From: Chloroflexota bacterium
GTDB lineage: Bacteria > Chloroflexota > Anaerolineae > Anaerolineales > UBA11858
DNA: 50,904 nt
Assembly (NCBI GenBank): GCA_016865865.1
Contig: VGOC01000016.1
Location: 1-50,904, forward strand
Direction: 5' to 3'
Of this stretch, positions 1 through 50,904 are shown one piece after another; position 1 is the stretch's first letter; each line of letters opens with the position of its first letter. The position numbers were made by a program, and so were the translations under genes. Below the pieces are notes generated by a model. That model was not told the DNA's origin and ran no database searches. It saw nothing but the letters and a program-made list of their open reading frames with translations.

Positions 1-1203
<1,203 letters not shown>

Positions 1204-1208
1204 GAAAT

Positions 1209-1517
1209 ATGGCTGACCAGAAGATACGTATACGCTTGAAAGCATACGACCATCGTGTATTGGACCAATCTGCCAAGCGCATTGTAGATACGGCTGAGCG
1301 GACTGGCGCACGTGTAGTAGGGCCTGTGCCTTTGCCAACGAAAATCGAACGCTTTGCCGTTCGTCGCTCGACATTCATTGATAAAGACTCGCACGAACAT
1401 TTCGAGATTCGTACTCATAATCGAGTCATTGATGTCGTGGAGCCAGACTCGAAGACTATTGATATGCTTATGCGGTTGAATTTGCCCGCTGGCGTAGATA
1501 TAGAGATAAAGATTTGA
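1209..1517 (+). CDS. rpsJ: 30S ribosomal protein S10
   Basis: S10 is a small-subunit head protein and, in other bacteria, also NusE of antitermination complexes. The 102 residues match the usual length. The start [16 protein letters not shown] and the segment [19 protein letters not shown] are typical of the family. It begins 5 bp after tuf, so the two are probably co-transcribed. It is followed by an unusually long 217-bp spacer before rplC. Confidence 0.98.
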
Positions 1518-1520
1518 TCG

Positions 1521-1571
1521 GTGAAACGTGATGAGGAAAACGTAATCTGCGCATCACGCATCACGTTTCAC
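1521..1571. repeat. Word-hairpin repeat (AAACGTGATG type) in rpsJ-rplC spacer
   Basis: The 13-base word GTGAAACGTGATG at 1521-1533 returns as its exact reverse complement at 1559-1571, forming a perfect 13-bp stem. The second arm is preceded by an extra partial copy (GCATCACG). Related AAACGT-rich inverted words occur at 18422-18484 and 44505-44532. There is no T-run, so it does not look like a normal terminator. Confidence 0.75.
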
Positions 1572-1604
1572 GTTCTACAAACAACCAAGGCAGCGTAAGA
1601 GTCG

Positions 1605-1642
1605 CTCCAGGCGCAAACCAACTAAGCGTCATTTGCGCTGGA
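1605..1642 (+). promoter_or_regulatory. Candidate structured leader hairpin upstream of rplC
   Basis: TCCAGGCGCAAA at 1606-1617 pairs with TTTGCGCTGGA at 1632-1642, leaving one bulged base, about 90 bases upstream of rplC. Ribosomal operons are often autoregulated through leader RNA structures, and this spacer is long for the operon. No known leader family is recognised here. The regulatory role is inference from position and structure only. Confidence 0.3.
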
Positions 1643-1734
1643 ATGTCTGACTGCGTTGTTCTGGGATGATGCAGCTAAGCCCAAGCTGACAGTCCCTGCA
1701 AGAGAAACTAATCATTGTGTAGGAGAAAACCGAA

Positions 1735-2364
1735 ATGTTGAAAGGGCTTATTGGAAAGAAAATTGGCATGACCCAGATTTTCGATGATGTCGGTGCGTCT
1801 ATTCCGATTACATTAATCGAAGCTGGGCCTTGCTATGTTACCCAGGTGCGCAATGTGGAGCGTGATGGCTATACTGCCGTGCAACTGGGTTTTGGCGAAT
1901 CCAAACCTCGGCGTTTGACAGGTGGTCAATTGGGTCATCTGAAACGCAATGACTTACCGCCTCTTCGACACCTGAGTGAATTTCAGGTAAAGACAGTTGA
2001 TGTCAACGAAGGGGATAAGGTAACGGTAGAGGTGTTTTCAGTCGGCGATCACGTTGATGTGGTCGGTCGCAGCAAGGGTCGCGGCTTTGCGGGAGCTGTG
2101 AAGCGCCACAGCTTTCGCGGCGGCCCAAAGACACACGGCCAATCCGATCGCCATCGTGCTGTTGGTTCCATTGCCGCCACTTCTGGCACCGCGCGCGTTT
2201 TTCCTGGTAAGCGCATGCCTGGACATATGGGCAATAACCGCGTTACCTCACAGAACCTGAAAGTTGTCTTGGTGGATGCCGAGCGAAATCTCATTGGCGT
2301 TCGCGGATCGGTGCCTGGCCCAAAAGACAGCCTGGTAACGATCAAAGAAGCGCGTAAGCAGTAG
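1735..2364 (+). CDS. rplC: 50S ribosomal protein L3
   Basis: L3 is an early assembly protein of the large subunit that reaches toward the peptidyl transferase centre. The 209 residues match the family. The start MLKGLIGKKIGMTQIF and the internal extension GRGFAGAVKRHSF followed by THGQSDRHR are diagnostic. A clear AGGAG precedes the ATG. rplD follows after 19 bp. Confidence 0.98.
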   Translation: MLKGLIGKKIGMTQIFDDVGASIPITLIEAGPCYVTQVRNVERDGYTAVQLGFGESKPRRLTGGQLGHLKRNDLPPLRHLSEFQVKTVDVNEGDKVTVEVFSVGDHVDVVGRSKGRGFAGAVKRHSFRGGPKTHGQSDRHRAVGSIAATSGTARVFPGKRMPGHMGNNRVTSQNLKVVLVDAERNLIGVRGSVPGPKDSLVTIKEARKQ

Positions 2365-2383
2365 AGGCTGGAGCGAGACAATC

Positions 2384-3013
2384 ATGGAAGTAAATGTATT
2401 GAACATGAATGGCAGAAAGGTTTCCACGGTGAATTTGCCTGTGGAAATCTTCGAGGCCTCGATCAATGTTGATTTGATGCACCAGGCTTATGTCCGTCAG
2501 ATGGCGAACGCCCGCCTGGGGACGCATAAAACCAAAACTCGAGGTGAAGTTTCGGGCGGCGGGAAGAAGCCCTGGCGTCAGAAAGGCACTGGCCGCGCCC
2601 GCCAGGGATCTAGCAGATCTCCTGTTTGGGTTGGCGGCGGCAAAGCCCATACTCCCAGACCTCGGAACTATGAAGTCAAAATGCCCCGCAAGATGCGCCT
2701 GGCCGCATTACGTTCAGCGCTATCTGCTAAAGCGGCTGATAACGAAATTGTCGTGGTTGATGAGCTGACGTTGAAAGAGCCAAAAACGAAATTGATGGCC
2801 AAAGCTCTAGGTAAACTCGCCGGAGCTGGCAGCGCGCTGATCGTTATCCCCGAGAAAAACGAAGCGACTGAAATGATCGTGTTATCAGCTCGTAATCTGC
2901 CCAATGCCAAAACCTTATTGGTGAATTACCTCAACATTCGGGATTTAATGAGCTACGACAAACTCATCCTACCTGTTCAGGCGTTGGATGTGCTAGCGGA
3001 GCATTTGGGATAG
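2384..3013 (+). CDS. rplD: 50S ribosomal protein L4
   Basis: L4 lines the peptide exit tunnel and in some bacteria represses the S10 operon. The 209-residue ORF has the expected basic loop GGGKKPWRQKGTGRARQG near residues 60-80. The C-terminal half matches the folded core (DELTLKEPKTK, LIVIPEKNE, LPNAKTLLVNYLNIRDLM). It lies between rplC and rplW in the standard order. No start ambiguity was seen. Confidence 0.98.
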   Translation: MEVNVLNMNGRKVSTVNLPVEIFEASINVDLMHQAYVRQMANARLGTHKTKTRGEVSGGGKKPWRQKGTGRARQGSSRSPVWVGGGKAHTPRPRNYEVKMPRKMRLAALRSALSAKAADNEIVVVDELTLKEPKTKLMAKALGKLAGAGSALIVIPEKNEATEMIVLSARNLPNAKTLLVNYLNIRDLMSYDKLILPVQALDVLAEHLG

Positions 3014-3026
3014 GTGAGAGGCAGCA

Positions 3027-3332
3027 ATGGCTATTAATATCTACAACATCTTGAAGCGGCCCCTGTGGACCGAGAAATCGAGCCACCAATACAAGAAATT
3101 GCATCATTACGCCTTCGAAGTGGATAAGGCCGCAACGAAGACGATGATCAAGGATGCAGTCGAGACGTTGTTCGACGTGAGAGTGCTGCGGGTGAATGTC
3201 ATGGTTCTACCTGCCAAGCGCAGTCGTCGCGCTCTCAGCCGCCGTCTCCTGACGCGTAAAAGCGCTTATAAGAAGGCGGTCGTCACCTTGCATCCTGAAG
3301 ATACCATAGATGCCTTCGAAGGAGTACGGTAA
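3027..3332 (+). CDS. rplW: 50S ribosomal protein L23
   Basis: L23 sits at the exit of the nascent-chain tunnel and is the docking site for trigger factor and SRP. The 101 residues include [14 protein letters not shown] at the start, the family's typical opening, and [11 protein letters not shown]. The basic stretch [22 protein letters not shown] is the rRNA-binding loop. A GAGAGG motif lies upstream of the ATG, and rplB starts 2 bp after the stop. Confidence 0.97.
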
Positions 3333-3334
3333 TC

Positions 3335-4171
3335 ATGGCAGTCAAGAAGTATAAGCCGACCACCCCAGGCATGAGGGGCAGGACGGGATACACATTCGAG
3401 GAAATCACCAAGCATGAGCCTGAACGCTCTTTGGTGGTGAAACAAAACCAACGCGGCGGCCGTAATTCCCAGGGACGTATTACCGTTCGGCATCGCGGCG
3501 GCGGTCATAAACGGAAAATCAGAATCATCGATTTCAAGCGCGATAAACGTGGCATCCCTGCTCATGTTGTTGCGATCGAATATGATCCCAACCGCACAGC
3601 CCGTCTGGCGTTGTTGAACTATGCCGATGGCGAGAAGCGCTATATCGTTGCTCCGGTCGGATTGCAGGTTGGCGATACTGTGCATACGGGTCCCGATGTT
3701 GATGTTCATCCGGGCAATAGCATGCCCATCAGCCACATTCCCACCGGCACGATGGTTCATAATATCGAGTTGCAGCCTGGACGGGGCGGTCAGTTAGTGC
3801 GCTCCGCGGGAACGGCGGCGCAATTGCTGGCAAAAGAGGGCAGCTATGCACATGTGCGTCTGCCCTCGGGTGAAATCCGTTTGGTTCACCGCGACTGTTA
3901 TGCGACGATTGGTCAAGTAGGCAATTTGGATCACGGAAGCATAAAACTGGGTAAAGCCGGGCGCAAACGCCATAGAGGTATCCGTCCCACCGTGCGCGGT
4001 ACAGCCATGAACCCCAATGACCACCCTCATGGAGGCGGCGAAGGCCGTTCTCCGGTTGGGATGCCCAGCCCGAAAAGCCCTTGGGGTCAGAAGACCCTCG
4101 GTAAGCGAACCCGCAAAAACAAGCAGACGGACAAATATATCCTTCGTCGCCGAGGAAAGAAGCGACGTTAG
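3335..4171 (+). CDS. rplB: 50S ribosomal protein L2
   Basis: L2 is a core large-subunit protein needed for subunit joining and peptidyl transferase activity. It is 278 residues, a normal length. The N-terminal motif [15 protein letters not shown] and [16 protein letters not shown] are typical. The near-C-terminal [16 protein letters not shown] contains the conserved histidine region near the catalytic centre. The tail is strongly basic. Confidence 0.98.
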
Positions 4172-4270
4172 TCGTCAGATGGTCATGTGGTCGGTTTGTC
4201 TGATAGTCCAATCGAAAGCTGATTGCCAGACTACCGGACAACGAGACTACCAGACTAGGAGACTAAAGTT
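4172..4270. repeat. Word-repeat spacer (GACTACCAGACT type) between rplB and rpsS
   Basis: The 99-bp gap holds a short word repeated in one orientation (GTCAGATGGTCATGTGGTC, then GTCTGATAGTCC) and then in the opposite orientation (CCAGACTACCGGACAAC, GACTACCAGACTAGGAG). The two halves can pair imperfectly. It looks like the other word-hairpin spacers in this window but uses its own word. The last bases provide only a weak AGGAG for rpsS. Confidence 0.6.
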
Positions 4271-4543
4271 ATGTCACGATCACTTAAAAAAGGGCCTTTC
4301 GTTAGCCCGAAACTGTTGAAAAAAGTCGAAGCCATGAACGAAAGTGGCGATAAGAAAGTTATCCGCACCTGGAGCAGGGCAAGCGTGATCTTCCCTCAGA
4401 TGGTTGGTCATACCATTGCCGTGCATGATGGCCGCCGACATATTCCTATCTACATCACTGAGAATATGGTTGGTCATCGCCTGGGCGAATTTGCTCACAC
4501 CCGAACGTACCGCGGGCATGTTGTCGAGAAAAAGCGGAAGTGA
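4271..4543 (+). CDS. rpsS: 30S ribosomal protein S19
   Basis: S19 forms a complex with S13 in the head of the small subunit near the A-site tRNA. The 90 residues begin [11 protein letters not shown] and contain [28 protein letters not shown] (quoted in parts), the family signature. It is the first gene after the word-repeat spacer, so transcription may be modulated here. rplV follows after 8 bp. Confidence 0.98.
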
Positions 4544-4551
4544 GGTGAATT

Positions 4552-4899
4552 ATGACGCAAGATATTCGTGCTCATCTAAGCGATCTTCAGGCTTCTCCGC
4601 AGAAAGTGCGTTTGGTGGTTGATCTTGTGCGTGGAAAAGAGGCGCTCGAAGCATTGGACATATTGAAGTTCATGCCGAATAAAGCTGCTCAGCCTGTGTC
4701 GAAGCTGATTGCCTCAGCGATGGCAAATGGCGAAGAAAACTTTGGCATCAGCAGGAACGATATGTATGTCCATAGCATCTTCGCAGATCAAGGCCGGACG
4801 CGCAAATGGCGCAAATTTGGCGCCCGAGGTCGTTTCAAACCGTGGCTGCGTCGCTCATCACATGTAACAGTCATCCTCCGTGAGCGAGAAGAAGAATAG
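4552..4899 (+). CDS. rplV: 50S ribosomal protein L22
   Basis: L22 touches all 23S domains and its beta-hairpin lines the exit tunnel. The 115-residue ORF contains LQASPQKVRLVVDLVRGK at the N-terminus and the hairpin region RKWRKFGARGRFKPWLRRSSH. AGGTG precedes the ATG. Order and spacing follow the S10 operon. Confidence 0.98.
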   Translation: MTQDIRAHLSDLQASPQKVRLVVDLVRGKEALEALDILKFMPNKAAQPVSKLIASAMANGEENFGISRNDMYVHSIFADQGRTRKWRKFGARGRFKPWLRRSSHVTVILREREEE

Positions 4900-4919
4900 A
4901 GTAGACGCCAGGAGAGAAT

Positions 4920-5597
4920 ATGGGTCGCAAAGTTAATCCAATAGGTTTTCGTTTAGGAATCAACCGTGTCTGGGACGCGCGTTGGTACGCCGAAGGCGAT
5001 AGTTATGTCGAGCAGTTACATCAAGATATCGCAATCCGTGAGATGATCTTTGGCGCAAATGACAAAGCAGGCGTAGCCCACGTTGACATCGAACGCTATC
5101 CAGGCAAGGTGAGAGTAGTTGTTCATACGGCTAAGCCCGGCGTTTTCATCGGGCGCAAAGGCGCTAATGTGAAACAAGCCCGCACTGACCTGGAAGCGAT
5201 GGTCGGCATGAAGATCGATCTTGATATCAAAGAGATCGAAAATCCCGATTTGGATGCTTATCTGGTGGCGGAGAATATCGCTGGTCAATTAGAGCGCCGT
5301 ATCAGCTACTCCCGTGCGATGAAGCGCGCTGTAAGCCAGGCGATGCGCCAGGGCGCCGAAGGAATCCGTGTTCAGGTGGCTGGACGTTTAGGCGGGGCAG
5401 AAATGGCTCGAACCGTTCACATGCGTGAAGGCCGCGTACCGCGCCAGACCCTGCGCGCTAACATTGACTATGCAATCGCAGAAGCAAACACCACGTATGG
5501 ACGCATCGGAGTCAAAGTGTGGGTCTACAAGGGAGAGGCATTCCCTGAGATCGAAGAAATACCTGAGACAACCGAAGGTGTATACATTAGCGAATAG
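4920..5597 (+). CDS. rpsC: 30S ribosomal protein S3
   Basis: S3 lies at the mRNA entry channel and contributes to helicase action. The 225-residue protein begins MGRKVNPIGFRLG. A KH RNA-binding loop, VFIGRKGANVKQ, lies near residues 76-87, and the C-terminal domain carries GRLGGAEMARTVHMREGRVP. AGGAG precedes the ATG. The length is normal for S3. Confidence 0.98.
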   Translation: MGRKVNPIGFRLGINRVWDARWYAEGDSYVEQLHQDIAIREMIFGANDKAGVAHVDIERYPGKVRVVVHTAKPGVFIGRKGANVKQARTDLEAMVGMKIDLDIKEIENPDLDAYLVAENIAGQLERRISYSRAMKRAVSQAMRQGAEGIRVQVAGRLGGAEMARTVHMREGRVPRQTLRANIDYAIAEANTTYGRIGVKVWVYKGEAFPEIEEIPETTEGVYISE

Positions 5598-5649
5598 ATT
5601 GTCTGAGGCTGATTTGACATCAGCTCAGACAAGAAGAGAGTGATCAACT

Positions 5650-6075
5650 ATGTTGATGCCAAAGCGTGTAAAGTATCGTAAGCAAATGCGCGGTCGGATG
5701 AGGGGCAAAGCCCATCGAGGCGCGGATATCCATTTTGGTGAATATGGGCTTCAAGCCCTGGAACCTGGGTGGGTCTCTGCTCGTCAAATCGAGGCTGCCC
5801 GTCGTGCGATGGTGCGCGCCATGCGCCGCCGCGGCAAAGTCTGGATTCGCATCTTCCCCGATAAACCCATTACCCAACGAGCTGCTGAAAGCCGTATGGG
5901 CAAGGGTAAAGGGTCAGTGGAGTACTGGGCTGCAGTTGTGAAACCCGGCCGAGTTCTGTTCGAGATTGGCGGCGGCATTCCGGAAGATGTGGCTATACAT
6001 GCATTGAAATTAGCCTCATATAAACTGTCTGTAAAATCCAGAATCATCACCAGCGATTCGGTAGCGGGAGGGTAG
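5650..6075 (+). CDS. rplP: 50S ribosomal protein L16
   Basis: L16 organises the A-site region of the large subunit. The 141 residues start [19 protein letters not shown] and include [21 protein letters not shown] and [16 protein letters not shown], all typical. An ATG two codons in (MPKRVK) is possible, but MLMPKR matches the common L16 N-terminus. The rpsC-rplP gap of 52 bp has no other gene. Confidence 0.98.
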
Positions 6076-6076
6076 T

Positions 6077-6289
6077 ATGAAAATAGCAGAAATTCGAGGA
6101 CTATCTAGCGACGAAATCCAGGCGCAGATGGATGAGGCTCGTGAAGAAATCATGAACCTCCGCTTTCAGCAGTCCACTGGTGAGCTGGTGGATTACACAA
6201 AACTGCGTCAAATTCGCCGCTCGATCGCCCGCTATCAGACGATCCTCAATGAGCGGGCACGCGAAGCTGCAATGGAAGGTGAAGAATGA
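6077..6289 (+). CDS. rpmC: 50S ribosomal protein L29
   Basis: L29 is a small helical protein next to L23 at the tunnel exit. The 70 residues begin MKIAEIRGLSSDEI and include MNLRFQQSTGELVDYTKLRQIRR, quoted only in part here as the signature LRFQQSTGEL. The stop overlaps the rpsQ start as ATGA, which indicates translational coupling. Confidence 0.96.
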   Translation: MKIAEIRGLSSDEIQAQMDEAREEIMNLRFQQSTGELVDYTKLRQIRRSIARYQTILNERAREAAMEGEE

Positions 6290-6561
6290 ACAATCGTCGT
6301 CGTTTGACAGGAGTTGTCGTTAGCGACAAGATGCAGAAGACGGTTGTCGTCGAAGTAACGCGGACTTATCGTCATCGTCTTTATGGAAAAGTTGTTTCCG
6401 ACAGCAATCGTTTTATGGCCCATGATGAAATGGGTTGCAGGATTGGTGATCAGGTTCGCATTGTGGAGAGCCGCCCTATCTCACGTCACAAGCGTTGGAT
6501 GGTAGAGGAAATTCTCCAGAGTGACGAGACCGCCGTCGAAGTGGAAGAAGCAGAGGCATAG
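6286..6561 (+). CDS. rpsQ: 30S ribosomal protein S17
   Basis: S17 is a primary 16S-binding protein with an OB fold. The 91 residues include [21 protein letters not shown] and [21 protein letters not shown] (family motifs). The C-terminus is an acidic tail, EEAEA. It overlaps rpmC by 4 bp and is followed by rplN after 2 bp. Confidence 0.97.
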
Positions 6562-6563
6562 AA

Positions 6564-6935
6564 ATGATCCAGCAAGAATCTCGTCTGAAAATTGCAGATA
6601 ACACAGGCGGACGCGAGTTACTTGTGATCAAAGTTTTGGGTGGGTCGAAGCGCCATTACGGCGGCATAGGCGATGTGGTCGTCGGCGCCGTCAAAGCGGC
6701 TACCCCCCATGGTTCTGTGAAGAAGAGTGATGTAGTGCGCGCTGTGATCGTCCGCACTAAGAAGGGCTGGCGTCGAGAGGATGGTTCTCACATCCGTTTC
6801 GACGACAATGCTGTTGTCATTCTGGATGGCGATAGCCAAAATCCCAAAGGCACACGCATTTTTGGCCCGGTTGCTCGTGAACTCCGCGAAAAAGGCTATA
6901 TGAAAATTGTATCGTTGGCGCCAGAATCTCTCTAG
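6564..6935 (+). CDS. rplN: 50S ribosomal protein L14
   Basis: L14 contacts 16S helix 14 in an inter-subunit bridge. The 123 residues begin [20 protein letters not shown], as in nearly all L14 proteins, and include [14 protein letters not shown] and [13 protein letters not shown]. The length is standard. Confidence 0.98.
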
Positions 6936-6953
6936 CGTAGTAGGAGCGAAAAA

Positions 6954-7283
6954 GTGAAAGGTAAAATACGAAAAGGCGATACTGTCGAAGTCATCGGCGG
7001 CCGCTCCGAAGATAAGGGCAAGCGAGGCGAGGTTATCAAGGTATACCCCGATAAAAACCGCCTCGCGGTGCAGGGCATCAACATCTGCAAGAAGCATCAG
7101 GGCAAATACCAGACTGGGGGGCGGAGCGTTTCCCCTGGTATTATCGAATTCGAAGCCCCAATGCATGTTTCGAACGTGATGTTGGTATGCCCTTCTTGTA
7201 AAGAGCCTACACGCGTTGGCATCCAACGCGATGAGAATGTCTCTCATCGCGTATGCAAACGCTGCAAAGCGCTGATTGACTGA
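6954..7283 (+). CDS. rplX: 50S ribosomal protein L24 (zinc-ribbon form)
   Basis: L24 is an assembly initiator of the large subunit with a KOW fold. It starts at GTG ([15 protein letters not shown]). The 109 residues carry the KOW region [20 protein letters not shown] and a C-terminal pair CPSC and CKRC, a putative zinc site seen in the longer bacterial L24 form. AGGAG lies upstream of the GTG. Confidence 0.96.
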
Positions 7284-7302
7284 GGTCGGTGAGAGTGAAA
7301 CA

Positions 7303-7842
7303 ATGAGTATGAAAGAACGTTACGAAGAAATCATTCCGGCCCTGATGAAGTCATTGGATTTGTCGAACGTCATGGAAGTGCCGCGCATCGAAAAAGTTAT
7401 CGTCAATATTGGCGTTGGCGAGGCTTTAGAGAATGCCAAAGCCCTCGAGGCTGCTGTAAACGATATTACAGTCATCACAGGGCAGAAGCCAATCGTGACA
7501 CGCGCCCGAAAGAGCATTGCTGCATTCAAATTGCGCGAAGGGAACCCGATCGGCACGAAAGTGACCCTGCGTGGCGCTCGCATGTGGTCATTCTTGGACC
7601 GCTTGATGAATGTCGCCCTGCCGCGGGTGCGTGACTTCCGTGGAATTTCGCCGAACGCCTTTGACGGTCGTGGAAATTACACCCTGGGCTTACGCGAGCA
7701 ACTCGTTTTCCCAGAAATCGAATACGACAAAATAGATAAAGTTCGAGGCCTGGAAATCAGCATTGTGACATCAGCGAGAACTGATGAAGAGGGTCGCGAG
7801 TTATTGCGAATGCTTGGTATGCCGTTCGGGAAGGAAGGTTAG
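7303..7842 (+). CDS. rplE: 50S ribosomal protein L5
   Basis: L5 binds 5S rRNA and touches the P-site tRNA. I take the ATG at 7303 (MSMKERYEE) rather than the longer ORF start at 7276, because L5 proteins are about 179 residues and begin in this way. Motifs include [26 protein letters not shown] and [15 protein letters not shown]. rpsN begins 3 bp after the stop. Confidence 0.97.
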
Positions 7843-7845
7843 ACA

Positions 7846-8028
7846 ATGGCTAAGACATGTATGGTTATTCGTGAAGACCGACGTAAGTATAAAACTCGCG
7901 TACGGAATCGTTGTAAACAGTGTGGTCGCCCGCGCGGCTATATTCGCCGCTTTGGTTTGTGCCGCATTTGTTTCCGAGAATTAGCGCTAGAGGGAAAGAT
8001 CCCTGGCGTTAGAAAGGCTTCCTGGTAA
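7846..8028 (+). CDS. rpsN: 30S ribosomal protein S14, zinc-binding (type Z)
   Basis: S14 is a head protein of the small subunit. The 60-residue short form has CKQC and CRIC, the four cysteines of the zinc-binding type, within [19 protein letters not shown]. The end PGVRKASW is characteristic. No long zinc-free copy is seen in this window. Confidence 0.98.
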
Positions 8029-8048
8029 TCCGGGCGGAGGGTTTACGA

Positions 8049-8462
8049 ATGAGTGTTAGTGATCCTATTGCCGATATGTTGACTCGAATCCGAAACGCCG
8101 GCATGGCTGGTCAGACAGTGACCGCAATGCCCAGCTCGAAGATGAAGGTTGATATCGCCAAGATCTTGAAAACCGAAGGTTTTATTAAAGACTTCGAAGT
8201 AATGGATGGTGATCGTCCTGGACGAAAAGTGTTGCGCGTGCGCCTGAAATATATTGGTGATCGGCGCGAGCGTCGCCCAGTGTTGACCGGCTTAGAACGA
8301 ATTAGCAAGCCTGGTCGCCGGGTGTATACCGGCAAAAAAGATATCCCCTGGGTGTTGTCTGGTATGGGTATTGCTATCCTGTCCACTTCGAAAGGCCTAA
8401 TGACCGGCCGTGAGGCCCGCAAACAGGGCGTCGGCGGCGAGGTTGTGTGTAAGGTTTGGTAG
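8049..8462 (+). CDS. rpsH: 30S ribosomal protein S8
   Basis: S8 is a central-domain assembly protein and, in E. coli, the translational repressor of the spc operon. The 137 residues begin [17 protein letters not shown] and include the C-terminal [20 protein letters not shown] signature. GGAGG precedes the ATG. rplF starts 13 bp after the stop. Confidence 0.98.
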
Positions 8463-8475
8463 TTGGAGGTTTACT

Positions 8476-9021
8476 GTGTCACGAATTGGTCGTTTGCCAG
8501 TGGAAGTGCCGCAGGGTGTTGATGTCAATGTCAAAGGGACGCATGTGCGTGTCAAGGGGCCTAAGGGCCAACTCGAACACACATTCCCTGCCTCTATGAA
8601 AATCACCCTCGAACAAGGTGTGATTACCGTAGAGCGCCCTTCTGACGAAGGTGCACATCGCGCCTTGCACGGTATGACCAGAGCAGTTATCAATAATATG
8701 GTGATCGGCGTGTCTGAAGGCTTCGAGAAAATCTTGGAGATCAATGGCGTCGGTTATCGCGGTGAATTACAGGGTAAAAACCTGGTCCTCAATGTTGGTT
8801 ACTCCCATCCCATCGAGGTCGCGCCTCCTGAAGGCATATCCTTCGATGTAGAGGACCGCAACCGGGTGATTCGTGTGAAAGGCCATGATAAAGCGCTGGT
8901 TGGTCAGGTTGCTGCTGATATCCGAAAAATTCGCCCGCCGGAGCCTTATAAGGGCAAAGGCATCAAATATCAAGACGAGCGAATCCGCCGTAAGGCAGGT
9001 AAAGCTGGTAAGGTGATGTAA
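8476..9021 (+). CDS. rplF: 50S ribosomal protein L6
   Basis: L6 lies near the factor-binding site of the large subunit. I place the start at GTG 8476 ([15 protein letters not shown]), preceded by TTGGAGG. The ORF-track extension to 8410 lies inside rpsH and lacks family similarity. The 181 residues include [18 protein letters not shown] and [17 protein letters not shown], the L6 signature. Confidence 0.97.
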
Positions 9022-9023
9022 TT

Positions 9024-9392
9024 ATGGCGAAGATGAAATCTCGTTCTGCTGCTCGAGCTCAACGGCATCGCCGTGTTCGCATAAAAGTTGCGGGAACCCC
9101 TGAAAGACCTCGTTTGAATGTGTTCCGCAGCCTGGGTGATATTTACGCTCAAGTGATAGACGATGAGGCAGGCCGCACCCTGGTATCCGCCTCGACGATC
9201 GATGGCGAGCTTCGTCCCCAGATGAAGAAATTGTCGAAGACAGATCAAGCCAAACTCGTTGGTAAGAAAGTCGCCGAACGAGCGCAGGCAGCAGGGATTA
9301 ACCAAGTTATCTTTGATCGCGGAGGCTATCGTTATATCGGGCGCGTGCGCGCCCTGGCTGATGGCGCTCGCGAAGGTGGCTTGCGGTTCTAG
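9024..9392 (+). CDS. rplR: 50S ribosomal protein L18
   Basis: L18 delivers 5S rRNA to the large subunit with L5. The 122 residues include [21 protein letters not shown] and [23 protein letters not shown] (motif ends given), as in the family. It starts 2 bp after rplF. Confidence 0.98.
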
Positions 9393-9411
9393 ACCTCTGT
9401 AGGAGAAAGAT

Positions 9412-9948
9412 ATGGCGAACTATCAAGCTGAAAAAGAATTCGACGAACGCGTAATCGAAATCAGACGTGTCGCTGCCGTTGTGAAAGGTGGTCGCCGCTT
9501 TTCTTTTCGCGTGACGAGCGTGATGGGTGACAATGCTGGAAGCGTCGGCGTGGGCACTGGGAAAGCGAATTCAGTTCCCGATGCGATACGGAAAGCGATG
9601 AAGCAAGCCCGTCAGAACATGCGTCGTATTGCTATCTACGACAACACCATTCCCTATGCGGTGGAGGGAAAAGTTGGCGGCGCTCGTGTGCTGCTCAAAC
9701 CCGCCTCCCCTGGTACGGGCGTGATCGCAGCTGGCGGCGTGCGCGCTGTCTTGGAAGCTGCCGGGATACCGAATATTCTGACGAAGTCGCAGGGCAGCAA
9801 TAATGACATCAATGTTGTTTATGCTACGATGGCTGCTTTGGCTCAATTGAAATCCCCCAAGCAGGTAGCTGACGAGCGTGGTATTCCCATGGAACGAGTT
9901 TTACCGTTCTGGAGTAGAGGACAGTATTATGGCGCAAAAGAAGGTTGA
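9412..9948 (+). CDS. rpsE: 30S ribosomal protein S5
   Basis: S5 acts in decoding accuracy and mRNA unwinding. The 178 residues include [18 protein letters not shown], the S5 signature, and [26 protein letters not shown] precedes the ATG. The 3' end overlaps rpmD by 20 bp in another frame, longer than the usual 1-4 bp overlaps of this operon. Confidence 0.97.
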
Positions 9949-10126
9949 AGCGAAAACGCTTCGCATAACCCTGATAAAAAGCCCAATCGGTTATTCGGAA
10001 CGCCAGAAGGATACAGTTCGCGCCCTGGGGCTTCGCCGGATCAATCATACTGTTGAACAGAAGGATACTCCTGTGATCCGCGGTATGATTGATAAGGTCA
10101 GCCACCTGGTGCGTGTCGAAGAGTAG
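9929..10126 (+). CDS. rpmD: 50S ribosomal protein L30
   Basis: L30 is a small large-subunit protein. The 65 residues from ATG 9929 ([19 protein letters not shown]) include [18 protein letters not shown] and the end [13 protein letters not shown]. The longer ORF-track start at 9878 lies within rpsE. Translation probably reinitiates inside the end of rpsE because of the 20-bp overlap. Confidence 0.95.
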
Positions 10127-10134
10127 GTGCGACG

Positions 10135-10651
10135 ATGAAATTACATGAATTGAAGCCAAACGAAGGCGCCCAAAAGAGGCGCAGGCGAGTTGGGCGGGGC
10201 ATCTCTGCTGGCCAGGGAAAAACTGCTGGTCGCGGCACCAAGGGACAGAATTCCCGCCGCGGCGGCGGCACTTCCCTGATGCATCAAGGTGGCAACCTGC
10301 CGTTCTTCCGCCGTCTACCCTTCAAACGTGGTTTTACACCGCCTTTCCGTGTCGTTTATAACGAAGTCAACGTATATCAACTTGGAGGCTTCAGGAAGGG
10401 CAGTGAAGTCACCCCTGAAACGTTAGCCGAGGCGCGTTTATTGAAAGATGAATGCAACCCGGTAGCGATTTTGGGTGAAGGCGAGATCGAGAAGGCGCTT
10501 ACGGTGAGTGCGCATCGCGTTTCCAAGGGAGGCGATTTTGGGTGAAGGCGAGATCGAGAAGGCGCTTACGGTGAGTGCGCATCGCGTTTCCAAGGGAGCC
10601 CGCGCCAAAATCGAAGCTGCTGGCGGCAGTGTTGAAATCATCGAATTGTAG
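10135..10651 (+). CDS. rplO: 50S ribosomal protein L15, frame broken by a 67-bp tandem duplication
   Basis: L15 is a late assembly protein of the large subunit. The N-terminal part is normal: [22 protein letters not shown], with [17 protein letters not shown] following (quoted in parts). An exact 67-bp duplication (10465-10531 repeated at 10532-10598) shifts the frame, so the ORF as given stops after 136 residues at 10545 with the end SKGGDFG. Without one copy the frame runs on to [19 protein letters not shown] and stops at 10649-10651, giving 149 residues, the normal L15 length. The lesion is either an assembly artefact or a real truncation. Confidence 0.93.
10465..10598. repeat. Exact 67-bp tandem duplication inside rplO
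   Basis: The block starting GCGATTTTGGGTGAAGGCG and ending TTTCCAAGGGAG occurs twice head to tail without a mismatch. The unit length is not a multiple of three, so it frameshifts rplO. There is no microhomology at the outer ends of the unit. Confidence 0.97.
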
Positions 10652-10668
10652 GCGATAAGGAGCCAGAT

Positions 10669-12024
10669 ATGAAGCGGTCAGCTTGGCGTTATCTGTGGAC
10701 GGCCCGAGACATTCGACGAAAACTATTGATCACGCTTGCCATTATGGTGATCTACCGGTTAGCAGCACAGGTGCCTGTGCCCGGCGTTAATCGCGCTGCT
10801 CTCTCTGCTATCCTGACGGGCGGCGGGGCTGCGGGAACCCTGGTGGGCATCCTGGATTTGCTCTCTGGCGGAACCGTGGCAAATTTCTCGGTGATGGCGA
10901 TGGGCGTGTATCCGTATATTACTGCCCAGATTATCCTGCAGTTATTGGTGCCTGTGATCCCAGCTTTACAACGCCGTATGGAAGATGATCCGCGCGAAGG
11001 CCAGAAGTGGATGGAGAAGTGGACCTACATCCTGGCTGTTCCTATGGCCGCTCTGCAGGCGGTTTCGCAGATCCGCATCTTCAGCAGTTTTGCCGGCGGC
11101 GTGCCGATTATTGATAATTATGGATTCAGCGGCAGCTCGCTGCTGCCCTCGCTGGCGATTATCTTCAGCATGACGGCTGGAACCATGTTCGCCATCTGGC
11201 TCGGAGAGCTAATTTCTGAGTACGGCATCCGTAACCAGGGCCTCTCGTTGTTGATCTTTGCGGGAATCGTTTCGAATATTCCGCAGAATTTCGCCCAATT
11301 GCTCAACCCCAGCGCGTATACTGATCCTAGTGTGCGTTGGTATGTGTTTGGGAGCATCATCATCCTGACCATTCTGATCATCGCGGTGATCGTCTATGTT
11401 CAGCAAGGCCAGCGAAATGTGCCGGTGATGTATCCGGGAAGGCGTGTTGGTCGGCGCATGTCTATGCCCGTCAAGGGTACCCTGCCTCTACGTGTCAATA
11501 TGGCAGGCATGATCCCGCTGATTTTCGCCCAATCCTTGCTGACATTCCCGGCAATCATCGCCAGTTTCTTCCTCAACTCGGAAACAGAATGGGTTGCAAA
11601 TCTGGCTCTGGGTACGCAAAACATCTTTGGCGGCAATAGCGACTGGTACTGGTTGATCTATTTCCTCTTCGTGGTGGGCTTTGCTTTCTTCTATACGGAT
11701 GTTTTGTTTGCCCAGCAGAACTATGGTGAAAATCTCAAGCGTTCTGGCGCGCAGATTCCGGGCGTCAGCAAGGGTGAACCTACCCAACGTTATTTGACGC
11801 GCGTATTGCGGCGCATTACCTTCCCTGGAGCTTTCTTCCTTGGTTCCGTGGCGATCATGCCCTTTTTGGTGGGTTTGATCCTCCCCTTGGGCGATAACGC
11901 TGGCACGCTCCTGGTATCTTCGTCGGGTTTGTTGATTGTCGTTGGTGTGGTGCGCGATACCTTCTTCAATATCAATGCAGAACTCAAGCTGCACGGTTAT
12001 GATGAAGCGTTGCTAGTGCGATAA
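10669..12024 (+). CDS. secY: Preprotein translocase subunit SecY
   Basis: SecY is the channel of the Sec translocon in the inner membrane. The 451 residues contain about ten hydrophobic segments. Typical motifs are YRLAAQVPVPGVN, the TM2 region SVMAMGVYPYITAQIILQLL, and the cytoplasmic loop GENLKRSGAQIPGVSKGEPT. The position between rplO and adk is the classical spc-operon place. Confidence 0.97.
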   Translation: MKRSAWRYLWTARDIRRKLLITLAIMVIYRLAAQVPVPGVNRAALSAILTGGGAAGTLVGILDLLSGGTVANFSVMAMGVYPYITAQIILQLLVPVIPALQRRMEDDPREGQKWMEKWTYILAVPMAALQAVSQIRIFSSFAGGVPIIDNYGFSGSSLLPSLAIIFSMTAGTMFAIWLGELISEYGIRNQGLSLLIFAGIVSNIPQNFAQLLNPSAYTDPSVRWYVFGSIIILTILIIAVIVYVQQGQRNVPVMYPGRRVGRRMSMPVKGTLPLRVNMAGMIPLIFAQSLLTFPAIIASFFLNSETEWVANLALGTQNIFGGNSDWYWLIYFLFVVGFAFFYTDVLFAQQNYGENLKRSGAQIPGVSKGEPTQRYLTRVLRRITFPGAFFLGSVAIMPFLVGLILPLGDNAGTLLVSSSGLLIVVGVVRDTFFNINAELKLHGYDEALLVR

Positions 12025-12034
12025 AGGCGTTGTT

Positions 12035-12748
12035 ATGGCTAAGCAGATCGTGATGCTTGGGCCTCCCGGCGCTGGGAAAGGTACGCAAGCAAAGATGTTA
12101 GCAGAGAAGTTGGGCGTACCGCATGTTTCATCAGGCGACATCTTTCGCGAGAACTTGCGGGCACAGACTGAGCTTGGAAGACACGCCGGGGTCTATATCA
12201 ACCGGGGCGAGTTGGTTCCAGATGATGTAACCATCGCCATGATCCGCGAGCGGATATCCCGCCGCGATTGCAACGATGGGGTTCTGTTGGATGGCTTCCC
12301 GCGCACCGCTGCCCAAGCCGAGGCGCTCGATGAAATGTTGAGCGATCTCGATAAGGGGCAGGTGGTCGCCGTTGCCGAGGCGCTCGATGAAATGTTGAGC
12401 GATCTCGATAAGGGGCAGGTGGTCGCCGTTCCCTGCATCATAGTACCGGAGGACGTGCTCATCGAACGCCTGACAGGACGCCGCACCTGTCGCGCCCAGG
12501 GACATGTTTTCCATATCGCTTTCAACCCGCCTGTACAGGCCGGGGTATGCGATTTCGATGGTTCGGAACTTTATCAGCGCGAAGATGACACTGTCGAAAC
12601 AGTGACCAACCGCATCCGCGTATACCACGAACGGACCCAGCCGCTGATTGATTATTACCAGCAGCGCGGCGTCTTGTTGGAGATCGATGGCAATCGCCCG
12701 ATCGAAGCAGTCTTCGATGGTATTCTGTCCGCTCTCACAGGCGTTTAG
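12035..12748 (+). CDS. adk: Adenylate kinase with a 19-residue internal duplication
   Basis: Adenylate kinase converts AMP and ATP to two ADP. The P-loop is GPPGAGKGTQA near residues 8-18, and DGFPRTAAQAEAL is the AMP-binding region. The LID keeps CDFDGSELYQR and FNPP, but of the usual Cys-rich zinc site only some ligands remain (TCRAQG, VCDFD). The 57-bp tandem duplication adds a second copy of AEALDEMLSDLDKGQVVAV in frame, giving 237 residues. Without it the length is 218, which is normal. As written, the insertion falls just after the AMP-binding helix. Confidence 0.95.
   Translation: MAKQIVMLGPPGAGKGTQAKMLAEKLGVPHVSSGDIFRENLRAQTELGRHAGVYINRGELVPDDVTIAMIRERISRRDCNDGVLLDGFPRTAAQAEALDEMLSDLDKGQVVAVAEALDEMLSDLDKGQVVAVPCIIVPEDVLIERLTGRRTCRAQGHVFHIAFNPPVQAGVCDFDGSELYQREDDTVETVTNRIRVYHERTQPLIDYYQQRGVLLEIDGNRPIEAVFDGILSALTGV
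12317..12430. repeat. Exact 57-bp tandem duplication inside adk
   Basis: The segment beginning GCCGAGGCGCTCGATGAAAT at 12317 repeats exactly at 12374. Each copy is 57 bp, so the frame is kept and 19 residues are duplicated. The copies are identical, with no flanking microhomology. Confidence 0.97.
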
Positions 12749-12759
12749 GAATCTCGTTT

Positions 12760-13560
12760 ATGGTTTGGCAGCGAAACATCGTCGTCAAGACAGACGAAGA
12801 GATCGAGATCATGCGGGAAGCCGGGCAAATCAATGTCCTGGCTTTGAATACGATCCGCTCCATGATCCGCCCTGGCGTCACCACGGCAGAGTTGGATGAG
12901 GCCGCCGAAGGGATCATCCGCGATCATGGTGGTGTCCCGACATTCAAGGGGTACCCCGGGCCGTATCCATTCCCGGCTACGTTGACCATCAGCGTGAACG
13001 AAGCTCTGGTGCATGGCATACCCAGTGGATATGAGCTTCGGTCTGGTGATATTGTTTCGGTTGACTGCGGCACCACCTACCATGGCCTCATCGCCGATTC
13101 AGCCTTCACGGTTGGGGTGGGCGAGATTTCCAGGGATGCCCAGCAGTTGCTCGACATCACGGAGAAAGCTCTGTACATTGGCATCGAACAGATGCACGCC
13201 GGTAAGAGAATTGGCGATATTTCTGCAGCGATCCAACAGTTCGCCGAAGGACATGGATACAATGTCCCCAGGGAATACAGCGGACATGGCGTTGGCCGAC
13301 AGATGCACGAAGCGCCCCAGGTGCCAAACTATGGTAGAGCTGGGCGAGGCCTGGTGCTCCGCCCAGGGATCACTTTAGCGATCGAGCCGATGCTTTTGGT
13401 TGGAACTTTCCGAACACGCGTCTTGCCGGATCAGTGGACAGTCGTTTCAGCCGACGGTTCCCTGACTGCGCACTTCGAACACACCGTAGCTGTGACGAAG
13501 AACGGCCCGTTGATCCTGACTCCGCTCGAGGAAGTTGTGGACGGAAGAAAAAAAGGCTAG
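12760..13560 (+). CDS. map: Type I methionine aminopeptidase
   Basis: This metalloprotease removes the initiator methionine from nascent proteins. The 266-residue ORF shows the metal ligands of the pita-bread fold: Asp in SVDCGTT, Asp in LIADSAF, His in YSGHGVG, Glu in LAIEPM and Glu in FEHTVAVT. The substrate-pocket region [18 protein letters not shown] is present. It follows adk by 11 bp. The next gene is rpmJ; no infA lies between. Confidence 0.97.
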
Positions 13561-13594
13561 TATAATTGAGGCTTTGGTTTCGAAGAGAGGTAAA

Positions 13595-13708
13595 ATGAAA
13601 GTATCAGCATCCGTAAAAAAACGCTGCGCGAAATGTAAGATAGTCAAGCGCAAAGGTAGATTATACGTAATTTGTGATAATCCAAAACACAAACAGCGAC
13701 AGGGATAA
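13595..13708 (+). CDS. rpmJ: 50S ribosomal protein L36 (zinc-ribbon type)
   Basis: This 37-residue protein is too short for the ORF track. It reads [17 protein letters not shown] and continues to [11 protein letters not shown]. The ligands C-x2-C, C and H match the zinc-binding L36 form. AGAGAGG lies just upstream of the ATG, and rpsM starts 5 bp after the stop. Confidence 0.96.
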
Positions 13709-13713
13709 TTCTT

Positions 13714-14103
13714 ATGGCACGTATTGAAGGTGTAGACCTGCCACGCGAAAAGCGGGTCGAAGTAGCTCTAACATATATCTACGGCATTGGCCGTTCGCGG
13801 TCGAATGAATTGCTGGCCGCCACTGGTATCAACCCGGATACACGCGTCAAAGATTTGACAGACTCCGAAGTAACGACTCTTCGTGACGCAATCGGCCAGA
13901 AGTATAAAGTCGAAGGCGATTTGCGACGCGAAACTCAGATGCATATCAAGCGTATGATCGAGATCGGAAGTTATCGCGGCATCCGTCATCGTCGCAACCT
14001 GCCCGTTCGTGGTCAGCGGACGCGTACGAATGCGCGCACCTCCAAAGGTCCGAAAAAGACTGTGGCAGGCCGTGGCCGCCGCCGAGGTGTGGCGAAGAAA
14101 TAG
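13714..14103 (+). CDS. rpsM: 30S ribosomal protein S13
   Basis: S13 contacts the P-site tRNA and the large subunit from the head. The 129 residues begin [20 protein letters not shown]. They include [13 protein letters not shown] and the signature [19 protein letters not shown], with a basic tail [10 protein letters not shown]. It is the first 30S gene of the alpha-operon part. Confidence 0.98.
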
Positions 14104-14134
14104 ATCGCAGGAATAGATTCGAGTGCGAGGTAGT

Positions 14135-14536
14135 ATGGCAAAAAAAGGTACAACGCAGCGAAAGAAAGGCGTAAAGAAAACCAGGCGCGCTTTGTCCTCC
14201 GGGCAGGTGCACATTTTCGCGACGTTCAATAATACGATCGTGACGATTACTGATCCCCAAGGCAATACGGTTTGCTGGGGCAGCCCCGGGATCTTGGGTC
14301 TCAAAGGCTCCCGCAAGAGCACTCCCTATGCAGCCCGTTTGTCGGCGGAACATGCCGTCAAACTGGCGATGGATATGGGGATGCGCGAAGTCGAACTGTA
14401 TGTCAATGGCCCTGGCCGCGGCCGGGAAGCAGCCATCCGCGCCGTACAGACGATGGGAATCAAGGTCACAGCAATTTCCGATAAGACCCCCGTGCCTCAC
14501 AACGGTTGTCGCCCGCCGAAAAAGCGCCGCGTATAG
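14135..14536 (+). CDS. rpsK: 30S ribosomal protein S11
   Basis: S11 forms part of the platform at the E site. I place the start at ATG 14135 ([15 protein letters not shown]) rather than the GTG at 14123. The 133 residues include [19 protein letters not shown] and [14 protein letters not shown]. The C-terminal [16 protein letters not shown] is the conserved end. Confidence 0.97.
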
Positions 14537-14573
14537 GTTTACCAGTAAGAAGAAAAAGATAGAGGATTGAAAT

Positions 14574-15215
14574 ATGGGACGATATTCAGAGCCCGTTTGT
14601 AAGCTGTGTCGGCGAGAAAGCGAGAAACTCTTCTTGAAGGGAGCACGTTGTTATACAACAAAGTGTTCTTTCGATCGCCGCGGATACCCCCCTGGAGAAC
14701 ATGGGCGTACCGCGCAATTCCGCAGCCGCCGCGAGTCGGACTTTGCCCGACAGTTGCGGGCGAAACAGAAAGCCCGCCGTGTATATGGCGTCATGGAGCG
14801 ACAATTCCGCCGCTATTACGATGAGTCGCTTCAGCGTCGCGGCCTGACCGGTCTGAACCTGTTGCAGATTTTGGAATCCCGCCTGGATAATGTCATCTAT
14901 CGTCTGGGATATGCCAACAGCCGGACTCAGGCGCGTGTTTTGGTTACGCATGGGCATTTCAATGTCAATGGCCGCCGCACTGATGTGCCCTCCATGTTGC
15001 TCTCTCCCGGCGATGTCGTCGCCGTTCGAGAAGGTTCTCGTAAACACTCTTACTTCAAGGATCTTCGAACTGAGGCTTCAGAACGAATGGTTCCAGAGTG
15101 GGTGAGCCGTGACGTAGAGGCTTTGACGGGCAATGTCCTCCGCTTGCCCGAGCGCCTCGAGATAGACGGAAACTTGAATGAGCAGCTCATTGTTGAGTAC
15201 TACTCACGACGGTAA
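14574..15215 (+). CDS. rpsD: 30S ribosomal protein S4 (Cys-containing form)
   Basis: S4 is a primary assembly protein and an alpha-operon regulator in E. coli. The 213 residues keep the cysteine-bearing N-terminus (VCKLCRRES, then [10 protein letters not shown]), a putative zinc site. The S4 RNA-binding domain is seen in [20 protein letters not shown] and [14 protein letters not shown]. It follows rpsK by 37 bp. Confidence 0.98.
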
Positions 15216-15276
15216 GTAAAATCGTGACAAGAAACGACACGAAACCTCGAATATTAGAAAATGGGAGGGGCGACCT

Positions 15277-16254
15277 GTGTTGGGAATAAGTAACATGGTT
15301 ACGCCGAAAATCGAGCGAGAAGCCGAATCTCGAAATTACGGCAAATATGCAATCAGCCCGCTGGAGCGTGGCTACGGTCTCACCTTGGGCAACGCTTTAC
15401 GACGCGTATTGCTTAGCTCCTTGGAAGGCGCCGCAGTAACATCTATTCGCATTGCGGATATTCATCACGAGTTCCGTGATATCCCGGGTGTGCGTGAAGA
15501 TGTCATCTATGTGATGCTGCAGGTTAAGAAACTGCGCATGCTTCTCCATGATGTGGATACCGCCCGGATGCATCTTGAAGTGCATGGTACGGGTGAAGTT
15601 ACCGCTGCCGATATCATCGCGCCGCCCGAGGTCGAGATTATCAACCCTGAGCTTTATCTTTTCACTGTGGATGATCGCGATGCGCCGTTGGAGATCGAAT
15701 TTACGGTGCAGCGCGGCCGGGGATATTCCCCTGCTGACCATCGCTCGGGTCGCCTTCCCATTGGTGAGATTCCTGTGGATGCGATTTACAACCCGGTCAG
15801 GCGCGTCAATTATGATGTCGGCTTTGCTCGGGTTGGACAGAGCACGAACTACGATAAGCTCACCATGGAGATCTGGACGGACGGCACGATCGAGCCTGAA
15901 ACTGCTCTCAGCACCAGCGCCAAGCTGCTCATGGAGCATTTGCAGCATCTGGCAGGCGTCAGCGCCGAATCCCTGGCTGTTTTGGTAGAAGAACAGGTCG
16001 TAGAAGATAGCCTGGGTGAAGAGGTCATCGAAACCCCCATCGAGGATTTGGATCTCTCGGTGCGTGTATTCAACTCACTGAAACGCGCCGGGATTACCAA
16101 GATCGGTGAGATCCTCGAATTGATGGATAAGGGCGATGACGCAGTCCTGTCTATCCGGAATTTTGGCGTGAAGAGCCTTTTGGAACTGCGAGACAAGATG
16201 GTCGAAAAAGCGTATCTTCAAGACGAGGATTTGGACGATTTGGAATTGGAGTGA
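15277..16254 (+). CDS. rpoA: DNA-directed RNA polymerase subunit alpha
   Basis: The alpha subunit nucleates RNA polymerase assembly and contacts UP elements and activators. A GTG start at 15277 is favoured by GGGAGGGG 8 bases upstream; ATG 15295 is the alternative. The 325 residues show the N-terminal domain (ISPLERGYGLTLGNALRRVLL) and the C-terminal DNA-binding domain (LDLSVRVFNSLKRAGITKIG), joined by an acidic linker. Confidence 0.97.
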   Translation: MLGISNMVTPKIEREAESRNYGKYAISPLERGYGLTLGNALRRVLLSSLEGAAVTSIRIADIHHEFRDIPGVREDVIYVMLQVKKLRMLLHDVDTARMHLEVHGTGEVTAADIIAPPEVEIINPELYLFTVDDRDAPLEIEFTVQRGRGYSPADHRSGRLPIGEIPVDAIYNPVRRVNYDVGFARVGQSTNYDKLTMEIWTDGTIEPETALSTSAKLLMEHLQHLAGVSAESLAVLVEEQVVEDSLGEEVIETPIEDLDLSVRVFNSLKRAGITKIGEILELMDKGDDAVLSIRNFGVKSLLELRDKMVEKAYLQDEDLDDLELE

Positions 16255-16260
16255 GCAGAA

Positions 16261-16638
16261 ATGCGACACAAGATAGCTGGAAAAAGACTTGGCCGAAATC
16301 GAGGCCAGCGTACGGCCCTGCGCCGGACGATGATTAGACAATTGTTTTCGAACGGACGCATCGAAACAACGCGCGCCAAAGCCGAGCATATTCGCCGCCC
16401 GGCTGAAAGATTGATCACGTTGGCGAAGCGCGGCAACAGCGCGGAAGGCGCTGCTGCAGTACATGCACGCCGTGTGGCAGCCGCCCGTCTGGGTGATGGA
16501 AAACTCGTCGCCAAGCTGTTCGAGGAGATTGCGCCTCGTTACGAAAGCCGCCCTGGTGGGTATACCCGTATGGTCAAGGCCGTCCCCCGGCAAGGCGATG
16601 CGGCCGATATGGTCATTTTAGAGCTGGTCGAAGAGTGA
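16261..16638 (+). CDS. rplQ: 50S ribosomal protein L17
   Basis: L17 lies near the tunnel exit. The 125 residues begin MRHKIAGKRLGRNRGQRTAL and include TTRAKAEHIRRPAERLITLAKRG (in part), as in the family. It starts 6 bp after rpoA and is followed by a short word-hairpin and truA. Confidence 0.97.
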   Translation: MRHKIAGKRLGRNRGQRTALRRTMIRQLFSNGRIETTRAKAEHIRRPAERLITLAKRGNSAEGAAAVHARRVAAARLGDGKLVAKLFEEIAPRYESRPGGYTRMVKAVPRQGDAADMVILELVEE

Positions 16639-16660
16639 TCGGTGTTCTATACTGATCACT
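16634..16660. repeat. Small inverted word repeat (AGTGATC / GATCACT) between rplQ and truA
   Basis: AGTGATCGGT at 16634-16643 pairs with ACTGATCACT at 16651-16660, with one G-T pair and a 7-base loop. The same word occurs near 50390 (TGATCAGTATACAGTGATCA). It overlaps the rplQ stop and lacks a T-run. Confidence 0.5.
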
Positions 16661-16664
16661 GAAA

Positions 16665-17414
16665 ATGGCACGTTACAAAGTTATTCTCGCCTACGACGGC
16701 ACCCATTTCTACGGATCTCAGCGGCAGCTTGAGTTGCGCACGGTGCAGGGCGTCGTCGAGGATGCTTTGCATAAGCTGAGTTGGACGGGCGAATCGATTG
16801 CCATGGCGGGACGCACCGATACGGGTGTACACGCCACGGGACAGGTGCTGGCCTTCGACTTGGCCTGGCGTCATACACCTGAGGATTTGCAGAATGCGCT
16901 CAACGCGCTGCTCCCTGGCGATGCAGCAGTGCGACATATCACTGAGTGCAGCCTGGATTTTCACCCCCGTTATGACGCTATCTCCCGCACGTATCGTTAC
17001 CGTCTTCTCGTTGATCCGATACGCAACCCGCTCGAGGAGCGCTTCTCCTGGAGAGTCTGGCCTACCCCCGCGCTAGACCGCCTACAGGCCGCCGCGGAAT
17101 TATTCTTGGGTGTGCATGATTTCGCTGCCTTTGGCAGCCCGCATCGGGCTGGGGGATGCACTATTCGAGAAGTCACCAGGGCCAGTTGGCATCGCGAACG
17201 TGCAAGCGACGATCTGGTATTTGTGGTGACCGCGAACGCTTTTCTCTATCATATGATTCGGCGGCTGGTGCATGCGCAGGTGATGGCAGGTCAGGGGGTC
17301 CTTCTTGTAGAGGATATTCACCGATATCTGGAAACCCCACAAACGCTACCCATCCAAGGCCTGGCGCCTCCCCAGGGACTCACCCTGGTCGAGGTGAAGT
17401 ACCCGCGAGAATAA
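16665..17414 (+). CDS. truA: tRNA pseudouridine(38-40) synthase
   Basis: TruA makes pseudouridine at positions 38-40 of many tRNA anticodon arms. The 249 residues include the catalytic motif AGRTDTGVHATGQV near residue 50, with its conserved Asp. YRYRLLVDPIRNPLEERFSW (in part) and FLYHMIRRLVHAQVMAG are also family motifs. It is placed between rplQ and rplM as in many bacteria. Confidence 0.96.
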   Translation: MARYKVILAYDGTHFYGSQRQLELRTVQGVVEDALHKLSWTGESIAMAGRTDTGVHATGQVLAFDLAWRHTPEDLQNALNALLPGDAAVRHITECSLDFHPRYDAISRTYRYRLLVDPIRNPLEERFSWRVWPTPALDRLQAAAELFLGVHDFAAFGSPHRAGGCTIREVTRASWHRERASDDLVFVVTANAFLYHMIRRLVHAQVMAGQGVLLVEDIHRYLETPQTLPIQGLAPPQGLTLVEVKYPRE

Positions 17415-17424
17415 TAAATGATTC

Positions 17425-17536
17425 CACTGAAAAAAACGCATAACAGAGGTACCGGTGCGGCATATATGGGGGCGCGTGCGGAGCACGCACCCCCATATAT
17501 ACCGCACCGCACTCTTCTCTCGGCGTTTTTTCAGTG
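17425..17536. repeat. Large near-perfect palindromic repeat element between truA and rplM
   Basis: Outer ends CACTGAAAAAAACGC and GCGTTTTTTCAGTG are inverted repeats. Inside, two 26-bp arms (17454-17479 and 17483-17508) pair with only two mismatches around a 3-base loop; each arm contains ATATATGGGGG or its complement. A one-arm relative lies at 45763-45800. No target duplication was seen. The right end with its T-run could also stop transcription from truA. Confidence 0.85.
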
Positions 17537-17573
17537 AACTCAACTATTGGAATACAAAGACGGAGAAAACACC

Positions 17574-18026
17574 GTGTATAAAACGTTTTATCCAAAATCT
17601 GAAGATATCAATCGCGAGTGGATTCTGGTTGACGCCAATGATCAGACTCTCGGACGTTTGGCAACGAAAATCGCTTCGGTGATGCTTGGGAAGCACAAAC
17701 CTGAGTTTGCCCCCGGCGTTGATCTTGGCGATTTCGTCATCGTTGTCAACGCTGAGCGCATCCGCGTCACCGGCAACAAGCTGGAAGATAAGATGTATTA
17801 TCGAGTCAGTGGACGCCCTGGCGGCCTGACATCTATCAACCTGCGCGGCTTGCTCGCAAAACATCCTGAGCGTGTGATCGAAAAAGCGGTCTGGGGTATG
17901 TTGCCTCACAATCGCTACGGTCGTCTGCTCATGAAGAAACTGCGTGTTTACGCTGGACCCGATCATCCCCATGCAGCTCAGAACCCGAAACCCATCGAAG
18001 ATATTCTACCTTCGAGTGAGGAGTAA
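17574..18026 (+). CDS. rplM: 50S ribosomal protein L13
   Basis: L13 is an early assembly protein of the large subunit. I choose GTG 17574 ([16 protein letters not shown]), 5 bases after a GGAG, over the upstream TTG start of the ORF track. The 150 residues include [20 protein letters not shown] and the signature [21 protein letters not shown]. rpsI follows after 2 bp. Confidence 0.95.
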
Positions 18027-18028
18027 TT

Positions 18029-18421
18029 ATGGCAAATCAATACTACGAAGGAATCGGACGTCGTAAGGTCAGTACAGCTCGAGTACGTTTGGTGAGCGGT
18101 TCCGGCGAGTTTATCGTCAATGAGAAGCCGCTGGAAGCTTATTTCCCGCGCCTTGGTGATGTAGAGACCATCCTCGGCCCGTTGGAACTGGTTGGTCAAC
18201 GTGCATCGCTCGATGTCAGCGTGCGGGTGCAAGGCGGCGGCGTCACCGGGCAGGCCGATGCCGTTCAATTAGGCCTGGCGCGTGCTTTGGTGCAAATGGA
18301 CCCCCAATACAAACCCACCATGCGTAAAGGCGGCTTCCTGACTCGTGACGCACGCGAGAAAGAGCGCAAGAAACCTGGCCTCAAGCGTGCTCGCAAGGCG
18401 CCCACCTATACCAAGCGTTAG
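18029..18421 (+). CDS. rpsI: 30S ribosomal protein S9
   Basis: S9 contacts the P-site tRNA through its C-terminal arginine tail. The 130 residues begin MANQYYEGIGRRKVSTARVR and include VQGGGVTGQADAVQLGLARAL. The end reads KKPGLKRARKAPTYTKR, where most S9 proteins end in KR as here. It forms a two-gene unit with rplM. Confidence 0.98.
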   Translation: MANQYYEGIGRRKVSTARVRLVSGSGEFIVNEKPLEAYFPRLGDVETILGPLELVGQRASLDVSVRVQGGGVTGQADAVQLGLARALVQMDPQYKPTMRKGGFLTRDAREKERKKPGLKRARKAPTYTKR

Positions 18422-18484
18422 TCTTTTCCTGAAACGTAAAACGTAATGCGTAAATTTACGTTTTGCGCATTACGTTTCGCATTT
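18422..18484. repeat. Word-hairpin repeat (AAACGTAA type) between rpsI and mazG
   Basis: GAAACGTAAAACGTAATGCG is followed by the inverted words TTTACGTTTTGCGCATTACG and TTTCGC. The words AAACGTAA and AATGCG appear in both orientations, so the segment folds into a long imperfect hairpin. It shares its word with 1521-1571 and 44505-44532. Confidence 0.7.
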
Positions 18485-18500
18485 AATTAAGGGACCGCAC

Positions 18501-19955
18501 ATGAAAACTCCTGGCATCACGCTTCTCGGCCTTGGCCCTGGCTCCCCGAAACTTCTCACACGCGAAGCCTGGCATATCCTCGAAAACGCGTCCGAGATTT
18601 TTCTTCGCACGCGACAGCACCCTGCGGCGGATGGATTTCCTGCTCGCCTGCTGGCGCATGATTTCGATCACTTGTACGAGGAAAGCGCATCGTTCGAAGA
18701 AGTCTACGCCCAGATTGTGGATGAGATCATCGCCTTGGGGCGCAGGCCAGACGGTGTGATCTACGCTGTGCCGGGACATCCTTTCGTGGCGGAATCGACC
18801 GCCCCCGAAATTTACCGCCGCGCAAGAGAGGAGGGACTACCGGTCTATGTTGTAGAGGGTCTCAGTTTCCTCGGGCCGATGTTCTCCGCCCTGGGGCTGG
18901 ACCCCCTGCCGCAGACCTCCCTCGTGGATGCGCTGACCCTGGTTCGCGGGCACCACCCTCCCTTCCCGCCCGATGCGCCTGCGCTGATCGCCCAAATCTA
19001 CGCTGGTCATATCGCCTCGGAAGTCAAGCTTACCCTGATGAATCTCTACCCCGATGAACACCCTGTCCGCCTGGTTCATGGCGCAGGGACGCAGGATGTC
19101 ATCGTTGAAGATTTGTCTCTTTTCGAAATAGACCGCAGCCCACACATCGGGATGCTGACTACGTTGTATCTGCCTCCCCTTGGGCCGCATACCTCCTTCG
19201 AGTCTTTGCAAGAGATTACGGCGCATCTACGCGCCCCGGAGGGTTGCCCCTGGGATCAGAAACAAACTCTTCAGACCTTGCGGCCGCATCTGATGGAGGA
19301 AGCCTACGAGCTGCTGGCAGCGATAGATGCCGATGACCTTTCGAAAATGCAGGAGGAGTTTGGCGATTTGCTACTGGTTCTCACCATGCTCATGCAAATG
19401 GTCAGTGAGACCGATTTCAACAGCGCCGATGTGATTCGCATGATCAGCGCCAAGCTCATTTACCGGCATCCTCACGTTTTTGCTGGTTTGCAGGTGGATG
19501 GGGAAGAGGCGGTGCTCAGGAACTGGGAGCAGCTCAAAGCCGAGGAGCGCAGGGCAAATGGCGAGGCCGAAAAAAGTTTGCTGGATGGCGTTTCGATTGC
19601 CTTGCCTGCTCTGACCCAGGCCCAGGAGTTCCAGGAACGGGCTGCCCGGGTCGGCTTCGATTGGCCTGAAATCGAGGGGGTGATCGTCAAGGTTTGCGAG
19701 GAGGCCAAAGAAATCCGCGCCGCGGCGGATGACGAAGCCCGCGCCGCAGAGATGGGGGATTTGCTCTTTTCGGTGGTCAACCTGGCGCGCTGGTTAACGA
19801 TAGACTCCGAGAGCGCGCTGCGGCAGGCGAACGAGCGCTTTCGGGAAAGATTTATCCAAATCGAAACTGCCGCCCGCCGCCAGGGGCGCAACCTTGGGGA
19901 TCTGACGTTGGAAGAGATGGACGATTTGTGGGAGGCTTCGAAAGCGATTCGGTAA
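18501..19955 (+). CDS. mazG: Methylase-like/MazG fusion NTP pyrophosphohydrolase (YabN type)
   Basis: MazG hydrolyses NTPs to NMP and pyrophosphate, which is held to clear aberrant nucleotides. The first ~220 of 484 residues resemble the SAM-dependent tetrapyrrole methylase fold (ITLLGLGPGSPKLLTREAW, VIYAVPGHPFVAEST), as in Bacillus YabN. Two MazG units follow: CPWDQKQTLQTLRPHLMEEA with EEFGDLL, and EEAKEI with EMGDLLFSVVNLARW. It converges with nrdJ across a 68-bp gap. Confidence 0.93.
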   Translation: MKTPGITLLGLGPGSPKLLTREAWHILENASEIFLRTRQHPAADGFPARLLAHDFDHLYEESASFEEVYAQIVDEIIALGRRPDGVIYAVPGHPFVAESTAPEIYRRAREEGLPVYVVEGLSFLGPMFSALGLDPLPQTSLVDALTLVRGHHPPFPPDAPALIAQIYAGHIASEVKLTLMNLYPDEHPVRLVHGAGTQDVIVEDLSLFEIDRSPHIGMLTTLYLPPLGPHTSFESLQEITAHLRAPEGCPWDQKQTLQTLRPHLMEEAYELLAAIDADDLSKMQEEFGDLLLVLTMLMQMVSETDFNSADVIRMISAKLIYRHPHVFAGLQVDGEEAVLRNWEQLKAEERRANGEAEKSLLDGVSIALPALTQAQEFQERAARVGFDWPEIEGVIVKVCEEAKEIRAAADDEARAAEMGDLLFSVVNLARWLTIDSESALRQANERFRERFIQIETAARRQGRNLGDLTLEEMDDLWEASKAIR

Positions 19956-20023
19956 ATTGCCAGGAACGGAAAAGCAGGCAGGAAGAGGAATTCGTGATTT
20001 CCTGGATTTCGGTTCTTCATTTT

Positions 20024-23000
20024 CTAACATTCACTATACCCACAGGCGTAACACTTCCTGCAGCCCTCCTCGCTGACCAGGGCTGCCTGTCCACAATCTG
20101 GGCATAGATCGCCGATCTCGAAGGAACCAGGCTGAGATTCTTCTTGATTTCCGAGAGCCAACTCCGAGCGTTCAGCAGACTCCTGCCCATGATCGTGACC
20201 GGCTTCACGCCAGGTATATTCTTCGAGAGAGTTCCCCAGATACTCACGCAACGCTTGAGAGACGCCATCGGGAAGAGATCGCACCCGATTCGGCCCAAAA
20301 CCCAAAGGACGACCGCCGCCAATGCCAGAGAGCTGATGCACGATCTCGTACAGGCGCTCACGCGGCGCGATGGGAGAAGCCAGCCGCAGCGTATAAGAAA
20401 TCAGGCGACCAATCGCTTCCGAGACAGCCGCGGTATCTGAGCCGGCCTTGGCGGTGTTGATAAAGACCTCGAAAGGCTGTTCGCCGCCATTTTCGTTGAC
20501 CGTCACGAAGGCTTTGCCCAGAGGCGTGTTGACGTTATAGGTGTAGCCCTGTAATCGGCGAGGGCGCGGCTTCTTGGTTTCATGCCAGATGGTCAACAGG
20601 GCTTCCTCGGGGGCAATGTCCTCGCCGCCATTATCTTTCTCCTTTACCGTGGTCCGAGTCTCCAGGACAACCTTTTGACGCGAACCCGTGACATACACCG
20701 TGATGCCCTTGCAGCCCATTTCCCAGGCCAGTTTATAAGCTTTGGCAACATCTTCTTCCATGGCGTCTTCGGGGAAATTGATCGTCTTCGAGAGGCTGTT
20801 ATCCACAAAGGCCTGTAAAGCCGCCTGCATCCGTACATGTTCGGTCGCTGAAATATCCTGCGAAACCACGAAGGTATCGCGCAAGTGTTCAGGTAGCATC
20901 TCGACATTCTGACAGGTACCACTTTCCAATACCAACTCGATGATCTGTCCTCGCTCATCTTCTTCCAGGCCGGCCTCGACCAGCGCTTTCTCGAATAAAG
21001 GACTGGTGTAAGTTAGTTCCAAATCCAGGCCATGATCATCCACATGGCGGATATAAGCCAGCGCGAAGACCGGTTCACAGCCATAGCCCTCGCAGCCAGC
21101 CACCGTAGCGATCGTCCCTGTGGGCGCAATGGTCGTCTGGGCGGCGTTGCGGATGCCGTGTTCCCGGATGCCTCCGACCACATCCTCCCAATTCAAGGCT
21201 GGGCGACCCCAATCATGTTGGTATTGCACAATCGAAGTTGGCGGCTCCCACGCCATATCCGATGGGTCATAGATACTCCCCGAAATGACCGGGAATGCGC
21301 CGCGCGACTTCGCCAGCTCGATGCTGGTGCGCATAGCATGATAACGCACGAACTCCATCACCTGGGCAGCGAACTCCTGTCCCTCCGGCGAACCGTAACG
21401 GATGCCGGCGTGATACATCAAATCTCCAAGCCCCATGATGCCTAATCCAATCCGCCGGGTGCTGAGGGCGGTTTCCCTCAATTCTGGCACATCGGGGACG
21501 TATGCATTGGCGTCAATCACATCGTCAAGGAAGCGCGTCGCTAACTCAACCGAATCCTGTAATTTCAGCCAATCTACAGAACCACCTGGCCCCAGGTGTT
21601 GCGCCAGGTTGACCGAGCCCAGGCAACAGTTCTCGTAACTGCCTAAAAACTGTTCGCCGCAATTATGCACCACGACGCCATTGGCAATGAACGAATGGGT
21701 TCCTGGTTGATGTAGATCGAAAACTGGCTCTACACCGTCTTGTTCTACGCCAAGCACAGTGGCCATAAAAGGCTCTTTATAAGGCCCGCGCGTCAAGCGG
21801 CTGAGAGATCGAAAACTGGCTCTACACCGTCTTGTTCTACGCCAAGCACAGTGGCCATAAAAGGCTCTTTATAAGGCCCGCGCGTCAAGCGGCTGAGATA
21901 ATTCGCCAGTTTGTTTTGTTTTTCCTGCGTCAGAAAGCCGATCTCATTAGCAAAACGGGTCAAGTTGGTTTTGCTGATTGCCAACTCATGCTGCGCCTTG
22001 TGGAGATAATCTTTTGCGCCGCCCTTGCCATCAGGCATGGGGCGGTATCCGCTCAACCTGCGGTTTTCGTAAATTCGGCTGGCAACGCCAAAATTCAAGA
22101 GCAACTGCTGTACCCCCTTCAACAGGGGCAAATGACTGGAACTCAAACGAACAGAGCAACCTTTATCACCGCCATCGTTGACATAGCCATCTGCAGTCAA
22201 TAACGCTTGGAGGAAACCACGTTGCAGGGCCTCGCTGCCCGCAAGAACGGCAGGCGGAACCAGGGGTTTGTGTTCTTTTGTAATTCCATACTTCACAGCC
22301 CAACGATGCAATCGCTCAGATGAAATTCGCGCCTCATCGCGCTCCTCGATATAGGTCACGCCAACGGGGTAAGGCCGTCGTTGTGCAGGATTTTCGATCA
22401 GGTTAGTGACAAATTCAGCAAAAACAGGCGCCAACTGGCGTTTCTCGTCTCCGAAGAAAGAAAGCACTGCACGATTTACGTTAACCGTCCCATCGCCAAG
22501 CAACCAACCGAGCACACGGCCTTCTTCCAGCGTACCAGATTTACCAAACCCACCTTTGTGATTCAAGATGTGAACGAGATCCCCGGGACACAGATCACGT
22601 GCTTTCACCCAGCCGCGCGCGGTCATAACCTTGTGATCTTCCGTAAGGCGCACTTCGTACCCCTGGCGGGTCATGAGGCGATAAACGGCCTTCTCTCCGG
22701 TGTGGAAGACACTCGTCGCCCGCTGGAATACTTCTGTTCCGAAGCGCGTATCAACAGTAGCGGATACCGGTGCGCCTGCCACAGCCAGCTCATCCGCCCG
22801 GAATAAGCCATCCTTCGTATAAATCAGCGTTTCACCGGAAACACAGGGATTTGTCGCCTCGAGCATATAACGGTGCGGAACAGGGTTGGCGCGGTTGGCT
22901 GCATCCAAGAAGAGCACCCCCGGCTCGCCGTTATGATGGGCCTGGGTGACGATCTTATCGAACAACTCGCGCGCCCGAACCCGCCTGTAAACTTTGATGG

Positions 23001-23784
23001 GAATCCCCTGCGCTTCCGCCTGCTCGATCGTACCACTGAATTCTCGATAGTCCGCACATTCGACATCCGGGAAGCGCAAATCCCACCAATCGTCATTTTC
23101 GACGGCCTGCATGAAGGAATCCGTGATCCCTACGGAGATGTTGAAGTTGGTGATCGCATCTTCATCGGTTTTGCAGGTGATGAACTCTTCGATGTCGGGG
23201 TGATCGACGCGAAGGACGGCCATATTGGCGCCGCGTCGTGCGCCGCCTTGAGCTACCTCACCAAAGGCTTTATCATAAACCCGCAGGAAACCCACCGGCC
23301 CGGTGGCTTTTCCGGCAGAGGTCTTGACCAGCGTATTCTTTGGGCGCAGGCGCGAAAAGGAGAAGCCGTTGCCGCCGCCGGTCTGCTGAATCAGCGCGGC
23401 ATCCCGTAAAGTCTGGAAGATGCCATCATGCCAACGCCCCATATCGTCGCTGAGCGGCAGCACGAAACAGGCCGCCAATTGCCCCAGGGGTGTGCCCGCC
23501 CCCGTGAAGGTGGGAGAATTGGGTAGGAATCGTTTTTCGGCAAGAAGATCATAGAAGCGGCGCGCCGCCTGAAAGGGGTTCTCGCCCCATCTCTGCTCGA
23601 CAGCCGCGATATGATAAGCCACGCGCCAGAAAGTACCTTCTACTGTCTCGATGGGTTGTCCGTCCTCATCCCGGCGCATATAACGCCGCGCGAATACCTG
23701 AGAAGCATTTTCTGATAACTCCACCTGGCGAGAACCTTCAGGCAGCGGCGGGATTTGTTTTGTGTCTACCTCATTTAAAATCAT
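20024..23784 (-). CDS. nrdJ: B12-dependent class II ribonucleotide reductase NrdJ, intein-containing, frame broken by a 92-bp duplication
   Basis: NrdJ reduces ribonucleotides to deoxyribonucleotides using adenosylcobalamin. The two ORF-track entries (21793-23784 and 20024-21796) are one gene. The N-extein is 313 residues, with [10 protein letters not shown] and [18 protein letters not shown]. An intein interrupts it exactly before the Cys of NPCGE, the radical-bearing finger loop. The C-extein is 545 residues, ending in a zinc-ribbon-like CPDCGQ and CYACGYSEC. The 92-bp tandem repeat at 21714-21897, inside the intein, shifts the frame; removing one copy gives a continuous reading frame (858-residue mature protein). 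It lies 66 bp downstream of nrdR. Confidence 0.95.
21662..22845 (-). mobile_element. Intein with LAGLIDADG homing endonuclease in nrdJ
   Basis: The intein begins with Cys1 ([13 protein letters not shown]) directly after EATNP and ends [10 protein letters not shown], followed by Cys+1 of CGEQF. Block B is seen as TEDHKVMT. Two dodecapeptide-like motifs, LGWLLGDG and [12 protein letters not shown], mark a DOD homing endonuclease. The span is 1184 bp; less the 92-bp duplication it is 1092 bp, exactly 364 codons. Inteins at RNR active-site loops are a known class. The splicing residues look intact, so self-splicing is expected if the frame is really continuous. Confidence 0.93.
21714..21897. repeat. 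Exact 92-bp tandem duplication inside the nrdJ intein
   Basis: The 92-bp block ending GTCAAGCGGCTGAG is present twice head to tail (21714-21805 and 21806-21897) with no mismatch. Because 92 is not divisible by three, it creates the split into two ORFs. In protein terms the phrase [20 protein letters not shown] is encoded twice. Confidence 0.97.
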
Positions 23785-23850
23785 CCATCACTCCTCAGAC
23801 GAATACGAAAGCCTGGCGAAAACACTCCCCCCTGCTGAAATCTCATCCGA

Positions 23851-24303
23851 TCAACTCGTCTCGAGCAGACGATCGATTTCTTTGCGAATGGAGGCCAGGT
23901 CGTCTAACCCCAAATAGACAATCGCGTAACGGATGTATGCAACATGATCTAATTCTTTCAACCCGGCGATAACCATGTCCCCTACAACCCGCGAAGACAC
24001 CTCCGCCTTCCCCATGGCCTGCAAGGAGACCTCGATCTCCCCCGCCAACCGCTCGACGTCGGCGGCGGAGACGGGGCGTTTCGCACATGAAATCCGAATA
24101 CCTCGCATCAGTTTTTCGCCATCGAATTCTTCCCGGGCGCCGTCCTTTTTGATGATCAGGGGTGGCGCCAGAATTGGACGTTCGTGGGAACTAAAACGTT
24201 GGCCGCAGTGGAGACACTCTCTGCGACGGCGTACACCACCGTGTTTTTCTTTGGTTGTATCAATCACTCGTGAATGTTCATTCTGACAGTATGGGCAAAG
24301 CAT
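23851..24303 (-). CDS. nrdR: Transcriptional repressor NrdR
   Basis: NrdR is a zinc-ribbon and ATP-cone repressor of ribonucleotide reductase genes. I place the start at ATG 24303 (MLCPYCQNEHSRVIDT), preceded by AGGAG; the longer ORF start runs back through the operator. The 150 residues show the zinc ribbon (CPYC, CLHCGQRF), then the ATP-cone (PPLIIKKDGAREEFDGEKL, in part). It is next to nrdJ and downstream of ftsZ on the same strand. Confidence 0.96.
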   Translation of the reverse strand: MLCPYCQNEHSRVIDTTKEKHGGVRRRRECLHCGQRFSSHERPILAPPLIIKKDGAREEFDGEKLMRGIRISCAKRPVSAADVERLAGEIEVSLQAMGKAEVSSRVVGDMVIAGLKELDHVAYIRYAIVYLGLDDLASIRKEIDRLLETS

Positions 24304-24318
24304 AATCACCACTCCTAA

Positions 24319-24334
24319 CCCCCATATATGGGGG
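24319..24334 (-). promoter_or_regulatory. Candidate NrdR box upstream of nrdR-nrdJ
   Basis: A perfect 16-bp palindrome, CCCCCATATATGGGGG, lies 15 bases before the nrdR start codon. It fits the core of the known NrdR box (C-w-A-t-A-T-a-T-w-G) apart from the w positions. A weak second palindrome (TGCATATGG region, near 24355) lies about 32 bp away centre to centre, the usual spacing, but it matches the consensus poorly. Autorepression of nrdR-nrdJ is therefore likely but inferred. Confidence 0.55.
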
Positions 24335-24432
24335 TATACTCTATTGACATCCCTGCATATGGCGGTTTTAGAAAGCACATTGTAGCACGCTTGATCGGTA
24401 GGTGCAAGCCTTCCGAGGTACTACTTCTTTAA

Positions 24433-24475
24433 ACCCAAGCTCCCCGCCCGAAAGCAGTAGCGGGGAGCCCAGGGT
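24433..24475 (-). terminator. Strong hairpin downstream of ftsZ
   Basis: ACCCAAGCTCCCCGC at 24433-24447 pairs with GCGGGGAGCCCAGGGT at 24460-24475, giving a 9-bp GC core plus outer pairs. It lies about 180 bp past the ftsZ stop. On the minus strand it is followed by only a short TTTAAA stretch, so an intrinsic terminator is plausible but not certain. Confidence 0.45.
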
Positions 24476-24547
24476 AAACAGACATTCAGAGATCGCTGGG
24501 AGGAGGGCCAGCCATCTCTAGCTCTACTACGATTTGTAAAAAACCAG

Positions 24548-24643
24548 GTAACTACTCAGCCAAACGGAGAAATTCCCGAAAAAAGGGTGTGCGTAGGGGT
24601 GCTGCGCACCCCCACCTAATCCGTTCGATGACTGAGCAGTTAC
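24548..24643. mobile_element. MITE-like element copy A (96 bp) with 8-bp target duplication
   Basis: The element starts GTAACTACTCAGCC and ends ACTGAGCAGTTAC, imperfect terminal inverted repeats. It is flanked on both sides by AAAACCAG (24540-24547 and 24644-24651), a perfect 8-bp target duplication. The inside forms a hairpin around CCCGAAAAAAGGGTGTGCG. It holds no ORF. Ends beginning GTAA plus 8-bp duplications resemble the IS66 family, which may have mobilised it. Confidence 0.88.
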
Positions 24644-24658
24644 AAAACCAGTATGCAG

Positions 24659-25762
24659 CTAACTATCGGAGCGCACCCGGTTTCGCAAGAAGGTGGGGAT
24701 ATCCAAATCTTCTGTATTCAATGTGCGCGGCCGGAATTCCGCTTGTTCCTCCTTCAAAGGAGTAAGCTCACGCGGGCGAGCAGCCCGCTCCATAATATTG
24801 CGCGGCATCCCTGATCGCTCGAAGCCGGTGGCAATGACGGTGATGCGGATATTCTCGTCCATATCAGGATCAATCACCGCGCCGAAGATCAGGTTGACAT
24901 CGGGGTGAGCGGTCTCCTTGATGATGGCGGCAGCCTGGTTGACCTCGAAGAGGGTCAGGCTTGGGCCGCCGGTCACATTGAAGAGGATGCCGCGAGCCCC
25001 GTCTATCGTAATATCGAGTAACTGGCTGGAGATGGCCTGCTCTGCGGCATCGCGAGCGCGATCATCACCCGATGCCGTACCAACAGCCATCAAGGCTGCC
25101 CCGCCTTCGGACATGATCGTGCGCACGTCAGCGAAGTCGAGGTTGATCAAACCAGGGATGGTGATCAGCTCCGAAATGCCCTGGATGCCCTGTCGCAAGA
25201 CATCGTCAGCCACCTTGAAGGCCTCTTGCAAAGAAGAACGCTTATCCACGATTTGCAGCAGGCGGTCATTAGGGATGACGATCAACGTATCGGCGCGCTG
25301 CTTTAGCTCAGTTATCCCAACTTCTGCCGATTTGATGCGGCGTGCGCCCTCGAATGTGAAGGGCCGGGTGACCACGCCAATCGTCAGCGCGCCAATCTCG
25401 TGAGCGATCTGCGCAACCGTTGGGGAAGCGCCTGTGCCCGTGCCGCCGCCAATCCCGGCCGTAACGAAGACCATATCGGAACCCTTGAGCACATTGTAAA
25501 GCTCTTCGGCAGTTTCTTCGGCAGCCCTGCGCCCGATTTCAGGATCGCCTCCCGAACCCAGGCCGCGCGTCAGCTTTTCACCGATACGAACGCGCGTCGT
25601 GGCGCGTGAGAGCGCCAACGCCTGGGCGTCTGTATTCACCGCGATGAATTCGACGCCTTGCAAGCCTTCATCAATCATTCGATCGACGGCGTTGCAGCCT
25701 CCACCGCCAACACCAACCACTTTGATGCGGGCAAACGACTCGGGTTGATTCATTGTGTGCAT
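24659..25762 (-). CDS. ftsZ: Cell division protein FtsZ
   Basis: FtsZ is the tubulin-like GTPase that forms the division ring. The 367 residues contain the GTP-binding loop [13 protein letters not shown], the tubulin signature [10 protein letters not shown], and NVDFADVRT-like [12 protein letters not shown]. The C-terminal peptide [10 protein letters not shown] is the conserved site that binds FtsA and other partners. GAGGAG lies upstream of the chosen ATG. It is the last cell-division gene of the dcw cluster, 147 bp after ftsA. Confidence 0.98.
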
Positions 25763-25909
25763 TTTCGGATTCTCCTCGACTCATCCTTCGGATATTTCCT
25801 CTACGATCAAGCGGGTCAGCCTTCGGCGCCCAAGGAAATTTTCACAAAGATTTGTCCATTTTACCAAACGTCTCGAAACTAGACATTTTTGTAACCTTAA
25901 AATAAACAC

Positions 25910-27160
25910 TTACGGCAATAACCGGCGCAGCCAACCGCTCATCTTCTTCCAATCAACATCGCTTTTTATGCGGATTGGGCGGGCGCGGCGATGATCGAAC
26001 GTGTTGACGAATTCACTCATCAATACAGCCCAACGCAGCAAACCCACACTGGTGGCGTAAGCCGGTGAATGTAACTGATCTACCATGCCGAGCAGCCCAT
26101 CTGGTTGGGCGACCCGCACTGGCATGCCCAGCACTTGTTTGGCTAACTGGCGGATGCCCGGCAGGGCGCTGACTCCTCCAGTCAACACCATCCCGGCGGG
26201 TAATAAGCCGTCATATCCAGAGCGCTTGATCTCTTGCATCATCAGGCTGAAAATCTCCTCGACGCGGGCTTCGATGATATGGGACAACTCCCGACGGTTG
26301 ATCGTCACAGGCTTGTCTTCTCCAAAGGGACGAATGTAGAAAGCCTCCCCCGGGTCGATCTGAGATTCGAGCGCGTAGCCATGTTGCAACTTGATCTCTT
26401 CAGCATGATTCACAGGCAAATGCAATCCATGAGCGATATCGGAGGTGATATGATTTCCGCCGATGCCTAAAACCATGGTGTGCCACACATCGCCTTCGAT
26501 GTATACCGCCATATCCGTCGTGCCGCCGCCGATATCGCAGATCACCACACCCATCTCCCGCTCGGTTTCCGAAAGCACCACTTCCGCAGAGGCCAAAGGA
26601 TTGAGCACGAACTGACTGGCACGCACGCCCGCCACCGAAACCGCCTGCCGGAGATTCTCCACGGTCGCTGCCGATGCAGTGATCACGTGGGTTTCTACCT
26701 CGAGCCGATAGCCATGCATTCCCACCGGGTTGCGAATGCCGTTCTGCCCATCCACGACGAATCCTCGCTGGATGACGTGGATCAACTCCTGATTGTGAGG
26801 GATGGTCACTGCGCGAGCCGCCTCCACTGCCCGCAAAACATCCCCGTTATCAATCGTTCCACCAGCGACTCCCACTACCCCCCGGCTGTTCTCCGAGGAG
26901 ACATGCGAACCCGCCATGCTCACCAGGGCTGTTTCGATCTCCAGGCCAGAGGTCCGTTCAGCCTTCTCGATCGAACGCACGATCGCCTGCCCGGCCGCAT
27001 TCATATCTACCACCGTGCCTTTGCGCATCCCTTTGGCAGGCTCGATGCCCACACCCAAAATACGCAACTTCTGGTCGTCCTCCAACCGGGCGACCAAAGT
27101 GCAGACCTTGGTGGTGCCTGCATCAATTCCAACGATAATCGGCGTCTCCATACTCATCAT
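25910..27160 (-). CDS. ftsA: Cell division protein FtsA
   Basis: FtsA is an actin-like ATPase that tethers FtsZ to the membrane. The 416 residues begin METPIIVGIDAGTTKVCTLV after a few alternative codons. The second phosphate motif is VICDIGGGTTDMAVY, and the adenosine motif is VLTGGVSALPGI. The end KKMSGWLRRLLP fits an amphipathic membrane-targeting helix. Its start overlaps the ftsQ stop (ATGA), so the two are coupled. Confidence 0.97.
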   Translation of the reverse strand: MMSMETPIIVGIDAGTTKVCTLVARLEDDQKLRILGVGIEPAKGMRKGTVVDMNAAGQAIVRSIEKAERTSGLEIETALVSMAGSHVSSENSRGVVGVAGGTIDNGDVLRAVEAARAVTIPHNQELIHVIQRGFVVDGQNGIRNPVGMHGYRLEVETHVITASAATVENLRQAVSVAGVRASQFVLNPLASAEVVLSETEREMGVVICDIGGGTTDMAVYIEGDVWHTMVLGIGGNHITSDIAHGLHLPVNHAEEIKLQHGYALESQIDPGEAFYIRPFGEDKPVTINRRELSHIIEARVEEIFSLMMQEIKRSGYDGLLPAGMVLTGGVSALPGIRQLAKQVLGMPVRVAQPDGLLGMVDQLHSPAYATSVGLLRWAVLMSEFVNTFDHRRARPIRIKSDVDWKKMSGWLRRLLP

Positions 27161-28158
27161 TGTTCCATGCGGTAATACGGCGCATGAAGATACTCCAGAC
27201 TAATCAGGGTTGGCCTGATACCCTCTTCACTCAAACGCTGAACAGCAGCCTCATAAATCGCCAGTTTCGTCGCCATGGCGGCATCCGAAGTTTGTGCGCC
27301 GAAATAAACATCCCAGCCGCCGGGATCGCGCCATCCAAAACCGTGTCGCTCATCGAACACGAGGGGGACGCCATCGGGTGCAATGCCGCTCAAAGCGATG
27401 ATGGACGCTGCCATTTCGGGGGACATGAACGCCCTGAGGGTTTCATCTCCTTCCGTTGTGGATTCGACCTCTTCCAGGACGAACGGCGCGGGGGGCGAGG
27501 TTGATGCGAGGACCCGAACCAGATTCTCCGCTTCCCCGCGCGGGGGGAAAGCCATCCCCTGCGCATCTACCCAGTGAACATCCTCATTCTGCTCCCAGGC
27601 GATCACAGGCTCGCGCTCCTCGATCTCCACCTCGACGATAGCGGGAAATCCTACCCGCACTGAGGCCGATACCACACCAGGAAAAATATTGATAATTCGA
27701 TCCTCCAATACTTCCGGCTCGATCATGAAAACCGACCGGTTGTACACGAGTAACGAGCGGCTGATCGTGTCAGACGATAATCGGGCCAGGCCATCCATTT
27801 GCACCTCGTGCACCCGGTACATCGGCGAGTTGAATATGTAGTACAACACAGCCGAGAGCAGCAATACCAACAAGCTCGAAAGCAATCTCCAACCCGGCCG
27901 AACCGTGGGCAAGGAAGGCAAACGTACTTCCACGCCAGGGGTTGGCAGAGCGATATCGAAGCGGCGCTTGACGAGTTTGCTCTTCTTCTTGGGGCGCCTA
28001 GCCGGGTGGGCTGTGCGAACCTCGCGCACCATCACCGGGGGAATCCCGCGACCTGAACCGCTCTGCTTGCGGCGTCGCCTGGGCGCAGAGGGTTTGATGC
28101 CACTCTGGCGTTTTGCCCGGATCCTTTCCGACCGGGTTTGAGGCTTCTTACTTTTCAT
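27157..28158 (-). CDS. ftsQ: Cell division protein FtsQ/DivIB
   Basis: FtsQ is a bitopic division protein linking cytoplasmic and periplasmic parts of the divisome. The 333 residues have a long, very basic cytoplasmic N-terminus (~90 residues), one membrane helix (LLSSLLVLLLSAVLYYIF), and then a POTRA domain (VHEVQMDGLARLSSDTI, FPGVVSASVRVGFPAIVEVE in part). The C-terminal part holds an FtsQ beta domain (VIAWEQNEDVHWVDAQGMAF, in part). It overlaps ftsA by 4 bp. Confidence 0.92.
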   Translation of the reverse strand: MKSKKPQTRSERIRAKRQSGIKPSAPRRRRKQSGSGRGIPPVMVREVRTAHPARRPKKKSKLVKRRFDIALPTPGVEVRLPSLPTVRPGWRLLSSLLVLLLSAVLYYIFNSPMYRVHEVQMDGLARLSSDTISRSLLVYNRSVFMIEPEVLEDRIINIFPGVVSASVRVGFPAIVEVEIEEREPVIAWEQNEDVHWVDAQGMAFPPRGEAENLVRVLASTSPPAPFVLEEVESTTEGDETLRAFMSPEMAASIIALSGIAPDGVPLVFDERHGFGWRDPGGWDVYFGAQTSDAAMATKLAIYEAAVQRLSEEGIRPTLISLEYLHAPYYRMEQ

Positions 28159-28170
28159 CAGTTCCTACAA

Positions 28171-28252
28171 TCAGTGCTTCACGAAAAAGGATCCAAGACC
28201 CGTCCGCGGGTCGCCCGGGGACGGGCTCCTGATCGCTTTCGTGAACTACTGA
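28171..28252. repeat. Dispersed ~75-bp hairpin repeat, copy 1 (ddl-ftsQ spacer)
   Basis: TCAGT and TTCACGAAA at one end pair with TTTCGTGAA and ACTGA at the other, enclosing an inner GC hairpin (GACCCGTCC, GGACGGGCTC). A second copy at 49853-49931 matches almost throughout. It fills the whole gap between ddl and ftsQ. Confidence 0.85.
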
Positions 28253-28259
28253 CAATTGA

Positions 28260-29410
28260 TCACTTCGGGCGTTCATAGCGCCATTCTATACGGTCGCGCT
28301 CCGCGCGTCGCTCCAGGGCCAGCTCGATCAGGCGATCAACCAGCTCTGGGTATGACAGCCCACTGGCTTGCCACAGCTTGGGGTACATGCTAATCTGTGT
28401 AAAACCTGGGAGCGTGTTCAACTCATTCAGATAGAACTCGCCGCTCTCCTTATCCAACAAAAAGTCAACTCGCGCCATCCCGGCGCAATCTATCGCCTGG
28501 TAAGCTCGCACGGCTGCCGCACGCATCGCTTCGCCGATCTCAGCAGGGATGTCTGCGGGGATGAAAGCCTCCGAGCGCTCATCGTGATACTTGGCCTCAT
28601 ACGAATAGAACTCGGCCGTGGGGCGGATCTCGCCGGGAATGGAAGCCCGAGGGCTATCGTTGCCCAAGACGCTGATCTCGATCTCCCGCGCAACGACGCC
28701 TCTCTCGGCCAACACCCGCCGGTCGAAGCGCGCCGCCTCCATCAGCGCCTCAATCAAATCCGAGCGGTTGTGACATTTGCTCACCCCAACGGAGGAGCCC
28801 ATGTTAGCGGGTTTGACGAAAATGGGATAAGCCGACATCGCTTCGATCCGATCGAGCACTTGCTCCATGCCTTCCTCGAATTCGCTTCGCAGTACGACCA
28901 CGCTCTCGACGACCGGGATTGCATTGGCTTGCATCACCGCCTTGAAGACGCCTTTATCCATGCCAACTGAGGAACCCACCACTCCCGCGCCCACATAAGC
29001 TACATTGGCCATCTCGAACAACCCCTGTATGGTGCCATCTTCGCCGAAGGTGCCGTGCAACACGGGAAAGAACACATCGAAGTCTTGAAGATGCTGGAGG
29101 GTTTCCCTTCCTTCGGCCTCATGGACAGCATATATTCCATGGCGAGTAGGATAGCATATATTCCATGGCGAGTAGGATCAGGCAACATGGTCACAGGAGT
29201 GAGGTGATCGAACTTACCAGCCACGAAGCTATCGAGCACATTTTCCCCAACCAGCCAGGCTCCCTCATGGGTGACGCCGATCTCCGTGACCTGATATTTT
29301 CCGGGGTCGAGCGCTCTCAATACCGAACGCGCCGACATCAAGGAGACCTCATGCTCCCCAGAGCGCCCCCCGAAAATCACACCTACTCGAAGTTTGTTAT
29401 TCATAACCAT
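28260..29410 (-). CDS. ddl: D-alanine--D-alanine ligase, frame broken by a 26-bp duplication
   Basis: Ddl joins two D-alanines for the peptidoglycan stem. The ORF-track entries 29000-29416 and 28260-29075 are one gene: [16 protein letters not shown], then [32 protein letters not shown] (ATP-grasp) and [14 protein letters not shown]. The 26-bp tandem repeat at 29127-29178 shifts the frame. Removing one copy joins HGIYA to [16 protein letters not shown] and restores about 375 residues. The start is ambiguous (GTG 29416, ATG 29410 or ATG 29404). It lies 35-47 bp downstream of murB, depending on start. Confidence 0.94.
29127..29178. repeat. Exact 26-bp tandem duplication inside ddl
   Basis: AGCATATATTCCATGGCGAG plus AGTAGGAT-type end is present twice, at 29127-29152 and 29153-29178, without mismatch. 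The unit is 26 bp, so it shifts the frame of ddl. There is no microhomology at the unit ends. Confidence 0.97.
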
Positions 29411-29416
29411 AGACAC

Positions 29417-29451
29417 TTTTCAATATCCAACATCCAACTTCCAACATCCAA
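29417..29451. repeat. Short word repeat (CCAACATCCAACTT) between murB and ddl
   Basis: The spacer reads TCCAACATCCAACTTCCAAC and continues ATCCAACTACCA, so a 7-base word (TCCAACW) is repeated about five times. Unlike the larger word-hairpins it has no inverted half. It may be a short member of the same class. Confidence 0.6.
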
Positions 29452-30378
29452 CTACCACTCTCCAACCAGCTCGATCTCCAGTTCCAGTTCCACGCCGAAT
29501 TTCTCGGCAACGGTCTTTCGGGCCAACTCGATCAGGGCGAAAACATCTTCCGCCGTAGCATCGCCGTGATTGATGAAGAAGTTGGCGTGCATTGGGCTGA
29601 TCTCGGCATCTCCGACGCGGGCGCCCTTTAAACCGGCTTCTTCGATCAAACGTCCGGCGAAATCTCCGGGGGGGTTTTCGAACATCGAACCCATGCTGGC
29701 CCCAGGGGGCTGTGTGCGACGCCGGAAAGCAGCATACGCGTCCATCTTCTTCTGAATTTCATCCGAAGGGCGATGAGCCAACGCAAAGCGCGCCGACAAA
29801 ATCGTCGCCGTGATTGGCTCACGCTTCAAGCGGCTGGAGCGATAGGCGAAACCCATCTCTTCCGCAGACCACTGCGACCACTTCCCATCCTGATGCAAGA
29901 TTTCTGCCATAATCAGGCAGCCAGCCACATCACCACCGTGCGCGCCAGCGTTGCCGAATACCGCGCCGCCGACTGTGCCAGGTATCCCCGCGGCCCACTC
30001 CAGGCCCGACAGCCCGCGTGAGGCTGCCCGCCGGGCTACTTTCCCCAAATTGGCCCCCGAGGCAGCCCAGACCGTGGGAGGCGCGCCCTCGTCATCGAAG
30101 CTGATCTGGCGCGCCCGGTTGAGCACCACCACGCCCCGCACGCCAGCATCGCTAATCAGCACATTCGACCCTCCACCCAGAATCAGGAAAGGAACTTCCA
30201 ACGCCCTTAACTCAGTCGCTGCCCAGGCCAACTCATCCACCGAGTTCACTGTCACCACCGCATCCGCGGGGCCGCCCACGCGCGCAGCCGTATGGCGCGC
30301 CAAAGACACATCCGTTTGCATCGTCTCGCCAAAAACGGAATGCAGGCTTTCGAGAGGCAGGGTAGCAGCAGGAAACAT
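29452..30378 (-). CDS. murB: UDP-N-acetylmuramate dehydrogenase
   Basis: MurB reduces UDP-GlcNAc-enolpyruvate to UDP-MurNAc with FAD and NADPH. The 308 residues contain the FAD motif ILGGGSNVLISDAGVRG, the substrate region GLSGLEWAAGIPGTVGG and FGNAGAHGGDV. The catalytic-loop region MGSMFENPPGDFAGRLIEEA (in part) and HANFFINHGDATAEDV are also present. It starts 6 bp after the small unknown gene, in the murC-murB-ddl order. Confidence 0.97.
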   Translation of the reverse strand: MFPAATLPLESLHSVFGETMQTDVSLARHTAARVGGPADAVVTVNSVDELAWAATELRALEVPFLILGGGSNVLISDAGVRGVVVLNRARQISFDDEGAPPTVWAASGANLGKVARRAASRGLSGLEWAAGIPGTVGGAVFGNAGAHGGDVAGCLIMAEILHQDGKWSQWSAEEMGFAYRSSRLKREPITATILSARFALAHRPSDEIQKKMDAYAAFRRRTQPPGASMGSMFENPPGDFAGRLIEEAGLKGARVGDAEISPMHANFFINHGDATAEDVFALIELARKTVAEKFGVELELEIELVGEW

Positions 30379-30384
30379 CGTATG

Positions 30385-30636
30385 CTATAAAACCTTGATT
30401 CGTTCGATAATCTTGTCTATCAACTCAGCCATCGAATAAATTCGAGGCGGGCTTACGAAATCCACTTTCGTGGATTGAGTTTTCGACCGACGCAGCGCCT
30501 GTGTTGAGCGCAGCGAAGCATCGGGTTCGCAAGGCAGCCTCGATTTCCAATCGCTGGCTGTCTGCGATGTGTTTTCCAGGCGTATCGCCGATAATGTCAC
30601 AGTTTCGGCCTCGAATGTACGTTTTGCCTTGGTCAT
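30385..30636 (-). CDS. Small unknown protein coupled to murC
   Basis: An 83-residue ORF begins in an ATGA overlap with the murC stop and ends 6 bp before murB, which suggests real translation. I do not recognise a family. The N-terminal third (MTKAKRTFEAETVTLSAIRL) and the C-terminal third (MAELIDKIIERIKVL, helical) look protein-like. The middle is rich in Ser, Thr and Arg and may come from a dispersed repeat. The function is unknown. Confidence 0.5.
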   Translation of the reverse strand: MTKAKRTFEAETVTLSAIRLENTSQTASDWKSRLPCEPDASLRSTQALRRSKTQSTKVDFVSPPRIYSMAELIDKIIERIKVL

Positions 30637-32042
30637 CGAGTCATCCTCACTCGCGATCCATCACGATGCTTTTTCTCATCCGACAACGATGCCAGCACAT
30701 CCTGGCTGATTCGGATGGCGTCTCCAGCCGAGAGCACCAGCACTACATCGCCGGCTTGAAGATCATTCAACAAACAGGCGGTTGTATCGGCTAAGGAGCA
30801 TGTAAATCGAACATGGGGATGATCCATCGCCTGCACAACCTGTTCAGCCGAGAAATCTAGGTCGAAGGCTTCTCGGGAGCGGTATACCTCGGTCACCAAT
30901 ACGCGATCAGCGTCATCGAAAGCCGCGACGAACTCATCGAAGAGCGTTTTAGTTCGCGTATACGTATGCGGCTGCCAGACCGCCCAAATCCTGCGATTGG
31001 GATATCGAACCCGGGCAGCGGCCAATGTGGCCCGAATCTCGGTGGGGTGATGGGCGTAATCGTCTATCAGGGTCACGCCAGCAACTTCTCCGAGCACTTG
31101 GAAGCGACGCCCAACCCCAAGGAATTCATTCAACGCCCCAGCGGCATCCGTCAAGGATAACCCCAGCAGGTCAACCACCGCCAGAGCGGCCAGGGCGTTT
31201 TCGACATTGTGCTTGCCAGGAACTTGCAGGGAAATCTGAGCAATCCTTTTACCGGCGCGGCAGGCATCGAAGTCGGAGCCGCCGTGGTGATTGAGCGTGA
31301 TATTTTCGGCGTAATAATCATAGTCCGGTGATTGGACGCTGTAGCTCAACCGCCGGCGCCCTTCATTGGCCGCTACGGCCATGATTTTGCTGGCGCCGGG
31401 ATCATCTCCACAGGCCAGAAGAATCCCATCGGGAGGCAGAATCCTCGCAAAATCCAGGAAGGCCTGCTGGAACGCTTCTGGGGTGGGGAATATATCGGGG
31501 TGATCGTGTTCCACATTGGTGATCACGGCGATTTGGGGCTTCAATCCTAAGAACATATAATCATACTCGTCGGCCTCGATCACAAAGGTGGGGCCTTCGC
31601 CGGCGCGGGCATTGGTCTCCAGATTCATCACCACGCCGCCGACAATGAAAGAGGGATCCTGGTCGAGGGCAGTCAGCGCCCAGGCCAGCATCGCCGTGGT
31701 AGTGGTTTTACCATGAGAACCTGCCACCGCAATGCCCTGTCGTCCTTCCATCAAATGGCCAAGATAATCAGCCCGCTTGAGCACAGGGATTCCCGCGTCG
31801 AGGGCGGCCTGCACTTCGGGGTTATCATCTTGCACCGCCGAAGATCGGATAACCAGATCGGCGCCGTTTACATTCGAAGCCCGGTGGCCGATGAAGACTT
31901 CAGCCCCGGCAGCTTCGACCGCTTGCGCCAGGGGGGAGTACTCCTGGTCGGAGCCGCTGACCGTGTATCCGCTCTCCAGCAGCACACGGGCAATGGCCGA
32001 CAGGCCTGTACCACCGATCCCGACAAAGTGCACGTGCGCCAT
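30633..32042 (-). CDS. murC: UDP-N-acetylmuramate--L-alanine ligase
   Basis: MurC adds the first amino acid of the peptide stem. I place the start at ATG 32042 (MAHVHFVGIGGTGLSAIARV), where it overlaps the upstream stop as TGATG. The 469 residues contain the ATP loop AGSHGKTTTTAML, EADEYDYMFL, TNVEHDHPD and DDYAHHPTEIRATL, all Mur ligase motifs. It is followed by the small coupled ORF. Confidence 0.97.
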   Translation of the reverse strand: MAHVHFVGIGGTGLSAIARVLLESGYTVSGSDQEYSPLAQAVEAAGAEVFIGHRASNVNGADLVIRSSAVQDDNPEVQAALDAGIPVLKRADYLGHLMEGRQGIAVAGSHGKTTTTAMLAWALTALDQDPSFIVGGVVMNLETNARAGEGPTFVIEADEYDYMFLGLKPQIAVITNVEHDHPDIFPTPEAFQQAFLDFARILPPDGILLACGDDPGASKIMAVAANEGRRRLSYSVQSPDYDYYAENITLNHHGGSDFDACRAGKRIAQISLQVPGKHNVENALAALAVVDLLGLSLTDAAGALNEFLGVGRRFQVLGEVAGVTLIDDYAHHPTEIRATLAAARVRYPNRRIWAVWQPHTYTRTKTLFDEFVAAFDDADRVLVTEVYRSREAFDLDFSAEQVVQAMDHPHVRFTCSLADTTACLLNDLQAGDVVLVLSAGDAIRISQDVLASLSDEKKHRDGSRVRMTR

Positions 32043-32686
32043 CAAATAAACACCACCAGAACCAATAAGAAAGCAAGACCAACTGCAACGAAGATTCCAG
32101 GAGAAATCCCCAGCCAAATTGGGGGCATGGCATTGATCAACATCGTTGCCGTACTAAGCAGAGGGTCATTGCTATTCGGCGCAATAATATATGGCTCGAA
32201 TGGATAATGAGCCGAGTGCATATAGGACCAGATCGTTCCGACAAATAAGTACCCGTTGAAAGCGCCCACAACAAAACCTAATAGAATATCTTGAATTTTA
32301 TCTCTGCGGATGGAACCACCCAGCTTCGTAAGCGTAGGTGTTTGATAGCCGAAAAAGACCAACCCACCCAGAATGCACGTTCGAATCCAAAATTGGCGGC
32401 GGTATGCGCTTTGAGCGTCAGCGTTGAGCTGGCTAAAAGGCTTGACCTCTTCCGGGGGAAGGATCACGACATCGGCCGTTTCTCCCTCGCTGACAAATCC
32501 ATATGCTACTTCCAAAGATTTGAACGGCACAATCAATACTCTTAGATAATCTTGCGCAATCAAGATCATGAACAGCGCCAGCACAACACTGAATGTGACC
32601 AGCATCTCTTTAGCCCAACCCCTCAATGCTCCAACAAAAGCAAAGAGAAATAGAAAGAGAAAAAAGACCACCGCAAGACTAATCAT
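32042..32686 (-). CDS. CvpA-like membrane protein
   Basis: The 214-residue protein starts with a strongly hydrophobic segment (ISLAVVFFLFLFLFAFVGAL) and then GWAKEMLVTFSVVLALFM, resembling the CvpA (colicin V production) family's N-terminus. At least four membrane segments are seen, the last at the C-terminus (VAVGLAFLLVLVVFI). It overlaps murG and murC by one base each (TGATG), so all three are coupled. Its role in the wall cluster is unknown. Confidence 0.65.
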   Translation of the reverse strand: MISLAVVFFLFLFLFAFVGALRGWAKEMLVTFSVVLALFMILIAQDYLRVLIVPFKSLEVAYGFVSEGETADVVILPPEEVKPFSQLNADAQSAYRRQFWIRTCILGGLVFFGYQTPTLTKLGGSIRRDKIQDILLGFVVGAFNGYLFVGTIWSYMHSAHYPFEPYIIAPNSNDPLLSTATMLINAMPPIWLGISPGIFVAVGLAFLLVLVVFI

Positions 32687-33885
32687 CAGTTACTTCCTCT
32701 CATTGCATCGGCGCCTGCCAACTCGGCCAACAAACGGCCGATAGATAACGCCGCTTCAGGTTTGTTCAACGACAGCATCGCTTTGCGCATCTCCGCGCGG
32801 CGCCCCTCATCGTGCATCAGATCACGAACCAGAGGGACGATCTTCTCGGGCAATTCGGCGTCAGCTACCATCACGGCGGCTCCGCGCCGCGCCAGGTATT
32901 CGGCATTGACCTTCTGATAACGCCAGGCGTAGGGATAGGGCACCAGGATGGCCGGCAGCCCGAAGAGAGGCAACTCTCCCAGACTGGATGCGCCCGCTCG
33001 AGAGAGAGCCAGATTGGCTGCCCCGAAGGCTGCGCCCATCTCTGCGTGCAGGTATGGATAGGGGTGATAGCGTTGATCTTTTTCCGGAGCGAGTCCCCGG
33101 CGAGCCTGCTCGACTTCGGACCAGTTCAATTCTCCGGTGATATGGATGATCTGCATTTCGGCCAGCAATTCCGGCAAAGCCGGGAACAAAGCCCGGTTGA
33201 TCGAGCGGGCGCCCTTACTGCCGCCGAACACCAATAACGTCGGCAAATCGGCCTGTAAATTCAAGACCTTCTGGGCCTGCTCTCGATTCCAGGATAGAAG
33301 CTCCTGCCGGGTAGGGTAACCAGTCACGACGACGCCGCGATGCTTCGGGAAAAATGAGCGCGAATCTTCTGTGGTCAGGGCAATTCGATCCGCAAAACGG
33401 GCTAATGTCTTCAAAGCCAATCCCGGTTCGATGTCTGGGACAAAGAGGACCGCAGGTATCTTCGACCCAGCCAAAGCGATAGGCGCCGCCACATAGCCTC
33501 CAGTAAAAAAAATCACCTCGGGGCGAAATCGTCGCAATATTTTTCGGGCTGCGATGAACCCGCGCGCCATCTGGAACAGATTGCCAGGCATGGCCCGCAG
33601 CCCAACACCGTGCATACCTGCCGCGGGAATAGCCTCGAACGGCAAGCCCGCTCGAGCTACCAGGTCAGCCTCCATGCCACCTTCGCCGCCGACCCACAGG
33701 AGGTCGGAAGGAGGAAGGGTGAAGACTTGCCCTGGGCGCAGCCGAAGGGAGGAAGGATGAAGGGCGGAGGAGGAATTTCCGCCTTCAGCCTTCCGCTCTC
33801 CGCCTTCCGCCTTTAGCCCTTCCAGAACGGCGAGGGCGGGGTACACGCCGCCGCCGGTCCCGCCTGCGCAGATTAACAATCGCAC
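32686..33885 (-). CDS. murG: MurG glycosyltransferase with a low-complexity insertion
   Basis: MurG transfers GlcNAc onto lipid I to form lipid II. The 399 residues include MRLLICAGGTGGGVYPALAV (the E. coli motif GGTGGH has Gly for His), GGEGGMEADLVARAGLPFEA, FGGSKGARSIN and SRAGASSLGELPLFGLPAIL. About 36 residues (25-60: AEGGERKAEGG, then NSSSALHPSSLRLRPGQVF) sit between the first strand-helix unit and the next. They are encoded by a word-repeat element and have no counterpart in usual MurG. The gene overlaps ftsW by 101 bp. Confidence 0.95.
   Translation of the reverse strand: MRLLICAGGTGGGVYPALAVLEGLKAEGGERKAEGGNSSSALHPSSLRLRPGQVFTLPPSDLLWVGGEGGMEADLVARAGLPFEAIPAAGMHGVGLRAMPGNLFQMARGFIAARKILRRFRPEVIFFTGGYVAAPIALAGSKIPAVLFVPDIEPGLALKTLARFADRIALTTEDSRSFFPKHRGVVVTGYPTRQELLSWNREQAQKVLNLQADLPTLLVFGGSKGARSINRALFPALPELLAEMQIIHITGELNWSEVEQARRGLAPEKDQRYHPYPYLHAEMGAAFGAANLALSRAGASSLGELPLFGLPAILVPYPYAWRYQKVNAEYLARRGAAVMVADAELPEKIVPLVRDLMHDEGRRAEMRKAMLSLNKPEAALSIGRLLAELAGADAMRGSN
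33706..33813. repeat. In-frame word-hairpin insertion in murG, also ending ftsW
   Basis: On the minus strand, AAGGCGGAAGGCGGAGAGCG and AAGGCTGAAGGCGG are followed by the inverted words CCGCCCTTCATCCTTCC and CTTCACCCTTCCTCCTTCC. The two halves can pair. The block keeps the murG frame and carries the TGA stop of ftsW in the other frame. It looks like the spacer word-hairpins but sits inside coding sequence. Confidence 0.75.
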
Positions 33886-35077
33886 CGAAAGTCCTCCGTG
33901 ATTCTTCTTCTTGTTTGCGCTCCGATAGACGTGAAATATTCAGCACGATACCCAGCGCCGCCATCGTCGTCACCAAATTCGAACCGCCAATGCTGAAAAA
34001 CGGCAGGGAATTGCCAGCAAAGGGCATCAGGTTCAGTAACGAGGCCATGTTCATATAAGCTTCCAAAGTGATCCACATGGTCAGCCCGACAGCCAAAAGC
34101 GCCCCCAAACCATCTGGAGCGCGATTGGCAATGACCAATCCTCGCCAGAACAATAATGCAAAGAGAATAACTACAATCGTTGCTCCCAACACCCCCGTCT
34201 CCTCGCCAACGACGGCAAAGACGCTATCTGTGTGAGGGAAAGGTAAAGTTGTCATTTTGGTTGTGCCATGACCAAAGCCATCACCAAACCATTTACCGCG
34301 CATAAACGCCACCGTCGAGTGCTTCACATGGTCAGAGGATGCAAGGATGTTCTTCGAACCTTCTTTGAAATACGACACCCGTTCGTTATTCGTCGGGTTG
34401 AAGAGGATGACCAAAAAACCCGCCAGACCGGCGACCAGGAATAGAAACGCCGTTTGGATAACATCGCTGCCGGCCAGGTAATACATCAGACCGCCTAAGA
34501 TCATCACCATGCCTGCGGCGCTCAAATCGGGTTGACGCAAGATCAAACCGCTGGTGATCCCAACGATAGCTGCCAGGGGGATCAATCCATAGCCCACATC
34601 GGCCAACTGGTTTCGCTTGGCGTACAACCACACAGATAGATAGATCACGATGACGAATTTCGCCAGCTCCGAGGGCTGAATCGATCCATCTCGAAAAGCA
34701 CGCGTGACATCATTCATCGGCTCGCCAAAAAGCAACACAGCGATCAACGCTATCAGCGTGACAGCCATCGCGCCGATCGAGAGATAATGCCAATAGTGAT
34801 AATCCAGCCAGGTCAGGAGGATCATGGTTACGAAACCCAACCCCAGCCAGCGAAGCTGCCGGTAAAAGAGATAAGTGGGTGAACTGATGCCAATTTCTTC
34901 CTTGGATACCAACATGGAAGGATCCCAACTGGCGGAATGCATCATCAGCAGGCCAAACCCGATCAAAGTGAGCACCACCAGAATCAGAGGCACATCAATA
35001 TTCAGGCGCGGCGAAGACCAGGTTTTCCCCAGTCGTTTTACCTGACTGGGGGCGGCTACATTAACTCGTTGACCCAT
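33785..35077 (-). CDS. ftsW: Lipid II polymerase/flippase-family division protein FtsW
   Basis: FtsW is a SEDS-family glycosyltransferase that polymerises septal peptidoglycan. From ATG 35077 (MGQRVNVAAPSQVKR) it has 430 residues and about ten membrane segments, with DVTRAFRDGSIQPSELAKF, HTDSVFAVVGEETGVLG and the end PFFSIGGSNLVTTMAALGI. The last ~30 residues (RRRDRRRRVPRPRRSGRAKG) are basic and run into the word element in murG, which gives the stop. GTG 35089 is another possible start. Confidence 0.94.
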   Translation of the reverse strand: MGQRVNVAAPSQVKRLGKTWSSPRLNIDVPLILVVLTLIGFGLLMMHSASWDPSMLVSKEEIGISSPTYLFYRQLRWLGLGFVTMILLTWLDYHYWHYLSIGAMAVTLIALIAVLLFGEPMNDVTRAFRDGSIQPSELAKFVIVIYLSVWLYAKRNQLADVGYGLIPLAAIVGITSGLILRQPDLSAAGMVMILGGLMYYLAGSDVIQTAFLFLVAGLAGFLVILFNPTNNERVSYFKEGSKNILASSDHVKHSTVAFMRGKWFGDGFGHGTTKMTTLPFPHTDSVFAVVGEETGVLGATIVVILFALLFWRGLVIANRAPDGLGALLAVGLTMWITLEAYMNMASLLNLMPFAGNSLPFFSIGGSNLVTTMAALGIVLNISRLSERKQEEESRRTFGAIVNLRRRDRRRRVPRPRRSGRAKGGRRRAEG

Positions 35078-36486
35078 TTTCGAAAGCACTCTCCTCGTTC
35101 TTCGAAATCCGAAAACTCATCGAAACTCGTCCCGCCGGGAGCGAGCAACACCACCTCGCCGGGCTCGACGACCTGCGCGGCTGCGCTTACTGCTTCCCGT
35201 AGATTCTGGCAAACCGTCTGTGTATACGGCCGCTCAGCCGGGCCTGCCGCAGCCATAGCGCGAGAGATGATTGCTGACGCCTCGCCGAAGATCACCAGAT
35301 GGTCTACTCGCTGGCGCACCAAAGCTGCCAGGTCCGCCCAGGGGAGGTCTTTGTCCCGGCCGCCGGCCAGAAGCACGATCGGCTCATCGAACGAGCGGAT
35401 CGCCGCGATAGCCCTCTCTGGGGCGGTGGCAATCGAGTCGTTGTACCAATCGGCGCCGCCCCAGGAACGCACGAATTCCAAACGATGGGGCTCGCCCCGG
35501 AATTTCTCGACGCCGGCTCTCATGGCGTCTGCCGGGATTCCGATCGCCGCGGCGATTGCGCATGCTGCCAACACATTCGATAAATTGTGCTCGCCTCGCA
35601 GTTGGATCGCTTCTGTGGGAAGCAGTTTTCGAGGAGATTCTCTCTCCCAAAGCGTGATCCAGCCTTCGAGCAGGAAGGTCCCAACCCGACCTTTAGGTGG
35701 GCGCGCCATCCCGAAGGTGAGTAAATCCCCCCGGACGGAATCCAACAAACCCCAGGCTCCAGGGTCATCATGCCCCAGAACAGCCACATCGCCCGGGCGT
35801 TGAAAATCCAAAATACGAGCTTTTGCAGCCGTATAGGCCTCCATGGTGATATGGCGATCGAGATGATTTGGCGTTACATTGAGCACCGCAGCTACATCGG
35901 GGGAACGGGTCATCAATTCGAGTTGGAAACTGGACAATTCCATCACCACCAAATCGGCGTCGGTCATCTCGTCCACAGACGAAATCAACGGATTGCCGAT
36001 ATTGCCACCGATCCATGTGCGGGTTAGGGGAGGCGGGTTAGGGGTTAGGGGTTGCACACTACCTGACTTCCTAACTCCTAACTCGCAACTCTCCCCTGCC
36101 ATGCGACCGACAAGCGATGTTGTGGTAGTCTTCCCCGCCGAGCCGGTAATGCCCACCACCTTACAAGGAGCAGCCTCCAGGAAAATCTGTGAGTCATTGG
36201 AGAGAGGCAGACCTCGCTTTTGCGCTTCCACAACCAGAGGCAGCGTCAATGGCACGCCGCCCGATACGCACACCAAATCAACATCATCCAGCAATCCCAG
36301 AGGATGGCCGCCCAAAGCCCATTCGACGGGCGCATCGGCCAAATCCTGGCGCGCCGTAACGAGCTCATCGGCCTCACGGCGGTCATTGAGTAGGACACGA
36401 GCGCCATGCGCGACCAGATAGCGCGCCAGGGCTATCCCCTGGCGGGCAACACCGATCATCAACACTCGACGGCCGTTCCAGTCCAT
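35056..36486 (-). CDS. murD: UDP-N-acetylmuramoyl-L-alanine--D-glutamate ligase with an in-frame insertion
   Basis: MurD adds D-glutamate to UDP-MurNAc-L-Ala. From ATG 36486 (SD GAGGAAG) it has 476 residues: GVARQGIALARYLV, GITGSAGKTTTTSLVGRM, WIGGNIGNPLI, NVTPNHLDRH and APGGTSFDEF. Between GRMAG and TWIGG about 24 residues (ESCELGVRKSGSVQPLTPN, then PPPLTR) interrupt the ATP-loop-to-GGNIG loop. They derive from a GTTAGG-type word element. A GTG at 36498 overlapping the mraY stop is the alternative start. Confidence 0.96.
   Translation of the reverse strand: MDWNGRRVLMIGVARQGIALARYLVAHGARVLLNDRREADELVTARQDLADAPVEWALGGHPLGLLDDVDLVCVSGGVPLTLPLVVEAQKRGLPLSNDSQIFLEAAPCKVVGITGSAGKTTTTSLVGRMAGESCELGVRKSGSVQPLTPNPPPLTRTWIGGNIGNPLISSVDEMTDADLVVMELSSFQLELMTRSPDVAAVLNVTPNHLDRHITMEAYTAAKARILDFQRPGDVAVLGHDDPGAWGLLDSVRGDLLTFGMARPPKGRVGTFLLEGWITLWERESPRKLLPTEAIQLRGEHNLSNVLAACAIAAAIGIPADAMRAGVEKFRGEPHRLEFVRSWGGADWYNDSIATAPERAIAAIRSFDEPIVLLAGGRDKDLPWADLAALVRQRVDHLVIFGEASAIISRAMAAAGPAERPYTQTVCQNLREAVSAAAQVVEPGEVVLLAPGGTSFDEFSDFEERGECFRKWVNELM
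36018..36095. repeat. In-frame word-hairpin insertion in murD (GTTAGGAG / CCTAACCCC)
   Basis: On the minus strand, GAGTTGCGAGTTAGGAGTTA is followed by inverted words CCCCTAACCCCTAACCCGCC and CCCCTAACC. The word GTTAGG recurs at 49742-49790. The reading frame of murD passes through unbroken. It looks like telomere repeats only by chance of base composition. Confidence 0.75.
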
Positions 36487-36494
36487 CTGCTTCC

Positions 36495-37505
36495 TCACGC
36501 CACCGAAAGCGCCACGCCGATCATGGCAGCCATCAAGCTAATCAACCAAAAACGCTGCACCACCTGCGTCTCGCTCCAGCCAGAAAGCTCGAAGTGATGA
36601 TGCAGAGGCGTCATCTTGAAGACCCGCCTGCCCTCGCCATACAACCGCTTGGTTAGTTTGAAATAACCTACTTGGATCATCACACTCAAAGTGACGCTCA
36701 CCGGGATGATGGCGATGATGGGCAAGACCGCCCATTGGCCGGTCATTAGAGCAACGACTGCTAATGTTGCACCCAGGCCCAGGGAGCCTGTGTCTCCCAT
36801 GAACAACTCCGCTGGATGGACGTTGAACCATAGAAAACCAAACAACGCGCCAACTAATGTAAAACAAAAATGCGCTAGGTATACCTGTCCCTGCAAAACA
36901 GCGATGCCGCCATAAGCTGCGAAGGCTGTCGCCGAGATCAATCCCGCCAGACCATCCAGGCCATCGGTCAGGTTGACTGCGTTGGAAAACCCGACGATGA
37001 GGACCATGGCAATGGGGAAATACCACAGGCCGACCGTGAAATCTATGTTGAAACCAGGCATGTAGAGATGCGGCGCGTCGAGAAAATGGTACAGGCCGTA
37101 AGACGCGCCAAAAGCCACGATCAATTGCAAAAAGAACTTCGTCCGAGCGCGCATCCCTTCACCACGGCGGTGGCCGCGCAGGCTCTGCCAGTCATCGGCG
37201 ACGCCGATCAAAGAAAACAGGATCAGCACCCCAAGAGGCAGTAACACCGACAATCCAAGCACCTCGGTTGGGCCAAGCAAGGAAGCAGCATTCAACAAAA
37301 TGGTGATCAACGCGACGGGCAGGACGATCATCACCCCGCCCATGGTTGGTGTGCCCAATTTCGAGAAGTGCCGCTCCGGGCCTTCCAGACGGATCAACTC
37401 GCCCAGCTTGAAGTTTCGCAGAATGCGCAACAGAGGCGGCCCCCAAATCACGGTCAGCAAGAAACTGAAGCCGGCTAACGCCAGAGTCAAAGCAGCTTGG
37501 GTCAT
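36495..37505 (-). CDS. mraY: Phospho-N-acetylmuramoyl-pentapeptide-transferase
   Basis: MraY moves phospho-MurNAc-pentapeptide to undecaprenyl phosphate, making lipid I. The 336 residues have about ten membrane segments. Motifs are KLGTPTMGGVMI, LIGVADDWQSL, FSNAVNLTDGLDGLAG, FMGDTGSLGLG and the His loop MTPLHHHFELSGWSE. It starts in an ATGA overlap with murF. Confidence 0.97.
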   Translation of the reverse strand: MTQAALTLALAGFSFLLTVIWGPPLLRILRNFKLGELIRLEGPERHFSKLGTPTMGGVMIVLPVALITILLNAASLLGPTEVLGLSVLLPLGVLILFSLIGVADDWQSLRGHRRGEGMRARTKFFLQLIVAFGASYGLYHFLDAPHLYMPGFNIDFTVGLWYFPIAMVLIVGFSNAVNLTDGLDGLAGLISATAFAAYGGIAVLQGQVYLAHFCFTLVGALFGFLWFNVHPAELFMGDTGSLGLGATLAVVALMTGQWAVLPIIAIIPVSVTLSVMIQVGYFKLTKRLYGEGRRVFKMTPLHHHFELSGWSETQVVQRFWLISLMAAMIGVALSVA

Positions 37506-38923
37506 CGGCGCGCCTCCAGGGTAGCCACTATGCGATCCATACGCATACCCCGTGAACCTTTCACTAACACAACGTCATCTCCCAGCAAGCGGTCACACAA
37601 ATATTCGATGGCCTGATCGCTGTTTTCGAATTCGACGAGTTCCTGATTGGGGAAGCCAGCCTGACGAGCCGCGGCAGCGATATGGCGGCTGCGTTCGCCT
37701 ACCGTTACGATCACATCGGCGACTTCGGCGGCGCGCAGACCTACTTTCCAATGCCCCTCTTTTTCATACGGGCCCAACTCCAGCATATCGCCCAACACCG
37801 CAACTTTTCGTCCTTCCATTTCGTCGAGCAGATTCAAAGCCGCTATCGAAGATTGCGGGGATGCGTTATAGGTATCATCCAGCAGCAGAGCGCCGCTCTC
37901 GGCGCGCACAGCCACCAATCGCAACTGCGTGTGTCCTGAGCGCAGCCCGCTGATGATCTCTTCCCAGGTGAGGCCATCGTTCAACCCTACGGCCACAGCC
38001 CGGAGCACAGTATGAACAGAATGACGACCGATCAACGGCGCCCGCAGATGCAGGATCTCGCCGCGATGATGCAGGCGAAAACGGATGCCATCCAGCCCAA
38101 GACCCTCGACCTGGTCGGCCCATACATCTGCCTGGGGATCGAGGCCGTAGTAGAAGACTCGCGCCTGTGTCTTCTCCGCCATCGCCTTGACAAGAGGGTC
38201 ATCATAGTTGAGGATGGCAACCCCTTCGGGCGCCGGGGGCAAGGCTTCGACCAGCTCAGCTTTTCCCCGGGCGATAGCTTCCTGGGAGCCGGCCCGCTCA
38301 GCGTGGACAGTGCCGATATTCGTAATCACGCCAATGTGCGGTTGGGCCAGATCACAGAGAAAAGCAATTTCACCGGGTACGTAGAAACCCATCTCCAACA
38401 CAGCGCGGCGATGCCCATCGCTCAACCGCAGCAACGTGAGAGGCAGGCCGATTTCATTATTCATGTTGCCAGGGTTCTTCAAGGTGCTGTAACGTTGATC
38501 CAGTACTGAGGCAATCAGCTCCTTGGTCGTGGATTTACCAACGCTCCCCGTAATGCCGATTACGCGGATATCCAATTGACGGCGCCAGGCACCTGACGCC
38601 TGCTGCAATGCCTTGAGCGTGTCTTCCACACGAAGGGCAAAGGGCGCCTCCGGAATTGACGAACGTTCGAGTTGTGGGCGTCCACGTAAATCCAACACGG
38701 AAATGCCTTCCGGCAAATCGCGTTGCACTAACGTGAAGCTGGCCCCACGATCGAAGGCATCCTTCACATAATCATGACCATCAACCTGCTCTCCAGGAAT
38801 TGCTACGAAAAGCGCGCCGGGGATCACCTGCCGAGAATCCACAACGGCATCGGAAATCACCTGATTCGCCCAATCAGGCCGCTGATTGATGAGAGCACTG
38901 AGAAGATCAGCCAGAGTCAACAT
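37502..38923 (-). CDS. murF: UDP-N-acetylmuramoyl-tripeptide--D-alanyl-D-alanine ligase
   Basis: MurF adds D-Ala-D-Ala to complete the cytoplasmic precursor. The 473 residues include SDAVVDSRQVIPGALFVAIPG in the N-terminal domain (in part), the ATP loop GITGSVGKSTTKELIASVL, and NPGNMNNEIGLPLTLL. DDTYNASPQSSIAALNLL is the MurF signature. It lies 10 bp after ftsI, where murE would normally intervene. Confidence 0.97.
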   Translation of the reverse strand: MLTLADLLSALINQRPDWANQVISDAVVDSRQVIPGALFVAIPGEQVDGHDYVKDAFDRGASFTLVQRDLPEGISVLDLRGRPQLERSSIPEAPFALRVEDTLKALQQASGAWRRQLDIRVIGITGSVGKSTTKELIASVLDQRYSTLKNPGNMNNEIGLPLTLLRLSDGHRRAVLEMGFYVPGEIAFLCDLAQPHIGVITNIGTVHAERAGSQEAIARGKAELVEALPPAPEGVAILNYDDPLVKAMAEKTQARVFYYGLDPQADVWADQVEGLGLDGIRFRLHHRGEILHLRAPLIGRHSVHTVLRAVAVGLNDGLTWEEIISGLRSGHTQLRLVAVRAESGALLLDDTYNASPQSSIAALNLLDEMEGRKVAVLGDMLELGPYEKEGHWKVGLRAAEVADVIVTVGERSRHIAAAARQAGFPNQELVEFENSDQAIEYLCDRLLGDDVVLVKGSRGMRMDRIVATLEARR

Positions 38924-38933
38924 CTACTTCACA

Positions 38934-40691
38934 TTATCCATCGGCCATGCTCAGGCGCACGCTATCGGAGGGGATGTCCATCAAGACCATCAACCGCTCC
39001 ACCACGTCAACAAAAGCTGGGGAGGCCATCAAAGACGCCCACTGGGAAACGGTGGGTTTGTTCAGCCAGACATAAACCATGAATTGTGGATCATCCAGCG
39101 GGCCCCACCCCACGAAGGAGGCGTTGGTCAAACCGCTGTTGTATATCGTCGCTGTGCCAGTCTTACCAGCTACGCGGATGTTTTCTGGCATGTCGGTGTA
39201 GGATTCGCTTTCGACGATTTGCGCCAGCATCGCCGAAAGCGTGTGGGCGGTCTCAGCCGAAATCGGCGACCCTGCGATCTCGGGCGCAATGGTGTATTGA
39301 TGCCCGCGATTGATAACAGCCTTCAAAATATGTGGGGTGACCATCTTACCATCATTCGCCACAGCCGAAATCGCCCGCAGCATCTGCACGGGAGTGACTT
39401 CGATGCCCTGTCCGAAGGAATTCGTAGCCAGGTCAATGAGGTGCCAATTATCATCGTTGTTGAAACGGACATGCCCGGCATATTCCCTGGCTAACTCGAT
39501 GCCTGTCGGCTGCCCAAATTGGAAAGCTCTGATATATTCATAGAAGCGGTTTTGCCCAAGCATTTCTGTAGCAACATAGGCCAGGCAGACATTCAAAGAA
39601 TGTTCCATGCAAGTCGTCATCGTTTGAGGGCCCCAGGCTCCACCATTCCAGTTGCGAATCGTCCAGCCCTCTACGGTGAGGCCGCCCGTATCGGTATATG
39701 GAGTATCCGGTGTAGCCACACCGGAATCTAAAGCCGCAGCCATGGTGATGATCTTGAAGACCGAGCCAGATTCATACCCGTCAATGGCCATGTTGAAAGC
39801 CTGCCCCTCCTGATAGACTTCATCGAGTTTCCATTCACCGCTTAGATCCAAACGCGGCCTGGAAGCCATGGCCAAAATCTCGCCCGTTCTGGGATTCATC
39901 ACAATAATGCTGCCTGCATAAGAGCCGGTCTTCTCCAAATGGACATCCAGGATGTCTTCGACTGTATCCTGGATTTCACGATCAATGGTGAGCACCAGGC
40001 TGGCGCCATCGTATATCTCCGGTATATCCATCGCCAGAAAGGGGTCCGCGGAAACATATTCTTCTTTCTTCACCCCAGATAAAAGCCATTGAAGATGTTC
40101 CTCGATCCCGTTATGGCTATTGCCTTCTTTGTCAACCAGCCCTAGAACATTGGATGCAAGATCGCCTTCCGGGTAGCTTCTATCCAGGCGGGGCGTGATG
40201 ACTAAACCAGAGAGGCTATGGGGGATCCCATCCTCACTCTCGCCAGCCTTCGCAGGGTCTTCGCGCAACTGGTCTTTCAATTCCAGCAACTCTTGCGCTT
40301 TGTCATAGGGGACGAAGTAGTCCAATGTAATATGTTTAAAAGGGGCATCCTTAGGATTCTGACTGGCCTCGAGGAACACCTCATGATAATCAAGCCCCAA
40401 CTCGACGCTGGCAGCCAGCGCAATCGTGGTAGGGTTGCGTACGTAGTCCAATTCGAGCGCCGCCTCGTAAATCAATTGGCTGCCAGCCAACAGGTGGCCG
40501 TGGCGGTCGTAGATATCCCCACGAGCGGGGACAAGGGTATCCCACTCCTTTCCATCGAGCGCTTCGTAATTCAGAATCTCCGCGTTGGGAGATACGACCT
40601 GAATCTGAATCAATCGAGTGGTGATCACAAGCCCTGCCAGAGCAAATGCCAGACCCATGCTGGCGTAGCGTAAACTGTGCTTTTCGTTCAT
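38934..40691 (-). CDS. ftsI: Peptidoglycan transpeptidase (FtsI/PBP2-like class B PBP)
   Basis: This enzyme cross-links septal peptidoglycan. From ATG 40691 (MNEKHSLRYASMG) it has 585 residues with one N-terminal membrane helix (LAFALAGLVITTRLI), a dimerisation domain, and the transpeptidase domain with SVFK, SLN and KTGT (AGKTGTATIYN). No PASTA domain follows. The ORF-track start at 40754 is inside the upstream gene. It overlaps the ftsL-like gene by ATGA. Confidence 0.93.
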   Translation of the reverse strand: MNEKHSLRYASMGLAFALAGLVITTRLIQIQVVSPNAEILNYEALDGKEWDTLVPARGDIYDRHGHLLAGSQLIYEAALELDYVRNPTTIALAASVELGLDYHEVFLEASQNPKDAPFKHITLDYFVPYDKAQELLELKDQLREDPAKAGESEDGIPHSLSGLVITPRLDRSYPEGDLASNVLGLVDKEGNSHNGIEEHLQWLLSGVKKEEYVSADPFLAMDIPEIYDGASLVLTIDREIQDTVEDILDVHLEKTGSYAGSIIVMNPRTGEILAMASRPRLDLSGEWKLDEVYQEGQAFNMAIDGYESGSVFKIITMAAALDSGVATPDTPYTDTGGLTVEGWTIRNWNGGAWGPQTMTTCMEHSLNVCLAYVATEMLGQNRFYEYIRAFQFGQPTGIELAREYAGHVRFNNDDNWHLIDLATNSFGQGIEVTPVQMLRAISAVANDGKMVTPHILKAVINRGHQYTIAPEIAGSPISAETAHTLSAMLAQIVESESYTDMPENIRVAGKTGTATIYNSGLTNASFVGWGPLDDPQFMVYVWLNKPTVSQWASLMASPAFVDVVERLMVLMDIPSDSVRLSMADG

Positions 40692-41167
40692 GGCCCTGCT
40701 TCCGCGAGAGGGATGAGGGGAGCTCGAAATTGCCGGGCGAGCCAATCCACCCAAGATTGAGTGAAGGCTGGAGATATGACCGGCGCAGTTGCCGTGGTAG
40801 GCTGGGCTGGTTCGGCCAATTCGACATGATCGCGGCCCATATAGCCGGGACCATGGATATACATGATCTCTTCGGATGTCGCCGGGCGGAAGCCCATCTC
40901 TATGGCGCGCTGTTTCATCACAGAAGCTGAAGTCAATATAGCCAATTGCGATTCCATGTTAGCAATCTCGAACTCCAGTTCTTCGATCTCTTGCCGATTT
41001 CGTTGGATTTCTTTTCCTAAGGCCGCCGTTTTCGCAGTGACGCTCACGAAAACGCTGGCGGCCAGTAGAATCACGACCAACACGACCAAAAAGATGCCAA
41101 TCCCCTGAAGCTGTTTTCGCCACGGGGCTTGTGAATAAGCTTGAGTAAATTGTTGCACACGATCCAT
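40688..41167 (-). CDS. FtsL/DivIC-like septum formation protein
   Basis: The 159-residue protein has one membrane helix (GIGIFLVVLVVILLAASVF) followed by a coiled coil (EIQRNRQEIEELEFEIANME). Then comes an RAIEMGFRPATSEEIMYI region seen in FtsL/DivIC proteins of this type. The position between rsmH and ftsI is the ftsL place. An ATG at 41167 (MDRVQQF) is chosen over the TTG 41185. The assignment rests on topology and position more than on sequence identity. Confidence 0.8.
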   Translation of the reverse strand: MDRVQQFTQAYSQAPWRKQLQGIGIFLVVLVVILLAASVFVSVTAKTAALGKEIQRNRQEIEELEFEIANMESQLAILTSASVMKQRAIEMGFRPATSEEIMYIHGPGYMGRDHVELAEPAQPTTATAPVISPAFTQSWVDWLARQFRAPLIPLAEAGP

Positions 41168-41199
41168 CGCTTCGAAACCTTGCAAGTCTCATGCCATGC

Positions 41200-42111
41200 T
41201 CATAGTTTTTCGGCTACTCTGAGGCGGGCGCTGCGCGCTCGGGGATTTGCAGCGATCTCGGCCTGTTCTGGGCGGATCGGCTTTCGGGTGACCAGCCGCA
41301 ACACAGCCCGGTGGTTGCAGGCGCAATGCGGTTGTTCTGGCGGACAGACGCAATCCATGCTCTCCTGACGAAAGAAGCGCTTGACGATGCGATCTTCCAA
41401 TGAATGGAATGAAATCACTGCCAAACGACCGCCTGGAGACAACGCAGCCATCGCCTGAGGGAGAACTTTCTCCAATGCTTTCAATTCTTCGTTCGTGGCG
41501 ATGCGCAACGCCTGAAATGTGCGCGTCGCGGGGTGAACGCGAGACTGCCCTTTGCCAACCACTTTCGTGACAACTTCTTTCAATTCTCCAGTGGTTTGCA
41601 AAGGACGGGCAGCCACGATCGCTCGCGCCACTTGCCGCGACCGGCGTTCTTCTCCATAACTGTAGATCAAATCGGCCAACTCGTCCTCAGACAGGTTGTT
41701 GATTAAATCTGCGGCGCAGATCCCGGCTCGAGGGTCGAAGCGCATATCCAGGGGGCCGTCTAGACGCAGGGAGAAGCCCCGCTCTGGGGTATCGAGCTGC
41801 AGGGACGAAACCCCGAGGTCGAGCAGGATGCCTTGAACGGAATCCCACCCCAGGGTTTCGAGCTGCAAGCCCAGTGTCGTATAGGAGGCCTGCGCCAGGG
41901 TTACGCGATCCCCAAAGGGGGACAATCGCTCACGGGCCTGATCCAATGCCTGAGGATCTACATCCAGCCCCAATAATCTACCGCCGGGCGAACTGGCCTC
42001 CAGGATTCCCCAGGCATGGCCGCCTGCTCCTACGGTGCCGTCAACATAGAAACCGCCGTCACGGGGGCGCAAAGCTGATATAATTGCTTGGTAAAGAACA
42101 GGTTCGTGCAT
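41200..42111 (-). CDS. rsmH: 16S rRNA (cytosine(1402)-N4)-methyltransferase
   Basis: RsmH methylates C1402 in the ribosomal P site. I place the start at ATG 42111 (MHEPVLYQAIISALR), since the longer ORF-track start runs into mraZ. The 303 residues include the SAM motif YVDGTVGAGGHAWGIL, ILLDLGVSSLQLDTPERGFS and HPATRTFQALRIATNEEL. FHSLEDRIVKRFFRQ is the family end. It follows mraZ by 65 bp. Confidence 0.96.
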   Translation of the reverse strand: MHEPVLYQAIISALRPRDGGFYVDGTVGAGGHAWGILEASSPGGRLLGLDVDPQALDQARERLSPFGDRVTLAQASYTTLGLQLETLGWDSVQGILLDLGVSSLQLDTPERGFSLRLDGPLDMRFDPRAGICAADLINNLSEDELADLIYSYGEERRSRQVARAIVAARPLQTTGELKEVVTKVVGKGQSRVHPATRTFQALRIATNEELKALEKVLPQAMAALSPGGRLAVISFHSLEDRIVKRFFRQESMDCVCPPEQPHCACNHRAVLRLVTRKPIRPEQAEIAANPRARSARLRVAEKL

Positions 42112-42138
42112 CTTGGTTCGACAATTGGATAGTTCGTC

Positions 42139-42162
42139 CATCGAATGAACCATCGAATGAAC
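42139..42162. repeat. 12-bp tandem repeat upstream of rsmH
   Basis: CATCGAATGAAC occurs twice head to tail between mraZ and the chosen rsmH start, followed by a partial third copy (CATCC). It lies in the leader and does not affect a reading frame. Confidence 0.8.
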
Positions 42163-42176
42163 CATCCATTGAAAAC

Positions 42177-42605
42177 CTAGAGTTCTAGCTCGGAAAAGCG
42201 TTCGGAGTTGGACTCCACATCTCTCAGCCGCATGACTTGAGCTTCCCATGCCCCTGGAGACCAGATTTCGATTGTCTCGCCAACGCCAACGATGACAGCA
42301 TCGCTCTCCAGGCTGGCCACCTCTCGCAGGAACTGAGGGATCAGTATCCGCCCTGCCTGGTCGAAGTCAACCTGGCTGGCGGCAGCGAAGATCAAGCGGC
42401 GCAAATCACGAGTGGTCGGGTCTGTGGTTTTCATCTGGCTGAGTTTTCCAGAGATTGCCTCGAAGGATGACTCGGTGAGTAAGCGTAGGTTATGATCGAA
42501 ACCCTGGGTCAGGTATGCGCCGCCGGACAACTCCTCGCGAAAACGCGCCGGGATCGTCAGGCGTCCTTTCTCATCAAGTGTGTGGCGGTACTGTCCTAGG
42601 AACAT
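42177..42605 (-). CDS. mraZ: Transcriptional regulator and cell-division protein MraZ
   Basis: MraZ binds repeated boxes upstream of its own gene and regulates the dcw cluster. I place the start at ATG 42605 (MFLGQYRHTLDEKGRLTIPA); the ORF-track N-terminus passes through the promoter. The 142 residues show two SpoVT/AbrB-like halves: LDEKGRLTIPARFREEL and FDQAGRILIPQFLRE. It is the first gene of the cluster. Confidence 0.97.
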   Translation of the reverse strand: MFLGQYRHTLDEKGRLTIPARFREELSGGAYLTQGFDHNLRLLTESSFEAISGKLSQMKTTDPTTRDLRRLIFAAASQVDFDQAGRILIPQFLREVASLESDAVIVGVGETIEIWSPGAWEAQVMRLRDVESNSERFSELEL

Positions 42606-42659
42606 ATGTTCTAACTTTGCATTAACGGCAGGACGCCGGAAGCCCGGCGTCTGCATAGA

Positions 42660-42699
42660 TTCAATACACTTTTTGCCACTTTTACCCACAATTACACAC
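42660..42699 (-). promoter_or_regulatory. MraZ operator: four boxes at 10-bp spacing
   Basis: On the minus strand the 40 bases after the -10 read GTGTGTAATT, GTGGGTAAAA, GTGGCAAAAA, GTGTATTGAA. Each 10-base unit opens with GTG, and the second is the classical GTGGG. MraZ is known to bind arrays of such boxes before mraZ. The array begins at the expected transcription start, so it would repress the promoter. Confidence 0.8.
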
Positions 42700-42728
42700 A
42701 GTATAGTCGAAATCCCCACAAAATGCAA
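42700..42728 (-). promoter_or_regulatory. Promoter of mraZ (dcw cluster)
   Basis: A -35-like TTGCAT (42723-42728) and -10-like TATACT (42700-42705) are separated by exactly 17 bases on the minus strand. The spacer holds one more GTGGGG. The MraZ boxes follow immediately. Confidence 0.75.
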
Positions 42729-42771
42729 GTGGATTTATCCAATTTGTTGGGGGTCTGCAAGGCAGGTTTTT

Positions 42772-43431
42772 ATGGCTAAAGGAAAGAAAAAACGCAAACA
42801 GGACGATAAAACTCGTATCCCCAAGGCAACTTACCAGACACCCATCTCACGCGTTCGTCCGGTGAAGATAACCGGGCCACGCTATTATCTCCAAAATGCC
42901 CGCGAATACCCTATCTTCGGCTGCTGGATCTATAAGGATTGGCAAAAAAGCGGCATTACCCCGGTCGTCGTCGCTCGCCGGCAATCAGAAGATAAAGTGA
43001 TTTTTGGCGTTTGCATGGTAGATATCTGGTGCCTGGGGATCAAAGATGCTTACGCCAACGCTGATTTCTCCCGCAGGCAATTCGAGCAAAACCTGTCGAA
43101 AATGTGCAATTATGAGCCAGAAGAATGCTCAGTAGAATTTGCGCATGAGTTGATCTATGGCGCGATGGAATACGCGAAAAGATACGGCTTCACGCCGCAC
43201 GTAGATTTCACACGCCAGTTCGTTGATAGAGTTCTCGATCCTCCCGACGCTCACCCACGGGAAGGCAATATCGAATTCGGGAAAGACGGCCAACCGTTCT
43301 ACGCTTCTGGTCCATATGATGACGAGTCGAAGATCAATCAGGTCTTACGCACCCTGAAACGCACTGCTGGCGATGAGAACTTCAAATTCATGATTGCTCT
43401 GTCCACTCCTGATTCCTTCTTTGAGCCTTGA
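42772..43431 (+). CDS. Conserved-looking hypothetical protein, divergent from mraZ
   Basis: From ATG 42772 (MAKGKKKRKQDDKTRIPKA) the protein has 219 residues. The ORF-track extension to 42580 lies across the mraZ promoter. After a basic N-terminus comes a compact body with YPIFGCWIYKDWQKSGITPV and VIFGVCMVDIWCLGIKDAYA, then a helical part (VEFAHELIYGAMEYAKRYGF) and an acidic C-terminus. I recognise no family or catalytic motif. It shares its promoter region with the dcw cluster. Confidence 0.75.
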   Translation: MAKGKKKRKQDDKTRIPKATYQTPISRVRPVKITGPRYYLQNAREYPIFGCWIYKDWQKSGITPVVVARRQSEDKVIFGVCMVDIWCLGIKDAYANADFSRRQFEQNLSKMCNYEPEECSVEFAHELIYGAMEYAKRYGFTPHVDFTRQFVDRVLDPPDAHPREGNIEFGKDGQPFYASGPYDDESKINQVLRTLKRTAGDENFKFMIALSTPDSFFEP

Positions 43432-43441
43432 TTGGCTGTAA

Positions 43442-44500
43442 TTATTCCCTTCTCCGCAGCCTTCTGAAAAACTCCATCACCCCATCCACCCAGGCCTCTC
43501 GATAGGCGATGTACAGCACCTGGGAGAGTGGAAAGACCCCCCCGACCCTCGCCCGACCTCGGGGGAGGGAGTCGATCGGTCGCTCCGCCCACACGCGGTT
43601 GACGATGAAGCTCTCATCTTTCCTGACCCCCCTAGTGTCGAACAATAAGCCCACGAAGGGATAGCGCACAAAAATCGAAAACAGCAGGCCCCGGTCAATT
43701 CCAAAAGCTGAGTGAGGGAAGGAGAAGGGAACGATCTCCTGACCGGTGATTTCCTGGATCGCCCGACAGGACTCGACGATCTCCTCTTCGATCTCGGCAT
43801 CCGACAAATCCATCAGCTTGCGATGGGTTTTGGTATGCGCGCCGATAGTGAAACCTTCGGCGTGCATTTGGCGAATCTGCGCTATCGTCAGATATGGTTT
43901 GTATTCTGCGAGGAATCTCTCCCAATCTACATCCAACAATCGGCAAGCATCGTTGATGATGTCTTCGTCGGGCAGGCGCAGTTCTTTGAGCCATTGGATG
44001 ACAGCATCCGGCCTCGATATATCCGACGTCAACCCTTCGAGGCTGGAAACAGACGCTGGATCGAGGCGCAGGCGTTCGATGCATAGGGAGATTTTGTTGC
44101 GGTAGAACATGGCGCAGTTATCCAGCCAATCCGTGGAGAGGAAGAAGGTGCAGGGGATCGAACGCTCGATCAACAATGGCCGAACCACCGAAAAACATTC
44201 CGAAAACCCATCATCGAAAGAGAGATGAACGGCGCGAGCAGGGAATGCTTTCCCCTCCTTGCGGCAGGCATGGATTCGCGCGTAGGAGACAAACTGATAA
44301 CGATTCTGAAGATACTCCAGGGCTTCCTCAAACTGCGCTACCGGCACTACTGGATAGAGATGGCGGGCCTGCTCCATCGGCTCATCGGAGACGGCGTGGT
44401 AGAAAATGCCGATACTATCCCGTCTCATCAGAATTGGGTAAAGCCAGAGAGGAATGAGTTTGGCGATCAAGTCAAGTATTCGTGTGAGGAAGTTTTTCAT
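43442..44500 (-). CDS. Polysaccharide deacetylase family protein
   Basis: NodB-type deacetylases remove N- or O-acetyl groups from extracellular sugars. I take ATG 44500 (MKNFLTRILDLIAKL), because the longer ORF start lies in a word repeat. The 352 residues show the metal motif HLSFDDGFSECF, a second motif GAHTKTHRKLMDLS and SFPHSAFG. Near residue 315 a short insertion (SLPRGRARVGG) comes from a GC-rich inverted repeat. It sits 38 bp downstream of a GNAT gene, so the two may act on one polysaccharide. Confidence 0.88.
   Translation of the reverse strand: MKNFLTRILDLIAKLIPLWLYPILMRRDSIGIFYHAVSDEPMEQARHLYPVVPVAQFEEALEYLQNRYQFVSYARIHACRKEGKAFPARAVHLSFDDGFSECFSVVRPLLIERSIPCTFFLSTDWLDNCAMFYRNKISLCIERLRLDPASVSSLEGLTSDISRPDAVIQWLKELRLPDEDIINDACRLLDVDWERFLAEYKPYLTIAQIRQMHAEGFTIGAHTKTHRKLMDLSDAEIEEEIVESCRAIQEITGQEIVPFSFPHSAFGIDRGLLFSIFVRYPFVGLLFDTRGVRKDESFIVNRVWAERPIDSLPRGRARVGGVFPLSQVLYIAYREAWVDGVMEFFRRLRRRE
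43531..43571. repeat. In-frame GC-rich inverted repeat inside the deacetylase gene
   Basis: On the minus strand the bases CCCTCCCCCGAGGTCGGGCG are followed by AGGGTCGGGGGGGTC, so CCCCCGA pairs with TCGGGGG. The encoded SLPRGRARVGGVF is unlike its surroundings. It may be a third coding-region case of dispersed-repeat insertion. Confidence 0.5.
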
Positions 44501-44504
44501 AGCT

Positions 44505-44532
44505 GACGTAAAACGTGAAACGTGATCACGTA
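44505..44532. repeat. AAACGT word repeat between GNAT and deacetylase genes
   Basis: ACGTAAAACGTGAAACGTGA continues to TCACGTAGAG. The words AAACGT and CGTGATCACG (palindromic) repeat the theme seen at 1521-1571 and 18422-18484. Confidence 0.6.
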
Positions 44533-44538
44533 GAGCGA

Positions 44539-45726
44539 TCAAGAAAAAGCCATATCCCCATCAACCAGCTTCAGGGTGAGCACTTCCCAGGCCTGCGCCA
44601 GGGGGCTATCGTCATCCTTGGGCATGCACTGGTAGATGCGTTCTTTCTTGTGCAAGAGCAGTTTCCCCAGAAGGCGTGGGCGCAAATCTGCGGCGGCTTC
44701 AGCCGGGATTTCGATGGTATCCGCCAGGAATTTTCTTCCGTAATGAATCGCCAGAGCCAGCACATAACGCCCATCGGAGGGGTTGGATAAGCGGTAATCC
44801 AGCGTCTTCAGCATGAATTGTTTCCCCTTTTGGGATGCCGAAAAAACGACGAAGCCTTTGTATTCGTCTTCAGGAGAGAAGACTTCCACGGCGATAGTCC
44901 GATACATGGGACGGGCGTCGCTGAAGAAATAATCCATCTCTTCGGTGATGGATTGGCCGGACTCGACCACCCAGGGATATTTCAGCATCCAATTGACCGC
45001 ATCCACGCCGCGGTGCAGTTCGGCCTGCGGACGGGAGGGAGGGGTGGGAGGCTCCCCCGAGATTTGATCCACCTCCTCGAAGCGGATACCAGCCAAAACT
45101 TTCGTCTGAGGGCCGCCGATGAGGGCGTAGAAGACTCTTTTTAGAACAGGGCCAACCCAACTGTCGAGGCGACCAGTAAAAGGAGTCCGTAATTTTACCT
45201 CCCTCTTTATCCGCAAAAAGCACAACAACTTGCGACAGGCGCGCTGCAGCCACATCAGGGGATTCAGGCGTCCCATGCCAGACGTATCCAGCCAATAATA
45301 GATCAGCGGCGGGCGCTCCCAAAAACCATAGTCGTGGCAAACCCGCCGGGCGTGGACGCTGCCCACGATCAAGTAATCCTGATCGAGGCTGAGCGCCTCG
45401 GCCATCAACTGCGCGCCGATCCCGCGCCCGCGCACTTTCGCCGAAACCAACCAGGTAGTGAACCAATTCACTTTGAAGTAGTCGTCGCTGTTGCGCAGCA
45501 GCAGGGGCAGGATGCCGAAATACCCCACCACTTCATCGTTGGCATCGAAGGCTGCCAACAGGCCAACATCATTCCTGGACGCGTAGGGATTGTTGGCGTG
45601 AGCGATAGCGCGCTGCATGGTGATGGGCACGAATTGGCCTTTTCGAGACTTGCTCAGAACCCGCTCGGCGAATTCGTGTAAATCTTTTACCTTGATGTGT
45701 TCGAAGCGAATGGCATCATTTTGCAT
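44539..45726 (-). CDS. GNAT-family N-acetyltransferase
   Basis: The 395-residue protein has an acetyl-CoA-binding GNAT fold in its N-terminal half: LLAAFDANDEVVGYFGILP and WLVSAKVRGRGIGAQLMAEA, where RGRGIG is the pyrophosphate loop. The C-terminal half (YPWVVESGQSITEEMDYFFS and after) may be a second, degenerate GNAT-like domain. The substrate is unknown. It is upstream of, and likely co-transcribed with, the deacetylase. Confidence 0.8.
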   Translation of the reverse strand: MQNDAIRFEHIKVKDLHEFAERVLSKSRKGQFVPITMQRAIAHANNPYASRNDVGLLAAFDANDEVVGYFGILPLLLRNSDDYFKVNWFTTWLVSAKVRGRGIGAQLMAEALSLDQDYLIVGSVHARRVCHDYGFWERPPLIYYWLDTSGMGRLNPLMWLQRACRKLLCFLRIKREVKLRTPFTGRLDSWVGPVLKRVFYALIGGPQTKVLAGIRFEEVDQISGEPPTPPSRPQAELHRGVDAVNWMLKYPWVVESGQSITEEMDYFFSDARPMYRTIAVEVFSPEDEYKGFVVFSASQKGKQFMLKTLDYRLSNPSDGRYVLALAIHYGRKFLADTIEIPAEAAADLRPRLLGKLLLHKKERIYQCMPKDDDSPLAQAWEVLTLKLVDGDMAFS

Positions 45727-45762
45727 ACAATCACCCCCCCAATCCTACCACAAATGCAGGGA

Positions 45763-45800
45763 CACGCACCCCATATATGCCGCCCCGAATCCTCTACTCG
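45763..45800. repeat. One-arm copy of the 17425-17536 palindromic element
   Basis: CACGCACCCCATATATGCCG and the following CCCCGAATCCTCTACTCG align with the right arm of the palindrome at 17484-17522 (CACGCACCCCCATATATACC and so on). The left arm is missing. It lies in the GNAT-recA spacer. Confidence 0.65.
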
Positions 45801-45865
45801 TAGTCACTTCGTGGATTCAAATATCATAGCCTTCCATTATCAACACAATCATGTTAAACTTTTAG

Positions 45866-45982
45866 GTAACTACTCAGCCAAACGGAGAGATTCCCGAAAA
45901 AAGGGTGTGCGCTGGGGGCGTAGCCGCTTTGCGTGCGCACACCCTTTTTTCGGGTAAATCCGTTCGATGGCTGAGCAGTTAT
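45866..45982. mobile_element. MITE-like element copy B (117 bp) with 8-bp target duplication
   Basis: It begins GTAACTACTCAGCCAAACGG and ends GGCTGAGCAGTTAT, as in copy A. Both sides carry ACTTTTAG (45858-45865 and 45983-45990). The interior is a long hairpin, CCCGAAAAAAGGGTGTGCGC against GCGCACACCCTTTTTTCGGG. It lies between the GNAT gene and recA, right before the recA leader; the right junction forms a -10-like TATACT. Confidence 0.9.
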
Positions 45983-46020
45983 ACTTTTAGAACTTGAATA
46001 TACAAGGAGAAGATTACACC

Positions 46021-47031
46021 GTGAGCGAAGAGAAGCAAGTCGCGCTCGATCATGCTCTAGGTGATATCACCAAACGGTTTGGAGACGGAATAATCATGCG
46101 ATTGGGTGAGGCGCGCCACCTGAATGTGGACGTTATCCCCACCGGATCCCTTTCGCTCGATATCGCTCTCGGTGTGGGCGGCATCCCTCGGGGCCGTGTG
46201 ACAGAAATCTATGGCCCTGAATCTTCTGGAAAGACGACCATCGCGCAACATATCGTCGCTGAGGCGCAGAGGATGGGCGGCATCGCGGCTTTCATTGACA
46301 TGGAGCATGCCCTCGACCCGATCTATGCCGAAGCGTGCGGTGTGGATGTCGAGAACCTGCTCATCTCGCAGCCCGATATGGGTGAGCAGGCTTTGGAGAT
46401 CACGGAAACGTTGGTGCGCTCCGGCGCGGTGGATGTGGTGGTGATCGATTCGGTGGCCGCCCTGGTTCCCCGGGCTGAACTCGAAGGGGATATGGGCGAC
46501 GCCCACATGGGCTTGATGGCGCGCTTGATGTCCCAGGCCTTGCGCAAACTCTCTGGGGCCATCAAACAGGCCAACACCGCCGTAATCTTCACCAACCAGC
46601 TACGCCAGAAGATCGGTGTAGTCTACGGCAACCCGGAGACCACCACCGGCGGGCAGGCGCTCAAATTCTACGCCTCTGTGCGTTTAGATGTGCGCCATGT
46701 CCAGACCATCAAAATCGGTTCGGAAGTTGTTGGCAGCCGCACGCGCGTGCGCGTGGTCAAGAACAAGGTTGCCCCGCCATTTCAAACGGCGGAATTCGAT
46801 ATCATGTATAATGAAGGTATCTCCAAGGCAGGCGATCTGCTCGATCTGGCTGCCGAAATGGAGATCATCAGCAAGCGGGGTTCGTACTATTCGTACGGAG
46901 ACCAGAGGATCGGGCAGGGGCGTGAGAGCGCCAAAGATTTCCTGCGCCAGAACTGGAGCCTGGCCGAGCAGATCGAAGCGACCATCCGCGCAAGACTGCT
47001 GCCGCTTCCGCTGATGCCGCTCGAACATTGA
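46021..47031 (+). CDS. recA: Recombinase RecA
   Basis: RecA drives strand exchange and SOS induction. I start at GTG 46021 ([20 protein letters not shown]), which has AAGGAG about 10 bases upstream; the TTG at 45994 is less likely. The 336 residues contain Walker [27 protein letters not shown], Walker [11 protein letters not shown] and the loop-2 region [21 protein letters not shown] (in part). recX lies 435 bp downstream. Confidence 0.98.
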
Positions 47032-47170
47032 CACTTGGACCGCTGAATAATTCTTCTCGCCGCGCGATTTCTATCTATTTTTTCATCTTTCGCGCGCGGC
47101 CAAGGCTTTGAAATTCGATCTCAGACAATGCAGGTGTGTATGGATCTGGCCCTCAGGTTGTAAACAGGTT

Positions 47171-47201
47171 TTGGAACAGGATAAGAACAATATAGTACAA
47201 T
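47171..47201 (+). promoter_or_regulatory. Possible promoter in recA-recX spacer
   Basis: A -35-like TTGGAA (47171-47176) is followed after 19 bases by TACAAT (47196-47201), with TATAGT just upstream. The spacing is not ideal. It lies directly before a segment that folds and ends in a clear terminator. Confidence 0.35.
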
Positions 47202-47346
47202 AGACCAAAGGGCAGCTTTTGCGTAATATATTGAACGAACAGGTTGTCATTTAACCTGTCGGCGAAAAGCATCATACAAAAACTGAGATCTCGATTGGCG
47301 AAGCGCGCAACCGTGGCTTGAAGATTAGCCACGGTTTAATTTTTTT
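47202..47346 (+). ncRNA. Candidate structured small RNA between recA and recX
   Basis: The ~145-base segment contains nested stems, GCTTTTGC with GCGAAAAGC (47215-47222, 47262-47270) enclosing ACAGGTT with AACCTGT (47239-47245, 47253-47259). It ends in an intrinsic terminator. No ORF fits. I do not recognise an RNA family; it could be a small RNA or a recA 3' or recX 5' element. Confidence 0.35.
47309..47346 (+). terminator. Intrinsic terminator between recA and recX
   Basis: AACCGTGGCT pairs perfectly with AGCCACGGTT across an 8-base loop, followed by TAATTTTTTT. This is the clearest Rho-independent terminator in the window. Confidence 0.88.
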
Positions 47347-47455
47347 GGCTATTCAACCATAAGGAAGGTTCCCGAAAAAAGGGTGTGTGCAGTGGGCGCG
47401 CCCCCTGCACACACCTTATCTTCGGGCAAATCCGTTCCGAGACTTGATAATTGGT
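47347..47455. mobile_element. Diverged MITE-like copy C between recA and recX
   Basis: The core TTCCCGAAAAAAGGGTGTG and the right side CGGGCAAATCCGTTC match copies A and B, and the inner part forms a hairpin (GTGTGTGCAG with CTGCACACAC). The termini are eroded (GGCTATTCAACCATAAGGAA for GTAACTACTCAGCC) and no target duplication is clear. It is older or only partial. Confidence 0.65.
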
Positions 47456-47466
47456 AATTATTTACC

Positions 47467-48096
47467 ATGGCAAGAAGAATCACAGCATTAAGAGTTCAAA
47501 AACGTAATCCTGATCGGGTGAGTGTGTATCTGGACGATGAGTACGCATTCGGGCTTCACCGGGTTGTGGCAGCCTGGCTGGAGGTTGGGCAGGAACTCGA
47601 TGACGAGAAGATTCGCCAGCTCGAGCAGGCAGAGGCTGGCGAAAAAGCCTATCAACGGGCGTTGAACCTGCTCAGCTATCGCATACGCGCCGAGGCCGAA
47701 ATTCGCCGCAACCTGGTCGAACATGACACGCCAGAAAGCGTCATCGAAGAAGTGGTGGAACGCCTGCGCCGCGCCAAACTGGTGGACGATCTCGATTTCG
47801 CCAGGAGCTGGGTCGAAAACCGTTCCGAGTTTCGGCCGCGCGGTCGGCGGGCATTGCAGAACGAATTGCGCCAAAAAGGCATTGCACGAGAAATCATCGC
47901 AGAGGTCCTCCAGAATTCGAACGAAGAGGAACTCGCTTACCGGGCTGCGAAGGAGAACGTCCGCAAGTATCGCACGCCGGAGTGGCCCGAATTTCGACGG
48001 AAACTATTGGCTTTCTTAGCCCGCCGCGGGTTCGAGTATGCGACTGCGGCGCCCGTAGTCGAACGGGTCTGGGCTGAGGAGCAAGACCACGCCTAG
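47467..48096 (+). CDS. recX: Regulatory protein RecX
   Basis: RecX limits RecA filament growth. The 209 residues begin MARRITALRVQKRNPDRVSV and contain the helical repeats YRIRAEAEIRRNLVEHDTPE, LVDDLDFARSWVENRSEF and ALQNELRQKGIAREII, typical of RecX. It lies downstream of recA on the same strand, but the terminator and MITE copy between suggest separate transcription. Confidence 0.92.
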   Translation: MARRITALRVQKRNPDRVSVYLDDEYAFGLHRVVAAWLEVGQELDDEKIRQLEQAEAGEKAYQRALNLLSYRIRAEAEIRRNLVEHDTPESVIEEVVERLRRAKLVDDLDFARSWVENRSEFRPRGRRALQNELRQKGIAREIIAEVLQNSNEEELAYRAAKENVRKYRTPEWPEFRRKLLAFLARRGFEYATAAPVVERVWAEEQDHA

Positions 48097-48141
48097 GGTC
48101 CGGGTAACAACCCAGAGCCAGATCATGGACATCCCGGCCCG

Positions 48142-48173
48142 GGAAGCGTTCCTCCCTCGAAAGGAATGCTTCC
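48142..48173. other. Hairpin between recX and rny
   Basis: GGAAGCGTTCCT pairs with AGGAATGCTTCC around an 8-base loop, with one G-T pair. No T-run follows, so it may be an RNA-processing or regulatory stem rather than a terminator. The rny start is about 40 bases downstream. Confidence 0.45.
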
Positions 48174-48214
48174 TTCAAGCTACCAGATAATGAACCTGTA
48201 AAAGAGGCTTAATC

Positions 48215-49741
48215 ATGAACTTTCCAATATTCGTTGTTGCAATTGTGTCGGCGGTAATGGGAGCTGCTATCGGTTTCTTGTTGAAGACATTTCAAATTCG
48301 CCAAGAAAACCTGAAGTTGAAAGAAGAGGGGGATCGTATTCTAGCCAACGCCAAAGAAGAGGCCCGGGAAATCGTACTCCAGGCAAAAGACGAGGTGCTC
48401 AAAGCCCGCGAAGAAGCGGAGGAAGAAATTTCCAAACGGCGGGCAGAGGTTTCGCGTTGGGAAGACCGCCTGCAGCGACGCCACGATCAACTCGATACCC
48501 GCGCTGAACGGTTAGAACAGCGGGAACAATCGCTCAATAAGCGCCAGAGTACCCTGGATCGGCATGCCAACAAGCTCGAAACGATGGAAGAGGAAGCCAG
48601 GGAGAAACTCGTGCAGATCGCGAAAATGAACACCGATGAGGCGCGCGAATATTTGCTCAAGGAGGTAGAAAAAGAAGCGCGCGATGATATGGCTCGCATC
48701 ATCCGGCAGGTCGAGGCCGAAGCGCAGGAAGAAGGCGAGCGCCGCGCGCGCAAGCTGGTGGCCGACGCTATCCAACGCGTGGCTTCCGAACACGTTGTGG
48801 AGGTGACCTCCTCGAGTGTGACCCTGCCATCCGACGACATGAAAGGGCGCATCATCGGGCGCAGTGGGCGCAACATCCACTCTTTCGAGCGCGCCGCTGG
48901 AGTAGACGTGATCGTTGACGATACGCCCGAGTCGATCACGATTTCATCCTTCGACCCGGTGCGCCGCGAGGTCGCCCGTCGCTCGATGGAAAGACTGGTC
49001 CTGGATGGCCGCATCCACCCCGCGCACATCGAGAAGATCGTTTCGAAGGAGGCCAAAGAAGTCGAGCGCGTGATCCGAGAGGCGGGAGAGGAAGCCGCTT
49101 TCGAGGCCAACGTCCCTGGTCTGCACAAGGAGATCCTCAATAAGTTGGGGCGGCTGAAGTTCCGCACATCGTATGGCCAGAACCAGTTGGCTCATGCAGT
49201 AGAGACTGCCAAGCTGGCGGCGGCGATTGCTGCCGAGCTGGGCGCCGATGTCGAGACGGCCAAGGCGGGGGCGCTGCTGCACGACCTTGGAAAGGCCATG
49301 GATCACAACGTGGAAGGCACTCACGCCCAGATCGGAGCTGAGTTCGCCCAGCGCTATGGTGTCAACGAAAAAGTGGTCAACGCCATCGCTTCCCACCATC
49401 ATGAGATCGAGCAGGAATCCGTGGAGGCGGTGATCATCGAGGCGGCGGATGCCATCTCCGGGGCGCGGCCGGGAGCGCGGCGGGAGAGTCTGGAACAGTA
49501 CCTCAAGCGGGTGCGCGCTCTCGAGGAGATTGCCAACACCTACGAGGGCGTCAAAGAGACCTACGCTCTGCAGGCCGGTCGCGAGGTGCGTATTTTTGTC
49601 AAACCGGAAGATATTGACGACCTGGCTTCCATCCACCTGGCGCGCGATATCTCCAAACAGATCGAGGAGACCATGCAGTATCCGGGGCAGATTAAAGTGA
49701 CGGTGATCCGGGAGACGAGGGCGGTGGAGTATGCAAAGTAG
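48215..49741 (+). CDS. rny: Ribonuclease Y
   Basis: RNase Y is a membrane-anchored endonuclease that starts mRNA decay. The 508 residues run: membrane helix ([20 protein letters not shown]), a long charged coiled coil to about residue 180, a KH domain ([20 protein letters not shown]), and an HD domain with HDLGKAMDH. The end INNLARDI-like [20 protein letters not shown] is typical. recA-recX-rny is a common order. Confidence 0.97.
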
Positions 49742-49800
49742 GAGGGTGAAGGTTAGGAGTTAGGGGGTTATGAGTTGGGGCAGACAGGTACAGAGTAAAC
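49742..49800. repeat. GTTAGG word repeat downstream of rny
   Basis: GGTTAGGAGTTAGGGGGTTA and TGAGTTGGGG repeat the word seen inside murD. The rest of the spacer to 50009 contains GAGGAGGGG words, the second copy of the 75-bp repeat, and an eroded coding remnant; no intact gene is seen there. Confidence 0.6.
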
Positions 49801-49852
49801 AAGATGCCCCCTCCTTGCCGGGTTGTTGAGGAGGGGGGACAGTTTATAGCAT

Positions 49853-49931
49853 CAGTACACGAATAAGGATCCAAGACCCGTCCGCGGGGTGCCCGGAGAC
49901 GGGATTCTGATCGCTTTCGTGAACTACTGAG
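49853..49931. repeat. Dispersed ~75-bp hairpin repeat, copy 2
   Basis: It matches 28171-28252 closely from CACGAAWAAGGATCCAAGAC through GATCGCTTTCGTGAACTACT. A few changes lie in the inner hairpin (GGGGTGCCCGGAGACGGGAT). The two copies are in the same orientation, about 21.7 kb apart. Confidence 0.85.
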
Positions 49932-50009
49932 TATGCAATGAGGAGGGGTTGTTGGTGGGGGTGAGTTCATCAGCGTGGTGGAACAAGCGGAGGGATACGA
50001 GGCACGGCA

Positions 50010-50096
50010 CTAGAACCCAGGCCGGTATTCGGTGTCCGCTTCGGAGATGCCGTTCAGAGCATCAATGACGATATTGGTATCGAAGACTGCGTTCAC
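50010..50096 (-). pseudogene. Truncated PIN-domain (VapC-like) toxin
   Basis: A GTG start overlapping the antitoxin stop (GTGA) opens a 28-residue frame, NAVFDTNIVIDALNG, the classical PIN N-terminus with its first acidic ligand. It then reads ISEADTEYRPGF and stops. Complete VapC proteins are about 130 residues, so only the start remains. The coupling to the DUF2281-like gene supports a former VapBC pair. Confidence 0.7.
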
Positions 50097-50320
50097 GGAC
50101 GAGCATCCCACTCAGAACGTAGCTTATCTTGATATTCGAGCGCGTCGATCTTACGGCCGCGCCACGAGCCAAAAGCGGGGTGCTGGCGAAGGGATTGGTG
50201 CTTTTCAGCAGGCTGTTCTACTGCACGCTGTCCCAGGAATGCGATGAAATCCAACGCCTGGCGTTGTTTCTCGGACGGCAGGCGCAATATTTCTTTTTGG
50301 ATTTGCTCTGCTAAAGTCAT
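50093..50320 (-). CDS. DUF2281/VapB-like antitoxin
   Basis: The 75 residues from ATG 50320 (MTLAEQIQKEILRLPSEKQR) resemble the DUF2281 family, often paired with PIN toxins. GGAGG lies 5 bases before the ATG, supporting this start over 50332. Its toxin partner is truncated, so the gene may be a relic or an orphan antitoxin. Confidence 0.7.
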   Translation of the reverse strand: MTLAEQIQKEILRLPSEKQRQALDFIAFLGQRAVEQPAEKHQSLRQHPAFGSWRGRKIDALEYQDKLRSEWDARP

Positions 50321-50517
50321 AGCTGCCTCCAATCTGAATTATAACCTAAATCCCCTCGTTGCTGGGTTGGTGAGGAGGGGGCATTTTAAGTGATCAGTAT
50401 ACAGTGATCAGATTTCGGCAGGGGTGAGTTCACCGGCGTATTGGAGCAGGCGCAGGCTTTCGAGGTGGAGGATTTCGGGGAAGATGGTTTTGTAGATGTT
50501 GCAGTTGGGGGGTTGGA
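50321..50517. other. Degenerate spacer between the two toxin-antitoxin loci
   Basis: The minus strand near 50410-50500 reads like a C-terminal coding remnant (IYKTIFPEILHLESLRLL, then QYAGELTPAEI, stop). A similar, further eroded piece (LFHHADELTPTN) lies near 49950-49990. GAGGAGGGG words and a TGATCAGT palindrome are also present. No intact gene is seen. Confidence 0.4.
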
Positions 50518-50521
50518 GTGT

Positions 50522-50538
50522 GGTATAATTTTTATACC
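50522..50538 (+). promoter_or_regulatory. Promoter and palindromic operator of the brnT-like gene
   Basis: GGTATAATTTTTATACC is an inverted repeat with 7-bp arms that contains a perfect -10, TATAAT. It ends right before the ATG at 50539, so transcription would begin close to or at the start codon (a leaderless or very short leader). Binding by the following antitoxin would block the promoter. Confidence 0.55.
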
Positions 50539-50802
50539 ATGCCATTCGAATATGATCCCCCAAAAAGTGAAAGGAATCGTCAGAAACATGGCATTAATTT
50601 CGAGCAGGCACAAGCGCTGTGGAATGACGAGCGTCACCTCGAAATCCTGGCCAAAACGAGCGACGAAGAGCAATTCCTGGTCATTGGTCAAATCGAAGGT
50701 CGGCTTTGGTCAGCAGTGATCACCTATCGCGGCGGAAATATTCGGATCCTCTCCGTGCGGAGGTCGAGAGAAGAGGAGCAAGATTTGTATGAAGGCATCT
50801 GA
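50539..50802 (+). CDS. brnT: BrnT-family (DUF497) toxin
   Basis: BrnT toxins are small RNase-fold proteins that arrest translation. From ATG 50539 (MPFEYDPPKSERNRQKHGIN) the protein has 87 residues. F-x-D-P-K and N-x-x-KHG-I-x-F, then DEEQFLVIGQIEGRLWSAVIT (in part) and IRILSVRRSREEE, match DUF497. It overlaps the next gene by 14 bp. Confidence 0.85.
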   Translation: MPFEYDPPKSERNRQKHGINFEQAQALWNDERHLEILAKTSDEEQFLVIGQIEGRLWSAVITYRGGNIRILSVRRSREEEQDLYEGI

Positions 50803-50904
50803 ATTCGATCAAAAATTTGACGAGGCTGAAAATATCCTGGAAGACCTGGACCTTTCAGCGGCTCGCCGCCCTGCCCTGGAGCAAAAGCGGGTCAATGTTG
50901 ATTT
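50789..50904 (+). CDS. BrnA-like antitoxin, partial at window end
   Basis: An ATG within the end of brnT opens MKASEFDQKFDEAENILEDL, then DLSAARRPALEQKRVNVDF, and runs off the window. Antitoxins paired with BrnT begin with a similar acidic helix and then a ribbon-helix-helix strand (RVNVDF would start it). No stop is visible, so the length is unknown. Confidence 0.7.
   Translation, partial: MKASEFDQKFDEAENILEDLDLSAARRPALEQKRVNVD

What the first reader, a model, noticed from the sequence alone, without database searches (positions are those of the whole stretch)
24540..24651. A MITE-like family with perfect 8-bp target duplications
Copies A (24548-24643) and B (45866-45982) share ends (RTAACTRCTCAGCC) and are flanked by AAAACCAG and ACTTTTAG duplications, so both clearly transposed. 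Copy C (47347-47455) is eroded. GTAA ends with an 8-bp duplication point to an IS66-type transposase as helper.
Basis: partly seen in the sequence, partly recalled or inferred. Interest (0 to 1): 0.65.

Follow-up and report, generated by a model that had tools for sequence, protein, structure and literature searches.

The report
IS66-driven MITE family with invertible hairpin
The repeat is one of about 200 copies of a tiny transposon without genes of its own, almost certainly moved by an IS66-type (ISBst12-group) transposase; its core is a perfect DNA hairpin whose arms stay matched and whose tip is found in either orientation.

Summary
Copies A and B are intact insertions with perfect 8-bp duplications, and copy C is an eroded relative. 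The host genome (3.25 Mb draft, Anaerolineales, Chloroflexota) holds 109 elements with exact paired ends (control 0), and end counts suggest about 210 copies. Of 91 read in full, 72 have perfect 8-bp duplications. Three congeners have the empty site for copy B. The IS66 reading is supported. Single-ORF IS66 elements across many phyla carry the same 14-bp end GTAACTRCTCAGSC and 8-bp duplications, as does the active ISDge4 (ISBst12 group). In one congener whose IS66 ends read GTAACTACTAAGCC, MITEs carry that same variant; six other congeners have none. No intact helper was found in the host itself, only a fragment. New here: the core is a hairpin shaped like a two-way terminator. Its arms co-vary, and its tip lies in both orientations in every main subfamily (32:53). 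This fits template switching at inverted repeats, a known process. It is an ordinary kind of element, a new family, and a good natural record of hairpin evolution.

The parts
24540..24547 (+). target-site duplication, left of copy A (AAAACCAG)
24548..24643 (+). copy A: 96-bp MITE, A end left, B end right; internal deletion of 18 nt of the right hairpin arm
   Evidence: comparison with L005
24644..24651 (+). target-site duplication, right of copy A (AAAACCAG)
24575..24591 (+). left hairpin arm CCCGAAAAAAGGGTGTG of copy A
45858..45865 (+). target-site duplication, left of copy B (ACTTTTAG)
45866..45982 (+). copy B: full-length 117-bp MITE in the recA 5' region, 38 bp upstream of the conserved GTG start at 46021
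45893..45954 (+). hairpin core of copy B (two-way terminator-like; whole element folds at -72.3 kcal/mol, z -11.4)
45983..45990 (+). target-site duplication, right of copy B (ACTTTTAG)
45994..47031 (+). recA (likely start GTG 46021)
47345..47455 (+). copy C: eroded relative directly upstream of recX; hairpin kept with paired changes, ends decayed

Best explanation
The repeats are non-autonomous miniature transposons (MITEs) of 96-117 bp. They are mobilised in trans by an IS66-family transposase of the single-ORF ISBst12 type, which recognises the 14-bp end GTAACTRCTCAGSC and duplicates 8 bp on insertion. Between the ends lies a near-perfect hairpin (CGAAAAAAGGGTGTGC...tip...GCACACCCTTTTTTCG) built like a two-way intrinsic terminator. 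The hairpin is kept palindromic, and its tip is inverted from time to time, by polymerase template switching between the two arms. Shown here: the copies, duplications, empty site, the IS66 end match, the co-variation of ends with the resident IS66 in one congener, arm co-variation and tip inversion. Inferred: trans-mobilisation, template switching as the cause, terminator activity.
For: 109 exact paired-end elements vs 0 control. 72/91 perfect 8-bp duplications. Empty site of copy B in three congeners with one copy of the target. IS66 single-ORF elements with GTAACTRCTCAGSC-type ends and perfect 8-bp duplications: L192, L194, L196, L207, L213, L215, L219, L224 and L076; transposases of this clade hit NCBIfam NF033517 IS66. 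ISDge4 of the ISBst12 group moved experimentally, with ends GTGACTACTCAGCA/GTAACTGCTCAGCA and 8-bp repeat CCTCGATG (PMC12898284). The CTAAGYC end variant occurs 15 times in congener G003, which has an IS66 with exactly those ends, and 0 times in six other congeners; several of the G003 copies are MITEs with the same hairpin core. Tip in both orientations in at least 7 arm/tip classes, including copies identical outside the tip. A side, B side and arm haplotypes are linked (p 4e-6 to 7e-14), but tip orientation is not linked to A side or arm (p 0.11, 0.38). 60/91 have perfectly matched 24-nt arms in several different sequences. Template switching is known to give both arm homogenisation and spacer inversion (PMC8604942, PMC8794818).
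Against: No intact IS66 with these exact ends was found in the host genome, only a fragment with a different end. The similarity between IS66 and MITE ends is limited to about 14 bp. The tip inversion rests on draft assemblies, and some contigs do break inside these hairpins. Tip orientation shows a weak association with the B side (p 0.017).
Confidence: 0.88

Rival explanations
1. The inverted tips are an assembly artefact: short-read graphs cannot orient a short loop between identical arms in a 200-copy repeat.
For: Contigs of this and related genomes end inside hairpins (C85; L303, L307, L309), and one G001 contig end is a fold-back palindrome.
Against: Variants on the far left, far right and arms of the same element are strongly linked across the tip, so copies were phased over their full length, while tip orientation alone is not. 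Both orientations also occur in copies with perfect duplications (22:45). Loops in both orientations appear in the distant genome G033.
Confidence: 0.12
2. The repeats are host regulatory modules (dispersed two-way terminators) kept for transcription termination, not selfish elements.
For: A6/T6 tracts flank a stable GC stem in nearly all families, and the stem sequence varies with pairing kept across genera.
Against: No enrichment between convergent genes: 3 of 82 placed copies, against 11% of intergenic bases. 8-bp duplications and transposon ends show they arrived by transposition. Copy B lies in the recA 5' region, an unhelpful place for a terminator. The terminator scan did not flag them.
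Confidence: 0.1
3. The helper is a non-IS66 transposase that happens to share GTAAC ends and 8-bp duplications.
For: No intact IS66 with matching ends in the host draft.
Against: Match over 14 bp to the ends of many IS66 elements, and co-variation of the CTAAG variant with the resident IS66 in G003.
Confidence: 0.06
4. Tip inversion and arm matching come from the transposition reaction itself (a hairpin or single-strand intermediate) and not from ordinary replication.
For: Inversions are frequent and found in copies with intact duplications.
Against: IS66 is a DDE family; template switching at any perfect inverted repeat suffices. Comparable loop orientation differences appear in G033 hairpins whose outer sequence does not have the IS66 ends.
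Confidence: 0.12

Closest known systems
IS66 family, ISBst12 group (e.g. ISDge4 of Deinococcus geothermalis, PMC12898284)
   Same: 14-bp terminal repeats GTRACTRCTCAGC-, 8-bp target duplication, slightly unequal left and right ends (A/G at position 7)
   Different: The elements here have no gene, are 96-117 bp instead of about 1.5 kb, and carry a hairpin core
Prokaryotic MITEs reviewed in PMC10969869 (MITEAba12, ERIC, Sulfolobus SM1-SM4)
   Same: Short, non-coding, terminal inverted repeats, target duplications, tens to hundreds of copies, RNA foldable
   Different: IS66 parentage; neither IS66 nor Chloroflexi is mentioned in that review; a core hairpin with inverting tip; ends that follow the resident IS66 in one congener
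SPRITE / terminator-like repeats of Streptococcus pneumoniae (cited in PMC10969869)
   Same: Dispersed repeat resembling a rho-independent terminator
   Different: Different host and (by my own knowledge, not compared here) different sequence; here with clear transposon ends and duplications
Template-switch arm homogenisation and spacer inversion at short inverted repeats (PMC8604942, PMC8794818)
   Same: Exactly the two signatures seen: matched arms and inverted spacer
   Different: Described for yeast coding genes and rRNA genes; here it is seen many times over within one dispersed bacterial repeat family

Membership tests
MITE | Short, no coding capacity, terminal inverted repeats | tested here: met
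   96-117 bp, 14-bp inverted ends
MITE | Target-site duplication at each insertion | tested here: met
   72/91 perfect 8 bp, 8 more with one mismatch; empty site for copy B
MITE | Many dispersed, mostly intergenic copies | tested here: met
   109 exact pairs, about 210 by end counts; 84 of 91 not overlapping a called gene
MITE | Ends shared with an autonomous element in the same genome | tested here: inconclusive
   Host draft has only an IS66 fragment; met in congener G003
IS66 family, ISBst12 group (as source of ends and helper) | GTAA ends and 8-bp target duplication | tested here: met
IS66 family, ISBst12 group (as source of ends and helper) | Terminal sequence matches IS66 elements beyond GTAA | tested here: met
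   GTAACTRCTCAGSC in IS66 loci of many phyla; no clear match further in
IS66 family, ISBst12 group (as source of ends and helper) | Mobilised in trans by the IS66 transposase | not testable with these tools
   needs a mobilisation assay
Intrinsic terminator | GC stem followed by T tract | tested here: met
   Stem with A6/T6 tracts; full copies fold at about -66 to -80 kcal/mol; the simple scan missed it, probably because the T tract pairs with the A tract
Intrinsic terminator | Stops transcription / sits at transcript ends | tested here: inconclusive
   No convergent-gene enrichment; no expression data
Known Rfam RNA family | Match above gathering score | tested here: not met
   Only plant miRNA look-alikes far below cut-off for copies B and C

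The most novel reading that the evidence does not exclude
A modular MITE lineage across Anaerolineales in which one hairpin core is handed on while the transposon ends are exchanged to match whichever IS66 is resident, and in which hairpin arm correction and tip inversion are part of the element's life cycle (for example tied to transposition), not incidental replication errors.
Probability: 0.15. Interest if true: 0.65.

Novelty: new member of a known kind. Interest (0 to 1): 0.42.

Why it matters
An IS66-driven MITE family at this copy number was not found in the literature searched. Its ends track the resident IS66 in one congener and so point to the helper. The roughly 200 near-identical hairpins with independent insertion marks are a natural experiment on how inverted repeats keep their arms matched and flip their loops in a bacterium. 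Copy B places a strong hairpin in the recA 5' region, a testable effect on a DNA-repair gene.

Tried and rejected
An intact autonomous element was sought in the host through PF03050: only one fragment at C96. IS66-ended MITEs were sought in the genomes of two Caldilineaceae IS66 loci: none. No match in plasmids at distant sensitivity or to the core 19-mer in viral contigs. Rfam gave no real match. A host terminator role was tested through gene orientation and not supported. The idea that some copies are translated inside genes (as Rickettsia palindromic elements are) was checked for the four copies in long called ORFs: they sit near gene 3' ends and show no sign of a conserved in-frame insert. 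Ectopic recombination between oppositely oriented copies as the cause of tip inversion was rejected because copies with perfect duplications show both orientations.

Full report
OBSERVATION. Copy A (24548-24643) is flanked by AAAACCAG on both sides, copy B (45866-45982) by ACTTTTAG on both sides, and copy C (about 47345-47455) keeps the hairpin but has decayed ends. In the window the core CCCGAAAAAAGGGTGTG is found 5 times at up to 3 mismatches against 0.2 expected.

GENOME-WIDE. The host is a 3.25-Mb draft in 168 contigs. An exact paired-end pattern finds 109 elements and none for the reversed control. Single ends at up to two mismatches number 242+247 against 34+28, which suggests about 210 copies. 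From stretches around hits I extracted 91 distinct elements; 72 have a perfect 8-bp flanking duplication and 8 have one mismatch. Most are 112, 114 or 117 bp. The two ends are alike for 14 bp and then differ: A end GTAACTACTCAGCCAAACGG, B end GTAACTGCTCAGYCATCGAACGGATT. Copy A is a 114-bp form that lost 18 nt of its right arm.

EMPTY SITE. Three congeners have the recA upstream region without the insertion. Joining the host flanks with a single ACTTTTAG aligns with them closely across the site. Copy B therefore is a real insertion in a conserved block just upstream of the recA ribosome-binding site, 38 bp before the conserved GTG start. A promoter immediately upstream is plausible but not established (the scan found none).

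HELPER. PF03050 (IS66) finds one fragment in the host (C96), with an end GTAACTACCTACCC, and full genes in congeners and in the order. A clade of single-ORF IS66 transposases (L073, L075, L077, L081, L087; 41-60% identical; the three tested hit NCBIfam IS66) has ends close to GTAACTRCTCAGSC. A scan of GTDB genomes with an alignment of three of them gave 70 loci. IS66 elements of about 1.5 kb from Chloroflexota, Cyanobacteriota, Planctomycetota, Spirochaetota, Bacillota and Pseudomonadota carry this kind of end, and eight have perfect 8-bp duplications. ISDge4 of the ISBst12 group has ends GTGACTACTCAGCA and GTAACTGCTCAGCA with an 8-bp repeat and was seen to transpose (PMC12898284); its left and right ends differ at the same A/G position as A and B here. 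In congener G003 the IS66 has ends GTAACTACTAAGCC, and the variant GTAACTRCTAAGYC occurs 15 times there and 0 times in six other congeners. Two of the 15 are the IS66 itself; several others are MITEs with the same hairpin core, one with perfect duplications AGCTTACG. This co-variation is the strongest evidence for the helper.

HAIRPIN. Full host copies fold at -72 to -80 kcal/mol, z -11 to -14. The core has an A6 tract, a GC stem and a T6 tract, readable as a two-way intrinsic terminator. Similar cores with different stems occur in other families of the order: G025, G029, G141 and G274, and also in G033 without the IS66 ends. Gene context does not favour a host terminator role: 54 copies lie between codirectional, 25 between divergent and 3 between convergent genes, with no enrichment at convergent sites; 84 of 91 do not overlap a gene called by a simple script.

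ARMS AND TIP. 60 of 91 copies have perfectly matched 24-nt arms, in several different sequences (..CGTGGGG..CGAAGGG..CGCAGGG..CGTAGGG..AGCAGGG..CTTGGGG), so arm changes occur on both sides together. The asymmetric tip is found in both orientations relative to the A and B ends in every main subfamily (32:53 overall), including copies identical outside the tip, in at least seven arm/tip classes. Left, right and arm haplotypes are strongly linked across the tip (p 4e-6, 7e-14, 1e-12), whereas tip orientation is not linked to left side or arm (p 0.11, 0.38) and only weakly to the right side (0.017). That argues against assembly scrambling and for recurrent inversion. Polymerase template switching at inverted repeats is known to produce both arm homogenisation and spacer inversion (PMC8604942, PMC8794818). 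I take it as the likely cause; this step is inference.

VERDICT. A new MITE family of a known kind with a well-supported IS66/ISBst12 helper. The unusual part is the record of hairpin arm correction and tip inversion in many independent copies. In the papers searched I found no IS66-driven MITE family; the library holds open-licence papers only.

Noticed in passing
window 21714-21898: Exact 92-bp tandem duplication near the C-terminal end of an intein in the ribonucleotide reductase gene (ORFs 21793-23784 and 20024-21796, minus strand); it shifts the frame and splits the gene into two ORFs. Real mutation or assembly error is undecided.
   Followed up: partly
G000:C24:22234-23205 (L293): A second recA-like gene (79% identical to the window's RecA) in the same genome; most congeners also have two.
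   Followed up: no
G003 loci L297, L299, L308: Very short relatives (about 50-70 bp) with intact or nearly intact ends and matching or near-matching duplications but without the hairpin core, probably core deletions.
   Followed up: no
L067, L177, L179-L182 (G033): Similar hairpin core nested in different outer sequence without IS66 ends; loops TTT and AAA both occur, suggesting tip inversion there too.
   Followed up: partly
L009 1381-1614: Two different MITE copies inserted next to each other, each flanked by the same 8 bases GTTTTTTC.
   Followed up: no
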